DNA of 64,000 nt. Origin: Gaetbulibacter saemankumensis DSM 17032. GTDB lineage: Bacteria; Bacteroidota; Bacteroidia; Flavobacteriales; Flavobacteriaceae. The position numbers and the translations under genes are program-made. Positions 1 to 64,000 of this stretch are shown here, piece by piece. The notes under the pieces are model-generated. The model saw nothing but the letters and a program-made list of their open reading frames with translations. It was not told where the DNA came from and made no database searches. Each line of letters starts with the position of its first letter. Positions within the stretch are counted from its first letter, which is position 1. The stretch lies in assembly GCF_000425645.1 (NCBI RefSeq), contig NZ_AUDV01000006.1, forward strand, positions 1 to 64,000, in the 5' to 3' direction.

Positions 1-3000
1 GACATTGACAATGGTTCTTATGACAATTGTGGAGTACCCACCTTGGTTAGTGTTTCTCCATCAAGTTTTAATTGTTCTAACGTAGGTGATAATTTAGTGA
101 CATTAACAGTTAAAGATCCTAATGGTAATACAAACACTTGCACAACTACTGTTGCAGTTGAAGACAATGAATTGCCAAATGTGATTTGCATTGATTCATC
201 AACCCTAATTGTCACCTTAGACCCTTTAACAGGTACAGCTACAATTACACCCGATCAAGTTGATGCCGGATCTACCGATGAATGTGGCATAGTTTCTAGA
301 ACTGTTAATCCTGATACTTTTGACTGTACGGATGTTGGTGACAATACCATAACATTAACCGTAACTGACTCCAACGGAAATACAAATAGTTGCAATACGG
401 TTATTCAAGTAGAACCACCAACAATTTCTACAGGGACTATAACTGGTGAGGTGGTAAATCCTTCTCCAGACCCCATTGTTCCTCCGAGTGACTTAATAGA
501 GGTTACGGCATGTCCTGGAGGAACGTTAGTAGCTAGAGACGTTGAATTAACTTTGGATTTAACTGGTAGTAATATTAACGCAAGTAATATTAGTACTTGG
601 CAAATATCAACAAATCAAGGTACATCATGGGAAAATGTTTCTGGAAGTTCTGGACAAACAACTGTAACTGTTACTGGATTAACGACTACTACTATAGTAA
701 GGGCATATATTTTATCTGGTAGCTGCCCTTCCATTTCCCCATATGCATTAATACGATTTTTACCGCCTGATGAACCTCCTGTTATTGAATCTGTTTCAAG
801 CACTAATATTTGCTTAGGAGACAATGTAGATATTGTAGCTTCTAGCTTTTTTGAATATGGTGGTCAATTTGGTGGTGGCGGTTATTTTAATTATGCTAAT
901 CCCGAAAACTGGCTTGTTGATGGTGTAGAATATTTACCTGCTCCTGGAAATAACACTAATCCTTCTAATTGGTTCGAAACCAATGGACCAAAAATATTTG
1001 GTGGTATAAGATACGACACTACCGATAACACTAAATTTGCAATTGCGAATGGAATAGGGATACGAACTACCATGGAAACTCCCATCTTCAGCACCATAGG
1101 CATGTCTGCAAGTGAGGCTGTTCTAGAGTTTTATCAAGCTTATTATTTCTGTGACGGTGCATTTGGAGAAATAAAATTATCTTTAGATGGAGGAGCTACA
1201 TACGACATTACTCTAAATACAGATCAAAATGACAACTTAACATCTGGCCATAATACAGGTTTTTCTGTCTTAGCAACTAGTGAAGGGTGTGGCAATGGCC
1301 CTCAGGGACAACAACCAACGTCGGATCCATTTCAACCTGCTTCTATCGACCTTTCTGATTACTTAAATGAACCTAGTCTTAGAATCATGTTTATTTTTGA
1401 TAGTGAAGATTCGAATACCACTTGCAATGCTAATTTTAGCCCCGGAGCCAACAATACTTGTGGAAACATACCTAGTAATTTTGATGTACACAGTACCTGG
1501 GTAATTGACGATGTTGGTTTTCCTTATGCTCCAATTGATGAAGTATTAGAATGGAGAGATGAAAATGGTGATGTTATCGCCATCGGAAACAATGTTACGG
1601 TAGAGCCTGTTACACCAGGCCAAAGAAGGTTTAATGTTACAACTTTAGTGAATGGTTGTCGAGCTGACACAAATGATGGTACAGAATATGTTGATATTAA
1701 TACGAGCTTGGCCTATGCTGGGAAAGATTTCAATCCTAATGCCGAAAAATGCGGACAATCAAGTGTTCGTTTAAATGCATATGACAATACATTAAAAGCG
1801 ACTCAAAATTATGCCAACGGAGCATGGGAATCCTCTGGCAAGGGATATTATATTGTCCCAGATGTAGCTGCAGGTGATATTGATTACAACGGAACTATGG
1901 TAACAGGTTCTTGGTCTGTTATTTCATCACCTACATCCAGCTGTGGATCTTCAGCAACATTCTCTAGCAATACAGACCCAAGAGCAACCTTTACAGGAGA
2001 ACCCGGAACTTATACCTTAAGATGGACCTTAAACGATGCCAATGCTTGTTTTGATGATGTTAATATTACAATTACAAGTTGTTCACAAGTTGATTTTGAT
2101 GGTGAAGACGATTATGTAACATTTAAAGACAATTATAACCTAATTGGGCCTTTTAGCATCGAAGTCTGGGTAAAACCAGAAGATATTATTGGAAAACAGG
2201 TTATCTTTTCAAGAAAAGAATCGTCTATAGATACCAGTGGTTATTCATTATTCTTAGATGGAAACACGCCTACTTTCCAATGGCATAACGCCGGTGGCAC
2301 AGGATCTCTAATAGCCTCAAGTACAATTGATGCTTCAAGATGGTATCATTTAGCCATAACCTTCGATGGCAGTATTTACAGTATGTATATTGATGGAGTC
2401 TTACTAGGGAACATCTCAGGGAATGCTCCTTCTCAAACATCAAGCAATGTCGAAGCTATATTAGGTGCCTTATACCAAAGCCCTCCTAATGAACCGATAA
2501 ATTACTATCATGGCTGGATTGATGAATTAAGAATTTGGAATAAAGCATTGAATATACAACATATTCGTCAAATGATGAACCAAGAAATCAAGGATTTCGG
2601 AGGGAATGTGGGAGGTGAAGTAATTCCAACCAAAATTTATGGGGTAGACACCAATCAAGATGAAGTAGAAGAAGATTTACTCTCCTGGTCACATTTGGAT
2701 GGATACTATAAAATGGAAATTGAATGTGGATACCTTAGAGCCTTCAAAGGAGTTAACGGTCGATTAAGAAATATTAACTCATCCCAAACAGAAAACGCCC
2801 CTCTTCCATATATTTCGCAAAGTAATGGACTTTGGACATCCAATTCCACATGGAAAGAACCAATTGTTTGGGATACCCCAAATAGTAATGGTATAAACGG
2901 AGAGCCAATTGATTGGAATATTGTTAAAACATCCCACAATATTCAATCGGGAGATAAAGACATTACTGTTTTAGGTCTTTTAGTTGACTCTAATTCTGAA

Positions 3001-4845
3001 TTAACAATTCAAGATCCAACTGCTCCTTTTGATGAAAACAATGATGGTCAAGGATTGTGGATAACCCATTATTTAAAACTCGATGGTCTAATTGATTTGG
3101 TTGGAGAATCACAGTTGGTTCAAAAGCGATATGGACAATATAATAATATTGGTACGGATACTCAATCTTTCGTTACAAGTCAATTTAATGAAAGTATTTT
3201 AGATACTAATTGTGAAGGAAAAATAGAGCGAGATCAACAAGGGCAAAGCAATGTACATAATTATAACTATTGGGGTTCCCCTGTAGGTATTAGAAGTACA
3301 ACAACAAATAATATGCCGTTTGTTCCAATATATAACATGCTCGATGGAACAACTCAATCGGAGCAGAGAATAAATTGGATAGGCGGTTATGATGGAAACG
3401 CCGCAGGAAGTCCATCATCTGCTATAAGTATAGCTAAATACTGGTTATGGTCTTATTATAATGCTCCTGGCAATACATATTCGCAATGGGTTAAATTAAA
3501 TCCTTATACTCGTTTACAGGCTGGAGTTGGGTTTACAATGAAAGGAAGTGGCACACCCAATGATTACCAAAACTATACGTTTAAAGGAGAACCAAATAAT
3601 AATACAATACTTAATACTGTTGAAAAAAATCATCACACTCTAATTGGCAATCCTTATCCTTCTTCGATATATGCTCGGGAGTTTATAAAGGACAATATTC
3701 CCAGTAAAAACCCAGACGGCAGTCCTTCTATTGCTAATGAGGGAGCAACGGGCAGTATAGCGGGCACTCTATACTTTTGGATACATTATGACAGTAATGA
3801 TACGCATATCCTGAAAGATTATCAAGGTGGATATGCCACGTATACATTAGCAGGTGGTAATGCTCCGGCTCAGTCGATTTTATTAACGAATGATGGTTAT
3901 TATATTAGTGGTGAAGGAAGTTCTAATAGAGAACCTGACCACTTTATCCCAGTAGCTCAAGGTTTTTATGTTACATCAGCGTTTGAAGCAGATAAAGAAT
4001 CCGATATAATTCAATTTAAAAATAGTCAAAGGCAATTTTATAGAGAATCAGTGGAAGCGACTACAACTGGAACCGTATTACTTAAGTCGGCAAACAAAAA
4101 AAGCACAAAAGCTAACCCTATTTCTAATACCCAAGAAAACAATATACAGCGTATTAGATTTCAATTTAAAAATAATCAGGGAGTTCGTAATTTGTTATTA
4201 GCATTTACTCCTGACAACTCTGCTACTGATGGTTTCGACTATGGCTATGACGCTAAAATATTCGACCCTCTTCCCAACGATATGTTATTTAGATTAAACA
4301 ACTCTAATTTGGTTATTCAGGCTGTTGGTAAATTTAATGATACTAAACAAATTCCTTTTACCATATTCACAAATAAGGGTGGCTCATTTGAAATTTTTGT
4401 AAGGGAAATTGAAAACCTACCAGAAAATACTAAAGTTTATGTTTATGATAGCTTACTTGGAAATTACACAAAAATTGACGATAAAAATTCAACATTCAAT
4501 ATAACTTTAGATCCTGGTCAATACACTGATAGATTTTATATTACATTTTCTAAAAAAGAGCAAATAACGCTTTCAATTGACGATATAGATTTAAACAAGA
4601 TTCAAGTAAACTATTTAAACAGCGATAATGTGATATACTTACAAAATCCGATGAATGTAAATATTAAACAAATAAGTTTAATCAATATTTTAGGACAAAC
4701 TATTCATTCATGGGATAATACTCATATCAATTTTAATACAAATGATATACGAATCCCTGTTAATTCTAGTCTTTCTCAAGGTAATTATGTAATTAAAATT
4801 ATTACCACCAACAATAATATTTCTAAAAAGATTATAATTAATTAG
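1..4845 (+). CDS. Giant secreted T9SS type A protein with HYR and LamG domains, 5'-truncated
   Basis: The frame is open from base 1 with no convincing start, so the true start lies upstream; at least 1614 residues are present. The visible N-terminus (about residues 1-140) holds two cysteine-containing HYR-like repeats, one beginning with a DNCG motif and each ending in a TLTVxDxNGNT strand. Ig/jelly-roll-like regions follow. A LamG/concanavalin A-like domain lies at about residues 697-855 (FDGEDDYVTF, then WYHLAITFDG and WIDELRIWNKAL). The last ~230 residues resemble the whole mature protein encoded at 5026-5802 and end in a T9SS type A sorting domain (LGQT, GNYVIKI, KKIIIN). Family knowledge: such proteins are exported by Sec and T9SS to the cell surface and often act as adhesins or carbohydrate binders. 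Ligand and function are unknown. Confidence 0.88.
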   Translation, partial: DIDNGSYDNCGVPTLVSVSPSSFNCSNVGDNLVTLTVKDPNGNTNTCTTTVAVEDNELPNVICIDSSTLIVTLDPLTGTATITPDQVDAGSTDECGIVSRTVNPDTFDCTDVGDNTITLTVTDSNGNTNSCNTVIQVEPPTISTGTITGEVVNPSPDPIVPPSDLIEVTACPGGTLVARDVELTLDLTGSNINASNISTWQISTNQGTSWENVSGSSGQTTVTVTGLTTTTIVRAYILSGSCPSISPYALIRFLPPDEPPVIESVSSTNICLGDNVDIVASSFFEYGGQFGGGGYFNYANPENWLVDGVEYLPAPGNNTNPSNWFETNGPKIFGGIRYDTTDNTKFAIANGIGIRTTMETPIFSTIGMSASEAVLEFYQAYYFCDGAFGEIKLSLDGGATYDITLNTDQNDNLTSGHNTGFSVLATSEGCGNGPQGQQPTSDPFQPASIDLSDYLNEPSLRIMFIFDSEDSNTTCNANFSPGANNTCGNIPSNFDVHSTWVIDDVGFPYAPIDEVLEWRDENGDVIAIGNNVTVEPVTPGQRRFNVTTLVNGCRADTNDGTEYVDINTSLAYAGKDFNPNAEKCGQSSVRLNAYDNTLKATQNYANGAWESSGKGYYIVPDVAAGDIDYNGTMVTGSWSVISSPTSSCGSSATFSSNTDPRATFTGEPGTYTLRWTLNDANACFDDVNITITSCSQVDFDGEDDYVTFKDNYNLIGPFSIEVWVKPEDIIGKQVIFSRKESSIDTSGYSLFLDGNTPTFQWHNAGGTGSLIASSTIDASRWYHLAITFDGSIYSMYIDGVLLGNISGNAPSQTSSNVEAILGALYQSPPNEPINYYHGWIDELRIWNKALNIQHIRQMMNQEIKDFGGNVGGEVIPTKIYGVDTNQDEVEEDLLSWSHLDGYYKMEIECGYLRAFKGVNGRLRNINSSQTENAPLPYISQSNGLWTSNSTWKEPIVWDTPNSNGINGEPIDWNIVKTSHNIQSGDKDITVLGLLVDSNSELTIQDPTAPFDENNDGQGLWITHYLKLDGLIDLVGESQLVQKRYGQYNNIGTDTQSFVTSQFNESILDTNCEGKIERDQQGQSNVHNYNYWGSPVGIRSTTTNNMPFVPIYNMLDGTTQSEQRINWIGGYDGNAAGSPSSAISIAKYWLWSYYNAPGNTYSQWVKLNPYTRLQAGVGFTMKGSGTPNDYQNYTFKGEPNNNTILNTVEKNHHTLIGNPYPSSIYAREFIKDNIPSKNPDGSPSIANEGATGSIAGTLYFWIHYDSNDTHILKDYQGGYATYTLAGGNAPAQSILLTNDGYYISGEGSSNREPDHFIPVAQGFYVTSAFEADKESDIIQFKNSQRQFYRESVEATTTGTVLLKSANKKSTKANPISNTQENNIQRIRFQFKNNQGVRNLLLAFTPDNSATDGFDYGYDAKIFDPLPNDMLFRLNNSNLVIQAVGKFNDTKQIPFTIFTNKGGSFEIFVREIENLPENTKVYVYDSLLGNYTKIDDKNSTFNITLDPGQYTDRFYITFSKKEQITLSIDDIDLNKIQVNYLNSDNVIYLQNPMNVNIKQISLINILGQTIHSWDNTHINFNTNDIRIPVNSSLSQGNYVIKIITTNNNISKKIIIN

Positions 4846-4870
4846 CTTACACTTTAAAACCACCATGTTT

Positions 4871-4914
4871 ATAATAAAAATAAAGCTGTCTTAAGACAGC
4901 TTTATTTTTATTAT
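4871..4914. terminator. Perfect 44-base palindrome, likely terminator of the giant gene
   Basis: Two 22-base arms (4871-4892 and 4893-4914) are exact reverse complements, with GACAGC/GCTGTC at the core and A/T-rich flanks giving a U-rich 3' end. It starts 25 bases after the stop of the giant gene, as expected of a rho-independent terminator. The arms are unusually long and perfect. Confidence 0.75.
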
Positions 4915-4938
4915 AAGTAAGTTTAAGCTTACTTATAA
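4911..4938. repeat. Second palindrome overlapping the terminator
   Basis: Eleven-base perfect arms (TTATAAGTAAG and CTTACTTATAA) flank the six bases TTTAAG. It shares TTAT with the end of the preceding palindrome, so only one of the two hairpins can form completely at a time. The function is unknown; it could be a second terminator or a binding site. Confidence 0.6.
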
Positions 4939-5025
4939 CTGCATTTCGTCGATTTTATAAGTTATTTATCGGTAAAACTAATTAAATAACCTATCTTTAT
5001 AGTCGTACCTAAACACCCAAATCTG

Positions 5026-5802
5026 ATGAAACTTAAACTACACCTTTGCTCCTTTCTATTGTTCTTTATTTTAGGAAATGGTTTCTTAAATTTTTCATTT
5101 GCCCAAAATATTCAGCGAGTTAGAATAAATTTTACCGTACCTGAAAAGTTCAATAGACCTTTACTATTATCATTTACTAAAGACAATACTGCTAGTGATA
5201 ATTACGACTATGGGTTTGAAGCTATAAATTATACTAAATATCCATATGACTTAAATTGGCTAATTGGAGATTTAAAATGTACCGCCCAAGGAGTTGGTGC
5301 TTTTGATGACAGTAAAAAATATCCATTATGGTTATTTATGTCCGAAACTGATTCTATAGAAATATCTTTCGACTCTCTAGAAAATTTTGATAGTCCCATC
5401 AATTTGTTTATTTACGATGCTTTATTAAACACATATACCAAAATTAATGATAAGGCTTATACAAATTACATAAATAAAGGTGAGTACACCAACAGATTTT
5501 ATCTTGCATTTAAAGACGAATCCTCTGTTTATGCTAACAAATCACTTTCAACAAATGATGACATCTTAAAAAACATGAAAGTAAAAATACTTAATAGCAC
5601 TAAAGAACTATATATAAACAGTAATAATACCGCTAACATAAAATCTATCCAAATTGTAAATACGCTCGGTCAAACCGTTATGAGTCAAAATGTAAATGCA
5701 TCCGAAATAAAGCTAAGTCTGAACAATATTACTACCAACCATTTAATAGTTAATATCATTACAGATTTAGGATCTATTAGTAAACAATTTATGCTTCTAT
5801 AG
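5026..5802 (+). CDS. Small secreted T9SS-type protein, paralogue of the giant protein's C-terminus
   Basis: 258 residues. A hydrophobic signal peptide ends near FSFAQ (about residue 27). Mature blocks match the last ~230 residues of the upstream protein: IQRVRINF against IQRIRFQF, DNTASDNYDYGFEA against DNSATDGFDYGYDA, YDALLNTYTKINDK against YDSLLGNYTKIDDK, and YTNRFYLAF against YTDRFYITF. The C-terminus (NTLGQTVMS to the end) looks like a type A sorting domain, though the final residues are atypical. Inference: a partial tandem duplication left this module with its own signal peptide. A weak TATCTTTA box lies at 4992-4999. Function unknown. Confidence 0.85.
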   Translation: MKLKLHLCSFLLFFILGNGFLNFSFAQNIQRVRINFTVPEKFNRPLLLSFTKDNTASDNYDYGFEAINYTKYPYDLNWLIGDLKCTAQGVGAFDDSKKYPLWLFMSETDSIEISFDSLENFDSPINLFIYDALLNTYTKINDKAYTNYINKGEYTNRFYLAFKDESSVYANKSLSTNDDILKNMKVKILNSTKELYINSNNTANIKSIQIVNTLGQTVMSQNVNASEIKLSLNNITTNHLIVNIITDLGSISKQFMLL

Positions 5803-5857
5803 CACATTAAAGCCTTTGAGTTAGTCGCACTTTAATTTCACAGAAAATTAATTGCAA

Positions 5858-5890
5858 AAAAAAGTCCTAAATAACATTTAGGACTTTTTT
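5858..5890. terminator. Bidirectional terminator between convergent genes
   Basis: Fifteen-base arms with core AGTCCTAAAT / ATTTAGGACT and loop AAC, with A-tracts and T-tracts on the two sides so it works on both strands. It lies between the small secreted gene (plus) and hisS (minus), whose stop is one base away. Confidence 0.9.
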
Positions 5891-5891
5891 A

Positions 5892-7262
5892 TTATCTAAT
5901 GGCTTCTATAAGTTCTATTAAACTAACCTTAGTTTGCTCTCCAGAAGTCATATTCTTCAGCGTATAAGTATCTGATGTCATTTCCTGTTCTCCTACTAAC
6001 ACCACAAATGGTATTGCACGCTTATTAGCATGATTCATTTGTTTTTTCATTTTAGCTGTATCCGGATAAAGCTCGGCATTTATACCTTCGGAACGCAATA
6101 ACTTTATTGCTTTTAAACTAAACAAAGCCTCTTGTTCTCCAAAATTAATAAAGAGCACTTCAACATTTTTAGTAACCGTATTTGGAAATAAATTTAGTTC
6201 TTCCAAAACAAGATAAATACGATCTAAGCCGAAACTAATTCCAACACCACTTACATTTTTCAATCCAAAAATACCGGTTAAATCATCATAACGGCCACCA
6301 CCACCAATTGAGCCCATTTGAACACCCTTTGGAGCTGCTACCTCAAAAATAGCACCGGTATAATAATTTAATCCACGTGCCAAAGTCACATCTAATTGTA
6401 AAGTCGCCGTTTCTAACCCGAGTTGTGATATGGCCTCATTAATAAAAGCTAACTCTTCAATACCTTTAATACCTTCTTCAGATGAAGATAAAATTGATTT
6501 TAAACTTTCTATTTGAGATTCAAAAGACCCCGATAAGGTAAATAAAGGTTGTAGCTTATTAATACCTTCTTCTAAAATGCCTTTAGATCGCATTTCTTCT
6601 TTAACCTTCTCCTCTCCTATTTTATCTAACTTATCTAAGGCTACCGTAAAATCGATAAGCTTGTCGCTAGCCCCAATGACTTCGGCAATACCAGATAATA
6701 TTTTTCGGTTATTAATTTTAATGGTTACCCCTTCTAATTTTAAGCTTGAAAATACGCTATCGTATAGCTGGATAAATTCTACTTCCTGCCAAAGAGAGTC
6801 ACTCCCAACGACATCGGCATCGCACTGATAAAATTCTCTAAAACGCCCTTTTTGAGGTCTATCTGCTCGCCAAACCGGCTGTATCTGGTAACGCTTAAAT
6901 GGAAATTCTATTTCATTCTGGTGCTGTACCACGTAACGTGCAAATGGTACTGTTAAATCGTAACGAAGCGCCTTTTCTGAAATACTTGATGTTAATGTAT
7001 TAGAATCCTTTTCTTTATACGCCGATTCATTTACTTTAGATAAATAATCGCCAGAATTCAAAATTTTAAAAATCAACCGATCACCTTCATCACCATATTT
7101 ACCCATTAAGGTTTCCGAATTCTCAAAGCTAGGTGTTTCTATAGGTTGAAAACCAAACGTTTCAAAACGCTTTCTAATAGTGTTAAATATATAATTTCGT
7201 TTTGCAACCTGCTCGGGGTTAAAATCTCTAGTTCCTTTAGGAATACCTGGTTTCTGTGCCAT
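5892..7262 (-). CDS. hisS: Histidine--tRNA ligase
   Basis: 456 residues, class II aminoacyl-tRNA synthetase charging tRNA-His in the cytoplasm. Visible signatures: [12 protein letters not shown] (99-110), motif 2 from R132 ([13 protein letters not shown]), the histidine-specific ARGLNYYTG (295-303), GGGRYD (321-326) and motif 3 GISFGLDR (341-348), followed by the anticodon-binding domain to the C-terminus. Length is normal. The gene lies downstream of the small conserved gene at 7439-7906 with 176 bases between them, and that gap holds a 15-base inverted repeat. No clear TAnnTTTG promoter was found directly upstream, so it may depend on readthrough or a weak promoter. Confidence 0.97.
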
Positions 7263-7403
7263 AATATCTATTTAATTTTCAAAACCACTTTGTTATAAAA
7301 ACTTACTGCGAATTGAAATTTTAAGTGCTTGAAAATAATTGTAAAAAATGAAAACAAAAATAATTAATGTAATTCTTCAAACTGCAACTTTCAGAAAAAA
7401 TAT

Positions 7404-7418
7404 TATCTGCTGCAGATA
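7404..7418. repeat. 15-base inverted repeat upstream of hisS
   Basis: TATCTGC and GCAGATA arms around a single T, between the stop of the 155-aa gene and the hisS start. Size and symmetry fit a dimeric repressor operator, but there is no independent support. Confidence 0.4.
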
Positions 7419-7438
7419 GAATTTGCTACAACGCATGT

Positions 7439-7906
7439 TTAATTAAGTAAGTTATTAAAATAATTAAACAATTCACCTTTTGTAATTACAGCTCCCTGTT
7501 CTATCATTTTAAACTTATCTAGATTTTTATCTTCAGAGTATTCTTTATCAGCTTGTAAAAACTCGACACTATCATCCATTAAATTTTCACGCAACCAATC
7601 GTAGCCCTCTTGAGTTGTAATATCTACATCGTTTTTTACATTAACAACAATAGCCTGCATTTTATCTTCTGCTAATCGAAACAAATACATATGCTTTGGC
7701 GAAAAATGCTCTAAGTACTCGGCATTATTTAAAACGCCTTCCCAGATTAAATCGCTAAATACATCTAATTCTGTTTCGGCTAATTCAGGCTTATTTTCTT
7801 TTAAGTTAGCCCACTCATCGGCAGTGATAGATTGTGTTGCCAAAAAGTTTATAAATTCTAGGTGTAACTCTTCAAATTGTTCTTTTGTAAGTCTGGAATA
7901 CTTCAT
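7439..7906 (-). CDS. Conserved flavobacterial protein of unknown function (probably DUF6495)
   Basis: 155 residues, soluble and acidic, with no signal peptide or membrane segment. The N-terminus MKYSRLTKEQFEELH and the PKHMYLFRL stretch are what I recall of a small Bacteroidota family annotated as DUF6495; I could not check this. The function is unknown. It lies between rplI (separated by a terminator) and hisS, all on the minus strand. No promoter with both consensus boxes was seen, so part of its expression may be readthrough from the ribosomal protein operon. Confidence 0.8.
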   Translation of the reverse strand: MKYSRLTKEQFEELHLEFINFLATQSITADEWANLKENKPELAETELDVFSDLIWEGVLNNAEYLEHFSPKHMYLFRLAEDKMQAIVVNVKNDVDITTQEGYDWLRENLMDDSVEFLQADKEYSEDKNLDKFKMIEQGAVITKGELFNYFNNLLN

Positions 7907-7918
7907 AAGTTATATTAT

Positions 7919-7946
7919 AAAAAAAGCCCCAACTAAGTTGAGGCTT
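7919..7946 (-). terminator. Terminator of the rpsF-rpsR-rplI operon
   Basis: Read on the minus strand: ten-base arms AAGCCTCAAC and GTTGGGGCTT (one G-T wobble), loop TTA, then a run of T. It lies 20 bases after the rplI stop. Confidence 0.88.
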
Positions 7947-7966
7947 TAATATGAAAATATTTGATA

Positions 7967-8413
7967 TTAATTTGCTTCTGCAATAACCTCAAATGGTAAA
8001 TCTACAGTTACATCTCTATGTAAACGTACAACGGCAGAATACTTACCTAAACGTTTTACAGTCGTTACTGTGATGAATTTTTTCTCGATGTTATGACCAG
8101 CTTTTTCTAAGGCAGCAGCCACATCAATATTGTTTACAGAACCGAATAATTTATCGCCTGCACCAACTTTTGAAGTTATTTTAATTTCTAATGTTCTTAA
8201 AGCTTCAGCCACTTTATTCGCATCATCAACAATTTTCTTTTCTTTAAAAGCTCTTTGCTTTAAGTTCTCTGCCAAAACTTTCTTAGCAGATATTGTAGCT
8301 AATATAGCTTTCCCCTGAGGAATTAAAAAGTTTCTACCATAACCGTTCTTAACTGTTACAACATCGTCTTTAAATCCTAAATTTTCAACGTCTTGTTTTA
8401 ATATAAGTTCCAT
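7967..8413 (-). CDS. rplI: 50S ribosomal protein bL9
   Basis: 148 residues, normal length. The N-terminal signature MELILKQDVENLGFKDDVVTVKNGYGRNFL with the conserved GYGRNFLIP is followed by a long connecting helix (about 40-75) and a C-terminal rRNA-binding domain. bL9 binds 23S rRNA at the base of the L1 stalk. It is the last gene of rpsF-rpsR-rplI, 13 bases after rpsR, and is followed by a terminator. Confidence 0.98.
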   Translation of the reverse strand: MELILKQDVENLGFKDDVVTVKNGYGRNFLIPQGKAILATISAKKVLAENLKQRAFKEKKIVDDANKVAEALRTLEIKITSKVGAGDKLFGSVNNIDVAAALEKAGHNIEKKFITVTTVKRLGKYSAVVRLHRDVTVDLPFEVIAEAN

Positions 8414-8426
8414 TGTTATCGGTATT

Positions 8427-8723
8427 TTATTTTAATAAATCAGCTACGTAAGGCATTAAAGCTAAGTGACGCGCTCTTTTTACAGCAACAGATACTTTTC
8501 TTTGATACTTTAACGAAGTTCCTGTTAAACGTCTTGGTAAAATTTTACCTTGCTCGTTTACAAATTTTAATAAGAAATCTGGATCTTTATAATCTATGTA
8601 TTTGATTCCAGACTTTTTAAAACGACAGTATTTTTTCGTTTTATTTGTGTCGATATTAAGCGGAGTTAAATATCTAATTTCTCCGTCTTTTTTTCCTTTA
8701 GACTGTTGTTCGATAGATGACAT
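8427..8723 (-). CDS. rpsR: 30S ribosomal protein bS18
   Basis: 98 residues. The S18 core is clear: [22 protein letters not shown], then [15 protein letters not shown] and [12 protein letters not shown]. The N-terminal ~25 residues are a short low-conservation extension. bS18 pairs with bS6 on the 30S platform, which fits the adjacent rpsF only two bases away. Confidence 0.98.
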
Positions 8724-8725
8724 AA

Positions 8726-9064
8726 TTACGCTTTTTGTTTAAGTTTTTCTCTTCTTCTTTCTGCCCAAGCAACTGCATGTTTATCTAATGCAACTGTTAA
8801 ATAACGCATAAAACGCTCATCACGTCTAAACTCTAATTCTAAAGCACCAATTACTTCTCCTGGTACAGTGTACTCGAATAAGTGATAAAACCCACTTTTC
8901 TTGTTTTGAATTGGATAAGCTAATTTTTTAAGCCCCCAATCTTCCTTAGCTACCATCTTTGCACCGTTAGAAACAAGAAAATCTTCGTATTTCTTTACTG
9001 TTTCCTTTATCTGATCTTCAGATAAAACGGGATTCAAGATGAAAACAGTTTCATAATGATTCAT
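8726..9064 (-). CDS. rpsF: 30S ribosomal protein bS6
   Basis: 112 residues. [18 protein letters not shown] at the N-terminus and the [17 protein letters not shown] strand are typical of bS6. It is the first gene of the operon, with a strong promoter at 9096-9126. In many bacteria bS6:bS18 represses its own operon through a leader hairpin; I did not find such a hairpin in the ~25-base leader here. Confidence 0.98.
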
Positions 9065-9095
9065 AAAAATCGTTTTTTATTGTTAAATTTGGCTG

Positions 9096-9126
9096 CAAAA
9101 ATAATTAATTACTACATATAAACCAA
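9096..9126 (-). promoter_or_regulatory. Promoter of rpsF-rpsR-rplI
   Basis: Minus strand: TTG (9126-9124), 20 bases, then TATTTTTG (9103-9096). This matches the Bacteroidota sigma-ABfr consensus. Predicted transcription start is about 25 bases before the rpsF ATG. Confidence 0.8.
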
Positions 9127-9200
9127 CAATATTTTCATTATATTTGTAGTAGTAAAAAAACTGTTAAAGTTTTGTTAAATTAAGCAGTTTAACGATGTTA

Positions 9201-9232
9201 TTTGGTTTTTAGCGGATTTTTTCGTACTATTG
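9201..9232 (+). promoter_or_regulatory. Promoter of the LytTR regulator gene
   Basis: TTTG (9201-9204), 20 bases, then TACTATTG (9225-9232), one mismatch to TAnnTTTG. It lies 31 bases before the start codon. Confidence 0.65.
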
Positions 9233-9263
9233 TCGATATCTTAACCGAAATAATATAAATGTT

Positions 9264-9959
9264 ATGACTTTAAACTGTGTAGTAGTAGACGATTCGGCCT
9301 TACAGCGACTCTCTATTGTGAAGTTAGTAGAGAATCACCCCAACCTTAACTTAATAGCAGAGTACAGTAGCGCTTTAGAAACCAAAAATGGTTTAAACAC
9401 ACATCAAGTTGATTTAATCTTTTTAGATATTGAAATGCCCGTATTAAACGGTTTCGAACTATTAGACGTATTAAACAACAAACCTCAGATTATCTTTGTA
9501 ACTGGTAAAACGGAATATGCATTTAAAGCTTTTAATTATGATGCTACCGATTATTTACACAAACCAATTACAAGAGAACGTTTTAACACTTCTGTTGCTA
9601 AGGCTCTTGAACAACACAAACTAACTCAAGACTTCCACGAGGAAGAAGGTGAGCACATCTTTGTAAAAAGTAACCTTAAAAAACGTAAAGTATACATTAA
9701 AGACATTAAATGGATTGAAGCTTTAGGTGATTACGTAAAATTAGTTACCGAAGACACCAGTCTTGTTGTCTTATCCACAATGAAATCTTTTGAAAAAGAA
9801 TTACCGGAAAATAAGTTTTTAAGAATTCACAAATCTTATATTGTAAATCTTGATAAAATAGACAGGTTTAACAGTAAAAATGTTGAAGTTGGAGCTTATG
9901 AAATTCCTCTAAGTAGAAACAAGAAAAACCAACTTGTTGACGCATTAAACAATATTTAA
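9264..9959 (+). CDS. LytTR-family response regulator
   Basis: 231 residues. The receiver domain (about 1-120) has the acidic pair D9-D10, phospho-acceptor D55 in LDIEMP, T80 and K100 in LHKP. A LytTR DNA-binding domain (about 130-230) contains IEALGDYVKL and RIHKSYIVN. The family normally works with a sensor histidine kinase and binds direct repeats in promoters. No kinase gene is present in the window, so this is an orphan regulator here. It is divergent from the rpsF operon and convergent with priA; only 19 bases separate its stop from priA and no good terminator is visible there. Confidence 0.93.
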   Translation: MTLNCVVVDDSALQRLSIVKLVENHPNLNLIAEYSSALETKNGLNTHQVDLIFLDIEMPVLNGFELLDVLNNKPQIIFVTGKTEYAFKAFNYDATDYLHKPITRERFNTSVAKALEQHKLTQDFHEEEGEHIFVKSNLKKRKVYIKDIKWIEALGDYVKLVTEDTSLVVLSTMKSFEKELPENKFLRIHKSYIVNLDKIDRFNSKNVEVGAYEIPLSRNKKNQLVDALNNI

Positions 9960-9978
9960 AATATTAATAAAGTAAAAA

Positions 9979-12429
9979 TTAAAAGTTATCGACATTTAAA
10001 ATTACTTTAACCGACCTAAAATCTTTAATACTAGAGAAGCTGTTATTTATTTTAATAATAGCTTCTTTTGTTTTTGCTAAAGACTGTTGCTTCGGGATCT
10101 TCACCAAAATATTTTTATGAAACTGATTTCTAATGCGCGCAATTGGCGGTGATTCAGGTCCTAAAACATAATCACCAAAAACACTACGTAACGCCTTAGC
10201 AAACCATATAGCTCCGGATTCTACATTGTTATAATCCCGATGCTTTAACGTTATTTTAATCTGTTTGTATACTGGAGGATACTTAAAATTATAACGTTCA
10301 TCCATCTGCTCCTTAAACATATCAAAATAACTATTCGTAGATACCTGCTGTAAAATATTATGATTGGGATTATAGGTTTGAATTAAAACCTTCCCCCTTG
10401 TATCCGTACGCCCTGCTCTACCGGCCACTTGAAGCATGAGTTGAAAGCTACGCTCATGCGCTCTAAAATCAGGAAAGTTCAACATATTATCGGCATTCAT
10501 AATGCCAACAAGTTTTACGTTTCTGAAATCTAAACCCTTCGTTAACATTTGAGTACCGACTAAAATATCGATTTCCTGCTGTTCTAAGGCTGTTATAATT
10601 TTTTCATAACCATGCTTACCCCTTGTAGTATCAAGATCCATCCTAGCGACTTTATAATCAGGAAACAAAGCTTTTACTTCTGACTCAATCTGCTCAGTAC
10701 CAAAACCTTTATTATCCAAATCTACACCTCCACAAGCCTGACAATTTTGTGGCATCGCAATACCATATCCACAATAATGACATCTTAATTGATGTCGATA
10801 TTTATGATAAGTTAAACTCACATCACAATTCGGACATTGAGGCGAATGACCACAGGTATTACATTCCACAATAGGCGAATAGCCTCTACGGTTTTGAAAC
10901 AAAATAATCTGAAAACCTTCCTTTAAAGTTTCGGTCATTTCCTCAACAAGCCTATCGCTAAAATGCCCCTTCATAAGTTTCTTTTTAAACTTTTCCTTTA
11001 TATCGACCAACTCAATATCAGGCATTAGCACATCATTATAGCGTTTGGTAATTTCTACAAGACCATATTTATCTTGCTTCGCATTGAAATAACTTTCCAG
11101 ACTCGGAGTAGCCGAACCCAATAAGGTTTTCGACTTATGAATATTGGCAAGTACAATAGCCGTATCACGTGCTTGATATCGTGGCGCCGGATCGAACTGC
11201 TTAAAGGACTGCTCATGTTCTTCATCAACAATGATTAAGCCCAAATTATTAAAAGGCAAAAACACAGACGATCGTGCACCAATAACAATCTGCGCCTTAC
11301 TGGCATCATTCAAAACATGATTCCAAACTTCAACACGTTCATGCGACGAATATTTAGAATGAAACACCGCCACTTTCTCTCCAAAATAATTCTGTAATCT
11401 GGCTATTAACTGGGTCGTTAAAGCTATTTCGGGTAATAAATAAAGTACCTGTTTGTTATCCTTTAAAGCCTCTTCAATCAATTTAACATATACTTCTGTT
11501 TTACCCGATGATGTCACACCATGCAGTAAAACCACATCTTGTGTTTCAAAAGCGGTGTTAATCTCCTCTAAAGCTTGCTTTTGATAATTGTTCAAAGATT
11601 TTGAATTTTCATTATCATCACCAGAATACTCTACTCTATCGGTTTGTATATAGTATTCTTCTAAAATGTTTTTATCAATAAGTGCTTTAATAATAGCTGC
11701 AGATGCCTTACTTTCTTCAGTAAGTTTCGAAACTTTAATAGGTTTCTTAGTTGTAGCAGAAATAGAAAACAAAGTCAGAATAACCTGATGTTGCTTCGGC
11801 GCTCTACTTAAGTCCTGCAACAATTCCTGCAATCTCTGCTCAGAAGTATAGTCTGTGTGCAGTTTTACATACCGAACTAATTTTGGTTTATATTTTTCGT
11901 AAACTTCTTCTTCAACCGTAATCGCTTCCTTTTCTATTAGACGATTTAATACAGGGAGTACATTTTTAATACCCAGTATATTTGAAATATCATGAATCTT
12001 TAACGAGGATTGATACTGCAAGGCCTCATACACTAAGAATTCATCATCTTTTAATTCAGATTCATTAATTTCAATATTATGTTTAGTTATAACAGTTTCA
12101 CTTTCCAATATAAACGGACTCGGCAATGCTGCCCGCATCACATCCCCCATAGTACAGAGATAGTATTTAGAAATCCATTTCCATAACACCAATTGCCTTG
12201 CGTTTACAATAGGTTTATCATCTAATATCTGATGCAAATCTTTAGCCTCATAGGCGGTAGGTGCTTCGGTATGCAATTTATATACTATTCCCGTATAGAT
12301 TTTAGACTTCCCGAAAGGAACCGCCACACGCATTCCTGGTTTTAAAAATTCATTTTCAGCCGAGGTAATACGATACGTAAATAGCTTTTGAAGTGGAATT
12401 GGAATTATTACATCTATAAAATACAACAT
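9979..12429 (-). CDS. priA: Primosomal protein N' (replication restart helicase)
   Basis: 816 residues, a superfamily 2 DEAH-type 3'-5' helicase that reloads the replisome at collapsed forks. Visible: N-terminal 3'-DNA-binding domain (about 1-100), Walker A GVTSSGKT (304-311), DEEH (402-405), the SATPSLES helicase motif (439-446), and eight zinc-binding cysteines (523, 526, 532, 535, 550, 553, 563, 566). Motif QVAGRAGR follows. All key residues are intact. It starts three bases after the stop of the YihY gene, so the two are co-transcribed. Confidence 0.97.
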   Translation of the reverse strand: MLYFIDVIIPIPLQKLFTYRITSAENEFLKPGMRVAVPFGKSKIYTGIVYKLHTEAPTAYEAKDLHQILDDKPIVNARQLVLWKWISKYYLCTMGDVMRAALPSPFILESETVITKHNIEINESELKDDEFLVYEALQYQSSLKIHDISNILGIKNVLPVLNRLIEKEAITVEEEVYEKYKPKLVRYVKLHTDYTSEQRLQELLQDLSRAPKQHQVILTLFSISATTKKPIKVSKLTEESKASAAIIKALIDKNILEEYYIQTDRVEYSGDDNENSKSLNNYQKQALEEINTAFETQDVVLLHGVTSSGKTEVYVKLIEEALKDNKQVLYLLPEIALTTQLIARLQNYFGEKVAVFHSKYSSHERVEVWNHVLNDASKAQIVIGARSSVFLPFNNLGLIIVDEEHEQSFKQFDPAPRYQARDTAIVLANIHKSKTLLGSATPSLESYFNAKQDKYGLVEITKRYNDVLMPDIELVDIKEKFKKKLMKGHFSDRLVEEMTETLKEGFQIILFQNRRGYSPIVECNTCGHSPQCPNCDVSLTYHKYRHQLRCHYCGYGIAMPQNCQACGGVDLDNKGFGTEQIESEVKALFPDYKVARMDLDTTRGKHGYEKIITALEQQEIDILVGTQMLTKGLDFRNVKLVGIMNADNMLNFPDFRAHERSFQLMLQVAGRAGRTDTRGKVLIQTYNPNHNILQQVSTNSYFDMFKEQMDERYNFKYPPVYKQIKITLKHRDYNNVESGAIWFAKALRSVFGDYVLGPESPPIARIRNQFHKNILVKIPKQQSLAKTKEAIIKINNSFSSIKDFRSVKVILNVDNF

Positions 12430-12432
12430 AGA

Positions 12433-13374
12433 CTAATGCTTTTGCTTCAATTTATTGATTGTGGCATTTAATTCGTAGCCCAAGAGCAGAATATTAGAAT
12501 TAAGCCATAAATAAATCAATAAGATTAATAACGCACCAATAGAGCCATATAACTTATTGTACTGAGAAAAGTTTTCAATATAAATTCCGAATAAATAAGA
12601 TAAAACTATTATCAATAATGTGGTAAACAAAGCTCCTACCGAGAAAAATCTGGAATACCGTCCTTCTTTAGTTCCAAAATAATACAACGTTGCAGTAGCA
12701 ATATAAACCATTATTATAAAAAAGACATATTTCGCCATATTAAACCAAAACACACTTTGCGATTGCACTTCGAAACCTTTATTAGTAAGGGTATCTAATA
12801 AATTCTGAATGATGTAAATTTGAAAATACCCCAACACTACAATGGTAATGATTAGAAGAAAGGCTAATATTAGAGCAACTCCGAGTGCATACAAATATTG
12901 CTTAATAACACTACGTGTTAATTGTTGATGATACGAATTCTCGAAACCAGAAAAAATAGCATTTACACCGTTAGCCATTAAAATTATGGAAAGCACGAAC
13001 ACCGACGATAACAACCCTCCGCGTTTCGTATCCTCTATATTTCCAAAAATATTGTCAAAAAAGAAATCTGAAGTACTTGGAGGTAAGAAAGACTCCAAAA
13101 AATTCATGAATTCGGTCTGAAAATCTTCAATTGGTATTACCGGAATTATTATAACTACAAACAATAAAAAGGGAAACAATGCCATAAAAAAACTAAATGC
13201 AATGGCACTCGCTCTGGTTGTTAATGCACCTTTAACAATTCCGGTAATATAAAGTTCTAATAAATCATAAAATGACAACCCTTCTAAAGCAGGTAACTTT
13301 ATTTGTTTAAATAATCGAACCAAGACGTTTAAAATAGGAATCTTATCTAGTTTATCCTCTACTGGTTTCGTCAT
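12433..13374 (-). CDS. YihY/virulence factor BrkB family membrane protein
   Basis: 313 residues with about six membrane segments, the first near residue 60 after a cytoplasmic N-terminus. The family hallmark ASAIAFSFFMALFPFLLF is at about residues 58-75. Once called RNase BN in error, the family's true function is uncertain. It lies between nadC (97 bases upstream) and priA (three bases downstream) on the same strand. Confidence 0.9.
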   Translation of the reverse strand: MTKPVEDKLDKIPILNVLVRLFKQIKLPALEGLSFYDLLELYITGIVKGALTTRASAIAFSFFMALFPFLLFVVIIIPVIPIEDFQTEFMNFLESFLPPSTSDFFFDNIFGNIEDTKRGGLLSSVFVLSIILMANGVNAIFSGFENSYHQQLTRSVIKQYLYALGVALILAFLLIITIVVLGYFQIYIIQNLLDTLTNKGFEVQSQSVFWFNMAKYVFFIIMVYIATATLYYFGTKEGRYSRFFSVGALFTTLLIIVLSYLFGIYIENFSQYNKLYGSIGALLILLIYLWLNSNILLLGYELNATINKLKQKH

Positions 13375-13471
13375 TAAAAAATTGCTTTAAAGTTTAAATC
13401 AAAGTTATTAAAATTTAAAACAGTAAAAATTGAAAACTCTAGGAATTCAAACAAAATAAAATCTTCTTAAA

Positions 13472-14332
13472 CTACTTGATAGCTTTTAAGCTAATATCCA
13501 TATTATAAACCGAATGTGTTAAGGCTCCACAAGAAATATAATTCACCCCACATTCTGCATAAAACCTAATCGTTGTCTCATTTATGTTACCAGAAGACTC
13601 TGTTAAACATTTATCACCAATCATTTTTACAGCCTTACGCGTATCTTCATAATCGAAGTTATCTAAAAGAATACGGTAAATACCATCAAGAGTTAAAATT
13701 TCTTCAACTTCAGTAAGGTTTCTGGCCTCTACCATAATTTTCAAATCTCTACCAGTATCTTGAAGGTACTGTTTTGTCATTTCAACGGCATTGGTGATAC
13801 CACCAGCAAAATCGATATGATTATCTTTTAACATAATCATATCATACAGGGCAAATCTATGATTTTCTCCACCTCCAAGCTTAACAGCCCATTTTTCTAG
13901 AACACGAATTCCTGGTGTTGTTTTTCTGGTATCTAAAATAGTGGCATTTGTCCCTTTTACTAAATCGACAAACATTCTTGTTTTGGTAGCAATCGCACTC
14001 ATTCGTTGCATAGAATTCAGCACTGTACGTTCAGCCTTTAAAATAGACTGCGAAGGTCCTTCAATATACATAACCACATCACCGTAAGTTACTTCCGAGC
14101 CGTCTTCTATAAGAATATCTAATTTTAAATTTTTATCTACATAAGCGAATACCTTTTTTGCAAAATTAACGCCACCAAGGATTCCTTTATCTTTTACTAA
14201 TATTTTGGCTTTACCTCTTGCATTTTCAGGAATACATGCCAATGAACTATGATCTCCATCACCTACATCTTCCCTAATGGCATTAGCGATAATAGACTTC
14301 ACCTCTTGATCAAACTGTTCTTGTGTTATCAT
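13472..14332 (-). CDS. nadC: Nicotinate-nucleotide pyrophosphorylase (carboxylating)
   Basis: 286 residues. It converts quinolinate and PRPP to nicotinate mononucleotide in de novo NAD synthesis. Signatures: EDVGDGDHSS near the N-terminus, the ERTVLNSMQRMSAIAT block, DTRKTTPGIRVLEKWAVKLGGG carrying the substrate-binding Arg/Lys residues, HRFALYDMIMLKDNH, and the C-terminal SSGNI and SCGALTHS. Normal length. It is divergent from rlmH; a TATTTTTG box at 14355-14362 lies upstream of its start. Confidence 0.97.
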   Translation of the reverse strand: MITQEQFDQEVKSIIANAIREDVGDGDHSSLACIPENARGKAKILVKDKGILGGVNFAKKVFAYVDKNLKLDILIEDGSEVTYGDVVMYIEGPSQSILKAERTVLNSMQRMSAIATKTRMFVDLVKGTNATILDTRKTTPGIRVLEKWAVKLGGGENHRFALYDMIMLKDNHIDFAGGITNAVEMTKQYLQDTGRDLKIMVEARNLTEVEEILTLDGIYRILLDNFDYEDTRKAVKMIGDKCLTESSGNINETTIRFYAECGVNYISCGALTHSVYNMDISLKAIK

Positions 14333-14354
14333 AATAAATTCGTTGGTTTGTGAA

Positions 14355-14362
14355 CAAAAATA
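14355..14362 (-). promoter_or_regulatory. Promoter -7 box of nadC
   Basis: TATTTTTG on the minus strand, 22 bases before the nadC ATG. No TTG at the usual spacing upstream. Confidence 0.5.
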
Positions 14363-14449
14363 GCAAATTGATTTTCTTTTTTAAATATTACAATTACGAA
14401 TTTTTTAATTTTTACATATTTAAAATCATTATTCCTAAATCCTAAGTAG

Positions 14450-14457
14450 TAATTTTG
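14450..14457 (+). promoter_or_regulatory. Promoter -7 box of rlmH
   Basis: TAATTTTG matches TAnnTTTG and ends only five bases before the rlmH ATG, so the transcript is predicted to be leaderless or nearly so. No TTG at the usual upstream spacing. Confidence 0.6.
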
Positions 14458-14462
14458 CAGTC

Positions 14463-14936
14463 ATGACTATAAAACTTATTGCCATAGGAAAGACCGATAG
14501 TAAAGATTTACAAAGCTTAATGGATGATTACATGAAGCGATTAGGTTTTTACATCAAGTTTAATATTGAAATTATTCCTGATTTAAAGAAGGTCAAAAAT
14601 CTAAGTGAAAATGAACAAAAAACAAAAGAAGGCGAACTCATTTTAAGTAAAATTCAACCTACAGATGTCTTAATATTACTCGATGAAAATGGTAAACAAA
14701 TGGACTCTATTACTTTTTCAAATTACCTTCAAAAGCATATGAATTCAGGGATAAAACAGTTGGTTTTTGTTATTGGAGGGCCATATGGATTTTCTCAAGA
14801 TGTTTACAATAAATCACAAGGGAAAATATCATTGTCTAAAATGACATTTTCACACCAAATGATTAGACTATTTTTTATCGAGCAATTATATAGAGGGTTT
14901 ACAATTCTTAGGAATGAACCCTATCATCACCGTTAA
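14463..14936 (+). CDS. rlmH: 23S rRNA (pseudouridine1915-N3)-methyltransferase RlmH
   Basis: 157 residues, the usual size. SPOUT-class SAM-dependent methyltransferase that modifies helix 69 of 23S rRNA in assembled ribosomes. Visible: LLDENGKQMDS, the SAM-binding FVIGGPYGFS, the SLSKMTFSHQMIR block, and the C-terminal EQLYRGFTILRNEPYHH. The -7 promoter box is almost adjacent to the start codon. Convergent with the DUF481 gene, with seven bases between stops. Confidence 0.97.
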   Translation: MTIKLIAIGKTDSKDLQSLMDDYMKRLGFYIKFNIEIIPDLKKVKNLSENEQKTKEGELILSKIQPTDVLILLDENGKQMDSITFSNYLQKHMNSGIKQLVFVIGGPYGFSQDVYNKSQGKISLSKMTFSHQMIRLFFIEQLYRGFTILRNEPYHHR

Positions 14937-14943
14937 TTTTTTT

Positions 14944-15969
14944 TTACTTTTCCCACCCAAAAGTCGTTTGAAACACATAATCGGACTGGGAGGCGTTCTC
15001 CACAGGCTTATTATCAAAATTATAATTAAGTCCCAGTCTTATAAAAAACTCTAATGGGAGATTATACTTAAAACTGAAATTAAAATCCGTTCTAAAACGT
15101 CCTTTTTCGGTTAAACTCGGATAAGCCGAAACCGAAGAACTCAGATCCAAATCACCAAAATCAAACAAATTAACTTCTAAACCAGCAAAAGCTTCTAAAC
15201 TATTTCTATCAGGAATATTAATACCATCATAGCGTTCGTTATTCCAAACCAAACCTGTACCACCGGCAAAATACATTTTATTAGAATGAACAATATATTT
15301 ACCCATCCCTCCCCTGGTGGCCGAACGTAATTTAAGTTGCTGCTCCGAACTAGATAAAAAATCTGCAGCCAAAATAGCAAACCAATCCTGCTTAAAAAAA
15401 TACCTTGAACCTATATTAGCATCTACCCTTAAAGTAGAATTTACTTGATCCTGACTACTACTAACACGATTATAGCCACCATTAAAAAACCACTTACTAC
15501 CTGTGTATGAAATTTTACTTATTATACTTAATTGAGCTAAATTATTAACCTTGGAGAAATTAAAACCTACAGAAAGCTCGGCATCAATCCTAGAAATAAA
15601 CGTTTGCTCTACTTGCTTAATAAAAACAATATCTTTAACTCTTACTGGAATCCTTATTTTATCATTAAATAAAACAACCTTTTCAGGGAAATCGATACTA
15701 GTTAAAATGGAGCCATTAAACCTAGTACCATCAGACAAATTAATTAAATATAGCTTTGTACTTTTTAGACTTTTTACCTGTAACCATTCAATTTTAAAAT
15801 CGGAGTCACTATACTTTGTACTAACCACTAAAACCCCATTGTTCATTTCTTTAATATCACCAATAATAAAATTATTGGTCTTCATTACAATGGTGTCATT
15901 CTTTTGAGCGCTAAGTTCTGAACAAAACAAAAAACTCAAAATAAATGTAGCAAGCATTATATGTTTCAT
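14944..15969 (-). CDS. DUF481 (YdiY-like) outer-membrane protein
   Basis: 341 residues. A signal peptide ends at ELSAQ (about residue 22). Residues ~25-115 form a small beta-rich domain, and the remainder alternates like a DUF481 beta-barrel (GFNFSKVNNLAQLSI, FNGGYNRVSSSQDQ, FGDLDLSSSV), ending in an aromatic-rich strand (FQTTFGWEK). Members of the family resemble salt-induced outer-membrane protein YdiY; the function is poorly known. It is downstream of hpf, but a terminator-like hairpin with six T abuts the start codon (15970-16004), so expression may depend on readthrough or RNA structure. M5 is an alternative start. Confidence 0.82.
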   Translation of the reverse strand: MKHIMLATFILSFLFCSELSAQKNDTIVMKTNNFIIGDIKEMNNGVLVVSTKYSDSDFKIEWLQVKSLKSTKLYLINLSDGTRFNGSILTSIDFPEKVVLFNDKIRIPVRVKDIVFIKQVEQTFISRIDAELSVGFNFSKVNNLAQLSIISKISYTGSKWFFNGGYNRVSSSQDQVNSTLRVDANIGSRYFFKQDWFAILAADFLSSSEQQLKLRSATRGGMGKYIVHSNKMYFAGGTGLVWNNERYDGINIPDRNSLEAFAGLEVNLFDFGDLDLSSSVSAYPSLTEKGRFRTDFNFSFKYNLPLEFFIRLGLNYNFDNKPVENASQSDYVFQTTFGWEK

Positions 15970-16004
15970 AAAAAAAGGTTCTGGATATAAACTACCAAGA
16001 ACCT
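15970..16004 (-). terminator. Hairpin with T-tract directly before the DUF481 start codon
   Basis: Minus strand: AGGTTCT...AGAACCT arms, with GG/CC continuing the stem after one bulged T, then TTTTTT immediately followed by the ATG. The form is that of a rho-independent terminator for hpf, but the position suits attenuation or start-site masking. Confidence 0.65.
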
Positions 16005-16031
16005 AATTTAATGAAAATCAACTAATAAAAT

Positions 16032-16331
16032 TTAGTGTGTCTTATAAACTTCTTTTCGTTTTTTTAGTTGACGTTCTAAATCACTAATCGTTTCTCTAAC
16101 CGACACTTCAAAATTACGCTCCATAGAAGTCGCAAAAATTCTCGGTCCAGGTAAACTTAATTCTATGCTACAAATTTTACCAGTTTCATGCTGCTTATCA
16201 TCTATTTTAAAATGAACCGTCGCACTTATTAAAAACTCATATCTGTTAAATATTTTTTTCAATTTCTCTTCGGTGAAAGCATTAAGAGTTTCACTTACAT
16301 CTACATTTACATATTCAAAATTCACTGTCAT
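16032..16331 (-). CDS. hpf: Ribosome hibernation promoting factor / RaiA family protein
   Basis: 99 residues, the short form without the dimerising C-terminal domain of long HPF. The fold is seen in MTVNFEYVNVDVSETLNAFTEEKLKKI, then a basic stretch KKIFNRYE and the C-terminal helix SDLERQLKKRKE. It binds the decoding centre of idle 30S/70S ribosomes during slow growth. A TAAATTTG box lies at 16353-16360. Divergent from rdgB and upstream of the DUF481 gene. Confidence 0.88.
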   Translation of the reverse strand: MTVNFEYVNVDVSETLNAFTEEKLKKIFNRYEFLISATVHFKIDDKQHETGKICSIELSLPGPRIFATSMERNFEVSVRETISDLERQLKKRKEVYKTH

Positions 16332-16352
16332 AACTTTACTTTTTTATATAAT

Positions 16353-16360
16353 CAAATTTA
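16353..16360 (-). promoter_or_regulatory. Promoter -7 box of hpf
   Basis: TAAATTTG on the minus strand, 21 bases before the hpf ATG. No clear upstream TTG. Confidence 0.5.
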
Positions 16361-16427
16361 AATACTTAATAACTTTATACTTCTGATTTTTATCATGAAA
16401 TATAATCTTTTTTACGATGAATAGCAC

Positions 16428-16435
16428 TATTTTTG
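16428..16435 (+). promoter_or_regulatory. Promoter -7 box of rdgB
   Basis: TATTTTTG, 14 bases before the ATG at 16450. It lies inside the reading frame that would result from the upstream ATG at 16417, which argues against that start. Confidence 0.6.
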
Positions 16436-16449
16436 AAATTAAAAAACAT

Positions 16450-17022
16450 ATGGAGATTGTTTTTGCTACAAACAATTTAAACAAATTAAAAGAAGTACAG
16501 GCATTAGTTCCTAAAAACATAAAACTTTTAAGTTTAAAAGACATAAATTGCAACGAGGATATTCCGGAAACCCAAGATACCATTGAAGGCAACGCTATTC
16601 AGAAAGCCAATTATATTAAAGATCATTATGGTTACGATTGCTTTGCCGATGACACCGGCCTGGAAGTTTCCGTATTAAACGGTGCACCAGGAGTATACTC
16701 AGCCCGTTATGCTGGAGAGCAACGTGATGCCAACGACAATATGACTAAACTCCTTAAGGAATTAGACCAAAACACAAATAGACAGGCACAATTTAAAACC
16801 GTAATTGCTTTACAGATAAACAATATGCTTCATACATTTACTGGAATTTGCGAAGGAACTATTACTTTACAAAAATCTGGAGAGCAAGGTTTTGGGTACG
16901 ATCCTATTTTTCAACCTAAAGATTATGATAAAACTTTTGCTGAAATGGATTTAGCCCTAAAAAACAGCATTGGCCATCGTGGAAAAGCTGTAAACCAGTT
17001 AGTTGATTTTTTAAATTCTTAA
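16450..17022 (+). CDS. rdgB: XTP/dITP diphosphatase (non-canonical purine NTP pyrophosphatase)
   Basis: 190 residues. It hydrolyses ITP, dITP and XTP to monophosphates so that deaminated purines are not built into nucleic acids. Signatures: MEIVFATNNLNKLKEVQ, the DDTGLEV acidic motif, GAPGVYSARYAG, GFGYDPIFQP and the C-terminal SHRG-like GHRGKAV. The start at 16450 is chosen because MEIVFATNN is the family's normal N-terminus and because the promoter box overlaps the longer alternative from 16417. Confidence 0.96.
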   Translation: MEIVFATNNLNKLKEVQALVPKNIKLLSLKDINCNEDIPETQDTIEGNAIQKANYIKDHYGYDCFADDTGLEVSVLNGAPGVYSARYAGEQRDANDNMTKLLKELDQNTNRQAQFKTVIALQINNMLHTFTGICEGTITLQKSGEQGFGYDPIFQPKDYDKTFAEMDLALKNSIGHRGKAVNQLVDFLNS

Positions 17023-17058
17023 AACACGACAAAATTCACTACAAAAACAATAAGCCAG

Positions 17059-17089
17059 TTGTTTGTTAATTTTCTTTATGCTATTTTTA
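17059..17089 (+). promoter_or_regulatory. Promoter of relA/spoT
   Basis: TTG (17059-17061), 20 bases, TATTTTTA (17082-17089), one mismatch to the -7 consensus. It ends four bases before the start codon, so the leader is very short. Confidence 0.55.
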
Positions 17090-17093
17090 ATAT

Positions 17094-19313
17094 ATGACAG
17101 AGATTGATATTGAAAAAGAAAACGCAGCCATCACTCAGGCCTACAAAGATTTACTTAAAGTTAGTTATACGACACTAACTGATGACGATAAAAAGCTAAT
17201 TAGAAAAGCCTTTGACGTTGCCATCGATGGTCATAAAAACCAACGAAGAAAGTCTGGTGAAGCTTATATTTTCCATCCCATTGCTGTAGCAAAGATAGTG
17301 GCTCAGGAAATTGGTTTGGACGGTACCTCTATTGCCGCTGCATTGTTACATGATGTCGTTGAAGACAGTCCTGATTATGATATAAAAGATATCGAAGAAC
17401 TTTTTGGAAAAACCGTAGCTACAATTGTAGACGGACTTACCAAAATATCTTCATTAAGTAAAGAAAAGGACATGGATGTTTCTCTTCAGGCCGAGAACTT
17501 CAGAAAAATGCTTCTTACACTTAATGATGATGTACGTGTTATTATAATCAAGATAGCCGATCGTTTGCACAACATGCAAACCATGGATTCTATGCGTCCA
17601 GACAAACAGGAAAAAATAGCTTCGGAAACTTTATATATTTACGCACCGCTAGCGCATCGAATCGGCCTTTATAATATTAAAACCCAACTCGAAGACCTTG
17701 GTTTAAAATATACTGAACCTGATGTTTACTTCGATATCCTGAATAAAATAAAAGAAAGTAAGGAAGAGCAGGATCTATACATCAAACAGTTTAGTGAAGT
17801 AATAAAAAATTCGTTGGACAAGGAGCACCTTAAATACACCATTAAGGGAAGACCTAAATCGATTTTTTCAATAAGAAAAAAGATGACCAAGCAAGGGGTT
17901 ACTTTTGATGAAGTTTATGATAAATTCGCTATTAGAATAATTTATAAAAGTGATTCCGAAAACGAAAAATTCCTTGCCTGGAAAATTTATTCCATAGTTA
18001 CAGATCACTTTAGACCAAATCCTATTAGGCTACGCGATTGGATCTCTTCTCCAAAAACAACGGGTTACGAAGCCTTACACATTACGGTAATGGGACCTAA
18101 AGGTCGCTGGGTTGAAGTGCAAATACGTAGTGAACGCATGAACGAAATAGCAGAAAAAGGCTATGCTGCTCATTACAAATACAAACAAGAAAGCGAAAAA
18201 GAAGATAATCTTGAAGAATGGATTAATAAACTTCAAGAAGCTTTAGAAAGTTCAGAAACCAATGCGGTAGATTTTGTTGAACAATTTAAATTAAACCTCT
18301 ATTCAAAAGAAATATTTGTTTTTACCCCAAAAGGAGAATTAAAAAGTTTACCCAAAGGTGCAACTGCTCTAGATTTTGCCTTTAGCATTCATACCGAAGT
18401 TGGCATGAGAACTCGTGGCGCCAAAGTTAATGGCAAATTAGTGCCTTTAAGTCAAGAATTAAATAGTGGCGATCAGGTCGATATTTTAACCTCGGAAACA
18501 TCCAAACCAAATCCTAACTGGTTAGATTATGCCACCACAGCTCGAGCGCGCAGCAAAATTAAATCATCATTACGTGAAGACAAAAAACGTATTGCCGAAG
18601 ATGGGAAAGAACTTTTAAGACGAAAATTAAGACAACTGAAAATCACCCTTAACGAAAACTCTATCAATCAACTAGTTAGATATTTTAAATTAAAAACCAG
18701 TTTAGATTTGTTTTATCGTGTCGGCATTGGCACCATAGACAATATCATGATAAAAGATTTTGCGGCATCAAGAAATAACACCATTATGAATTTCTTGAAA
18801 AACAAAATCACACGAAAACCTACCATCAGTAAAGAGGAAATTGAAAAAGATGAGATTACCTCGAACTACGATTTACTGGTTTTTGGCAAAGAAGAGGAAA
18901 AACTAGACTATAAATTAGCGAACTGCTGTAACCCGATTCCTGGCGACGATGTATTCGGGTTTTTAACGGTTTCAGAAGGCATAAAAGTGCACAAAAAAAA
19001 CTGTCCGAATGCCATTAGTTTGCAGTCAAATTATGCGTACAGGATTATGCCTGCAAAATGGATCGATTCGAGCCAGCAAGAATTCTTGTCACAAATTAAA
19101 GTATCTGGTATCGACCATATTGGGCTAGTAAATGATATCACAAGGTTAATTTCAGAAAACATGCACGTTAACATGAGAAGTATCAGTTTCGAAAGTGATG
19201 GCGGCGTATTTACTGGGAAAATCAACCTTATTGTTAAGAACAATACCCAGCTAAAAAAGCTTCTTGAAAGATTAAAAAAAATTAATGGTATAGATAAGGT
19301 GAATAGAGTGTAA
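17094..19313 (+). CDS. Bifunctional (p)ppGpp synthetase/hydrolase, RelA/SpoT family
   Basis: 739 residues, the length of a bifunctional Rel. Order: HD hydrolase domain with H61, H86-D87 and VVEDSPDYD; synthetase domain (about 235-350) with DKFAIRIIY, RLRDWISSPKTTGYEALH and EVQIRS; TGS domain (about 400-460, VFTPKGELKSLPKGATALDFAF); a Cys-containing linker (CCNPIPGDD); and a C-terminal ACT domain. Both catalytic domains look intact, so it should make and remove the alarmone (p)ppGpp in response to starvation. fur follows after 25 bases with its own promoter box. Confidence 0.97.
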   Translation: MTEIDIEKENAAITQAYKDLLKVSYTTLTDDDKKLIRKAFDVAIDGHKNQRRKSGEAYIFHPIAVAKIVAQEIGLDGTSIAAALLHDVVEDSPDYDIKDIEELFGKTVATIVDGLTKISSLSKEKDMDVSLQAENFRKMLLTLNDDVRVIIIKIADRLHNMQTMDSMRPDKQEKIASETLYIYAPLAHRIGLYNIKTQLEDLGLKYTEPDVYFDILNKIKESKEEQDLYIKQFSEVIKNSLDKEHLKYTIKGRPKSIFSIRKKMTKQGVTFDEVYDKFAIRIIYKSDSENEKFLAWKIYSIVTDHFRPNPIRLRDWISSPKTTGYEALHITVMGPKGRWVEVQIRSERMNEIAEKGYAAHYKYKQESEKEDNLEEWINKLQEALESSETNAVDFVEQFKLNLYSKEIFVFTPKGELKSLPKGATALDFAFSIHTEVGMRTRGAKVNGKLVPLSQELNSGDQVDILTSETSKPNPNWLDYATTARARSKIKSSLREDKKRIAEDGKELLRRKLRQLKITLNENSINQLVRYFKLKTSLDLFYRVGIGTIDNIMIKDFAASRNNTIMNFLKNKITRKPTISKEEIEKDEITSNYDLLVFGKEEEKLDYKLANCCNPIPGDDVFGFLTVSEGIKVHKKNCPNAISLQSNYAYRIMPAKWIDSSQQEFLSQIKVSGIDHIGLVNDITRLISENMHVNMRSISFESDGGVFTGKINLIVKNNTQLKKLLERLKKINGIDKVNRV

Positions 19314-19320
19314 AAAAGTG

Positions 19321-19328
19321 TAAATTTG
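19321..19328 (+). promoter_or_regulatory. Promoter -7 box of fur
   Basis: TAAATTTG, ten bases before the fur ATG, in the relA-fur gap. Predicted leader of only a few bases. Confidence 0.5.
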
Positions 19329-19338
19329 CATCGAAATT

Positions 19339-19791
19339 ATGAACGCAAGCGCAGATACGAAAAATCAAGAAATAGTAAAAAGTGTATTTACTAACTTTTT
19401 AGAAAATAACGGGCATCGCAAAACACCCGAACGCTACGCTATACTACAAGAAATTTATAACAACACGGAGCATTTTGATATTGAATCTTTGTATCTCAAT
19501 ATGAAGAACAAAAAATACCGTGTATCTCGTGCTACACTTTATAACACTATAGAATTACTTCTGGAATGCGGTTTGGTTAGAAAACACCAGTTTGGTCAAA
19601 ATCAAGCGCATTACGAAAAATCATATTTCGATAGACAACACGATCATGTTATCCTAACTGATACGGGCGAAGTTATCGAATTCTGTGACCCTAGAATTCA
19701 ATCTATCAAAAAAACAATCGAAGAAGTATTCGACATCGAAATTAATAATCATTCTCTTTATTTCTACGGAAATAGAAAATCAAATAAATAA
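19339..19791 (+). CDS. Fur-family transcriptional regulator
   Basis: 150 residues. A winged-helix DNA-binding domain (about 15-85, with [19 protein letters not shown]) precedes a metal-binding dimerisation domain ([15 protein letters not shown] and NNHSLYFYG). H101 and H103 are likely metal ligands. The CxxC pairs that hold structural zinc in E. coli Fur are absent: only C77 and C116 remain. It probably represses iron or peroxide genes, though Fur, PerR and Zur cannot be told apart safely here. It lies between relA and purA (12 bases to purA), so it is likely co-transcribed with purA. Confidence 0.92.
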
Positions 19792-19803
19792 CTAAGTTTT
19801 ACA

Positions 19804-21078
19804 ATGGCAGTAGATTTACTACTAGGATTACAATGGGGAGACGAAGGCAAAGGAAAAATTGTTGACGTACTAACCTCTAACTACAATATTATTGCGCGTT
19901 TTCAAGGTGGGCCAAATGCAGGACACACCCTAGTATTCAATGGTAAAAAACACGTGCTACACACCATTCCTTCAGGTATTTTTCACGATGGAGCTACTAA
20001 TTTAGTAGGTAACGGCGTTGTGATTGATCCTGTTATTTTTAAAGGTGAACTTGATAAACTTGAAGAACAAAATGTAGATTACAGAAAATCTTTAGTTATT
20101 TCACGAAAAGCACATATTATTTTGCCTACGCACCGGTTATTAGATGCAGCCAGCGAAGCTTCTAAAGGAAAAGCTAAGATTGGATCTACTCTAAAAGGTA
20201 TAGGTCCAACTTATATGGATAAAACAGGTAGAAATGGTATTCGCGTTGGTGATTTAGAATTAAGTGACTGGAAAGAACGCTATAGAACCCTTGCCGATAA
20301 GCATGAATCCATGATTTCTTTCTACGATGTAGATATCGAATACAATTTAGAAGAACTAGAAGTTGAATTTTTTAAAGCTGTAGAAACTTTAAAAAGTCTC
20401 ACTTTTATTGATTCTGAAGAATACATGTACCAAGCACAAAAGTCTGGACAATCTATTCTTGCTGAAGGCGCTCAAGGGTCTTTACTTGATATAGATTTTG
20501 GAACTTACCCGTTTGTAACTTCAAGTAATACCACAGCAGCTGGTGCTTGTACCGGATTAGGTGTGGCACCAAATCAAATTGGCGAGGTATTTGGAATTTT
20601 CAAAGCATACACAACACGTGTTGGCTCTGGCCCATTCCCTACCGAACTATTTGATGAAGACGGTGAAACTATGAGTCGTGTTGGCAACGAATTTGGAGCT
20701 ACCACGGGTAGAGCTAGACGTTGTGGATGGTTAGACCTAGTCGCTTTAAAATATGCTTGTCAGGTTAATGGTGTTACTCAATTAATGATGATGAAAGGCG
20801 ATGTTCTTTCTGGATTTAAAACCCTTAAAGTTTGTACTGCCTATAAATATAATGGTGAACTTATTAAACATTTCCCTTACAATATTGAACCTGAAAATGT
20901 TGAGCCTGTTTACACCGAAGTTGATGGATGGCAAGAAGATTTAACAGCTATGTCTGAATCTTCTGAGTTACCAGCAGCTTTAAATGCTTATATCGAATTC
21001 TTAGAAAAAGAATTAGAAATCCCTATCACTATCGTATCCGTTGGTCCTGATAGAAAACAAACGATTTTCAGAAAATAA
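19804..21078 (+). CDS. purA: Adenylosuccinate synthase
   Basis: 424 residues, normal length. It joins IMP and aspartate using GTP, the first committed step to AMP. Signatures: GLQWGDEGKGK (8-18), the GGPNAGHT motif, GIGPTYMDKTGR, and C-terminal TTTGR-like GATTGRARRCGWLD. It follows fur closely and is followed by a terminator. Confidence 0.98.
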   Translation: MAVDLLLGLQWGDEGKGKIVDVLTSNYNIIARFQGGPNAGHTLVFNGKKHVLHTIPSGIFHDGATNLVGNGVVIDPVIFKGELDKLEEQNVDYRKSLVISRKAHIILPTHRLLDAASEASKGKAKIGSTLKGIGPTYMDKTGRNGIRVGDLELSDWKERYRTLADKHESMISFYDVDIEYNLEELEVEFFKAVETLKSLTFIDSEEYMYQAQKSGQSILAEGAQGSLLDIDFGTYPFVTSSNTTAAGACTGLGVAPNQIGEVFGIFKAYTTRVGSGPFPTELFDEDGETMSRVGNEFGATTGRARRCGWLDLVALKYACQVNGVTQLMMMKGDVLSGFKTLKVCTAYKYNGELIKHFPYNIEPENVEPVYTEVDGWQEDLTAMSESSELPAALNAYIEFLEKELEIPITIVSVGPDRKQTIFRK

Positions 21079-21100
21079 AAACACTATATTTTTATATAAT

Positions 21101-21133
21101 AAAAACGCTTCAAAATAATTTGGAGCGTTTTTT
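21101..21133 (+). terminator. Terminator of purA
   Basis: Thirteen-base arms (AAAACGCTTCAAA and TTTGGAGCGTTTT, one wobble) around ATAA, ending in six T; 22 bases after the purA stop. Confidence 0.9.
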
Positions 21134-21165
21134 GTATATAAATAATACCACATTATAATTATCGT

Positions 21166-21173
21166 TATTTTTG
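21166..21173 (+). promoter_or_regulatory. Promoter -7 box of the OstA-like gene
   Basis: TATTTTTG. It overlaps the in-frame TTG at 21171, showing that this TTG is not the translation start. Confidence 0.55.
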
Positions 21174-21191
21174 CCACAAACATTTATTATT

Positions 21192-22979
21192 TTGAATCGA
21201 CAATCCTATATACTTTTCATCGTTTTAATAAGCTTAATTCTTTCTTATAATACGCAAGCTCAGGAAAAACGTAAAATTGAAATTCAATATTCTGGACGAT
21301 TAAATATTGATGAACAAAACTATCCTGGTGCTAGAATTTTTACTCGAGATGATTCACAACAAGTACATATTACTCACAATAGTATTAACATGTGGGCAGA
21401 TAAAGCCATTTACTACAGTGAAGAAAATTTCATCGAAGCCTATGGCAAAGTTAAAATGATTCAAGGTGATACGATTAATATGACCTCAAAATATATTGAA
21501 TACAGTGGTGTTACGGAATTAGCCTTTGCCAGTGGCGATGTGGTTTTAAAAGACCCTAACTCTACCATTTCTACAGACACTCTGTATTTCGATCGCATCA
21601 AACAAGAAGCGTTCTACAGAACCGGGGGAACCGTAGTTAAAGACACCTCTGGTACCATTACCTCTAAAATAGGCCGTTACTTAATGCAGATTAAAAAATA
21701 CCGATTTGAACAAGATGTTGTACTTGTTAACCAAGACGCCACGATAAAATCAAATTTCTTCGATTTTTATTCCGATACAGGTCATGCATATTTATATGGT
21801 CCTTCTACAATTGTTACCAAAGCTAGCAAAACCTATTGCGAAAAGGGCTATTACGACACTAAAGCTAAAGTAGGATACGCCTTAAAGAATTCTAAGATTA
21901 ATTACGACAACCGCATAATTGAAGGCGACAGCTTATATTTTGATAACAACCGAAGTTTTGCTTCCGCCACCAACCACATTAAAATCACCGACACTATTAA
22001 TCAAATGGTTGTAACAGGACATTATGCCGAGGTTTTTAAAGAAAAAGATTCCTTGTTCATTACAAAACATGCACTGGCAGCAACAAAACAGGAAAATGAT
22101 TCCATTTACCTGCATGCCGACAAAATTATGGTAACTGGTAAACCTGATAATCGTATATTAAAAGCCTTTCACAATGCAAAATTATACAAGTCCGATTTAA
22201 GCGGTAAAGCCGACTCTATAGTTTCTAATCAAAAAACAGGGTTAACAGAACTTATTAATTTAAGTCGTTTTTCATCAGGCGATAAATTTTCTACAAAACG
22301 ACGACCGATTATGTGGAATTTAGAAAATCAAATGACCGGTGATACCATTCATTTATTTTCAAACAGCAAATCTGAAAAACTAGATTCTTTATATGTGTTT
22401 GAAAATGCTTTTATTATTTCAAAGGACACCTTAAGTGCAGATGGTTACAACCAGATTAACGGCATAACATTAACCGGATTATTTAACGATAATAATGAAC
22501 TGCGACAAGTGGATATAAACAAAAATGCACAATCCATCTTTTACACAAGAAATGAGGAGCAGGAACTAATAGGTATAGACAAGGCCAAATCGGGTCGTAT
22601 TACCATTATGTTTGCTGATGGTGATATTGAATCCTATTCCAGATTTAATCAAATAGACGGCTCGTTATATCCAGAATCGAAATATCCGGCTAAAGATAAA
22701 CGCTTAAAAGGTTTTGACTGGAGGGAAGAAGAACGCCCAAAAAGTATTGAAGATTTATTTAAAGACGATCCGCCATTAAACTTACCGGTTATAAAAGGTC
22801 TGAAAGATTACGAACCTGAAAAAGAATTCTTCGATGAAGCTATGATGGAGCGCATAGACAAAGCCAATCAGGAAGCCCCGGTTAATAATGAAGAGGATCC
22901 GAAAGCGTCTCGTAATCTTCCTAAAAATGTAAAAAACCCAAAACAATTACCTGTTCCAGCAGCTGCTTCCCAGAAATAA
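21192..22979 (+). CDS. OstA/LptA-like LPS-transport protein
   Basis: About 595 residues. The OstA-type beta-jellyroll repeats are clear: ADKAIYYSEENFIEAYGKVKM, NMTSKYIEYSG, ISTDTLYFDR, and GDSLYFDNNRSFASA with recurring GxVxL/DTLYF units. Family knowledge: LptA and the N-terminal part of LptD form the periplasmic bridge for lipopolysaccharide. The start at TTG 21192 is preferred over TTG 21171 because the promoter box overlaps the latter and because 21192 gives a compact signal peptide ending at NTQAQ. The C-terminal ~120 residues are charged and Pro/Lys-rich. It is followed by the aminotransferase gene after one base. Confidence 0.88.
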   Translation: MNRQSYILFIVLISLILSYNTQAQEKRKIEIQYSGRLNIDEQNYPGARIFTRDDSQQVHITHNSINMWADKAIYYSEENFIEAYGKVKMIQGDTINMTSKYIEYSGVTELAFASGDVVLKDPNSTISTDTLYFDRIKQEAFYRTGGTVVKDTSGTITSKIGRYLMQIKKYRFEQDVVLVNQDATIKSNFFDFYSDTGHAYLYGPSTIVTKASKTYCEKGYYDTKAKVGYALKNSKINYDNRIIEGDSLYFDNNRSFASATNHIKITDTINQMVVTGHYAEVFKEKDSLFITKHALAATKQENDSIYLHADKIMVTGKPDNRILKAFHNAKLYKSDLSGKADSIVSNQKTGLTELINLSRFSSGDKFSTKRRPIMWNLENQMTGDTIHLFSNSKSEKLDSLYVFENAFIISKDTLSADGYNQINGITLTGLFNDNNELRQVDINKNAQSIFYTRNEEQELIGIDKAKSGRITIMFADGDIESYSRFNQIDGSLYPESKYPAKDKRLKGFDWREEERPKSIEDLFKDDPPLNLPVIKGLKDYEPEKEFFDEAMMERIDKANQEAPVNNEEDPKASRNLPKNVKNPKQLPVPAAASQK

Positions 22980-22980
22980 T

Positions 22981-24171
22981 ATGAAGTCGGATTTTATTAA
23001 ATATCAAGCCCAAACAAGTCCACATCCGTTAGCATTAGAAATATCACATGCCAAAGGAAGCTATATATACGACATAAATAATAAAGCTTATTTAGATTTT
23101 GTTTCAGGTGTGTCTGCCACGCCTTTAGGACATAATCACCCAAAAGTTGTTTCGGCTATTAAAGAACAACTAGATAAATATATGCACGTGATGGTTTACG
23201 GTGAATATGTACAAAAAACGCCTGTGGCACTTTGTAAATTACTGGCAAAAAACCTACCAGCTTCATTAGATAAAACTTATTTAACAAATTCTGGAACCGA
23301 AGCCATTGAAGGAGCCCTGAAACTAGCTAAACGTGTTACAGGAAGAAGCGAAATTATCTCAGCTAAAAATGCCTACCATGGCAATACCATGGGTTCAATG
23401 AGTGTTATGGGCTATGAGGAACGCAAACGTGCCTTCCGTCCCTTAATCCCAGATATTAAATTTATTGAATTTAATAATCATGACAACCTAAGTCAAATAA
23501 CCACGAAAACAGCTGCAGTAATATTAGAAACTATTCAAGGCGGAGCTGGGTTTATTGAACCTAAAGATAGCTATCTTGAAAATGTTAGAAAACAGTGCAA
23601 CAAAGTCGGAGCACTATTAATTTTAGATGAAATTCAACCAGGAATAGGTAGAACTGGTAAACTATTTGGTTACGAAAATTACAACTGCATCCCTGATATT
23701 TTAGTAATAGGCAAAGGCCTGGGAGGTGGTATGCCTATTGGTGCTTTCATTGCTTCAAGCCAACATATGGATTTACTTCAGGATAACCCTAAATTAGGAC
23801 ATATCACCACTTTTGGAGGACACCCTGTTATTGCAGCAGCAGCTTTAGCAACACTTACAGAAATAACTGAAAGTAATTTAATGGCTCAGGCTTTAGAAAA
23901 AGAAGCTCTACTTCGAAAACTTTTAGTTCATCCCTTAATAAAAGAAATACGCGGTCGCGGTCTTATGCTCGCTTTAATAACACCTTCTGACACCATTACG
24001 AATGAATTAATATTAAGCTGTCACGACCAAGGATTAATCCTATTTTGGTTACTTTTTGAACCCAAAGCAGTAAGAATTACCCCGCCTTTAACAATTTCTA
24101 ATGAAGAAATTGAAATTGGATGTAAGCAAATCATTAGTATTCTCGACAAAATAAACGAGAACAAAAAATAA
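22981..24171 (+). CDS. Class III pyridoxal-phosphate aminotransferase (ornithine/acetylornithine type)
   Basis: 396 residues. Fold type I aminotransferase: SGTEAIEGALKLAKR, AYHGNTMGS, ILETIQGGAGFI, the LDEIQPGIGRTG motif, and PLP-binding lysine in VIGKGLGGGMPIGAF. It resembles ArgD/Orn aminotransferases, but substrate cannot be set from sequence alone. It sits immediately after the OstA-like gene, not in an arginine operon, so a general aspartate/ornithine role is as likely as arginine synthesis. Known Flavobacteriia often pair it with the OstA gene, as I recall. Confidence 0.9.
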   Translation: MKSDFIKYQAQTSPHPLALEISHAKGSYIYDINNKAYLDFVSGVSATPLGHNHPKVVSAIKEQLDKYMHVMVYGEYVQKTPVALCKLLAKNLPASLDKTYLTNSGTEAIEGALKLAKRVTGRSEIISAKNAYHGNTMGSMSVMGYEERKRAFRPLIPDIKFIEFNNHDNLSQITTKTAAVILETIQGGAGFIEPKDSYLENVRKQCNKVGALLILDEIQPGIGRTGKLFGYENYNCIPDILVIGKGLGGGMPIGAFIASSQHMDLLQDNPKLGHITTFGGHPVIAAAALATLTEITESNLMAQALEKEALLRKLLVHPLIKEIRGRGLMLALITPSDTITNELILSCHDQGLILFWLLFEPKAVRITPPLTISNEEIEIGCKQIISILDKINENKK

Positions 24172-24323
24172 CCTAAATCTCTAAAAAACAATATTTTACA
24201 CTCTATTTTATCTCAAAACAATAAAAATTGTTCATTACTTTGTTAAAAACATTCAGCTTAAGTACTGCAATCCGATAAAATAGAAGCTTAAATTTATTGA
24301 TATAGAACAACACAAAACCGCTT

Positions 24324-25712
24324 ATGGAGTTCAGTCATGATGACAACAACAATTTACCTCTAACGAAATTTGAATCGATGTTAAAAACAAACCATGTTTT
24401 GTTTTTCGACTCTGAGGAATTTGAGAACATCATTCATCACTACCTAAATCAAGGCAAAATTGCACTCGCAAAAAAAGCCATAAAATTAGGATTAGACCAG
24501 CATCCCTCCTCCATTACATTAAAACTCTTTAAAGTTGAAATCTATGTCTTTGAGGATAAATTAACAGAGGCAGATACCCTACTGAATGAATTATATCTTT
24601 TAGATCCTAGTAATGAAGAAATTTTCATTCAGAAAGCGAATATTTTTTCTAAAAAAGATGAACATGAAAAAGCTGTCGAGGTTCTTAAAAAAGCCGTTCA
24701 GCTCACCGATGATGCAGTTGACATCTATTCACTAATCGGAATGGAATATTTGTTCTTAGATAAATTTGAAGAGGCTAAGGAATATTTTATGAAGTGCCTT
24801 GAAGAAGATTTAGAGGACTATTCTGCTCTATACAATGTTATTTATTGTTTTGAATTTTTAGATCAGACAGAAGATGCTATTCAATATTTAAATGTCTTTT
24901 TAGACAAAAATCCCTATTGTGAAGTTGCCTGGCATCAATTGGGTAAACAGTATTACACACTCAAGAAATATAAAAAAGCGCTTGCTGCTTATGATTTTGC
25001 TATAATTTCAGACGATTCTTTTATAGGTGCTTATTTAGAACGTGGTAAAGTTTTAGAACGTTTACAACGTTATGAGGAAGCTATAGAAAATTACAACATC
25101 ACCTTAAAATTAGATGATCCCACTTCGTTTGCATTATTAAGAATAGGGTATTGTTATGAAAAATTAAAGCACGATGATTTAGCAGTTCAGTACTATTATA
25201 AAACAGTTCATGAAGATCCGTTATTAGATAAAGGCTGGATTGCCATAACACAATATTATAAAAGAAGAAAAAATTACCAAAAGGCCTTATATTATATCAA
25301 TAAAGCTATTAATATTGATTCTGAAAATGTTAAGTATTGGAAATTATATTCTGTTATAAATCAGCGTTTAAATCATTTTGAAGAAGCCGAACGCGGATTT
25401 AAAAAAACATTAGAATTAGGTAATTACGAATTAAGTACTTGGTTATCTAGAGGCGATTTATTAATTAAGTTAGGGGAGCCAGAAGCAGCTATTTATAATT
25501 TTCAGCAAGCTTCAGAATTTTATCCCGAAAATGCCGAAATCGAATACCGTCTAGCTGGATTACATTTTAGCCTGAATGAAACCGACAAAGGTACCTTTCA
25601 TTTAAAAAATGGGTTACGCTTTAATGAAGAATTCGGATTTATTATAGACGAACTTTTTCCTGAAGTTGCTAATAAACTACTAGTAAAAAACCTACTAAAA
25701 GAAAATCAATAA
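24324..25712 (+). CDS. Tetratricopeptide repeat protein
   Basis: 462 residues without signal peptide or membrane segment, so probably cytoplasmic. At least eight TPR units are visible, for example AAYDFAIISDDSFIGAYLE, ERLQRYEEAIENYNITLKLD, YKRRKNYQKALYYINKAI and LNHFEEAERGFKKTLELG. TPR arrays mediate protein-protein contacts; the partner is unknown. It is preceded by a 152-base gap with a six-base-arm hairpin but no clear promoter, and followed after 51 bases by the DUF368 genes. Confidence 0.88.
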   Translation: MEFSHDDNNNLPLTKFESMLKTNHVLFFDSEEFENIIHHYLNQGKIALAKKAIKLGLDQHPSSITLKLFKVEIYVFEDKLTEADTLLNELYLLDPSNEEIFIQKANIFSKKDEHEKAVEVLKKAVQLTDDAVDIYSLIGMEYLFLDKFEEAKEYFMKCLEEDLEDYSALYNVIYCFEFLDQTEDAIQYLNVFLDKNPYCEVAWHQLGKQYYTLKKYKKALAAYDFAIISDDSFIGAYLERGKVLERLQRYEEAIENYNITLKLDDPTSFALLRIGYCYEKLKHDDLAVQYYYKTVHEDPLLDKGWIAITQYYKRRKNYQKALYYINKAINIDSENVKYWKLYSVINQRLNHFEEAERGFKKTLELGNYELSTWLSRGDLLIKLGEPEAAIYNFQQASEFYPENAEIEYRLAGLHFSLNETDKGTFHLKNGLRFNEEFGFIIDELFPEVANKLLVKNLLKENQ

Positions 25713-25734
25713 AGGAACGTTAAACGAAAATGCA

Positions 25735-25742
25735 TACCTTTG
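25735..25742 (+). promoter_or_regulatory. Promoter -7 box of the DUF368 pair
   Basis: TACCTTTG, 21 bases before the ATG of the first DUF368 gene. No TTG at the usual spacing. Confidence 0.5.
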
Positions 25743-25763
25743 AAATTCGTTTAAAAATAAGCT

Positions 25764-26684
25764 ATGCAAAGACGTTTCTTAGATTACTTAATTATTTCAT
25801 TTAAAGGCCTAGCTATGGGTGCTGCCGATGCCGTACCTGGTGTTTCAGGTGGTACTATTGCTTTTATTTCAGGTATTTACGAAGAACTTATTTCCACCAT
25901 TAGTAATATAAAACCATCCTTATTAAAAACGCTATTTAAAGATGATATTTTGGCGTTTTGGAAAGCTGTTAATGGAAATTTTATTTTAGCCTTACTGACA
26001 GGTATAGTTATCAGTTATGTTTCCTTTATGAAATTGGCTAAATATTTATTAGAAAATCAGCCTGTTTTAATATGGTCCTTTTTCTTCGGACTGATTGTCG
26101 CGAGCATATATTTTGTTGGAAAACAAATAACAAAGTGGAATCTTTCGGTTATAATTGCGTTGATAGTGGGTGCTACGATAGCTTATTATGTTAGCATATT
26201 ACCTCCAATGTCAAATAGCCACAATGACTACTTTTTATTTATAGCTGGAGCTATTGCCATCTGTGCGATGATTTTACCAGGTATTTCCGGATCATTTATA
26301 CTTATTATTCTGGGTGCTTACAAAACGTTAAGTGACGCCATTCATGATATCGACATTAAAAAACTCGTTCTTTTCTTTTCTGGAGCTATTTTAGGATTAT
26401 TAAGTTTTAGTCACCTCTTAAAGTGGCTATTTAAAAACTACCACAATACCACTTTAGCTATACTAACAGGATTCATTTTTGGATCGCTAAACAAAGTTTG
26501 GCCATGGAAAAAAACCTTAACCTGGCATACGAATTCAAAAGGACTAAAAACACCTCTATTAGAAGAAAGTGTTTCGCCTTTTAATTTTAATGGTGATAGT
26601 CAACTTGTATTTGCTCTAATCTTAATGATTCTAGGATTTTTAACTATTTTTATATTAGAAAAAGTAGGAAATAAAAAACAATAA
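25764..26684 (+). CDS. DUF368 membrane protein (polyprenyl-phosphate translocase family), copy 1
   Basis: 306 residues, about eight to ten membrane segments. Both family motifs are present: GAADAVPGVSGGT near residues 17-29 and the second-half repeat ILPGISGSFILIILG, showing the inverted-repeat build of the family. DUF368 proteins (PopT) have been reported to carry undecaprenyl phosphate back across the inner membrane for reuse in cell-wall synthesis. The stop overlaps the start of the next copy by one base, so the two are translationally coupled. Confidence 0.92.
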   Translation: MQRRFLDYLIISFKGLAMGAADAVPGVSGGTIAFISGIYEELISTISNIKPSLLKTLFKDDILAFWKAVNGNFILALLTGIVISYVSFMKLAKYLLENQPVLIWSFFFGLIVASIYFVGKQITKWNLSVIIALIVGATIAYYVSILPPMSNSHNDYFLFIAGAIAICAMILPGISGSFILIILGAYKTLSDAIHDIDIKKLVLFFSGAILGLLSFSHLLKWLFKNYHNTTLAILTGFIFGSLNKVWPWKKTLTWHTNSKGLKTPLLEESVSPFNFNGDSQLVFALILMILGFLTIFILEKVGNKKQ

Positions 26685-27700
26685 TGGAAAGTACCAGAAC
26701 GCTAAAAGATAAAATTTTCCTTGTACTTAAAGGATTAGGAATGGGTGCAGCTAATAAAGTTCCCGGGGTATCTGGCGGGGTCGTTGCCTTCGTTGCTGGT
26801 TTTTACGAAGAGTTTATATATTCACTAAGAAAAGTAAACAGTAAAGCTTTTAAACTCCTTATTAATGGCAGATATAAAAGTTTTTATAACTACATAAACG
26901 GTCGATTTTTAGGACTACTTTTCTTTGGAATGATAATTAGTTATTTTAGTGTTTCCAAACTATTAGACTATTTAATTGAGCATTACGAACTGTATGTCTG
27001 GAGTGTTTTCTTCGGAATGATTCTTGGCTCAATTTACTATATAAATAAAGATTTTAAGGACTGGAATTATAAAACATATATTTCTCTTATTCTAGGTATT
27101 TTATCTGGGCTTAGCATTAGCTTTCTTAGTCCTGCCACTCAAAATGACAACCTTTGGTTTGTGTTTTTCTGTGGCATAATTAGTGTTTCTGGTATGACTC
27201 TCCCAGGGTTTTCAGGCTCGTTCATTCTTATTCTACTTGGTAATTATGTATTATTACTGGTCGATTCGGTTAACGCTCTTTTTGATACTTTTTATGAAAT
27301 TATTGGAGGTGATTTTGGTTTTATTCAAAACACAGAACGTATAAGAATGCTTCAAGTGCTCGCCGTATTTACCCTAGGATCTGTTACGGGCTTAGTTACT
27401 TTTTCACATGCCTTAAGCTATATTCTAAAGCACTATAAAAGTATCACCTTATCTGCCATTATAGGATTTATTATAGGGTCATTGGGAGTCGTTTGGCCTT
27501 GGAAAGAAACTATTTTCAAAATGCAAAATGGTGAATTCATGCTTGATTCTACCGGCAAACCCATTATAGCAAATTACAAACGTTATATTCCCGAATTACA
27601 CCAAGAGACTTATATGGCCATAGGTTTTATACTGCTAGGTATCCTCATTGTTCTCGGACTCGAATATTACGGACAAAAAACAAGAAAAATTAATGAATAA
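26684..27700 (+). CDS. DUF368 membrane protein (polyprenyl-phosphate translocase family), copy 2
   Basis: 338 residues, about nine membrane segments. Motifs GAANKVPGVSGGVVAF and TLPGFSGSFILILLGNY match the first copy, which is clearly related but diverged (Ala-Asp replaced by Ala-Asn in the first motif). A longer extramembrane loop lies at about residues 190-215. Its 3' end overlaps the aroE start by eight bases. Confidence 0.92.
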   Translation: MESTRTLKDKIFLVLKGLGMGAANKVPGVSGGVVAFVAGFYEEFIYSLRKVNSKAFKLLINGRYKSFYNYINGRFLGLLFFGMIISYFSVSKLLDYLIEHYELYVWSVFFGMILGSIYYINKDFKDWNYKTYISLILGILSGLSISFLSPATQNDNLWFVFFCGIISVSGMTLPGFSGSFILILLGNYVLLLVDSVNALFDTFYEIIGGDFGFIQNTERIRMLQVLAVFTLGSVTGLVTFSHALSYILKHYKSITLSAIIGFIIGSLGVVWPWKETIFKMQNGEFMLDSTGKPIIANYKRYIPELHQETYMAIGFILLGILIVLGLEYYGQKTRKINE

Positions 27701-28430
27701 ACTAGGACTTTTAGGACGAAACATATCGTATTCTTTTTCAAGAAATTACTTCAAACAAAAATTTGAGGATGAAAACATTCAAGATACTACTTATGAAAAT
27801 TTTGATATTGAAAGTATTGATTTGTTGCCTTCCATTATAAAAAACACTCCTGAATTAAAAGGTCTTAATGTTACCATTCCATATAAAGAAGTGGTTATAC
27901 CTTATTTAGATAAATTAAATAAAAAAGCGAAAGCCATCGGAGCCGTAAACACCATTAAGGTTACTAAAAAAGGCAAATTAGTTGGTTATAATACCGATTG
28001 CTACGGTTTTAAAAAATCTTTAAAACCTTTCTTAAAACCACATCATAAAAAGGCACTTATTTTAGGTACTGGTGGCGCAAGTAAAGCTGTGGCATTTACC
28101 TTAGATAGTCTAGGTATTGAATATCAATATGTTTCAAGAAAAGCTTCACAAACGGTGTCGCTAACCTATGATAATCTTTCCGAAATAATCATTAAAAACC
28201 ATACCGTTATAATAAACTGCACCCCTGTGGGCACCTTCCCTAATATTGATGCTTGCCCTAATATTCCTTATAAATCACTCGGAGCAGAACACATCCTTTT
28301 CGATCTAATTTATAATCCTGAAGAAACTAAATTTCTGCGTTTAGGCAAAGCTCAAAAAGCTCAAACGATTAATGGTTACAAAATGCTCGTTTATCAAGCT
28401 GAAAAAGCATGGTCTATATGGAAAAAATAA
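27693..28430 (+). CDS. aroE: Shikimate dehydrogenase
   Basis: 245 residues. It reduces 3-dehydroshikimate to shikimate with NADPH in aromatic amino acid synthesis. Signatures: N-terminal LGLLGRNISYSFS substrate-binding residues, NVTIPYKE with the catalytic lysine, NTDCYGF, the LGTGGASKAV nucleotide-binding loop and C-terminal NGYKMLVYQAEKAW. The ATG at 27693 is chosen because MNKLGLLG is the family's start; the frame extends upstream to an unlikely TTG. It overlaps the second DUF368 gene by eight bases, so the three are one operon. Confidence 0.96.
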   Translation: MNKLGLLGRNISYSFSRNYFKQKFEDENIQDTTYENFDIESIDLLPSIIKNTPELKGLNVTIPYKEVVIPYLDKLNKKAKAIGAVNTIKVTKKGKLVGYNTDCYGFKKSLKPFLKPHHKKALILGTGGASKAVAFTLDSLGIEYQYVSRKASQTVSLTYDNLSEIIIKNHTVIINCTPVGTFPNIDACPNIPYKSLGAEHILFDLIYNPEETKFLRLGKAQKAQTINGYKMLVYQAEKAWSIWKK

Positions 28431-28481
28431 ATAGCACTAATTTCTTTTTATAACCTAGCAGCTTATACTTTATCAATTTAC

Positions 28482-28512
28482 TTTGTAAATACTTTTCTTG
28501 TTAGTATCTTTA
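28482..28512 (+). promoter_or_regulatory. Promoter of the DUF349 gene
   Basis: TTTG (28482-28485), 19 bases, TATCTTTA (28505-28512), one mismatch to the -7 consensus; 40 bases before the ATG. Confidence 0.6.
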
Positions 28513-28552
28513 AACTCAAACAACAAACGTTACGAACCTTAACATTTAAAAA

Positions 28553-30574
28553 ATGTCTGATATGAATGAACTAACAAACGCCGATGGGGAAGAAATTAAA
28601 AAAAACATTTCTGAATCTACAGGAGAAACGAATAGCCATACCCCCAATGATACTTCTGATGTTGATGCAACCAAAAATCATGAGGTCATTGCCTCTGAAA
28701 CTTCGGCAAATGATTCCGTTCAAAGTGTTATTTCAAATGAAAACGAAGCCCAGCAAGATAAAAAAGATTCAGACGAGCACGATGAGGTTTTAAATGAAAT
28801 TGATGAATCTAACGCCGAAGACGCGGAAGACGAAGGAAATAAAGAACGTCATACCATAGAAATGAAAGCCTATGACACTATGTCTTTAGAGGCTTTAGCA
28901 ATAGAATTAGAGCGTCTGATAAAAAATGAAAAAGTTCAGGCTATAAAAAAACATGTTGAGAACATTAACAACGAATTTAAAGATAAATTTCAATCCCTTT
29001 TAGACGAGAAAAAAGAAGATTTTCTTAATGATGGTGGAAATGAAATTGATTTTTACTACTCTTCACCAGTTCAAAAACGCTACAAGGAAGCCTATCAGGA
29101 GTATCGTAAAAAACGTAACGAATATTACCAAAACATAGAGAGAAACTTAAAACAGAACCTTGCAGATAAGCTTGAAATTATTGAGGAATTGAAAGGACTT
29201 ATCAATGTTGAAGAAAACATCAATACCACCTACAAACATTTTAAGGAATTACAAGAACGTTGGAGAAATACCGGCCCTATTCCAAGAGATAAATACAATA
29301 ACGCATGGAATAGTTATCATCACCATGTAGAGATGTTTTACGATTTTCTCCATTTAAACCGCGATTTAAGAGATTTAGATTTCAAATATAATTTAGAAAA
29401 GAAATTAAAAATTATTGCGCGCGCAGAAGAACTAGCTCAGGATGATAATATCATGCGTGCCTTTAGAGAACTTCAGGAGCTACACAAAATGTGGAAAGAA
29501 GAACTCGGTCCGGTTGACAAAGCTTACCGTGAAGAAATCTGGGACAAATTCAAGGCTGCAACTAAAATTATTAATGATAAGCGCCAGTTATATTTCCAAG
29601 AAATCGATAAGGTATATGAGAAAAACCTGGAACGCAAACTTGAGATTATAGCCAATATTGAAGCCATAACTGCATTAGATACTAATTCCCATAATGCCTG
29701 GCAAAAGCGCATTAAGGAAATAGAAGCTTTAAGAAACGATTTTTTCAATGCAGGAAAAGTACCTCTTAAAGATAACGAACCTACTTGGGCAAAATTCAAA
29801 GAATCGGTTAGAACCTTCAATAGAAAGAAAAATGCCTTTTACAAAGGTCTTAAAAAAGAACAATACACCAATCTTCAAAAAAAATTAGAATTAATTAAAA
29901 TTGCTGAAGACAATAAGGACAGTGACGATTTTGAAGCCACGACCCCTTTGATGAAGAAAATTCAGAGTGATTGGAAAAAAATAGGTCATGTACCTAGAAA
30001 AGATAGCGACAAAATATGGAAACGCTTTAAAGCCGCCTGTAATTTTTACTTTGACAAACTTCATGCTAAACGTAATGCAGCTAATAAAGAACATTTAGAG
30101 GCTTTCAATAAAAAAATAGCCTTATTAGATAAATTAAAAACTTTTAACGCCACCGGTAATAAAGAGGAAAATATTGAAGAAGTAAAAGAGTTTATTAACC
30201 AATGGAAAGAACTGGGCCGCGTACCAAACGATAAACGCTACATTGAAGGTAAATTTAATAAAGCTGTTGATGAAATCTTATCCAATTTAAAAATGGATAA
30301 AAATGAAGTGGAGATGATTAAGTTTGAAAATAAACTGGAACATATCGATACTTCAGAAGATAACAGAGATCTTGACCATGAGCGTTCTTTTATTCGTAAA
30401 AAAATTGACGAAGTTAAAAGTCAGATAAATCAATTAGAAAACAATCTGCAATTTTTCACCAATGTTGATGATGACAATCCGCTTGTTAAAGAAGTACACA
30501 ACAACATTAAGACCCATAAGGAATCTTTAAAGCTTTGGAAAAATAAGCTTAAAAAAATAAAAGAACTTTACTAA
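28553..30574 (+). CDS. DUF349 repeat coiled-coil protein
   Basis: 673 residues, highly charged, no signal peptide or membrane segment. Residues 1-100 are a low-complexity acidic region rich in Asp, Glu, Asn and Ser. Five or more DUF349 units follow, each with a W(K/R)xxGxVP-like core (ERWRNTGPIPRDKYNNAW, KMWKEELGPVDKAYREEIW, DWKKIGHVPRKDSDKIWKRF, QWKELGRVPNDKRYIEGKF). The C-terminus is a coiled coil. The function of DUF349 is not settled; the acidic head and basic repeats suggest a binding role. It has its own promoter and a terminator directly after. Confidence 0.9.
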   Translation: MSDMNELTNADGEEIKKNISESTGETNSHTPNDTSDVDATKNHEVIASETSANDSVQSVISNENEAQQDKKDSDEHDEVLNEIDESNAEDAEDEGNKERHTIEMKAYDTMSLEALAIELERLIKNEKVQAIKKHVENINNEFKDKFQSLLDEKKEDFLNDGGNEIDFYYSSPVQKRYKEAYQEYRKKRNEYYQNIERNLKQNLADKLEIIEELKGLINVEENINTTYKHFKELQERWRNTGPIPRDKYNNAWNSYHHHVEMFYDFLHLNRDLRDLDFKYNLEKKLKIIARAEELAQDDNIMRAFRELQELHKMWKEELGPVDKAYREEIWDKFKAATKIINDKRQLYFQEIDKVYEKNLERKLEIIANIEAITALDTNSHNAWQKRIKEIEALRNDFFNAGKVPLKDNEPTWAKFKESVRTFNRKKNAFYKGLKKEQYTNLQKKLELIKIAEDNKDSDDFEATTPLMKKIQSDWKKIGHVPRKDSDKIWKRFKAACNFYFDKLHAKRNAANKEHLEAFNKKIALLDKLKTFNATGNKEENIEEVKEFINQWKELGRVPNDKRYIEGKFNKAVDEILSNLKMDKNEVEMIKFENKLEHIDTSEDNRDLDHERSFIRKKIDEVKSQINQLENNLQFFTNVDDDNPLVKEVHNNIKTHKESLKLWKNKLKKIKELY

Positions 30575-30578
30575 TAAC

Positions 30579-30611
30579 AAAAAATGCGGTTGAAATCAAC
30601 CGCATTTTTTT
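30579..30611. terminator. Bidirectional terminator between the DUF349 gene and mqo
   Basis: Fifteen-base arms (core ATGCGGTTGA / TCAACCGCAT) around AA, with A- and T-tracts on both sides. Confidence 0.92.
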
Positions 30612-30629
30612 ATTTATCGCTTTAATGTT

Positions 30630-31979
30630 TTAAAAACATTTATTAACCACTTCTTTCATTACTGAATACGAGGTAGAAGCTCCTGGTGAAGCTCCTAATA
30701 ATGCGGCAATGGTTTTATCTTTCGATACAATAATTTCAGTACCAAATTCTAATTTACCAAATCCTTTTTTGTTTCGCTTTATAATTTGAACCCGTTGTCC
30801 TGCAATTTCAATTTTCCAATCATCGTCATTCGCTTCCGGATAAAACTCTCTTAGCAGTTCCATGCGATCTTTAAACTTTAAACTTACCTGTTTAATTAAG
30901 TACTTAACTAATGGTAAATTTTGATACCCCGCCCCTAAGAGACTTAATATATTGTCGAACTCCACAGATCGAGGTAAGTCGAACATAGAGCCATGTTTTA
31001 AAAACTTGGTTGTAAATCCTGCAAATGGACCAAACAACAACTCTTTACGTCCATTAATCATTCGCGTATCCATATGAGGTACTGACATTGGTGGCGATCC
31101 TTTTTTAGCTTTACCATACACTTTGGCTTGATGTTTTTCAATTACTTCAGGGTTAGTACAACGTAACCACAATCCGCTAATTGGAAAACCTCCATAGCCT
31201 TTAGCTTCATCAATGTTAGACTTTTCTAACAAAGGTAAAGCACCTCCTCCTGTACCAATAAACACATAATTCGTTACAATTTTCCATTGTTTACCAACTT
31301 GATTCCCCTTAACTGATAACAACCAACGTTTATTATCGGTTTGCTGTAAGTTATAAACACTACTATGCTTAATTAACTGTACATTTTCCTGACTTTCTAA
31401 AAATCTAAAAAGCTGTTCAGTAATTTCGCCAAAATTAACATCATAACCATTATGATAATAGGTTGCTGCAATAGTTTGCTTTTTGCTACGCCCCTCCATC
31501 ATTAAAGGAATCCATTTTTTTATTTCATCGAAATCTTTAGAAAATACCATATCCTTAAAATGAGGTATTTCTTTTAGTGCGTTCCAGCGTTTTTCTAAAA
31601 ATTCAACATTACGTTTTCCCTCAACAAAGCTAACATGAGGAACCTCATTGATACACTTAGATAAATTCTTAATATAGCCCTTTTCAGCACAATCCTTCCA
31701 AAACGCGAAAGTTTCATTAAATTGATTAGCGATATCAAGAGCTTTAGTTGTATCGATAGCACCCCGTTTTTCTGGTGTGTAATTTAATTCACAATTACCA
31801 GCATGCCCAGTTCCTGCATTATTCCAGGCTTCAGAACTCTCTTCAGCTACCTTAGGTAACTTCTCAATAATTGTAATTTTCTTCTTAGGAAATTTTTCTA
31901 AAAGTAGAATTGCCAGTGTGGCACTCATAATTCCTCCTCCAACTAATACGAATTCAGAATGTTTAATTGTTTTTGCCAT
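30630..31979 (-). CDS. mqo: Malate:quinone oxidoreductase
   Basis: 449 residues. FAD-dependent, membrane-associated enzyme oxidising malate to oxaloacetate with electrons to menaquinone. Signatures: VLVGGGIMSATLA (FAD-binding), NNAGTGHAGNCELNYTP, and C-terminal LLGASPGASTSYSVM. The protein ends at VVNKCF, about 40-100 residues before longer Mqo proteins such as that of E. coli; from memory, Helicobacter-type enzymes are similarly short, so I read it as a short class, not a truncation. No related frame continues after the stop. A TATCTTTA box lies at 32013-32020. Confidence 0.95.
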   Translation of the reverse strand: MAKTIKHSEFVLVGGGIMSATLAILLLEKFPKKKITIIEKLPKVAEESSEAWNNAGTGHAGNCELNYTPEKRGAIDTTKALDIANQFNETFAFWKDCAEKGYIKNLSKCINEVPHVSFVEGKRNVEFLEKRWNALKEIPHFKDMVFSKDFDEIKKWIPLMMEGRSKKQTIAATYYHNGYDVNFGEITEQLFRFLESQENVQLIKHSSVYNLQQTDNKRWLLSVKGNQVGKQWKIVTNYVFIGTGGGALPLLEKSNIDEAKGYGGFPISGLWLRCTNPEVIEKHQAKVYGKAKKGSPPMSVPHMDTRMINGRKELLFGPFAGFTTKFLKHGSMFDLPRSVEFDNILSLLGAGYQNLPLVKYLIKQVSLKFKDRMELLREFYPEANDDDWKIEIAGQRVQIIKRNKKGFGKLEFGTEIIVSKDKTIAALLGASPGASTSYSVMKEVVNKCF

Positions 31980-32146
31980 TTTTTGAAACCTTGTTTCATT
32001 TAAAATTGCGTGTAAAGATAAATCTTTATTAAAAATTTAAAATTCTTAAAGCATAATATTTTTAATTTTTAGAATAAAATCAATAAACAGGCTTATAATA
32101 AAAAATATTCAAATAAAGATTTACTAACAATGAATTATGTGAAAAT

Positions 32147-32159
32147 TGCTTATTAAGCA
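32147..32159 (-). terminator. Weak terminator after the C-type lectin gene
   Basis: TGCTTA and TAAGCA arms around one base, followed on the minus strand by AATTTTC, 22 bases after the stop of the 1098-aa gene. The stem is short, so this is tentative. Confidence 0.3.
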
Positions 32160-32181
32160 CTGTTGGCGCTTTAAAATAGAT

Positions 32182-35100
32182 CTATCTTACGAGACTAAAA
32201 TGCCCCTTATGCGTAGTAATTTTCCCTGAAACTTCAACCAATTCTATAAAAAACCAATAATCTGAATTAGGTAAATAATCGCCATTAAATGTACCGTCCC
32301 AAATACCATTCTTGGCTCCAATTTGCTTTATTAATTTACCGTATCGATCATATATACTTACTTTTGACGCATTTGTGTACTTCTCACCTAACCCCTGAAC
32401 CATCCAATAATCATTAAATCCATCGGCGTTGGGCGTAAAATATTTAGGGAAACCAAGTATAAAAACATTAATGGAAGTAATACCACAACCATTCTTATCT
32501 CTTATAAAAATAATATGTTCACCAGCACCAACTTCATTAAAAAAAGGCTGATTCTGATATGGCCCAGATTCATCATCTAATGAAAACTCATAATCACCAA
32601 TACCAAGATTATTATTCGAATTATTAATTTCGATACTGTTATTGTTAGAGAGTTCTACTACCGTAATATCTTCGGAATTGACTTTTGCTATAGCCGATTC
32701 CACTACCGAGAAAGAGACCGGAAACGATTCACAATTTTCGTTAGATGTAGCAATTACAGTATATAAACCACCTGACAAAACCTCTGCATACGGCAAAACA
32801 CTTACCACATCTCCCTGAATATTAGTCCACTTATAAGTATAAGTTCCTTTAGGATTAAATGTTGTTAATATAATAGGGTTATTATCTAGGCAATAAATAG
32901 CCGAATTATCAACCTCAAATTCAGGTCTTGGATGAACTGTTAAAACCAAATGAGGTCCTATACCATAACATTCACCATTGTCATTACTTTCAACGCGCAC
33001 ATATAAGATCTGGGTATATGGATCCTTATTAGAATACACATCTGTAGAGACAATTTCATTCAATTCAAGTTGAGCATCCATCAGAGTTTCAAAATAATGT
33101 ACACTTAAATTTTGACCTGCAGGAAATTGATTTATAAATGATGCTGTTTTCTGATTTAAATCGAAGACTGAAAAACCATCATTTGTTATGTCATCATCAC
33201 AGGTTTGTAATTCCTCAAAATAAGATTGCGGAAAAGAGGTTGTTGAAACTTGCAAATTTACAACCGAGATTCGAAAACACCCAGATTCATTTTCAACACG
33301 TGCATATACCTTTGAGGCCGTTTTATTATTAAATATATTACTTAATGCCAATATAGCCGATTCGGCATCAGCATGGGATATATGATAACTAATGGTTAAA
33401 TTTTCTGTACTATTAAATGTCATAAGTTCATCAGCTTCATTCAAACTAAAATCGGTAAACCCATCCGGCAGCCCATCTTCATCACAATTTTTTAAAATTA
33501 CGATAGGTCGAGTAATAGGCAAAGCATTTACCTTAAGTTCAAAAGACGTATCCGTAAAACATAAACTGTTTTGAATATTCTCAATTCGAACATACAGTAT
33601 TTGACCATTCTGAATAGTATTTACAAAAGATGTCGGCAGCGTATTAATAGGATTTAAATAGGATGAATCTGTATAATATTGAAATTTAAAATCGGATGCT
33701 AATTTACCATTTAACAAATCTGATTCTAATAGCGTTAAATCGAATTCCGTATAACCATTTGTATCATCTCCATCCAATAAGCTATCGCAGGCTTCAAGCA
33801 GTAAGTTATTATTGGCTGATGATAGAACTACAGTTTCGCTTATATGCACAGTAACTAGAGTTCTTTCAAAACTTTCACAACCATTTATAGTCTGTGATGC
33901 ATAATATGTAGTGTTATCAACTAAAAGTTCATCTGACCCCAAAGGAATAACTTCCGTACTGCTCGCATACCATTTAATTGAACTTCCAGAAATATTAATA
34001 TTTGAAATAGTTGCTGCTTCTATATCACAAAAAGACTGGACAGCTATAGCTATAGGCTTAGGCGTCTGCTGAACGGTTACCGTTAAAGGTGTTCTTGCCG
34101 ATGAAACACAACCATTAAAAACTGCCTCCGCATAATAAGTTGTTGTTGCATTAAGAACTGGAGTTTCAAAAGTTGATCCTGATCCCACAGATGTACCACC
34201 TGTAGAAGTTTCATACCAAAATACTTGTCCCTGTGAGGCCCGAGCAATTAAGGTTCCAGTTCCAGAATCACAAATCAAATCTTCGGTTATAGCATCAATG
34301 GTAGGTATGGGTTTTACAGTAGCCGTAACCGCCACACGAGAACCTTCAAAACATCCATTTATTGAAGCTAATGCATAATAAGTCGTGGTTTGAGTTAATA
34401 TTGGTGTTGTAAAATTTTCACCATTATATAAAGCCGACCCTCCTGTAGCAGCATCAAACCAAATAACCTCTCCTGTTAATGGTATAGCTTCTAAATCAAC
34501 CGTTCCACTACCACAAATTATATTTCCATTGGAAGACACTATTTTAGTCGTATAAATACTTGTACTTGCGGCTATATTAATCTCGGGGTCATCCAGCATA
34601 CCTCCATACTCGACCACATATCCCTTGGGGTGATAAGGCCCAGAAGGATCACCATTATTGCGAAGATCATTCCATGCTCCGGGAATTCCTATTGATGGGT
34701 CTGTAATATGCAAGTAATCTTCACCTCCATTAACATTATTAGGTTCATTATAATTCCAATTGGCATAAGTTGGTGTTGAACCATTAACTGATCCATTCCA
34801 AAAAACCTCGCCAGCCTCAGGTCCTGTTACCCATTTCCAAACACCTTCCGTCTCTACATCGGTACCTCCTAACCAACCAGCACCTGAGGCTTGTTCTCCA
34901 ACAAGTTGAGCTTCTTCAGGATATATAATTGTAGCCAAATATCCTTGTAAACCAAAATAAGTTTTTAACTCAGCCGCATCTTTGGCTTCAGACCAGCTTA
35001 TACCATATTCAGCTACATACTCATAATAATGCCCTGTTTTAGGCAAATAATTAGCATCGCCAATGGTAATGGAAAATGATTTATCGGTAGGATTATTGCT

Positions 35101-35478
35101 GGAACTTTTAAAAACAACATCCTTGATAGCAGCAATAAATTCGGTATAAGCTACCTGGTCTCCATTCACTCCCTGTAATGTAAGTTTTCCTTCTTGAATA
35201 TCCCATATAGTTGATATTAAGGGATGTGTCCCTAATAAGGTCAAGCTATCTTCATTAGGAACATATCCCGTTGATATTTGAATATAAAACGCTGCAATTT
35301 CAGAATCGTCTGGATCAAAAACTGTAAAATCTTCAACTATATGAATCTGACTTTTTGGGCAATATGCCTGATTCCCAATAGCCGTTAAGGTTGGCGCTAT
35401 ATTTTGAGCACAAATAAATGTTAACCAAAAAAACATGAAAAGGATAAAAACTAAAATCCTTCTATTTAAATAATACAT
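32182..35478 (-). CDS. Secreted C-type lectin / Ig-like repeat protein with T9SS type B domain
   Basis: 1098 residues. A signal peptide ends near FICAQ (about residue 25). A C-type lectin-like domain lies at about 145-295 (ISWSEAKDAAE, GYLATI, GWLGGTD, WNDLRN). Ig-like repeats at about 315-545 recur with WFDAATGG / WYETSTGG / WYASSTEV and TTYYA units. Repeats with COxxDxLxDG- and FSVFDLN-like sequences at about 550-900 follow, and a CHU_C/type B sorting domain closes the protein (FPKYFTPNADGFND, YDRYGKLIKQI, WDGTFNG, YWFFIEL). Family knowledge: type B cargo is exported by T9SS and bound to PorP/SprF-type surface proteins. No PorP/SprF gene follows here. Target unknown. Confidence 0.9.
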   Translation of the reverse strand: MYYLNRRILVFILFMFFWLTFICAQNIAPTLTAIGNQAYCPKSQIHIVEDFTVFDPDDSEIAAFYIQISTGYVPNEDSLTLLGTHPLISTIWDIQEGKLTLQGVNGDQVAYTEFIAAIKDVVFKSSSNNPTDKSFSITIGDANYLPKTGHYYEYVAEYGISWSEAKDAAELKTYFGLQGYLATIIYPEEAQLVGEQASGAGWLGGTDVETEGVWKWVTGPEAGEVFWNGSVNGSTPTYANWNYNEPNNVNGGEDYLHITDPSIGIPGAWNDLRNNGDPSGPYHPKGYVVEYGGMLDDPEINIAASTSIYTTKIVSSNGNIICGSGTVDLEAIPLTGEVIWFDAATGGSALYNGENFTTPILTQTTTYYALASINGCFEGSRVAVTATVKPIPTIDAITEDLICDSGTGTLIARASQGQVFWYETSTGGTSVGSGSTFETPVLNATTTYYAEAVFNGCVSSARTPLTVTVQQTPKPIAIAVQSFCDIEAATISNINISGSSIKWYASSTEVIPLGSDELLVDNTTYYASQTINGCESFERTLVTVHISETVVLSSANNNLLLEACDSLLDGDDTNGYTEFDLTLLESDLLNGKLASDFKFQYYTDSSYLNPINTLPTSFVNTIQNGQILYVRIENIQNSLCFTDTSFELKVNALPITRPIVILKNCDEDGLPDGFTDFSLNEADELMTFNSTENLTISYHISHADAESAILALSNIFNNKTASKVYARVENESGCFRISVVNLQVSTTSFPQSYFEELQTCDDDITNDGFSVFDLNQKTASFINQFPAGQNLSVHYFETLMDAQLELNEIVSTDVYSNKDPYTQILYVRVESNDNGECYGIGPHLVLTVHPRPEFEVDNSAIYCLDNNPIILTTFNPKGTYTYKWTNIQGDVVSVLPYAEVLSGGLYTVIATSNENCESFPVSFSVVESAIAKVNSEDITVVELSNNNSIEINNSNNNLGIGDYEFSLDDESGPYQNQPFFNEVGAGEHIIFIRDKNGCGITSINVFILGFPKYFTPNADGFNDYWMVQGLGEKYTNASKVSIYDRYGKLIKQIGAKNGIWDGTFNGDYLPNSDYWFFIELVEVSGKITTHKGHFSLVR

Positions 35479-35568
35479 ATTGTGCTCTAATTTTTAATAA
35501 AAGAACACAATATAAATCAATTAATTGACACTTTTTCGATACGTCTATTAAAGACTTCGATTAAAAAG

Positions 35569-36342
35569 CTATAATTTCTTTGCCTCTTCCCAAAACACAT
35601 CCATTTCTGCCAATGTCATTTCCTTTAAAGGTCGATTCATAGCTCGCGCTTTTGACTCAAGATATTTAAAACGCTGTGAAAATTTTTTATTGGTACGCTC
35701 TAAAGCATTCTCCGGATTTACATCTAAAAATCGAGCGTAATTAACCATTGAAAATAATACGTCACCATATTCGCTTTCAATAGCATCTTTATCTCCTTTG
35801 GCTATTTCGGCTTTAAGTTCTGTTAACTCTTCTTCTACTTTTTCCCAAACCTGATATGGTTCTTCCCAATCAAAACCAACACCTGCTACCTTTTCCTGAA
35901 TTCTATTGGCTTTTACTAAAGCAGGCAAACTGTTAGGCACACCTTCCAATACGCTCTTTTTACCTTCTTTTAGCTTTAAATTCTCCCAATTTCTTTTAAC
36001 ATCCTCTTCATTCTCAACCTTCACATCACCGTAAATATGAGGATGTCTACTAATTAGTTTATCACATATACCATTGCACACGTCCGCTATATCGAAATCG
36101 TCCGTTTCACTCCCTATTTTTGAATAAAAAACTATATGCAGTAATACATCGCCTAACTCCTTCTTAACCTCCTCCAAATCTTTATCTAAAATAGCATCAC
36201 CTAACTCATACGTTTCTTCAATAGTTAAATGACGTAAAGTTTCCATTGTTTGTTTTTTATCCCAAGGACACTGTGCTCTTAACTCATCCATAATGGTTAA
36301 TAATCTATCAAATGCTTTTAATTGCTCTGCTCTTGTATTCAT
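35569..36342 (-). CDS. mazG: Nucleoside triphosphate pyrophosphohydrolase MazG
   Basis: 257 residues with two MazG domains. The N-terminal one has LTIEETYELGDAI and VKKELGDVLLHIVFYSKI; the second has EEELTELKAEI and ESEYGDVLFSMVNYARF, both with the acidic Mg-binding residues. It hydrolyses NTPs and dNTPs to monophosphates; in E. coli it also lowers ppGpp-related damage. Normal length. It lies after the aconitase gene, separated by a terminator. Confidence 0.95.
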   Translation of the reverse strand: MNTRAEQLKAFDRLLTIMDELRAQCPWDKKQTMETLRHLTIEETYELGDAILDKDLEEVKKELGDVLLHIVFYSKIGSETDDFDIADVCNGICDKLISRHPHIYGDVKVENEEDVKRNWENLKLKEGKKSVLEGVPNSLPALVKANRIQEKVAGVGFDWEEPYQVWEKVEEELTELKAEIAKGDKDAIESEYGDVLFSMVNYARFLDVNPENALERTNKKFSQRFKYLESKARAMNRPLKEMTLAEMDVFWEEAKKL

Positions 36343-36399
36343 AAAAGATTGTTTTGGATAAAAATACTATTCTGTTACGTTTAAAAATAAATATCAAAC

Positions 36400-36429
36400 A
36401 AAAAATCCAGCACTTTTGCTGGATTTTTA
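36400..36429 (-). terminator. Terminator of the 755-aa aconitase gene
   Basis: AAAAATCCAGCA and TGCTGGATTTTT arms around four bases; 22 bases after the stop. Confidence 0.9.
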
Positions 36430-36451
36430 TATCTCTATAATTTTAAAAAAA

Positions 36452-38719
36452 TTATGCGTTTTGTGCTGCTATAAGATTTAATGCCGATCCTGCCTTATAC
36501 CAGGCTATTTGAGCGTTGTTATAAGTGTGATTTAATTTAATAATGTCTTTACTTCCATCAGCATGAACAACTTCTAACATTAAAGGTTTATCGGGAGCAA
36601 ACTGATTCAAATCTAAAAAGTTAAACGTGTCGTCTTCCTGAATTAAATCGTAGTCCGATTCATTATCAAAAGTCAACCCTAACATGCCTTGTTTTTTAAG
36701 GTTAGTTTCATGAATACGAGCAAACGATTTCACAATAACAGCAGCAACACCCAAGTGTCTTGGTTCCATCGCCGCATGCTCTCTGGAAGAGCCTTCGCCA
36801 TAGTTATGATCTCCAACCACTACCGTTTTGATGCCTTCTTTTTTATACTGACGTTGCACATCCGGCACCCCACCATACTCTCCTGTTAATTGATTTTTAA
36901 CAAAGTTTGTTTTTTGATTATAGGCATTCACCGCACCTATTAAACAGTTATTCGAAATATTATCTAAATGACCACGGAAACGTAGCCAGGGTCCTGCCAT
37001 ACTAATATGGTCGGTGGTACATTTACCAAATGCTTTAATTAATAATTTAGCTCCTGTAATAGTATCGCCTAATGGTTCGAATGGCGTTAATAATTGCAAT
37101 CTTTCTGAATCATCAGCTACTTTTACCTGCACATGACTACCATCTTCTTCTGGTGCCAAATAACCATTATCTTTTACTTCAAACCCTTTAGGTGGAAGTT
37201 CCCACCCTGTAGGCTCATCGAACATGACCTCTTCTCCATTTTCATTGATTAATTTATCGGTCATCGGATTAAAGTCCAAACGACCTGAAATCGCTATTGC
37301 CGCTGTTAACTCTGGTGAAGCCACAAAAGCATGGGTGTTAGGATTTCCATCGGCACGCTTCGCGAAATTTCTATTGAAGGAATGCACTATGCTATTTTTC
37401 GGTGCATTCTTTGGGTCACTATACCGAGCCCACTGACCAATACAGGGTCCACAGGCATTGGTAAATATTTTAGCATCTAATTTCTCGAAAACAGCCAAAA
37501 TACCATCACGCTCGGCCGTATAACGAACTTGTTCTGATCCTGGGTTAATACCTAATTCAGATTTCATTTTCAAGCCTTTGTCTATGGCTTGTTGCGCTAT
37601 AGATGAAGCTCTTGACAGATCTTCATAAGATGAATTTGTACAAGACCCTATTAAGCCCCATTCTACAACTAAAGGCCAATCGTTAGCTTGCGCTTTCTCA
37701 GTCATTTCTTTACCCGCTGGTGTTGATAAATCGGGAGTAAACGGCCCATTCAATAAGGGATTTAATTCTGAAAGGTTTATTTCTATTACCTGATCGAAAT
37801 ATTGTTCTGGATTTGCATAAACCTCTGGATCAGCTGTTAAGTATTCTTTTACTTTATTTGCTGCATCAGCTACATCAGCTCTTTCTGTAGAACGTAAGTA
37901 ACGTTCCATGGACTCATCATAGCCAAAGGTTGAAGTTGTCGCACCAATTTCGGCTCCCATATTACAAATCGTTCCTTTACCTGTACAAGACATCGCTGTC
38001 GCTCCAGGTCCAAAATATTCAACAATGGCTCCTGTACCACCTTTAACAGTAAGAATTTCAGCAACTTTTAAAATCACGTCTTTTGGAGCGGTCCATCCGG
38101 ATAGTTCTCCGGTTAATTTAACTCCTATTAATTTGGGAAATTTTAATTCCCAAGCCATACCTGCCATAACATCGACCGCATCTGCTCCTCCAACTCCAAT
38201 GGCAACCATTCCTAATCCTCCGGCATTCACCGTATGCGAATCGGTACCGATCATCATGCCTCCTGGGAATGCATAATTTTCTAAAACTACTTGATGAATG
38301 ATTCCTGCTCCAGGTTTCCAGAAACCGATACCGTATTTATTAGAAACGGACTCCAAAAAATTAAAAACCTCACTGCTGACACTATTTGCGTGTTTTAAAT
38401 CGGCAGCTGCCCCGTCTTTAGCTTGAATTAAGTGATCGCAATGTACAGTTGTAGGTACGGCAACTTTCGCTTTACCAGCTTGCATAAACTGTAATAAAGC
38501 CATCTGAGCTGTTGCATCCTGACATGCAATTCTATCTGGCGCAAAATCGACATAGTCTTTACCTCTTACAAAAGCCTTTGTTGGCGTTCCGTCCCACAAG
38601 TGATTATATAATATTTTTTCAGAGAGCGTCAACGGTTTTCCTACAACTTCACGAGCCTTATCAACGTTTTCTGCCATTTTGGTGTAAACACCTTTAATCA
38701 TCTCAATATCAAATGCCAT
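36452..38719 (-). CDS. Aconitate hydratase, mitochondrial/AcnA-like type
   Basis: 755 residues. It isomerises citrate to isocitrate in the TCA cycle. The [4Fe-4S] ligands are visible as C360 ([10 protein letters not shown]), C423 and C426 ([10 protein letters not shown]). Substrate-site motifs [13 protein letters not shown] and the C-terminal swivel domain ([22 protein letters not shown]) are complete. The size fits the mitochondrial-type family. It lies 223 bases downstream of the unrelated-type aconitase acnB on the same strand, with a terminator between them, so the two are separately transcribed. Confidence 0.95.
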
Positions 38720-38782
38720 ATAATATACTTTTTTATAAATTTATATATCTCCTAAATTTATTAAAAAAATACGATAATAGCC

Positions 38783-38825
38783 ACCAATTAACTAAACTTA
38801 AACATTTATTATACGCACAATTGGT
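38783..38825 (-). repeat. Inverted ACCAATT/AATTGGT pair upstream of the 755-aa aconitase gene
   Basis: ACCAATT (38783-38789) and AATTGGT (38819-38825) separated by 29 bases, 64-106 bases before the start codon. The same seven-base arms occur upstream of acnB (41775-41813). Confidence 0.35.
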
Positions 38826-38858
38826 TAAATACCATATCCTATGTAATATGATACGACA

Positions 38859-38898
38859 AAAAAATAAAGAGCCCGAATTTACATTCGGACTCTTTATT
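38859..38898 (-). terminator. Terminator of acnB
   Basis: Minus strand: AATAAAGAGTCCGAAT and ATTCGGGCTCTTTATT arms (one G-T wobble) with a four-base loop, then a run of T; 44 bases after the acnB stop. Confidence 0.88.
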
Positions 38899-38942
38899 AA
38901 ATAAAATTCAGACTATCTTAAATATGGATACTCTAATATGTT

Positions 38943-41774
38943 TTAAAGCGCTACAGCTTCAGTATTTAATTGCTTTTGAGAAGGCTTAAATCTTGTTAAA
39001 ACAATACCATCTACTGCTGATTCGTATTCTTCCATAGTTGGTGTTCTACCTAAAATAGTAGATAATACTACCACAGGAGTTGAAGATAATAAGGACTCAC
39101 CTTTTTTCTCACCAGAATCCTTTACAACACGCCCTTGGAATAAACGTGTAGACGTAGCCATTACAGTATCACCTGGCTCCGCTTTTTCTTGATTCCCCAT
39201 ACATAGGTTACATCCTGGACGCTCAAGGTATAACATATTCTCATATTTTGTGCGTGCTAAACCTTTTGGTGCATTATCATCAAACTCAAACCCTGAGTAT
39301 TTTTGTAACACTTCCCAGTCACCTTCTACTTTCAACTCATCAACAATATTATAAGTTGGAGGTGCCACTACTAAAGGAGCATTAAACTCTACCTTACCCT
39401 GTTTCGCTTCGATGTTCTTTAACATTTGAGCTAATATTTTCATATCACCTTTATGAACCATACAAGAACCAACAAATCCTAAGTCTACTTTTTTAGTACC
39501 TCCGTAAAAAGATAATGGTCTAATTGTATCATGGGTATAACGTTTAGAAACATCTTCGTTGTTTACATCCGGATCGGCAATCATTGGTTCAGCAATTTCA
39601 TCTAGATCAATAACGACTTCGGCATAGTATTTCGCATTGGCATCTGGTCTTAAAGCCGGTTTTTCTCCAGTTTTAATTTCTTGAATACGCTTATTCGCTT
39701 TGTCTACTAATCCTTTAAGTACTTGCTTTTCGTTATCCATACCTTTACCTATCATGATTTGGATACGGTCTCTAGCAATTTCTAATGATTCAATTAAAGT
39801 CTCGTCTTCTGAAATACAGATAGAAGCTTTCGCTTTCATTTCTGCCGTCCAATCTGTAAATGTAAAGGCTTGATCGGATGTTAAAGTACCAATATGAACT
39901 TCAATAATCCTTCCTTGGAATACATTTTCACCACCAAACTGCTTTAACATTTGTTGTTGCGTAGCATGCACGACATCACGGAAGTCCATGAAACTTCTCA
40001 TTTCACCTTTGAAAGTAACTTTAACCGATTCTGGAATTGGCATGGTTGCTTCACCTGTTGCTAAAGCTAATGCTACGGTTCCTGAATCTGCTCCAAAAGC
40101 AACTCCTTTTGACATACGCGTATGAGAATCGCCCCCAATAATAATGGCCCAATCGTCGATTGTAATATCATTAAGAACTTTATGAATTACATCGGTCATT
40201 GCGTGATACTCTCCTTTAGGATCACGAGCTGTAATTAATCCAAAGTCGTTCATAAACTTCATTAACTTTGGAATATTCGCTTTAGATTTATCATCCCAAA
40301 CCGAAGCTGTATGACAACCGGATTGGTAAGCTCCATCAACAATTGGTGAAATTACTGTAGCTGCCATGGCTTCTAACTCCTGAGAAGTCATAAGTCCTGT
40401 AGTATCCTGAGACCCTACAATATTAACTTCAACACGCACATCTGAACCAGCATGCAATGTTTTACCTGGCGTTGTTCCTACGGCATTTTTATTAAATATT
40501 TTTTCAACGGCAGTTAATCCCTGTCCTTCAACAGAAATTTCTTTTGAAGGCGCATAAACCACAGGCGCTTCAACACCCAATACTTTAGCAGCAAAAGTTT
40601 GCAATTTCTTACCGAATACCACGGCATAAGAACCACCAGCTTTAATAAACTCCATTTTCTGTGGAGTTAGCGATGCAGATATATCGATTAACTCTTGGTC
40701 TCCGTTATATAATTTTTTTGTTTTTGTATTAATGGTCAATACCGTACCAGTTTCTACCGAATATGCTTGCTCTAATACCGCATCTCCATTTTCATCAACA
40801 ATAGTATTTCCTTCAGCATCTTGTTTCTTCACCCAATTCTTAAGGTCTATACCAATACCACCTGTTACACCTACTGTCGTTAAGAAAATTGGAGAAATAC
40901 CGTTAGTTCCGGCAATAATCGGAGCAATATTAATAAACGGAACGTATGGGCTTGCCTGAACACCAGTCCATAAAGCAACGTTATTAACACCTGACATTCT
41001 TGAAGAACCAACTCCCATGGTACCCTTCTCAGCAATTAACATAACACGCTTATCTGGGTGTTGTGTCTTTAACTCAGAAAGATCATTTTGCATATCTTTA
41101 TTATGTTCGAAGATACACTGCCCGTGTAATTCACGATCTGATCTAGAGTGTGCATCGGCACCTGGAGACAATAAATCGGTAGAAATATCACCTGTCCCAG
41201 CAATAAACGTAACGATTTTAATTTCTTCTTCTACTTCTGGAAGTTTAGTAAAGAATTCGGCATTTGCATAGCTTTCAATTAACTCTTTAGCTATGTCGTT
41301 ACCTGCTTTATATGCTTCTTCTAAACGTGCCGTATCAGCATCATATAAAAATACTTGTGTTTTTAATACTTCCGCTGCCTGCTTAGCAACAGATTCATCA
41401 TTACTTAAAGCTAAATCTAAAAGCACTTCAACAGAAGGCCCTCCTTTCATATGCGATAATAATTCGAAAGCAAATGTTGGGGTTATTTCTGCAACTACAG
41501 CATTACCAATGATAATATCTTTTAAAAATTTCGCCTTAATACCAGCAGCGCCAGTTGTTCCTGGAACCACATTATAGATAAAGAATTTAAGAGAATCTTC
41601 TCTGTGAGCATTTTCTAAATCTTTAATTTGATTAATGATTTCCGATATTAATTCGGCATCTTCAATAGGCTTAGGGTGTAAACCTTGCGCTTTTCTTTCT
41701 TCGATTTCCTTGATGTAATCGTTGTAAATATTCATATTAAAAGTCATTTCATTTTTTATAGGCTTCTTGAACAC
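38943..41774 (-). CDS. acnB: Bifunctional aconitate hydratase B / 2-methylisocitrate dehydratase
   Basis: 943 residues, somewhat longer than E. coli AcnB. AcnB order is seen: HEAT-like N-terminus (IYNDYIKEIEERKAQGLHPKP), the swivel domain (GMGSSRMSGVNN near 245-260), and the catalytic half with GGDSHTRMSKGV, VGSCMVHKGD and PGCNLCMGNQ holding the Fe-S cysteines. It serves the TCA cycle and, in some species, the methylcitrate cycle. Start is uncertain: the first 13 residues are not family-like, so M10 (41747) or M14 (41735) is more probable. The long C-terminal region (DPDVNNEDVSKRY) is intact. A promoter box lies at 41855-41862. Confidence 0.96.
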   Translation of the reverse strand: MFKKPIKNEMTFNMNIYNDYIKEIEERKAQGLHPKPIEDAELISEIINQIKDLENAHREDSLKFFIYNVVPGTTGAAGIKAKFLKDIIIGNAVVAEITPTFAFELLSHMKGGPSVEVLLDLALSNDESVAKQAAEVLKTQVFLYDADTARLEEAYKAGNDIAKELIESYANAEFFTKLPEVEEEIKIVTFIAGTGDISTDLLSPGADAHSRSDRELHGQCIFEHNKDMQNDLSELKTQHPDKRVMLIAEKGTMGVGSSRMSGVNNVALWTGVQASPYVPFINIAPIIAGTNGISPIFLTTVGVTGGIGIDLKNWVKKQDAEGNTIVDENGDAVLEQAYSVETGTVLTINTKTKKLYNGDQELIDISASLTPQKMEFIKAGGSYAVVFGKKLQTFAAKVLGVEAPVVYAPSKEISVEGQGLTAVEKIFNKNAVGTTPGKTLHAGSDVRVEVNIVGSQDTTGLMTSQELEAMAATVISPIVDGAYQSGCHTASVWDDKSKANIPKLMKFMNDFGLITARDPKGEYHAMTDVIHKVLNDITIDDWAIIIGGDSHTRMSKGVAFGADSGTVALALATGEATMPIPESVKVTFKGEMRSFMDFRDVVHATQQQMLKQFGGENVFQGRIIEVHIGTLTSDQAFTFTDWTAEMKAKASICISEDETLIESLEIARDRIQIMIGKGMDNEKQVLKGLVDKANKRIQEIKTGEKPALRPDANAKYYAEVVIDLDEIAEPMIADPDVNNEDVSKRYTHDTIRPLSFYGGTKKVDLGFVGSCMVHKGDMKILAQMLKNIEAKQGKVEFNAPLVVAPPTYNIVDELKVEGDWEVLQKYSGFEFDDNAPKGLARTKYENMLYLERPGCNLCMGNQEKAEPGDTVMATSTRLFQGRVVKDSGEKKGESLLSSTPVVVLSTILGRTPTMEEYESAVDGIVLTRFKPSQKQLNTEAVAL

Positions 41775-41813
41775 ACCAATTCTATTTTGTTATTAATCGA
41801 TTACAGAATTGGT
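41775..41813 (-). promoter_or_regulatory. Stem-loop in the acnB leader
   Basis: ACCAATTCT (41775-41783) and AGAATTGGT (41805-41813) are perfect nine-base arms with a 21-base loop, adjoining the first possible acnB start. It lies between the predicted transcription start and the likelier starts at 41747/41735. Function is inference only. Confidence 0.45.
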
Positions 41814-41854
41814 AATTATTCCTAAAAGCCGCTTATATAGTTTTTTCAGCCTAG

Positions 41855-41862
41855 CAAAAGTA
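41855..41862 (-). promoter_or_regulatory. Promoter -7 box of acnB
   Basis: TACTTTTG on the minus strand, a full match to TAnnTTTG; the upstream TTTG (41877-41874) is too close (11 bases) to be the usual -33 element. Confidence 0.5.
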
Positions 41863-42004
41863 CTGAATTAAAGCAAAGATTTAAAAATAAAATAATGATT
41901 AGCTCAGGACATAATATTAAATTACTATTGTACTATAATTATGTTATTTAGCTTAAAGTTTTCCAAAGAAATACAATAAAAAAATCATGATTTGACAACT
42001 AAAT

Positions 42005-43090
42005 TCAACTAAATTTTGCTTTGAAAAATGATTTATCCCTTAAATTGGTCATTGGCTTTTCAAAATACCGATATAATCCTTTACTTAAATACACTGTTAA
42101 TAAGCAATAAATAAGTAACGCCATTATTCTAATCAAAATTGAATCACTACAAAATCCCATAAAATACTTAATACTTAATAAAACAACCGAATAATTTAAA
42201 AGGTACATCGCATACGAAAGAACACTTAATTCAGTCACTAATTTTTCTACCTGTTTATTAGTAGTAATTGTTATTGCATAAGGGAAAAACAACAGTAAAT
42301 TTAGAGATAGTAAAGGCAAATAAATAACATTGAAAAACAACCTGGAATTTACAGGAGTCATATTTGTTGAAAATATTAATAAATGCACCCCTAGAAAAAG
42401 TAATATCCCAGTCCAGAAAAACACCTTATTAAACTGTCTAAATACAGCTTCCTTAATATTCATAATATAAACAAATATAAATCCATAATAAATACTATCC
42501 ATTCGGTAAATGACAATCTTTCTTAATGATTTACTCCACGTTTCAACAGAATCGATAGAATGACTCAAATGGAACTGATACCGCAATAAGACTGATATTA
42601 TTATAACAAGAAGAGAACTAATTAAAAACAATTTTGTCTTAGATGCCTTTTTAGCAATAAGAATACTTAAAAACATTAGCAAAGGACCAATAATATAAGC
42701 GTACTCTTCGATTGACAAACTCCAGGATTCCGTGTAGAAGTCAGGTTGAGGAGTCCAAAAATTTTGTAGAAACAGAAAATAAAGCTTTAGACCTTCAATT
42801 ATTTCACCTGAAAACAAATAAAACAAAATAACATTTAAAATAAGGACCAAAAAATAATTCGGCAAGGTTCTAAACCACCGTCTTATCCAGAAATACATAA
42901 AATCTTTAAAACGAGTTTTACCTAATTTTAATTGTTTTAAAATAATGCTTCCTATAAGAAAACCACTGAGCACAAAAAACAAATCAACTCCAACGGTTCC
43001 CAAAAATCGAATCCCGGTGAGAACAAGATTATTTTCTTTTGGAAACACCAGCAAAGTAGCATGTGATAAAAGCACTAATAGAATCGCCAA
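42005..43090 (-). CDS. Acyltransferase 3 (OafA/YrhL-like) integral membrane protein
   Basis: At least 361 residues with about ten membrane segments. Family motifs: the active-site histidine in LLSHATLL (about residue 9), FVLSGFLIG, YFWIRRWFRTLPNYF and ESWSLSIEEYAY. Members O-acylate surface polysaccharides or other envelope glycans; the substrate is unknown. The only conventional start in frame is TTG at 43090, but the usual family N-terminus (NFGLDAIRALAI) is encoded just upstream in the same open frame to about 43171, with no ATG, GTG or TTG. ATA at 43147, after an A-rich stretch, or an ATT may be the real start. Follows moxR, which ends at 43158. Confidence 0.88.
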   Translation of the reverse strand: MAILLVLLSHATLLVFPKENNLVLTGIRFLGTVGVDLFFVLSGFLIGSIILKQLKLGKTRFKDFMYFWIRRWFRTLPNYFLVLILNVILFYLFSGEIIEGLKLYFLFLQNFWTPQPDFYTESWSLSIEEYAYIIGPLLMFLSILIAKKASKTKLFLISSLLVIIISVLLRYQFHLSHSIDSVETWSKSLRKIVIYRMDSIYYGFIFVYIMNIKEAVFRQFNKVFFWTGILLFLGVHLLIFSTNMTPVNSRLFFNVIYLPLLSLNLLLFFPYAITITTNKQVEKLVTELSVLSYAMYLLNYSVVLLSIKYFMGFCSDSILIRIMALLIYCLLTVYLSKGLYRYFEKPMTNLRDKSFFKAKFS

Positions 43091-43157
43091 TGCCCTAATA
43101 GCATCTAATCCAAAATTCCTATGCTTATAATCTATTGAAATAGATATTTTTTTAGAA

Positions 43158-44111
43158 TTAAAATAAACTCTTTATAATCTGGTCTTCGGTAACACCTTCT
43201 GCTTCAGCTTTATAATTTTTTATTATTCGGTGTCTTAAAATACTGTAAGCAACTGCCTGAACATCTTCGGCATCTGGAGAAAACTTACCATGAATAGCTG
43301 CATGCGTTTTCGCCGCTAATATTAAATTCTGAGACGCTCTAGGTCCTGCTCCCCAATCGATATAGGTTTTAACCAAATCTGCAGTAGTGTCTCCATTTGG
43401 TCTTGTCTTACTAACCATTGACACAGCATATTCTATGACATTATCGGCAACAGGTATGCGTCTTATTAAATGTTGAAAATCTACAATTTCTTTCGCAGAA
43501 AATAACGGATTAACCTTTTTAGATACATCCGATGTTGTTGCTTTTACCACCTCCACTTCTTCCTGAAATGAGGGATAATCCAGATTAATAGCAAACATAA
43601 ATCGGTCAAGTTGTGCTTCAGGCAAAGGATAAGTTCCTTCCTGTTCAATTGGATTTTGTGTTGCTAATACAAAATATGGTAAGTCCAATTTATAATGATG
43701 TCCCGCTACTGTAACCGCACGCTCCTGCATAGCTTCTAATAACGCAGCCTGTGTTTTAGGAGGGGTACGATTTATTTCATCGGCTAAAATAATATTGGAA
43801 AAAATCGGGCCTTTAATAAATTTAAAGTGTCTGTCTTCATCTAATATTTCACTCCCTAAAATATCGCTAGGCATTAAATCGGGCGTAAACTGAATGCGTT
43901 TAAAATCCAGACCAAGGGCCTGCGCAATGGTGTTTACCATTAAAGTTTTAGCTAAACCTGGCACCCCTATTAATAAGGAATGGCCTCCCGAAAAAATGGA
44001 AATAAGTATTTGATCGATTACTGCATCCTGACCAACAATAATTCTGGCTATTTCGTTTTTTAAGTCTTTATATTTTTTTACAAACTTTTCGATTGCAGCA
44101 ACGTCTGACAT
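43158..44111 (-). CDS. MoxR-family AAA+ ATPase
   Basis: 317 residues. Walker A GVPGLAKT (49-56), Walker B ILADEINR with D111-E112, the sensor region FVLATQNPIEQEGTYPLPEAQLDRF, and a C-terminal lid domain. MoxR ATPases act as chaperone-like factors that insert metals or mature partners with von Willebrand A domains. The partner genes (DUF58 and Bat genes) that usually follow moxR are absent here; it sits four bases after the SurA-like gene and upstream of the acyltransferase. Confidence 0.93.
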   Translation of the reverse strand: MSDVAAIEKFVKKYKDLKNEIARIIVGQDAVIDQILISIFSGGHSLLIGVPGLAKTLMVNTIAQALGLDFKRIQFTPDLMPSDILGSEILDEDRHFKFIKGPIFSNIILADEINRTPPKTQAALLEAMQERAVTVAGHHYKLDLPYFVLATQNPIEQEGTYPLPEAQLDRFMFAINLDYPSFQEEVEVVKATTSDVSKKVNPLFSAKEIVDFQHLIRRIPVADNVIEYAVSMVSKTRPNGDTTADLVKTYIDWGAGPRASQNLILAAKTHAAIHGKFSPDAEDVQAVAYSILRHRIIKNYKAEAEGVTEDQIIKSLF

Positions 44112-44115
44112 ACAC

Positions 44116-45570
44116 TTATTTTTTTAACCAGTTATTAGAAAAATCACAATCTCTATAATCACCACTAATTTTTATATAGGTATCCTTAATTTTATCTTCC
44201 TGCCACTTAGCAATGGTATTTATCTTCTTTTCATCTAAAGCCAATTCTTTAATCTTTAAATAATCACGTGCATAATCTGCTTCATGCTCATCGACTCTAT
44301 CAGTAACCATTAAAATTTTATACTTGGTATTACCTGTTCTATCTTGCTCTCGTAGTACCAAACTAACTTCATTATCTTTTAAATTTTGAATCTGAGCATA
44401 CAATTCTGGATCCATTCTGGTTAATTCAAAATTATAATCCTGTGTTTGGGGATTAATTAACTGGCCTCCTTCAGCTCTGGTTTCTTTTTCATCACTCGCT
44501 TCTCTAGCCGCATCCGCAAATGAAATCTCCCCTGCTACAATACGCTCTCTAACTTTCTCTAAACGCTCTTTTGCTTCATTTATAGCTTCAACCGACACCT
44601 TAGGCGTTAATAATATATGAGCTATATCGTATTCTTGTCCACGAATTTTTTCGCAATAAATAATATGATATCCAAAATCGGTTTTAAATGGTTCTGAAAT
44701 TTCGCCTTCCTGTAATGCAAAAGCTACCTGTCTGAATTCTTTAACCATTCTTGGTTGTTTTCTATTTAAGGTATATTTCCCTCCTTTACTTGCTGATCCT
44801 GGATCTTCGGAATACAATACAGCTTTAGAACGGAAACTTGCGCCATTCTCAATAATATCTGCCTTAAATTCTTTTAAGCGGTTAATAACTCGCTGACGCT
44901 CTTCATCAGAAACCTTAGGCTCTGCTACAATTTGAGCTACTTTTAACTCTGTACCAAAGGTTGGTCGTTGCTCTTTTGGGATTTTATCAAAAAACTGACG
45001 CACCTCTTCAGGCGTAATTTCTACTTCTTCTATAATCTTAGCTTGCATCTTCTGTGCCAACTGGTTCGCTTTATTTATTTCGAACATTTCCTCTCTAAAG
45101 CTCGCCTCATCATCCTTTTTGTAGAATTCTAATAAACGCTCCATCGAACCATTGGTTTGTTGTAAAAACTGCTGAATTTGATAATCTACATTCTGACGAA
45201 TTTCAGCATCAGAAACCACAATACTATCTTGAATCGCAGCATGCGCATATAATTTATCTTCTAGCAACTTACCAAACAACTCACAACGTTTAATGTCTTT
45301 GGTGTTTACACCCTGTGCCTGCAGTTGTAAATAAGATTTATCGACATCAGACTCCAAAATGATATAATCACCAACTACAGCAGCCACACCATCGACCTTC
45401 TTTATATTTTGTACCGAAGTTTCTACAGGCTTCTCTACGGCTACTGTTTCCTCTTCTTCTTTTATTACTTCCTGAGCCGAAATAATATGTACACTGAAAA
45501 GTGCAATTCCTAATAAAAATGTGTGTTTCAAATTATTTAAAAGTTTCAAATTGTTTGTTTTTAATTGCAT
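44116..45570 (-). CDS. SurA-like peptidyl-prolyl isomerase / periplasmic chaperone
   Basis: 484 residues. Signal peptide (HTFLLGIALFSVHIISAQ) ends at about residue 33. An N-terminal SurA-type chaperone region follows, then two parvulin (PpiC) domains: one at about 205-295 (VAQIVAEPKVSDEER, YSEDPGSASKGGKY, FGYHIIYCEKIRG) and one at about 300-400 (DIAHILLTPKVS). It should assist folding of outer-membrane proteins. The ATG at 45570 overlaps the upstream gene by 38 bases; TTG at 45531, just after that gene's stop, is an alternative that still includes the signal peptide. Confidence 0.92.
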   Translation of the reverse strand: MQLKTNNLKLLNNLKHTFLLGIALFSVHIISAQEVIKEEEETVAVEKPVETSVQNIKKVDGVAAVVGDYIILESDVDKSYLQLQAQGVNTKDIKRCELFGKLLEDKLYAHAAIQDSIVVSDAEIRQNVDYQIQQFLQQTNGSMERLLEFYKKDDEASFREEMFEINKANQLAQKMQAKIIEEVEITPEEVRQFFDKIPKEQRPTFGTELKVAQIVAEPKVSDEERQRVINRLKEFKADIIENGASFRSKAVLYSEDPGSASKGGKYTLNRKQPRMVKEFRQVAFALQEGEISEPFKTDFGYHIIYCEKIRGQEYDIAHILLTPKVSVEAINEAKERLEKVRERIVAGEISFADAAREASDEKETRAEGGQLINPQTQDYNFELTRMDPELYAQIQNLKDNEVSLVLREQDRTGNTKYKILMVTDRVDEHEADYARDYLKIKELALDEKKINTIAKWQEDKIKDTYIKISGDYRDCDFSNNWLKK

Positions 45571-46384
45571 CTTTTATGATATCTTTTTCTAATTCTCTAA
45601 TGAGTTCCAGCTTTCGTTTATTAATAACAATCTGGTCTATAGTGGGTTTTACATACTCTAAAGGGGCCGTATCGTTACGCAACAAAACATCATTAATTTT
45701 CATCAAATATACTCCTAATGAATCTTTGAGCTCAATAAAATTGGTTTTTTTTAACAGTTCCCCTTTGTTTTCAGCAGTTATCACCGGAATTTTATCAACC
45801 GCTTGACTTAACCGTATCCAGATAGAGTCGTTTAGAGAATAGGATTTAAATTGAATGGCAATAGAATCTAACTCACGCTTATCTGCTTCATTAAAGCGCT
45901 TAAACTTTTTTTCAATTTCATTAAAATCCAATATTTTTTCGCTCACGTTAATGTATCGAAATTTAATAAGTTCTTCATTAAGTTTAAAAACATCCTTGTT
46001 AGCTTCATAATACTCTTGAGCTTCTTCGATAGACACATCGGTATTTACACTTCGGCTTACCAAAGCTTCAATATAGGATTTTGAATATAAATCGTTTTTA
46101 TATTGCTGAACCAACTTATCAAAATCCTGTTGTTCTTTTTCGCTTAAATTTAACTTAGCCCCTTGTACAAACAACTGTTCTTTGGCCCAATTCTCAATAT
46201 AATTCTGAACTAAAAGCGTACTATCTTCAGAAGATAAGCTCTGTGTTAACAACCCTTTTACCTCATCAAAATATAGATAGGTATCATTAACACGTGCTAT
46301 AGGTTTTCGATCTACATCCTTTTTAAAAAAATGGCATGACGTGCAAAACACCAATAAAACAACTATTCCAACTCTCAACTGCAC
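45533..46384 (-). CDS. SurA-N-like lipoprotein chaperone without a clear PPIase domain
   Basis: 283 residues. The hydrophobic start ends in FCTSCHFF, so C17 is a plausible lipobox cysteine. The body is helical and SurA-N-like (ARVNDTYLYFDEVKGLL, SYIEALVSRSVNTDVSIEEAQEYYEANKDVF). No complete parvulin domain with the G-x-L-G-W/F pattern was seen, so it may be a chaperone only. It lies three bases after the 650-aa PPIase gene and overlaps the SurA-like gene, so the three are probably translated from one mRNA. Confidence 0.85.
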   Translation of the reverse strand: MQLRVGIVVLLVFCTSCHFFKKDVDRKPIARVNDTYLYFDEVKGLLTQSLSSEDSTLLVQNYIENWAKEQLFVQGAKLNLSEKEQQDFDKLVQQYKNDLYSKSYIEALVSRSVNTDVSIEEAQEYYEANKDVFKLNEELIKFRYINVSEKILDFNEIEKKFKRFNEADKRELDSIAIQFKSYSLNDSIWIRLSQAVDKIPVITAENKGELLKKTNFIELKDSLGVYLMKINDVLLRNDTAPLEYVKPTIDQIVINKRKLELIRELEKDIIKDAIKNKQFETFK

Positions 46385-46387
46385 TAC

Positions 46388-48340
46388 CTATTTATTTAGC
46401 TGCGATTTAATCTTGTTTAAACTCGCTTCGTTAATTTCCACTTTATATTTTTCGCTTAGTTCGGCCAACCATTTTTGTTCTTTATCATTCTGATAATCTA
46501 CAATAACGGCTCCCTTAGCGTCGTCGAAAGTCTTTTGTTTAGAAGGCAATACTTCTTTTACTGATGCTATCACATAAGCACCATGGTGTTTGTAAATCTT
46601 TGAAACACCTTTCTTAAACTCAAAACCTTCTGGTAAAGCCTGATGTTCCGCACTCATTATGCCCACAGTAAAAAGTACATCTATTTTATCGTTACTGTTT
46701 ACAAGCGACTTTATTTCTTCCAAAGGTAAACCTTGTTCCGATAATTTAGCCACCTTTTTCAGTGCTTTTTGATTTTCTGAAGAAGCCACCACGGCATCAA
46801 TACGTTCCGGAAACACATAATTTTCCTTATGCGACTCATAATAATCCTTAAGTGCTAAGGAATCTGTTTGAGCCACATTCCAAATGGTAGTCTCCATTAA
46901 ATCGAATAATAATAATCCGTCACGGTATTCTGAAACGATAAAGGCAAAATCTTCATTTTCATTTTCTAAGTGTTCTTCCTGATAGCGTACCAAATTAGAA
47001 TTTATAAATTCATTATAGGCCTTAGAAACAATTGTATTAAAGCTTTCTTTTGAATTGATATTATGTTGATTTCGTTCTAAAAATGCTCCAAAATCTCTAA
47101 AATAAAGCTGCTCTTCACCTATTTTAACTAACGATGCATCAGCTTCGAATGTAGGAGGTAATTTCCATGATCTTGTAAAATAGCTGTCATCTAGTAATTC
47201 AGCAAAATAATCTAACGCCGGCTGTTTGTTACCCACCTGATACTTGTTTCTTAATTTCTGATGTAAAGCATCATCGATAAGTTTAGATCGCGCATCACGT
47301 TTAACTTGTTGCTCCAACGAAGGTTTTAAATCTGTAAATGGTGGCACAGGCTTTTTATTAATTAATTTTACAATATGCCAGCCATAATTGGTCTGGAAAG
47401 GTTCAGAAATATCACCAACATTTTCCAGTCCGAAAGCCACATCTTCAAAAGCTACCGAATTTAATTGACCACTTGAAAAAGGCGTTAATTTACCACCCTT
47501 AGCAGCCGAATTCTTATCGTCTGAAAACTGCTTTGCCAGTGTTTCAAAATGATCACCCTGATTTAATTTTTGATAAATATTTTGAATGCGTTCTTCAGGA
47601 TTTTCAGAAGCATCATTACCCAATTTATTCGCTATCATGATATGAGCCACGGTCACCTCGCCTCTTGACTTACGTTTATCTATGACATTGACTATATGGT
47701 ACCCAAACTGCGTACGAAACGGCTGAGAAACGTCTCCTACGGATGTGTTGTAGGCCGCACATTCAAACTTATAAACCATTTTAAATCCGGAAAACCAGCC
47801 TAAATCCTCGCCATAAATGGTTTGTCCATTATGAACTTCTTTTCTAACCACATCAAAGCCTTCTGTTAATGCCCGATTACGTAATTTAACTATTGAATTG
47901 TAAGCCGCTAAAGAATCTTCAGGACTTGCATTTGCACCAACTTTTACAAGAATATGTGATGCTTTTACATCATAAGACACACGTTCGTAAGCTTCTTCTA
48001 TCAAGGCATCCGTTACTTTGGTATCGGTTATATAGTTATTGGCTAATTGCTTTCTATAATTAGTCAATTCCCGGTTATACGATGGTTTTTTATCCAATCC
48101 TAAAGCACGAGCTTCTTTAATCTTCAATTTATAGTTTGTAAATAAAGTTAAATACTCATCGACATCTTTTTGATTTTCATCTTGTACTAAATCGAGGTTT
48201 TTGTTATAAACTCTAATAAATTCCGAGACATAAACAGGCTCTCCGTCGACACTAAAAAGTATTTCCTTATTTTCTGATTGAGCTTCTATTTTTAAAGAAA
48301 AAGCCAGAAATAAAGCAAACAATAAATATTTAAAATCCAT
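46388..48340 (-). CDS. Periplasmic peptidyl-prolyl isomerase with two PpiC domains
   Basis: 650 residues with a signal peptide ending at SLKIEAQ (about residue 21). Parvulin domain 1 is at about 125-225 (ASHILVKVGANASPED, GEDLGWFSGFKMVYKFE, FRTQFGYHIVNVIDKR), domain 2 at about 225-335 (VAHIMIANKLG, KQFSDDKNSAAKGGKLTPF, QTNYGWHIVKLI). A helical C-terminal half follows. The duplicated rotamase and flanking chaperone parts are typical of outer-membrane biogenesis factors. It is the first gene of the operon and has a consensus promoter at 48365-48394. Confidence 0.92.
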   Translation of the reverse strand: MDFKYLLFALFLAFSLKIEAQSENKEILFSVDGEPVYVSEFIRVYNKNLDLVQDENQKDVDEYLTLFTNYKLKIKEARALGLDKKPSYNRELTNYRKQLANNYITDTKVTDALIEEAYERVSYDVKASHILVKVGANASPEDSLAAYNSIVKLRNRALTEGFDVVRKEVHNGQTIYGEDLGWFSGFKMVYKFECAAYNTSVGDVSQPFRTQFGYHIVNVIDKRKSRGEVTVAHIMIANKLGNDASENPEERIQNIYQKLNQGDHFETLAKQFSDDKNSAAKGGKLTPFSSGQLNSVAFEDVAFGLENVGDISEPFQTNYGWHIVKLINKKPVPPFTDLKPSLEQQVKRDARSKLIDDALHQKLRNKYQVGNKQPALDYFAELLDDSYFTRSWKLPPTFEADASLVKIGEEQLYFRDFGAFLERNQHNINSKESFNTIVSKAYNEFINSNLVRYQEEHLENENEDFAFIVSEYRDGLLLFDLMETTIWNVAQTDSLALKDYYESHKENYVFPERIDAVVASSENQKALKKVAKLSEQGLPLEEIKSLVNSNDKIDVLFTVGIMSAEHQALPEGFEFKKGVSKIYKHHGAYVIASVKEVLPSKQKTFDDAKGAVIVDYQNDKEQKWLAELSEKYKVEINEASLNKIKSQLNK

Positions 48341-48364
48341 ACTTATAAAATTATACGATAGCTA

Positions 48365-48394
48365 CAAAAATACTAATATAAAGCTATTAAACAA
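48365..48394 (-). promoter_or_regulatory. Promoter of the PPIase-moxR-acyltransferase operon
   Basis: Minus strand: TTG (48394-48392), 19 bases, TATTTTTG (48372-48365), 24 bases before the ATG of the 650-aa gene. Confidence 0.8.
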
Positions 48395-48486
48395 GTTGGA
48401 ATATTGAACGGTAAAAAAGAAATATTATTACGTATTTATTTTATAAATAATTACCTTTCGATCGCTTAAAAACAGGGATAATTACC

Positions 48487-48723
48487 ATGCGTAAATTAAA
48501 ATTAATTTGGGATTTCAGAGGACCTCAAGCTAGTAAGACGGCAGAACATCATCTCATTCATTTAAAAGAGTACATAGAAATAGAAAAGCTAAATATTCCA
48601 ATAACAGGCATAGAGCACCTTTCTGAAATGCATTCCATTGCCTATATAGTGGTGGATGAAGCCAACATGAAACCTTTACGAGATGCTCTGAAACCACATC
48701 GAGGACAGGTTTATGCACCATAA
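48487..48723 (+). CDS. Conserved 78-aa protein of unknown function
   Basis: 78 residues, basic N-terminus (MRKLKLIWDFRG), no signal peptide. Pattern beta-alpha-beta with histidines in EHHLIHLKEYIEIEK and EHLSEMHSIAY. I recall similar short proteins in Flavobacteriia but cannot name the family. Support for reality: conventional ATG, coding-like sequence, a promoter-like TACCTTTC box at 48452-48459, and a terminator right after its stop. Divergent from the PPIase operon. Confidence 0.75.
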   Translation: MRKLKLIWDFRGPQASKTAEHHLIHLKEYIEIEKLNIPITGIEHLSEMHSIAYIVVDEANMKPLRDALKPHRGQVYAP

Positions 48724-48756
48724 AAAAAGCCCGGACACATAGGCATCCGAGCTTTT
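48724..48756. terminator. Bidirectional terminator after the 78-aa gene and guaB
   Basis: AAAAGCCCGGA and TCCGAGCTTTT arms (one wobble) with a ten-base loop; on the minus strand a run of seven T follows. It begins at the stop of the 78-aa gene and lies 23 bases after the guaB stop. Confidence 0.82.
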
Positions 48757-48778
48757 ACTATTTATTATTTTTAATGAA

Positions 48779-50251
48779 TTACCTGGAATAATTCGGTGAT
48801 TCTTTTGTTATAGCAACATCGTGTGGGTGACTTTCATTAATGCCACTAGCTGTAATTTTAACAAATCGCCCGGTTTCTTTTAATGTTTCAACATCCTTAG
48901 CACCACAATATCCCATACCTGCACGTAAACCACCTATAAACTGATGAATACTTTCATATAAATCACCTTTATAAGGTACACGCCCTACAATTCCTTCAGG
49001 TACTAATTTTTTAATGTCGTCTTCTACATCTTGGAAATAACGATCTTTACTACCTTCTTTCATGGCTTCAACAGATCCCATACCACGATAAGACTTAAAT
49101 TTACGTCCTTCGTAAATGATAGTTTCTCCAGGAGATTCTTTGGTTCCTGCTAATAAAGATCCTAACATGACAGAATCAGCACCAGCGGCGATAGCCTTTG
49201 GAATATCTCCTGTGTAGCGTATACCCCCATCAGCAATTACAGGTACTCCTGATCCTTTTATAGCAGCAGACACTTCTAAAACTGCAGAGAATTGAGGAAA
49301 ACCAACACCAGCAACAACACGCGTAGTACAGATAGACCCCGGGCCAATTCCAACTTTAACAGCATCGGCTCCAGCTTCCACTAAATATTTAGCCGCTTCA
49401 CCAGTTGCAATATTTCCAACAATTACGTCTAAATCAGGAAACTTAGCTTTTACTGCTTTTAATACATTTACCACACCTCTGGTATGACCATGAGCTGTAT
49501 CTATAACCACGGCATCAACTCCTGCGTTTACTAAAGCTTCAGCTCTTTCAACGGCATCAGCAGTTACACCTAAGGCAGCAGCCACACGTAAACGCCCAAA
49601 TTCATCTTTATTAGCGATTGGCTTTTGGCTAAGTTTTGTAATATCTCTAAATGTAATTAACCCTGAAAGTTTATAATTGTCATCTACAATAAGTAGTTTC
49701 TCAATTTTATGTTGCTGAAGAATAATTTCAGCATCTTTTAATGACGTTCCTACTGAAGCTGTTACTAGGTTTTCACCAGTCATCACTTCAACAATAGGAC
49801 GATTTTTATCATGTTCGAAACGTAAATCACGATTGGTAACAATACCTTTTAATGTACCATCTTCTGCAACAATTGGAATACCTCCAATACTATGCTCTGC
49901 CATACTTTGCTTCGCATCTAAAACAGTTGCTGTTAAAGGTAATGTTACAGGATCTAAAATCATACCACTTTCGGCACGTTTTACTCGTCTAACTTTTAAT
50001 GCCTGTGCTTCGATTGTCATGTTCTTATGTAACACACCAATTCCACCTTCCTGAGCCATAGCAATGGCCATTTTACTTTCGGTAACTGTATCCATTGCCG
50101 CCGAAATAATGGGAACATTAATAGTAATATTACGAGTAAATTTAGTTTGAATATTAACTTCGCGTGGAAGAACTTCTGAAAATGCGGGAACTAACAGGAC
50201 GTCGTCGTAGGTTAAACCCTCTCCTACAATTTTATTTTGATGTGCGATCAT
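48779..50251 (-). CDS. guaB: Inosine-5'-monophosphate dehydrogenase
   Basis: 490 residues, normal length. It oxidises IMP to XMP with NAD+, the first step to GMP. The TIM barrel carries TYDDVLLVP, the two CBS domains lie at about 98-205 ([25 protein letters not shown]), catalytic C308 is in GPGSICTTR, and the flap RYFQDVED and C-terminal [12 protein letters not shown] are intact. A TATATTTG promoter box is at 50277-50284 and a seven-base-arm inverted repeat lies in the short leader. Confidence 0.98.
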
Positions 50252-50254
50252 GAT

Positions 50255-50273
50255 GCAATTACGTTATAATTGC
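50255..50273. repeat. Inverted repeat in the guaB leader
   Basis: GCAATTA and TAATTGC arms around five bases, between the promoter box and the start codon. Could be an operator or leader hairpin; no other support. Confidence 0.35.
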
Positions 50274-50276
50274 GTG

Positions 50277-50284
50277 CAAATATA
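50277..50284 (-). promoter_or_regulatory. Promoter -7 box of guaB
   Basis: TATATTTG on the minus strand, 25 bases before the ATG. No upstream TTG at usual spacing. Confidence 0.5.
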
Positions 50285-50328
50285 CAACAATTAATCAATA
50301 TAAATGACATTTAACATTTCATAAAGTT

Positions 50329-53085
50329 TTACCTTCTACGGCCTCTACCACCAGAACCGCGTCCTCTAAAACCACGGTCTCCGGAATTTATATTTTGCCC
50401 TGCAAACTGGCCAAACTTATATACAAAGGTTAGCATGAAATACTGCTCAAGAATTTTATTCTCAACATCACGAATTAAGGTTTCTGTAACCGATCGATTA
50501 AACCCGTTATTCAAACCTAAAATATCGTAGCCAACCGCCGTTAACGTGGCTTTATTATCCCATAATTGTACTCCCAGACCTGCATTCCAAAAAATCGCCG
50601 CCCCATCAAAATCATCCCCGACACGACTATTGTATCTATAGGAAACTTTATTTGATAAAAAGAAATCTTTTAGAAAGAATACAGAAGAATCAAATCGTAA
50701 ATTCTGAATAAAATAATCATTATCATTAAACATCTCAGTGTTGTAATTGGTATTCACCATGGAATAACTATAAGACGCTGATACCTCTATTTTCTTATCG
50801 TATGAATATTGTACTGAACCCGTTGGTGTTAATCTACTGGTTTGAGTATTAAATTCAATAGCATTTTGAATGGAATTATTATTAGCATAATTTCCCGAAA
50901 TTCTTAAACTAAGATTGAAATTAGAGTTTTTAGAAAAATATGATTTGGAAACTGACGCATTTCCCGAAAGATTATAATTCCCATTAATATTTTCGTAAGT
51001 CGTGTAACGGATCAAATCTTCATCGGTAATGGTAGAGCTGATTATTTTATCCTTTATAATAGACACATTTGCTCTACCTCCAATATTTATGTTATGAAAC
51101 GCTAAATTATTTTGATATCTAAAATCGAAACCATGATTAATTTCTGGTTGCAAAAATGGATTACCGACTTTAATATGTGTAATATTACTAACATCTTCGA
51201 CCGGTTGTAACTGAGTTACGGAAGGTAAGTTTACATTTTGCCTATAATCTAAAGAGATGTTTTTATAGCCATTAGGATCACGATAGCGAATACGACCTGA
51301 ATAATTAACATATTCGAAAGCATTTTTAAAATCCCGTTCCTGAATGATATTATCATCATATTTTCTAAAAGTATTCACATAAGCACCTTCAACTTCAAAT
51401 CGAAAATCTTTATATTCATATCGTAACCTTAATGATGGCCTAACGGTTGTTGATATATATTTACTATCAGAACTAATTTGCTCATTGAAATCCTCATATA
51501 AATCCGTATTTTCATCCAAATCGTAATATAGATTTTCATTATTTCGTGTATCTATATAAACGTCGTAACGAGGTATAAGCGTAAAATTTGTAAATATAGG
51601 TTTATGTAATCGGGCATTAAATCCTATTCGGGAGCCCATATTATTTGATGTGGATATTTGATCTTGAACGACTACCCGATTATCCTTAACAATTTCATTT
51701 TTAGAGTAACGATAAGAATCACCATCAGATTTATCGAAATTTGTTGTAATGCCAGCAGTTGCAAAACCTCCTCTTTGAGGCAAGCGGCCAGTAACTCTAA
51801 ATTCATTATTAAAATTATAACTAGAATTATTCGATTCATTTTCTGAAACATATTCACTTACCAAATCGCCATTTGAATATTCGGAGGTACTATTTCTCGT
51901 AGAATAAGAGGTATTATTAGAGGCATCAAAATTGGTTTCGTTTGAAAGTTGTAGCCAACTATTAGATTGTTTATTTTCAGGCTTAATTATAAATTTCAAA
52001 TCGGATCCAGCTCTGTGTTTATCTGAATCGTTAAATCCTTTATTGTTAGCCTTCGTTATATAATTAAAATTTGGTAAAAAGTTCTCCGTTGTGCTACGTT
52101 GCTCTGTATCGTTATTTTGTGCACTGTAAGTGTAATTGGCATTAACACGAGTTTCATTCCATTTACCTTTTGAAAAATTCGCTCCCACAAAGTCGGATTC
52201 TATATACCCAACGCTAGACTCGGCATCAGGGAGTGCATTAAATCCACGTGACATATTTATATTATTGGTCCCCGCAATAACCCCAAGTTGTTTCCCATCG
52301 ACCAACTGAAACAAATTTGCATTGCCCTGATACTTTTCATCTGTTCCATACCCCAGATTAACGTCCCCAAAATAAGCACGGTTTTTTCCCTTCTTAATTT
52401 TCAAATTAATTTCTTTGGTACCAGAATCAGACTCCTCACCGGTAAATTTTTGCATTTGGGTTTTATAATCGGTTACCTGAACTTTACTAATAGCATTACT
52501 AGGAATATTTTTAAGCGCAATATTGCCGTTCTTTTCACCAAAAAATTGCATGCCATCAACATTTATCGCTTCAACATCTACACCATTAAAGGTAATGCCT
52601 CCATCCATATCGATCTCTATTCCTGGAAGTTTTTTAAGCAAATCTTCAGCCTTATCATTGGGCATTGTTTTAAAACTATTGGCATTATATTCAACTGTAT
52701 CTTTTTTTATTACAACTGGTGGTGCTTTACCAATTACAGAAACTACATTTAATTGCTCGACCTGATCTTCTAAAGTTATATTTCCTAAGTCTAATAATTT
52801 CCCCTCCGGCACATTTATAGTTTTACGATAGGGTTTATACCCCAAATAGGCAATATTAAAAATTGCCTTAGCATCTTTGTCGGTATTGACTTGAATAGAA
52901 AACTGGCCTTCCTTATTGGTAATTCCGTAAGCCATAGGCACACTGTCTTTTATACTTTGAAGATATACCGTTGCTCCTTCAAGAGTTATGGCATCTTTAT
53001 CCTTTACATACCCCTCTAAAGTAAATTTTTGGGCAGATAAACTTGAAACTAAAAAAAGGAAAAATAAAGAAATAAATATTTTCAT
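50329..53085 (-). CDS. TonB-receptor-like outer membrane beta-barrel protein with Arg/Gly tail
   Basis: 918 residues. A signal peptide (ends SSLSAQ, about residue 18) is followed by a carboxypeptidase-like regulatory domain (about 20-110, LEGYVKDKDAITLEGATVYL), a plug-like region (about 130-235, KPGIEID-type LLKKLPGIEIDMDGG and TGEESDSGTKEINLKI) and a long beta-barrel to about 890. It ends in a short Arg/Gly-rich tail (GDRGFRGRGSGGRGRRR). The SusC/TonB N-terminal box is not evident, so it belongs to the outer-membrane beta-barrel (OMP_b-brl_3) group. Substrate unknown. It is a separate gene downstream of the 162-aa protein. Confidence 0.87.
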   Translation of the reverse strand: MKIFISLFFLFLVSSLSAQKFTLEGYVKDKDAITLEGATVYLQSIKDSVPMAYGITNKEGQFSIQVNTDKDAKAIFNIAYLGYKPYRKTINVPEGKLLDLGNITLEDQVEQLNVVSVIGKAPPVVIKKDTVEYNANSFKTMPNDKAEDLLKKLPGIEIDMDGGITFNGVDVEAINVDGMQFFGEKNGNIALKNIPSNAISKVQVTDYKTQMQKFTGEESDSGTKEINLKIKKGKNRAYFGDVNLGYGTDEKYQGNANLFQLVDGKQLGVIAGTNNINMSRGFNALPDAESSVGYIESDFVGANFSKGKWNETRVNANYTYSAQNNDTEQRSTTENFLPNFNYITKANNKGFNDSDKHRAGSDLKFIIKPENKQSNSWLQLSNETNFDASNNTSYSTRNSTSEYSNGDLVSEYVSENESNNSSYNFNNEFRVTGRLPQRGGFATAGITTNFDKSDGDSYRYSKNEIVKDNRVVVQDQISTSNNMGSRIGFNARLHKPIFTNFTLIPRYDVYIDTRNNENLYYDLDENTDLYEDFNEQISSDSKYISTTVRPSLRLRYEYKDFRFEVEGAYVNTFRKYDDNIIQERDFKNAFEYVNYSGRIRYRDPNGYKNISLDYRQNVNLPSVTQLQPVEDVSNITHIKVGNPFLQPEINHGFDFRYQNNLAFHNINIGGRANVSIIKDKIISSTITDEDLIRYTTYENINGNYNLSGNASVSKSYFSKNSNFNLSLRISGNYANNNSIQNAIEFNTQTSRLTPTGSVQYSYDKKIEVSASYSYSMVNTNYNTEMFNDNDYFIQNLRFDSSVFFLKDFFLSNKVSYRYNSRVGDDFDGAAIFWNAGLGVQLWDNKATLTAVGYDILGLNNGFNRSVTETLIRDVENKILEQYFMLTFVYKFGQFAGQNINSGDRGFRGRGSGGRGRRR

Positions 53086-53172
53086 GAAAGGCTGGTCGTT
53101 TAATTCGCTTTTATGCGTTCTTAAGACTCATTAATTCATGAATAGTTTACTAAAGAAATGTTAAAATTGAAA

Positions 53173-53661
53173 TTAACTTTTTTTCAAAAGCTGTGTAAAG
53201 ACAACAATTACTGATAATGAATAACTTAAAACCATTAAAATTCCAGATAACATAACAATATATTTCATCCAGAGCATACCGCTCCATAAAAAATACAACC
53301 CACCAAAAGTGAGAATAACCGATGTTAAAGGTTCTATCATAAGGAATAGTTTTAATCTACGATTTAGCTTGGTTAGAGAAACTAATACTCCAACAAGAAA
53401 GAAAATAATAGACATAGACAATATATGGTTATGCACTAAAGTAAGCATTTCCTGAGGGCTTTTTTTAAAATGCATCACCTCGGCATTTTCATCATTCTCA
53501 TTTCCCAAATATTGTTCTTCAATACCATTAGGGTTAGCAGATGATGTTTCTTCAACAAATAAAAGACCGGTAAAAAAACCAACCGACAAAACAATTAAAA
53601 ACGCTCCAATTAATAATTTAATTTCCTTTGGGAGCGTATATATTAATCCGTTTAATTGCAT
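53173..53661 (-). CDS. Four-helix integral membrane protein of unknown function
   Basis: 162 residues. Membrane segments at about 17-36, 78-96, 105-125 and 132-156; the loop at about 40-75 carries many acidic residues and probably faces the periplasm. Conserved-looking H77 and H79 (LVHNHIL) sit at the membrane edge of helix 2, which would suit heme or metal binding, though that is a guess. No family recognised. The start follows the FMN-binding gene's stop directly (no gap), so they are translationally coupled. Confidence 0.75.
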   Translation of the reverse strand: MQLNGLIYTLPKEIKLLIGAFLIVLSVGFFTGLLFVEETSSANPNGIEEQYLGNENDENAEVMHFKKSPQEMLTLVHNHILSMSIIFFLVGVLVSLTKLNRRLKLFLMIEPLTSVILTFGGLYFLWSGMLWMKYIVMLSGILMVLSYSLSVIVVFTQLLKKS

Positions 53662-54189
53662 CTATATTATATTATTTGAATGGAGTACTTTTAAAGACTG
53701 TAGTAAATCATTCATGGCATTAGTCATCGACCTTACAGATATGGTAGCTCCAGAGATAGCCATGATATTCTCACCATACTTTAAGGAATCATCCTGGTTT
53801 TTACCTATAAATTGTTTTAGCCAGCGAGCACTACCTATTTCTCCACCATATTCTTCTCTATAAACTAATACCTTCGATTTTTTAACTACTAAATCGGTAT
53901 CTAAAAGTACCAGATAATCGAATAAAGCTGTTTTACTTGGCGCCTGAGACACATAGGCATATCCTACAAGCTTATTTTCTACTTCAATTTTAAATAAATT
54001 ATCATTATTAAATTTCGATTTTACCTTGCTAGCTATAGCATTAGGAATTTTAAATTCGGTAAAACTGAAATCTTCAATCTCGAAAGTTTTGGTAATTTCC
54101 TTATCTATTTTTTTCTGAATATTATTTGGCAATCCGAATGCCATTAAAAACATACTAAAAACTAATAATATTACATGGTTTGTTTTCAT
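53662..54189 (-). CDS. FMN-binding domain protein (periplasmic, likely flavinylated)
   Basis: 175 residues. A signal peptide precedes an FMN-binding domain of the NqrC/RnfG type. The flavinylation motif is SGATIS at 146-151, with T149 as the expected attachment site; this is the kind of target modified by the FMN transferase ApbE. GYAYVSQAPSK and the EYGGEIGSARWLKQFIGK block lie in the same domain. No apbE gene is in the window. A consensus promoter ends four bases before the ATG, predicting a leaderless transcript. It is followed without gap by the 162-aa membrane protein. Confidence 0.87.
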   Translation of the reverse strand: MKTNHVILLVFSMFLMAFGLPNNIQKKIDKEITKTFEIEDFSFTEFKIPNAIASKVKSKFNNDNLFKIEVENKLVGYAYVSQAPSKTALFDYLVLLDTDLVVKKSKVLVYREEYGGEIGSARWLKQFIGKNQDDSLKYGENIMAISGATISVRSMTNAMNDLLQSLKVLHSNNII

Positions 54190-54193
54190 TCTA

Positions 54194-54223
54194 CAAAAGT
54201 ATTGCTTTTTATATTTATTACAA
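54194..54223 (-). promoter_or_regulatory. Promoter of the FMN-binding/4-TM gene pair
   Basis: Minus strand: TTG (54223-54221), 19 bases, TACTTTTG (54201-54194), an exact consensus. The start codon is at 54189. Confidence 0.78.
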
Positions 54224-54273
54224 GTACGATACCAAAGCTAGTTTTATAAAGCTTATTTTCTTCATCAAATGAA

Positions 54274-54318
54274 TAAAAACAATTATCCCCAGAATATTAT
54301 TCTAAGGATAATTGCTTT
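54274..54318 (-). terminator. Terminator of the porin gene
   Basis: CAATTATCC (54280-54288) and GGATAATTG (54306-54314) arms extend inward through AGAAT/ATTCT, with two G-T wobbles on the minus-strand RNA, giving a 16-pair stem followed by TTTTTA. Confidence 0.85.
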
Positions 54319-54385
54319 ATAAATTAACATCAATCGACATTATTATAACGATAATAATCTTCTATTAGACTGGTCTGATTTTAAA

Positions 54386-55564
54386 TTAGAACCAAACCCC
54401 AATACCGAAGTTAAGTCTGTTTGCTACATCATTACCTTCAAGGGCATTATCTCTAAACTGATAATCTCCTTTTAAAACTACACCTGGGGCAATGTGATAA
54501 CTTAAACCTGTGGTAATATCGGTACGATTGTACGCATCATTTCTCACTACACTTCCGGCGGTGTTAGCGTGCGTATCATACGCTTCATACCTTGCAAATG
54601 CAAATAAACGTTGTTGTTTTGTTTGTGGCAATAAATTATAGGCAGCCTCTGCATACCAGCCTTGTAAAGCACTACCCAAATCTCTACCTGTAGCATTGTT
54701 ATATGCCTCGGTTCCTGATAAAGAAGCATGAATGTACTGACCACGGGCCGTGAAACGTTGATAGGCGTAACGAGCATCAACCCCCACCATAGAAACTCCT
54801 ACCATAGAACCATCCAAATCATCGGCTCCATCTTCAGCTTGTGTATCTCCAAAATATCCTGAAAGACCTAAACGTAATCCCGGAATACCGTAATAATCTA
54901 ATTTAGCTGAAAATGTCGGACTATTAATGGTAGACTGTATACCTTTTTGACGACCGCCACGTAATCCATTCGATCCTTTCAAATAACCATTAATTCCGCC
55001 TTCACCATCTAATTCTGCAGATTTAAACCCATTAAATACATAGGCCTGATACCCTAAAGATAATTCATTAAAACGTCCAGTTACACCAACTCCTAATTCA
55101 CGCCAAGTTGTTGGAACAATAACGTTATCGGTAGCTGGTCTTTCTACACCATTAAAAGTTGTAGGCTCGTGAAATTCGTTAACTATACCCATTGGAACCA
55201 ACATTAAACCACCACGTAAACTCACATTCGAAGCGACTGCATAATTTACGAAAGCTTGTTCAATATATACTTCTTGAACATGCTCAAATTCTACTTCTGT
55301 TATAAACTGTGTTTTATCGTTAAACTTATAACCGAATAATAACACCAAACGTTGTACATCTAATTCTCCGTTTTGAGCTTCTGGTTGATTATAAGTCATC
55401 TCCCCATAACCACCTACGGTAATAGCTTTACCATAATTCCCAGATAATAATCGTTGGGCTGCATTAATTTGTTGTTGAGGATCGAAGGTAATAGAATCTT
55501 GTAAGGTTTGTGCACTCACAGCTAATGATCCTAAGAATAAAAAAAGTAAGGTTAGTTTTCTCAT
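54386..55564 (-). CDS. Outer-membrane porin (phosphate-selective porin O/P-like)
   Basis: 392 residues. Signal peptide ends at LAVSAQ (about residue 19). The mature protein alternates like a beta-barrel (AITVGGYGEMTYNQ, RLVLLFGYKF, ELGVGVTGRF, LFAFARYEAYD) and ends in an aromatic residue (FGIGVWF), as barrels recognised by BamA do. It resembles Bacteroidota porins annotated as phosphate-selective porins O and P, but ion preference cannot be read from sequence. It has an exact consensus promoter and lies upstream of the FMN-binding gene on the same strand, with its own terminator. Confidence 0.85.
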   Translation of the reverse strand: MRKLTLLFLFLGSLAVSAQTLQDSITFDPQQQINAAQRLLSGNYGKAITVGGYGEMTYNQPEAQNGELDVQRLVLLFGYKFNDKTQFITEVEFEHVQEVYIEQAFVNYAVASNVSLRGGLMLVPMGIVNEFHEPTTFNGVERPATDNVIVPTTWRELGVGVTGRFNELSLGYQAYVFNGFKSAELDGEGGINGYLKGSNGLRGGRQKGIQSTINSPTFSAKLDYYGIPGLRLGLSGYFGDTQAEDGADDLDGSMVGVSMVGVDARYAYQRFTARGQYIHASLSGTEAYNNATGRDLGSALQGWYAEAAYNLLPQTKQQRLFAFARYEAYDTHANTAGSVVRNDAYNRTDITTGLSYHIAPGVVLKGDYQFRDNALEGNDVANRLNFGIGVWF

Positions 55565-55612
55565 TTTTGCTTGTTAATTGATTTTATTTAGACTTAATAT
55601 AAATAATAAATT

Positions 55613-55635
55613 GTTTTACGCTGCAAAAGTAAAAC
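55613..55635. promoter_or_regulatory. Inverted repeat overlapping the porin promoter
   Basis: GTTTTAC (55613-55619) and GTAAAAC (55629-55635) are perfect seven-base arms nine bases apart, overlapping the -7 box of the porin gene. Such a site could bind a repressor. Confidence 0.4.
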
Positions 55636-55654
55636 ACTAAATGAGTTGAGCAAA
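55624..55654 (-). promoter_or_regulatory. Promoter of the porin gene
   Basis: Minus strand: TTTG (55654-55651), 19 bases, TACTTTTG (55631-55624), exact consensus. Predicted leader about 50 bases. Confidence 0.8.
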
Positions 55655-55731
55655 TTTTATTTAGATTAAATTTAAATAAAATTAAATAATTAACAATTTC
55701 GTCATATTAGCCACTAAAAAAGACCTTATTT

Positions 55732-56595
55732 CTAATGGTAAAACTTAAATATTTTAGAAGCCTCGTTATGAGCACTTTCAAAACTTAAAGCATTTAAATT
55801 ATTACACTTTTTAGAGGTAAAATAGGATAATAATTTTTCCGTGGGCATATTGCCGGTAAGTTCATTTTTCGCCATGGGACACCCACCAAAGCCTTGAATA
55901 GCGCCATCAAATCTTGTACACCCCGCCATAAAAGCTGCATCTACTTTCTCAAACCAGGAATCTGGAGTAGTATGCAAGTGCGCTCCAAATTCTATGTACT
56001 TGTATTTTGGGATTAAATTCGAAAATAAATAGTCGATAGTTTCAGAATTAGAGCTTCCAACCGTATCACTTAAAGATAATATTCGAACACCCATCTGACT
56101 TAAACGTTCAGTCCAATCTGCAACAATCTCCACATTCCATGGATCTCCATAAGGGTTTCCAAATCCCATAGAAATATAAACCACGACTTCCTTATTCACC
56201 CGATCTGCAATATTTAAAATTTCCTGAAGTGTAACAATAGATTGTGCAATGGTCTTATGGGTATTACGCATCTGAAAGTTTTCAGAAATTGAAAAAGGGT
56301 ATCCTAAATAATCTATGGCACTATGTTTAGAAGCCTCCTCTGCCCCTCGTGTATTGGCTATAATCGCCAATAATTTACTCGTAGTTGTACTTAAATCCAA
56401 ACGCGATAAAACCTCAGCCGTATCAACCATTTGCGGGATAGCCTTAGGTGATACAAAACTACCAAAATCAATAGTATCAAAACCTACACGCAATAAAGAT
56501 TGTATGTACTGTACCTTTTTCTCAGTTGGTATGAATTCACGAATGCCTTGCATAGCGTCACGAGGACATTCGATAATCTTAATAGGATTCGACAT
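55732..56595 (-). CDS. Hydroxymethylglutaryl-CoA lyase family enzyme
   Basis: 287 residues, HMGL-like TIM barrel. Visible: the catalytic PRDAMQ near the N-terminus, SFVSPKAIPQM, VYISMGFGNPYGDPWN, SLSDTVGSS, HLHTTPDSWFE and catalytic GGCP near the C-terminus (GFGGCPMAKNELTGNMPTE). The family cleaves HMG-CoA to acetyl-CoA and acetoacetate in leucine degradation. Identity is likely but some family members act on other substrates. A TTTG-N17-TATTTTTA promoter lies at 56619-56647. It stands alone, with no leucine genes beside it. Confidence 0.85.
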   Translation of the reverse strand: MSNPIKIIECPRDAMQGIREFIPTEKKVQYIQSLLRVGFDTIDFGSFVSPKAIPQMVDTAEVLSRLDLSTTTSKLLAIIANTRGAEEASKHSAIDYLGYPFSISENFQMRNTHKTIAQSIVTLQEILNIADRVNKEVVVYISMGFGNPYGDPWNVEIVADWTERLSQMGVRILSLSDTVGSSNSETIDYLFSNLIPKYKYIEFGAHLHTTPDSWFEKVDAAFMAGCTRFDGAIQGFGGCPMAKNELTGNMPTEKLLSYFTSKKCNNLNALSFESAHNEASKIFKFYH

Positions 56596-56618
56596 TTATA
56601 ATTGTAAATATGCGGATG

Positions 56619-56647
56619 TAAAAATACTATTATTTTATGAAATCAAA
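56619..56647 (-). promoter_or_regulatory. Promoter of the HMG-CoA-lyase-like gene
   Basis: Minus strand: TTTG (56647-56644), 17 bases, TATTTTTA (56626-56619), one mismatch; 23 bases before the ATG. Confidence 0.55.
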
Positions 56648-56745
56648 TATTTACTCTGTATTAATACGCAGTACTTTGTTCAATCTTAAAAATAGTGTTC
56701 TGTAAGCAATATCTTTAAAGGTCGACTATTATTAAAAATCAGGGG

Positions 56746-57687
56746 GTGATACTTAAATCTACGATATTTATAGGCTATTATTCATTCTTCTTCATAGTAT
56801 TTATTGGAGCAACTATTTATGCACAAAGCAGTGCAAGTTATACGATTTCTTTATCAACTACCTGGAACGCCACCGACCATTCTTCCATCCCTCCTAACGC
56901 CCACTGGTCAGCTTTAGTCGGAGCTACACATAAAAACACGCATACTTTTTTTAACATAGGACAACTTGCAACTTTAGGAATTAAAAATGTTGCTGAATTA
57001 GGTAGTAATACCGCATTTAATAATGAAGTGAATTCGGCCATTGCAAACAATAAAGCTAATGCCTATATAAATGTAGAAGGAAAAACTGGAGCTCTGGCTA
57101 CTTTTACTATAGAAAACTTACAGGTATCTGAAGAATACCCGTCACTAACTTTAGTATCGATGATTGCTCCCAGTCCTGATTGGTTTATAGGAATTAATAG
57201 CGAAAATCTACGTTCCGAAAACAATAACATCAATAATGGATGGAAAGAGACTTATACCAAGGATGTTTTTGCATACGACGCTGGCACTGATGATGGCACG
57301 GACTACACCTCGAATAACCTGGCAAGTGATCCGCCAATAGAAATTACGAAAATTAAAGATTACCCTATTAATGACTACAAAATGGGCACGATTACCTTCA
57401 CTTATAATGGTTCAACACTAAGTACCAAATCAAATGACGCTCCTTCTTTTAAAATATTCCCCAATCCAACACAGGGCATTGTAAATATTTTAAATACAAA
57501 TAATGAACAAGTTTCGTCTCTTGAACTTTTCGATGTTATTGGTAATCAAGTAGAAAAAATAACCTTCAAAACTAAAAAACAACCTTACCAGACCATAGAT
57601 CTTTCTGCACTTTCAACAGGTATATATCTAGTACGATTAATTTCAGGTAGTGGAAAACAACAAACTCAGAAATTAGTTGTTAACTAA
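56746..57687 (+). CDS. Secreted spondin-domain protein with T9SS type A domain
   Basis: 313 residues from a GTG start; a hydrophobic signal peptide ends at TIYAQ (about residue 27). A spondin-N-like domain covers about 30-200: [34 protein letters not shown], ASxGIxxVAELG-like [14 protein letters not shown] and [15 protein letters not shown] short linker leads to a type A sorting domain ([36 protein letters not shown]). Exported spondin proteins are usually surface or matrix associated. The stop codon overlaps the convergent pyrD stop. A TATCTTTA box is at 56710-56717. Confidence 0.9.
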
Positions 57688-58718
57688 CTGGCGTCGAGTA
57701 TGGCCTTATTAATAGACTTCACCAATCCCGGTCCTTCATAGATAAAACCGGTATAAATTTGAAGTAAATCGGCACCTGCGTTAAGTTTCTCTAATGCATC
57801 TTCGGCAGAATGAATACCGCCTACCCCAATAATTGGAAACGACTTGTTACTCTTTTCGGATAAATATTTTATAACTCCGGTACTCTTAGCCTTAATAGGT
57901 TGTCCACTTAGCCCTCCATTTCCAATCTCCTCTAATTGAGCATCAGAAGCTTTCAATCCACTTCTATCGGTGGAGGTGTTACTTGCGATTACGCCATCCA
58001 GCTTAGTTTCATTAACCAAATCAACAATTTCATCTAGTTGAATATTATTTAAATCTGGTGCTATTTTTAACAAAATGGGTTTCTGCTTATCGAAGGCTTT
58101 ATTAGCTTCCTGTACCGCGCCTATTAGCTCTTCTAAATAATCCTTATCATTTAATTTGGCGTGACTACCCACATTAGGACAGCTTACATTTAAAACAAAA
58201 TAATCAACATAAGGATGAAGAGCATTAAAACACTCTAAATAATCCTGAGTATATCCTTCAGGTTTTGTAGACGTGTTTTTACCAATATTACCACCTATAA
58301 TTAACTGGCCTTTATTCTTTTTCAACTGCATAATAGCAGCTTCTAAGCCTTCATTATTAAACCCCATACGGTTAATAATCCCTTGATCAGACTTTAAACG
58401 AAATAAACGCTTTTTAGGATTTCCAGGTTGTCCTTTGGGCGTTACCGTACCAATTTCGATAAATCCAAACCCGAAATTAGCCAGTTCATTATATAACACT
58501 GCGTTTTTATCAAACCCTGCTGCCAATCCTACAGGATTTTTAAAGGTTAGCCCAAACAACTTACGTTCTAAGCGTTTGTCGTTAACAACATATAAACTTC
58601 TAAAAATAAACTTTACACCTGGGACTTTTGAAAGATTCTTAATAAGTGAAAAAGTAAAATGATGAATGCTTTCGGGATCGAACTTAAAAAATAAAGGGCG
58701 AAGTAGTAATTTGTACAT
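57684..58718 (-). CDS. pyrD: Dihydroorotate dehydrogenase (quinone), class 2
   Basis: 344 residues. It oxidises dihydroorotate to orotate with FMN, giving electrons to menaquinone at the inner membrane. Signatures: N-terminal helical membrane-anchor region, [41 protein letters not shown], the [11 protein letters not shown] active-site loop, [12 protein letters not shown] and [13 protein letters not shown]. Length is normal for class 2. It overlaps the upstream spondin gene's stop by four bases and shares no space for a terminator. A TATTTTTG box is at 58733-58740. Confidence 0.97.
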
Positions 58719-58732
58719 CTGTATTATTTGTG

Positions 58733-58740
58733 CAAAAATA
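58733..58740 (-). promoter_or_regulatory. Promoter -7 box of pyrD
   Basis: TATTTTTG on the minus strand, 14 bases before the ATG. No upstream TTG at usual spacing. Confidence 0.55.
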
Positions 58741-58799
58741 CTCTATATTATCTTAAATAAAAAATCATGTAATTTAAAAGACTAAAAAATTATTAATCG

Positions 58800-58807
58800 T
58801 ACTTTTG
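58800..58807 (+). promoter_or_regulatory. Promoter -7 box of pepT
   Basis: TACTTTTG, full -7 consensus, about 70 bases before the pepT ATG. Confidence 0.5.
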
Positions 58808-58878
58808 CAAATTGAATAGCAGTAAAGAATTCACTGCTTAAAACCCCTTATATTTTCAATTAAATAAACCGTATTTAA

Positions 58879-60120
58879 ATGATTTCAAAAGACCACATTA
58901 TAAAACGTTTTACGAGTTACGTTACGATCGACACAGAAGCTGACCCTAATTCAAAATCTACACCTAGTTCTGCCAAACAATGGGATCTAGCTAACAAATT
59001 AGCCGAAGAGCTTAAAGCTATAGGCATGGAAGACGTGACCATAGATGACAATGCGTATATTATGGCAACGTTACCAAGTAATGTAGATTATAAAGTGCCT
59101 ACCATTGGATTTATTTCACATTTTGATACGTCGCCAGATTTTACCGGAGCGAATGTAAAGCCTCAAATTATTGAAAATTACGATGGTAAGGATATCGTTT
59201 TAAATGAAGCCGAAGATATTGTTTTATCTCCAGACTATTTTGAAGATTTATTACTGTACAAAGGCCAGACTTTAATTACTACCGACGGCACAACCTTACT
59301 AGGTGCAGACGATAAAGCCGGTGTTTGTGAGATTGTTTCTGCAATGGAGTACTTAATCAATCATCCCAAAATTAAACATGGTAAAATTCGTGTTGGATTT
59401 ACACCAGATGAAGAAATTGGTAGAGGAGCTCATAAATTTGACGTTGAGAAATTTGGTGCCGATTGGGCATACACCATGGACGGTAGCCAGATTGGTGAAC
59501 TGGAATATGAGAACTTTAATGCCGCAGGTGCCGTTGTAAAAGTAAAGGGCAAAATTGTACATCCTGGTTACGCCAAGGGTAAAATGATAAACTCTATGTA
59601 TATTGCTCAAGAGTTTATAAATTCACTTCCTAGATTTGAAACTCCTGAACATACTGAAGGTTATGAAGGGTTCTTCCATTTATGTGGTATAACAGGTAAA
59701 GTTGAAGAAACTGTTTTAGAATATATTATCCGAGATCACGACCGGGAACATTTTGAAGCTCGCAAAGAAGTGATGGAGAAATTAACCAATGAGTTAAATT
59801 CGCAGTATGGAAAAGAAGTTATTGTTACTGAAATTAAAGATCAGTATTACAATATGAAAGAAAAAGTAGAACCTGTAAAACATATTGTAGATATAGCTGA
59901 AGAGGCCATGAAACAATTAAATATAAAGCCTTTAATTAAGGCTATTCGTGGAGGTACCGACGGTTCTCAGTTAAGTTACATGGGATTACCTTGTCCGAAT
60001 ATTTTTGCTGGTGGGCATAACTTCCATGGACGTTATGAATATGTACCTGTGGAAAGCATGATTAAAGCGACGGAAGTAATTTGTAAAATAGCCGAGCTCA
60101 CTGCTCAGAAAAAATCATAA
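58879..60120 (+). CDS. pepT: Peptidase T (tripeptide aminopeptidase)
   Basis: 413 residues, M20 zinc peptidase that cuts the N-terminal residue from tripeptides. Zinc and catalytic residues: H81 and D83 ([11 protein letters not shown]), D144 (GADDKAG), E178-E179 (PDEEIG), D201 (TMDGSQIGE) and the C-terminal His in [10 protein letters not shown]. All are present and the length is usual. Stand-alone gene with its own promoter and a strong terminator. Confidence 0.97.
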
Positions 60121-60134
60121 TCGAAATATACATA

Positions 60135-60168
60135 ATAAAAAATCCTCGCCAAGGCGAGGATTTTTTAT
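60135..60168. terminator. Bidirectional terminator between pepT and proA
   Basis: Sixteen-base perfect arms (core TCCTCGCC / GGCGAGGA) around AA, with A- and T-tracts on both sides; 14 bases after pepT and 18 bases after the proA stop on the other strand. Confidence 0.93.
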
Positions 60169-60186
60169 TTCATAGCAATTAGAATC

Positions 60187-61386
60187 TTAAACTCTTACAT
60201 GCCCTTCTCCGTAAACATAATATTTATTTGTTACAAGTTCGTTTAATCCTAAAGGACCACGATGGTGTAATTTATCGGTCGATATAGCTAACTCTGCGCC
60301 AACCCCCATGGCACCACCATCGGTAAAACGTGTAGATGAATTTTTGTACACCGCGGCACAATCTACCTGCTCCATGAATATATTAGCTCTTTCACTATTA
60401 GTGGTCATAATCGTTGCGGAATGGCCACCTGAATACTTATTAATATTTTCAATCGCCTCATCCAAACTATCTACTGTACCAATACAACATTTCATAGCAA
60501 GAAATTCTTCATACCAAATAGTATTATCTTCAATAAGTGTTTCATTCTTTAACACTTTGTATGTGACATCATCAACCATCACCTTAACACCGTTAACATT
60601 TAAAAGTTCATTTAATTCTTTTAACTTCGTTTCGTAATCTGGCAAATTACTATTTACCAAAATTTTATCTAGCGCATTACAAGCCGATATTTTGGCTGTC
60701 TTGGCATTTAAGATAACTTCTAATGTTTGATTCCAATTGGTATCTTTATCTACATACAAAAAGTTGTTACCTCGACCACTAATTAATACAGCACATTTGG
60801 CATGTTCTTTTACAAAAGCAATTAATTGCTCTCCGCCTCTTGGAACGATTAAATCTAATGGTTCGGTTGGATTTTTAAGGAAAGCTTGCGTTTCCTTTCT
60901 ATTCATATGTAATAGTTGAATATAATCAACACTTAAGCCATTTTCATGTAAAGCTTCATGCCAAAAGTCTACCAATAATTTATTACTATTGTAAGCTTCC
61001 TTTCCTCCTTTCAATAAAATTTTATTATTGGCTTTAAATGCTAAAGCAGCGGCCTCAATGGTTACATCCGGACGGGATTCATAAATAATCATAATAGTAC
61101 CAAAAGGGGCCGTTTTATTAATTATTTGCAATCCGCTATCCAGTGTTCGGTCTGTTATTGTTTGGTTTATCGGGTCATTTTGCGCCCTCACTTCTTTTAA
61201 TGCTTGAATCATGCCCTGTACCTTATTATCGTTAACAATTAAACGATCATACATAGCCTGATCTTCCTTATTAAAAGCCTCCAAGTCTAATTTATTGGCT
61301 TCCAATAAAGCATCCTGATTCTCTTCTAATAATTTTATCATGCTTGTTAACACATGATTTTTTATATCTGTTGTTATCAATTTCAT
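60187..61386 (-). CDS. proA: Gamma-glutamyl phosphate reductase
   Basis: 399 residues. It reduces gamma-glutamyl phosphate to glutamate semialdehyde with NADPH, the second step of proline synthesis. Signatures: FGTIMIIYESRPDVTIEAAALAFK, LIVPRGGEQLI, catalytic C236 in SACNALDKIL, and C-terminal TRFTDGGAMGVGAELAIST. Last gene of the operon proC-proB-proA, 15 bases after proB. Confidence 0.97.
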   Translation of the reverse strand: MKLITTDIKNHVLTSMIKLLEENQDALLEANKLDLEAFNKEDQAMYDRLIVNDNKVQGMIQALKEVRAQNDPINQTITDRTLDSGLQIINKTAPFGTIMIIYESRPDVTIEAAALAFKANNKILLKGGKEAYNSNKLLVDFWHEALHENGLSVDYIQLLHMNRKETQAFLKNPTEPLDLIVPRGGEQLIAFVKEHAKCAVLISGRGNNFLYVDKDTNWNQTLEVILNAKTAKISACNALDKILVNSNLPDYETKLKELNELLNVNGVKVMVDDVTYKVLKNETLIEDNTIWYEEFLAMKCCIGTVDSLDEAIENINKYSGGHSATIMTTNSERANIFMEQVDCAAVYKNSSTRFTDGGAMGVGAELAISTDKLHHRGPLGLNELVTNKYYVYGEGHVRV

Positions 61387-61401
61387 TTCTTCTTTATTCT
61401 T

Positions 61402-62172
61402 TTAAAGTGCCACTTTAGTACCTACATTTTTTCCATCAATAATATCAATAATGGTGTTTTTATACTTACCATTAGCGATATATGTAGGTATATTTTGTGC
61501 GGCTGCTTGTTGTGCATAATCTAATTTTGAACCCATACCGCCTCGGCCTTCACCTTCACTTTTGTTGCTATCTTGAATGTATTTATCAAGATTATCTTCA
61601 GGTTCTATATATGAAATAAGATCACTGCTATCAGAGTCTGGGTGTCCTGTAAAAACACCGTCTATATCGGTTAAAATAATTAATCTGTCTGCATCAATAA
61701 GTTGGGCAATTAAACTTGCCAGCTCATCATTATCTGAAAACATCGACATGGTTACCGAAACGGCATCATCTTCATTAGCAATAGGCACTACACCCTCAGA
61801 TAACAATCCTTCACAGCAATTAATCATATTTTCACGATGCACTCCCGGACTAAAATCACGTTTTGTTGGAAGTACCTGAGCACATTTCATTCCGTAATCA
61901 TGAAATATGTTATAGTATAAACGCATCATCCTTGGTTGCCCAATGGCTGAATAAACTTGTCGCTTTTGCGTTTTATTTTTAATATCTGATTTTCCTAAGA
62001 CTTCTTTTCCGGCAATTACAGAACCTGAAGACACTAATAAGGTCATAATATCACGTTCGTACAATTCAGCAATCTGTCTTACTAATTCTTTTAATACTGG
62101 TCTAACAATTTTATTATCTCTATTAGTCATTACGTTAGTACCGACTTTAATGACTATTTTTTCTTTATACAT
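61402..62172 (-). CDS. proB: Glutamate 5-kinase, short form
   Basis: 256 residues, an amino-acid kinase that phosphorylates glutamate for proline synthesis. IVIKVGTNVMT at the start, the LVSSGSVIAGKEVLG loop, ANEDDAVS and GRGGMGSKL are characteristic. It lacks the C-terminal PUA domain found in E. coli ProB (about 367 residues), as short Bacteroidota forms do; it probably keeps feedback control through the kinase domain only. It lies 20 bases after proC and 15 before proA. Confidence 0.95.
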   Translation of the reverse strand: MYKEKIVIKVGTNVMTNRDNKIVRPVLKELVRQIAELYERDIMTLLVSSGSVIAGKEVLGKSDIKNKTQKRQVYSAIGQPRMMRLYYNIFHDYGMKCAQVLPTKRDFSPGVHRENMINCCEGLLSEGVVPIANEDDAVSVTMSMFSDNDELASLIAQLIDADRLIILTDIDGVFTGHPDSDSSDLISYIEPEDNLDKYIQDSNKSEGEGRGGMGSKLDYAQQAAAQNIPTYIANGKYKNTIIDIIDGKNVGTKVAL

Positions 62173-62192
62173 ATCTGTATTTTTAGCATTGA

Positions 62193-62999
62193 TTAGTGTT
62201 CCTGACCTAACTCAATAGCTCGATTAAAAGCAGCGTAAGCGGCTTCTTTAATTAATTCATTTACATTATTATCTTCCATAGAATCAAGAGCTGCTCTTGT
62301 AGTTCCTCCTTTAGAAGCTACGCGATCCATCCATGAATTTGGAGACAAACTTGATTGATTAAATAACTCGATAGCACCGGTAAATGTCTGACTTACCAAT
62401 ACCGTTGAATCGTTTTTTGAAAACCCCATTTGCATGGCAGCTTCCATCATACTTTGCATAAAGTAAAACACATATGCAGGTCCACTTCCAGAAATTCCAG
62501 TAGAGGCATCGATTAACTTTTCGTTGCTTACCTGAATAGATTTTCCTGTGGTATTTAATAAACTTTCAACTGTTAAAAGCTCAATTTTAGATACGTCTTT
62601 AGATGCTACAAAGGAAGTTAACCCCTTCCCTATTTTTGCTGGTAAATTTGGCATGGCACGCACTACCTTTGTCAAACCTGATTGTGCAATCATAGTTTCA
62701 ATTGTAACACCTGCCATAATAGAAATCATGATTTGTCCTGTGTTTGCTAGAGGTTTAATAGCCTTAAATAAAGTTTCTGCATGATAAGGTTTTACGGCAA
62801 TAAATATTATATCTGCTTGCGGAACGCATTCGTTCAATTCACTAAAGGCGTCAAAATGAGACATCTTATGAAGCTCTTCCAACTTTTCTTCGGAAGTGTC
62901 TAAAACCATTATATTTTTCTTTTTAAGCAGTTTTGATTTAGACATTCCCTCAGCATATGTTAGTCCCATATTACCGGCGCCTATTACTAGTACTTTCAT
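62193..62999 (-). CDS. proC: Pyrroline-5-carboxylate reductase
   Basis: 268 residues. It reduces pyrroline-5-carboxylate to proline, the last step. N-terminal VIGAGNMGLTYAEGM nucleotide-binding loop, IFIAVKPYH, VVRAMPNLPAKIGKG, and the C-terminal GISGSGPAYVFYFMQSMMEAAMQMG with SKGGTTRAALDSME. It is the first of three proline genes and is read with the 63-aa and GNAT genes upstream; no separate promoter was seen. Confidence 0.96.
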   Translation of the reverse strand: MKVLVIGAGNMGLTYAEGMSKSKLLKKKNIMVLDTSEEKLEELHKMSHFDAFSELNECVPQADIIFIAVKPYHAETLFKAIKPLANTGQIMISIMAGVTIETMIAQSGLTKVVRAMPNLPAKIGKGLTSFVASKDVSKIELLTVESLLNTTGKSIQVSNEKLIDASTGISGSGPAYVFYFMQSMMEAAMQMGFSKNDSTVLVSQTFTGAIELFNQSSLSPNSWMDRVASKGGTTRAALDSMEDNNVNELIKEAAYAAFNRAIELGQEH

Positions 63000-63042
63000 T
63001 CTTTTTATATTTGTTTATCTTGGTTATGATTGTTTGAAATGA

Positions 63043-63234
63043 TTATATAAACAGTAAGCAATCATCACAATCTTTAACCTCTCCATAATAAGTTTCCCTA
63101 TACTTATGAATGGTTTTTATGGGGTAACCAAAAAGATATTTCTTTATGTAAGTTACCTTAGTGGTTAACTCCCCCATTCGGGTCGTATATCGTTTTTCCG
63201 TTTTTGTTTGTCTCTTAATTTGAAATAATTTCAT
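63043..63234 (-). CDS. Small conserved-looking protein of unknown function
   Basis: 63 residues, basic (many Lys/Arg/Tyr), no signal peptide. The start MKLFQIKRQT is preceded by an A-rich stretch. A central TKVTYIKKYLFGYPIKTIHKYRETYYGE and C-terminal CDDC motif (DCDDCLLFI) are distinctive; the CxxC could bind metal. I believe similar small proteins exist in Flavobacteriia but cannot name a family. It sits between the GNAT gene (53 bases upstream) and proC (43 bases downstream) on the same strand. Confidence 0.62.
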   Translation of the reverse strand: MKLFQIKRQTKTEKRYTTRMGELTTKVTYIKKYLFGYPIKTIHKYRETYYGEVKDCDDCLLFI

Positions 63235-63287
63235 TTTTTCTGTTTTTTTTTATTATTCTACTTCATTACTTTAAACCGAAATCATTG

Positions 63288-63725
63288 TCAACGTGTTAAA
63301 CGCATCTCAATGTTTCTAGATTTAAATCCGTTATCTTCAAAAAATTTATAAACAGGATTATCCTTATTGACGTATAATGCAATATCGCCTTTACAATATC
63401 TAAATGCATAATCAATAAGTCGCTTGGCTATTCCTTTATTTCTATAAGATTCATTTACCGCAACATACACCAATATATTTTCTGGTATATATTCATTCAT
63501 CCCGGTTTTATTTATAACTAAAACCCCTAAAATATCTTTATGATTTTCTATCACAAGTACAAACCCTCCCAAACCGGAAATTTCTTTAATGGCATACTTT
63601 AGTGCTTTTTTAATAGCACTCTTGCTATCGCGAAATTCTCCAGAGTGATCGTACAAAAAATTTGTTATTCGGTTAATATCAATAATAGATAACCTCGAAT
63701 ATGCATCGAAGGTTTTTATAGTCAT
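63288..63725 (-). CDS. GNAT-family N-acetyltransferase
   Basis: 145 residues. The acetyl-CoA-binding motif is YVAVNESYRNKGIAKRLIDYAFRY (R/Q-x-x-G-x-G/A type: RNKGIA), with ALYVNKDNPVYKFFEDNGFK as the C-terminal part. Substrate unknown. It is the first gene of the minus-strand run ending in proA, and its leader holds several short repeats. Many Flavobacteriia place a GNAT gene at the head of an arginine/proline gene cluster; the arg genes are absent here. Confidence 0.85.
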   Translation of the reverse strand: MTIKTFDAYSRLSIIDINRITNFLYDHSGEFRDSKSAIKKALKYAIKEISGLGGFVLVIENHKDILGVLVINKTGMNEYIPENILVYVAVNESYRNKGIAKRLIDYAFRYCKGDIALYVNKDNPVYKFFEDNGFKSRNIEMRLTR

Positions 63726-64000
63726 AAATGTATAGATTAGATCTCGCTAATTTTTAAAATAAACTAGCATTAGAAATTTTATAATAAACACACAGCAACC
63801 TAAGCGTTTATTTAATAAACACCTAAGTTTAGAAATAGCTAACAACCTTAAAAGAAAATCCTTTTAAGTTGTGGTATTTATTATAAAAGTGAAGGAGGAA
63901 TGAATTTATCCGACTGGATTCTAAATACTAGAAAGTTGAAGTTGAATATTCGATTATTTTGCTTTTCATGAATCCCTTTTTTCATTCTCATACTGCAAAT
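63726..64000. repeat. Repeat-rich leader region at the window edge, no gene
   Basis: No convincing gene. On the minus strand (towards the GNAT gene) it holds GTTTATT-A-AATAAAC inverted arms (63805-63819), two copies of CTTAGGT followed by GTTTATTA with different spacing, and a hairpin of about 12 pairs (63841-63876 region, with one bulge, TTAAAAG/CTTTTAA core) lacking a T-tract. A GGAGG at 63893-63897 precedes an in-frame 23-codon ORF on the plus strand (63900-63971), judged too short to call. Confidence 0.4.

Follow-up and report, generated by a model that had tools for sequence, protein, structure and literature searches.

The porin, FMN-binding and four-helix genes

The window, by which we mean the whole 64,000-nucleotide stretch of Gaetbulibacter saemankumensis DSM 17032 analysed here, carries three consecutive genes on the minus strand: a porin gene (54386..55564, 392 aa), an FMN_bind gene (53662..54189, 175 aa) and a gene for a four-transmembrane-helix (4-TM) inner-membrane protein, hereafter TM4 (53173..53661, 162 aa). 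All three are open reading frames, the second with a match to the FMN_bind domain (PF04205) and the third with no family matched in Pfam or NCBIfam. They lie in the order and at the places given in a first-pass annotation of this DNA, which had also described the last two as coupled without a gap; the stop codon of the FMN_bind gene and the start codon of TM4 do abut directly, with 0 bp between them. In most Flavobacteriaceae the trio is bordered by an HMGL-like gene (55732-56595 in the window) and an IMPDH gene (48779-50251), which indicates that its genomic position is old and stable.

The predicted structure of the first protein is a general-porin barrel (pLDDT 87.3), with Foldseek matches to OmpM1, OmpU, OmpF and OprP porins at E-values from 1e-14 to 1e-11 (best 1.1e-14), bearing out its earlier naming as an outer-membrane porin. 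Among 33 members of its family, Porin_O_P matches 12 and Porin_4 also 12. The conserved residues are E90, E92, E94, H95, E102-Q103-A104, N129 and H132-E133-P134; the glutamates E90, E92 and E94 occupy alternate positions of one strand and might face the pore lumen, which would favour cations. No paralogue of this porin was found in the genome of the window.

Conservation across Bacteroidota

One scan and one family search retrieved 107 further Flavobacteriaceae loci, some of them sharing a genome, and matches were present in 60 of 149 Flavobacteriaceae genomes (three of the 60 weak or broken). The FMN_bind gene precedes TM4 in 106 of the 107 loci, so that the association of the 162-aa family with FMN-binding neighbours, proposed earlier as a check, holds nearly everywhere, and in the 105 loci where the gap from stop to start was measured it always lies between -4 and +3 bp. 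The porin is part of the trio in 104 of the 107; of the three loci lacking the full set, two lie at contig ends (L070 and L096) and one is a real exception (L075, see below). Searching 296 genomes of the phylum with a profile recovered TM4 in families well outside Flavobacteriaceae, most of these copies having 28-37% identity to that of the window. Here the order porin, FMN_bind, TM4 is found in 20 of 21 loci, the exception being L155, in which a DUF6607 gene replaces the porin, and the TM4 residues H77, H79 and E110-P111 and the FMN_bind residue T149 are invariant in these distant families too. A plasmid search gave no match.

One genome (G099, 2.2 Mb) contains a decayed trio (L126:3700-4520), with TM4 pieces interrupted by stops and a 52-aa FMN_bind piece lying between the usual HMGL and IMPDH neighbours, which, judging from these remnants, suggests that the module has been lost there.

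A probable flavinylation cluster

The FMN_bind match is above the curated cut-off (E 2.5e-7, 31.7 versus 22 bits), and the protein contains the SGATIS motif noticed in the first pass, with its predicted flavinylation site at T149 (codon 53743-53745, minus strand). G147, A148, T149 and S151 show no variation across 106 aligned sequences or across 21 from distant families, and the residues kept in all 21 distant members are Y110, R111, E112, G115, Q126, G147-A148-T149 and S151. The N-terminus, as read from the sequence, is hydrophobic.

There is a single ApbE in the genome (C3:347560-348384), and ten distant loci have apbE inside the cluster, usually with overlapping or adjoining ends: downstream in six (L156, L157, L158, L160, L164 and L175), upstream in three (L161, L165 and L166) and, in L171, following a NusG_II gene. 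It is this presence of apbE in distant families that marks the trio as a flavinylation cluster. The NusG_II gene, located between TM4 and apbE (L171:5525-6256), was seen in one genome.

A putative membrane partner of no known family

TM4 was modelled as four long helices (AlphaFold with 27 aligned sequences, pLDDT 84.6), and the two histidines that had been pointed out in this four-helix protein, H77 (53431-53433, minus strand) and H79 (53425-53427, minus strand), are unchanged throughout 107 aligned sequences and in a further 21 from distant families. Both are transmembrane histidines of the helix spanning residues 69-95, invariant phylum-wide, as is looked for in b-type cytochromes. The residues kept in all 30 aligned members are G53, H77, H79, F87, E110, P111 and F119. 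Hydropathy and charges suggest that both termini are cytoplasmic, which would place H77 and H79 in helix 2 near the periplasmic face. Taken together, the adjacency of FMN_bind and TM4, the conservation of H77 and H79 and the apbE genes joining the cluster in distant families support the first-pass reading of the trio as a redox module.

A structure search of TM4 returned only generic four-helix bundles, a sequence search in the PDB yielded nothing useful, and from both TM4 appears without a recognisable redox-cofactor fold. It has a single HxH, with fewer histidines than the flavinylation cytochromes of the DUF4405 type. DUF2871 was considered as a relative on account of a shared HxH and weak matches by 2 of 30 members, and was discarded, as the DUF2871-like proteins of Bacteroidota fail to align with TM4 in profile comparison; these have an HTH motif and ferredoxin-like neighbours. 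We also came across a second small 4-TM family (L222, L224, L225 and L226), weakly DUF2871-like, with an invariant HTHIILVG and with ferredoxin-like and metal-sulfur assembly-like neighbours, for which no relation to TM4 was detectable.

These data also bear on whether the trio might simply be part of an ordinary NQR or RNF complex, or of another known flavinylation system, that went unrecognised. The FMN_bind protein shares its domain and an [S/T]GAT site with NqrC and RnfG, and it has a weak, distant likeness to RnfG (E 4.6e-5, far below the cut-off). However, an NqrC-like FMN_bind gene exists separately in the genome, near nqrA, no other nqr or rnf subunit genes were found in the trio or around it, and the Pfam models of NapH, MsrQ, PepSY, DsbD, NqrB and DUF4405 gave no match among 30 TM4 members, even up to an E-value of 1. 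We regard this explanation as very improbable.

Promoters and predicted Fur boxes

The porin gene is preceded by a promoter of the Bacteroidota -33/-7 type (TTG-N19-TACTTTTG, 55624..55653, minus strand), a pattern that recurs in 72 of the 74 sequences compared. On the same strand it is flanked by two nearly perfect matches to the Fur box of flavobacteria, absent from the first-pass annotation: box 1 (TTATTTAAATTTAATCTAAATAA, 55657..55679) just upstream of the -33 element, and box 2 (TTATTTATATTAAGTCTAAATAA, 55584..55606) between the -7 element and the porin start codon. The same arrangement is common to the porin promoters of Flavobacteriaceae, which have two dyads (TTATTTANANTNANTCTAAATAA), one just before -33 and one after -7. 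Of 74 such promoters, 73 have a best site with 0-1 mismatch and 68 a second site with at most two, while shuffled promoters and the promoters of IMPDH and HMGL mostly have 5-8 mismatches to the box. Among the porin promoters of distant families, 14 of 20 contain a site with at most three mismatches, compared with 2 of 860 control windows taken from these loci. The core of the box is identical to the one reported for Fur in Riemerella anatipestifer (ATTTAGAATTATTCTAAAT), which gel shifts (EMSA) support for hmuR and others (PMC5609570).

The presumed regulator of the module is the product of the only Fur-family gene of the genome by domain match (19408..19767, plus strand; PF01475, E 3.7e-27), which is not linked to the trio. 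The operator fits the published Fur box (PMC5609570); DtxR is a further candidate for its owner, given a DtxR-type gene near feoAB.

Within the genome of the window, sites with at most one mismatch lie mostly at iron genes. Apart from the two at the trio porin, they are found between hemA and an AraC gene that has hemH behind it, beside ferritin, at feoAB, ahead of a TonB receptor with PepSY_TM, and between nqrA and a T9SS plug gene (L207:3631-3653). Weaker sites occur at a multihaem cytochrome c gene (L208:3299-3321, 2 mismatches) and at an Fe-S assembly ATPase. Those at nqrA and at the multihaem cytochrome may hint at Fur control of the respiratory chain.

The FMN_bind-TM4 pair has an internal promoter (TTG-N19-TACTTTTG, 54194..54223, minus strand) that fits the same consensus and from which a nearly leaderless mRNA is predicted. 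It had been described as the pair's own exact promoter, which is fair, since TAnnTTTG precedes the FMN_bind gene in 76 of 104 sequences compared with 6.5 in shuffles. This promoter is without a Fur box in most genomes, so part of the expression of the pair may be Fur-independent.

Fur control alone would fit not only iron acquisition but also an iron-sparing respiratory module, in which a flavin protein would replace a haem cytochrome step, TM4 would pass quinol electrons through the FMN_bind protein to some other periplasmic oxidoreductase, and the porin would bring the substrate of the latter, iron being the signal and not the substrate. The Fur boxes at the porin promoters suit such a module, and the boxes ahead of nqrA and of the cytochrome c gene indicate that not every gene with a box is an uptake gene. 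Meheust et al. (2021; PMC8238504) have also suggested that flavinylation is advantageous where iron is scarce.

Variant loci

What weighs against the iron-sparing module is the company that FMN_bind and TM4 keep when separated from the porin, every such case being found in an iron or haem uptake locus. In L109 and L155 a DUF6607 gene takes the place of the porin, and the resulting DUF6607-FMN_bind-TM4 array faces a TonB receptor in the former and lies beside HmuY and a TonB receptor in the latter. Genome G438 has the two halves at separate places: at L219, DUF6607-FMN_bind faces a TonB receptor-HmuY pair, and at L075 an imelysin gene, an HTTM gene and a TonB receptor gene are followed by TM4. 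Boxes are present in the promoters of L109, L155 and L219, with a weaker one at L075. These variants put FMN_bind, TM4 or both directly with uptake genes (HmuY, TonB receptors, imelysin), and no dedicated oxidoreductase was found linked to the trio. An iron-sparing module thus seems to us rather unlikely, and the Fur boxes together with the haem and iron-uptake neighbours indicate iron acquisition.

The DUF6607 genes (L219:4646-5569, L155:6144-7070 and L109:2756-3682; PF20311 in the first two and a similar protein in L109) form an unnamed family that likely has a role in haem or iron uptake itself, since they are coupled to FMN_bind genes in the vicinity of TonB receptors and, in L219 and L155, of HmuY. 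The same three loci, all with a TonB receptor and two with HmuY, could be taken to mean that the FMN_bind-TM4 pair serves haem, reducing haem iron or extracting iron from haem in the periplasm, and that the porin replaces entry by TonB receptor, HmuY and DUF6607. The main form of the trio, however, has a general porin and no adjoining haem gene, and pores of the general-porin class are too narrow for haem in the solved relatives. A haem service of this kind we consider unlikely.

L075 invites another reading, as TM4 is there with a TonB receptor and without FMN_bind, although the latter is present elsewhere in the genome. TM4 might be a small protein of the inner membrane that carries iron or hands metal on, its HxH and E-P binding Fe(II) from the flavin reductase, with the FMN_bind protein drawing its electrons from elsewhere, e.g., NQR. 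The invariant membrane residues H77 and H79 and E110-P111 could indeed be metal ligands. Against this, nearly every genome has FMN_bind and TM4 coupled at the stop codon, which is what one would expect if the two were subunits of one complex. Moreover, a membrane electron carrier often comes as part of a flavinylation system itself (PMC8238504), and a box-controlled FeoB is already available in the genome. We therefore think it improbable that TM4 carries iron.

Proposed function

An iron role of the module is strongly supported, and iron is most likely its substrate, judging from the regulation and the neighbouring genes; one-electron reduction in the periplasm is the most likely chemistry, in view of FMN_bind, apbE and the gene coupling. 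We consequently favour, as the probable function, a Fur-repressed module that acquires iron by periplasmic reduction. More specifically, and here we see the case as evenly balanced, the trio would be an unnamed system present throughout Bacteroidota in which a dedicated porin of acidic character, a ferric (or haem) reductase flavinylated by ApbE and a membrane electron carrier of a new class, with four helices and a single HxH, form one Fur-controlled unit.

In such a system, Fur would leave both boxes when iron is short and the operon would be made. The porin would admit ferric (or haem or chelated) iron into the periplasm, where the FMN_bind protein, flavinylated on T149 by the only ApbE of the genome, would reduce it one electron at a time. 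TM4 would be its obligate inner-membrane partner, most likely relaying electrons from the (mena)quinol pool near the periplasmic HxH site, possibly with a haem b held between protomers or with a quinol site, and the ferrous iron would enter the cytoplasm through FeoB, whose gene has the same box. Iron as the substrate, flavinylation itself, the direction of the electrons, the role of the HxH and the use of FeoB are what we infer. Counting against this function are the passive nature of a porin channel, the scarcity of free ferric iron in seawater and, for TM4, the lack of a recognisable redox-cofactor fold and the smaller number of histidines noted above.

Relation to known systems

We would file the trio as flavinylation-based iron assimilation in a new form. 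It shares with the PepSY-like, MsrQ-like and DUF4405 flavinylation and iron-reduction systems (PMC8238504; PMC11334425) an FMN_bind protein flavinylated by ApbE (as predicted for the trio) with a membrane partner and, in some members, Fur control and iron-uptake neighbours. It differs in its partner, which has four transmembrane helices and one HxH and belongs to no known family, and in having a porin in the operon. Meheust et al. (2021; PMC8238504) distinguish five classes of membrane carrier; by sequence, TM4 belongs to none of these, nor to DUF4405 (PMC11334425), and porins are unmentioned in the texts of either work (2021 and 2024, respectively). FMN_bind is likewise tied to iron uptake in the P19/FTR1-associated assimilation system, which is without a known membrane electron carrier; neither P19 nor FTR1 was seen beside the trio, which has the porin and TM4 instead.

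A functional parallel is reductive inorganic iron uptake in cyanobacteria (porins, the ARTO reductase and FeoB; PMC7676907), with the porin entry, periplasmic ferric reduction and FeoB-type import that we propose for the trio, although the reductase there is a terminal oxidase and the one proposed here is a flavoprotein encoded in one operon with its 4-TM partner. The variant loci, with DUF6607-FMN_bind(-TM4) adjoining HmuY, a TonB receptor or both and with boxes of the same type, resemble the Hmu/Hfp haem uptake of Bacteroidota (HmuY-HmuR; PMC9331221), while the main form of the trio lacks HmuY and the term FMN appears nowhere in the published description of Hfp (PMC9331221). The trio also departs from NqrC and RnfG in lacking NQR or RNF partners. 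The earlier remark that no named system has such a composition agrees with our search, as neither the trio nor the combination of an FMN-binding protein, a porin and iron in Bacteroidota is described in the non-subscription literature that the search covered.

Bacteroidota, above all the marine Flavobacteriaceae, face scarce iron, and their reduction of iron outside the cytoplasm is hardly known. If the reading favoured here is true, a compact Fur-controlled module kept across the phylum would provide a testable answer, a new membrane electron carrier would be added to the few known for flavinylated proteins, and a function would be given to a nameless membrane protein family and to a porin family so far without a link to a substrate.
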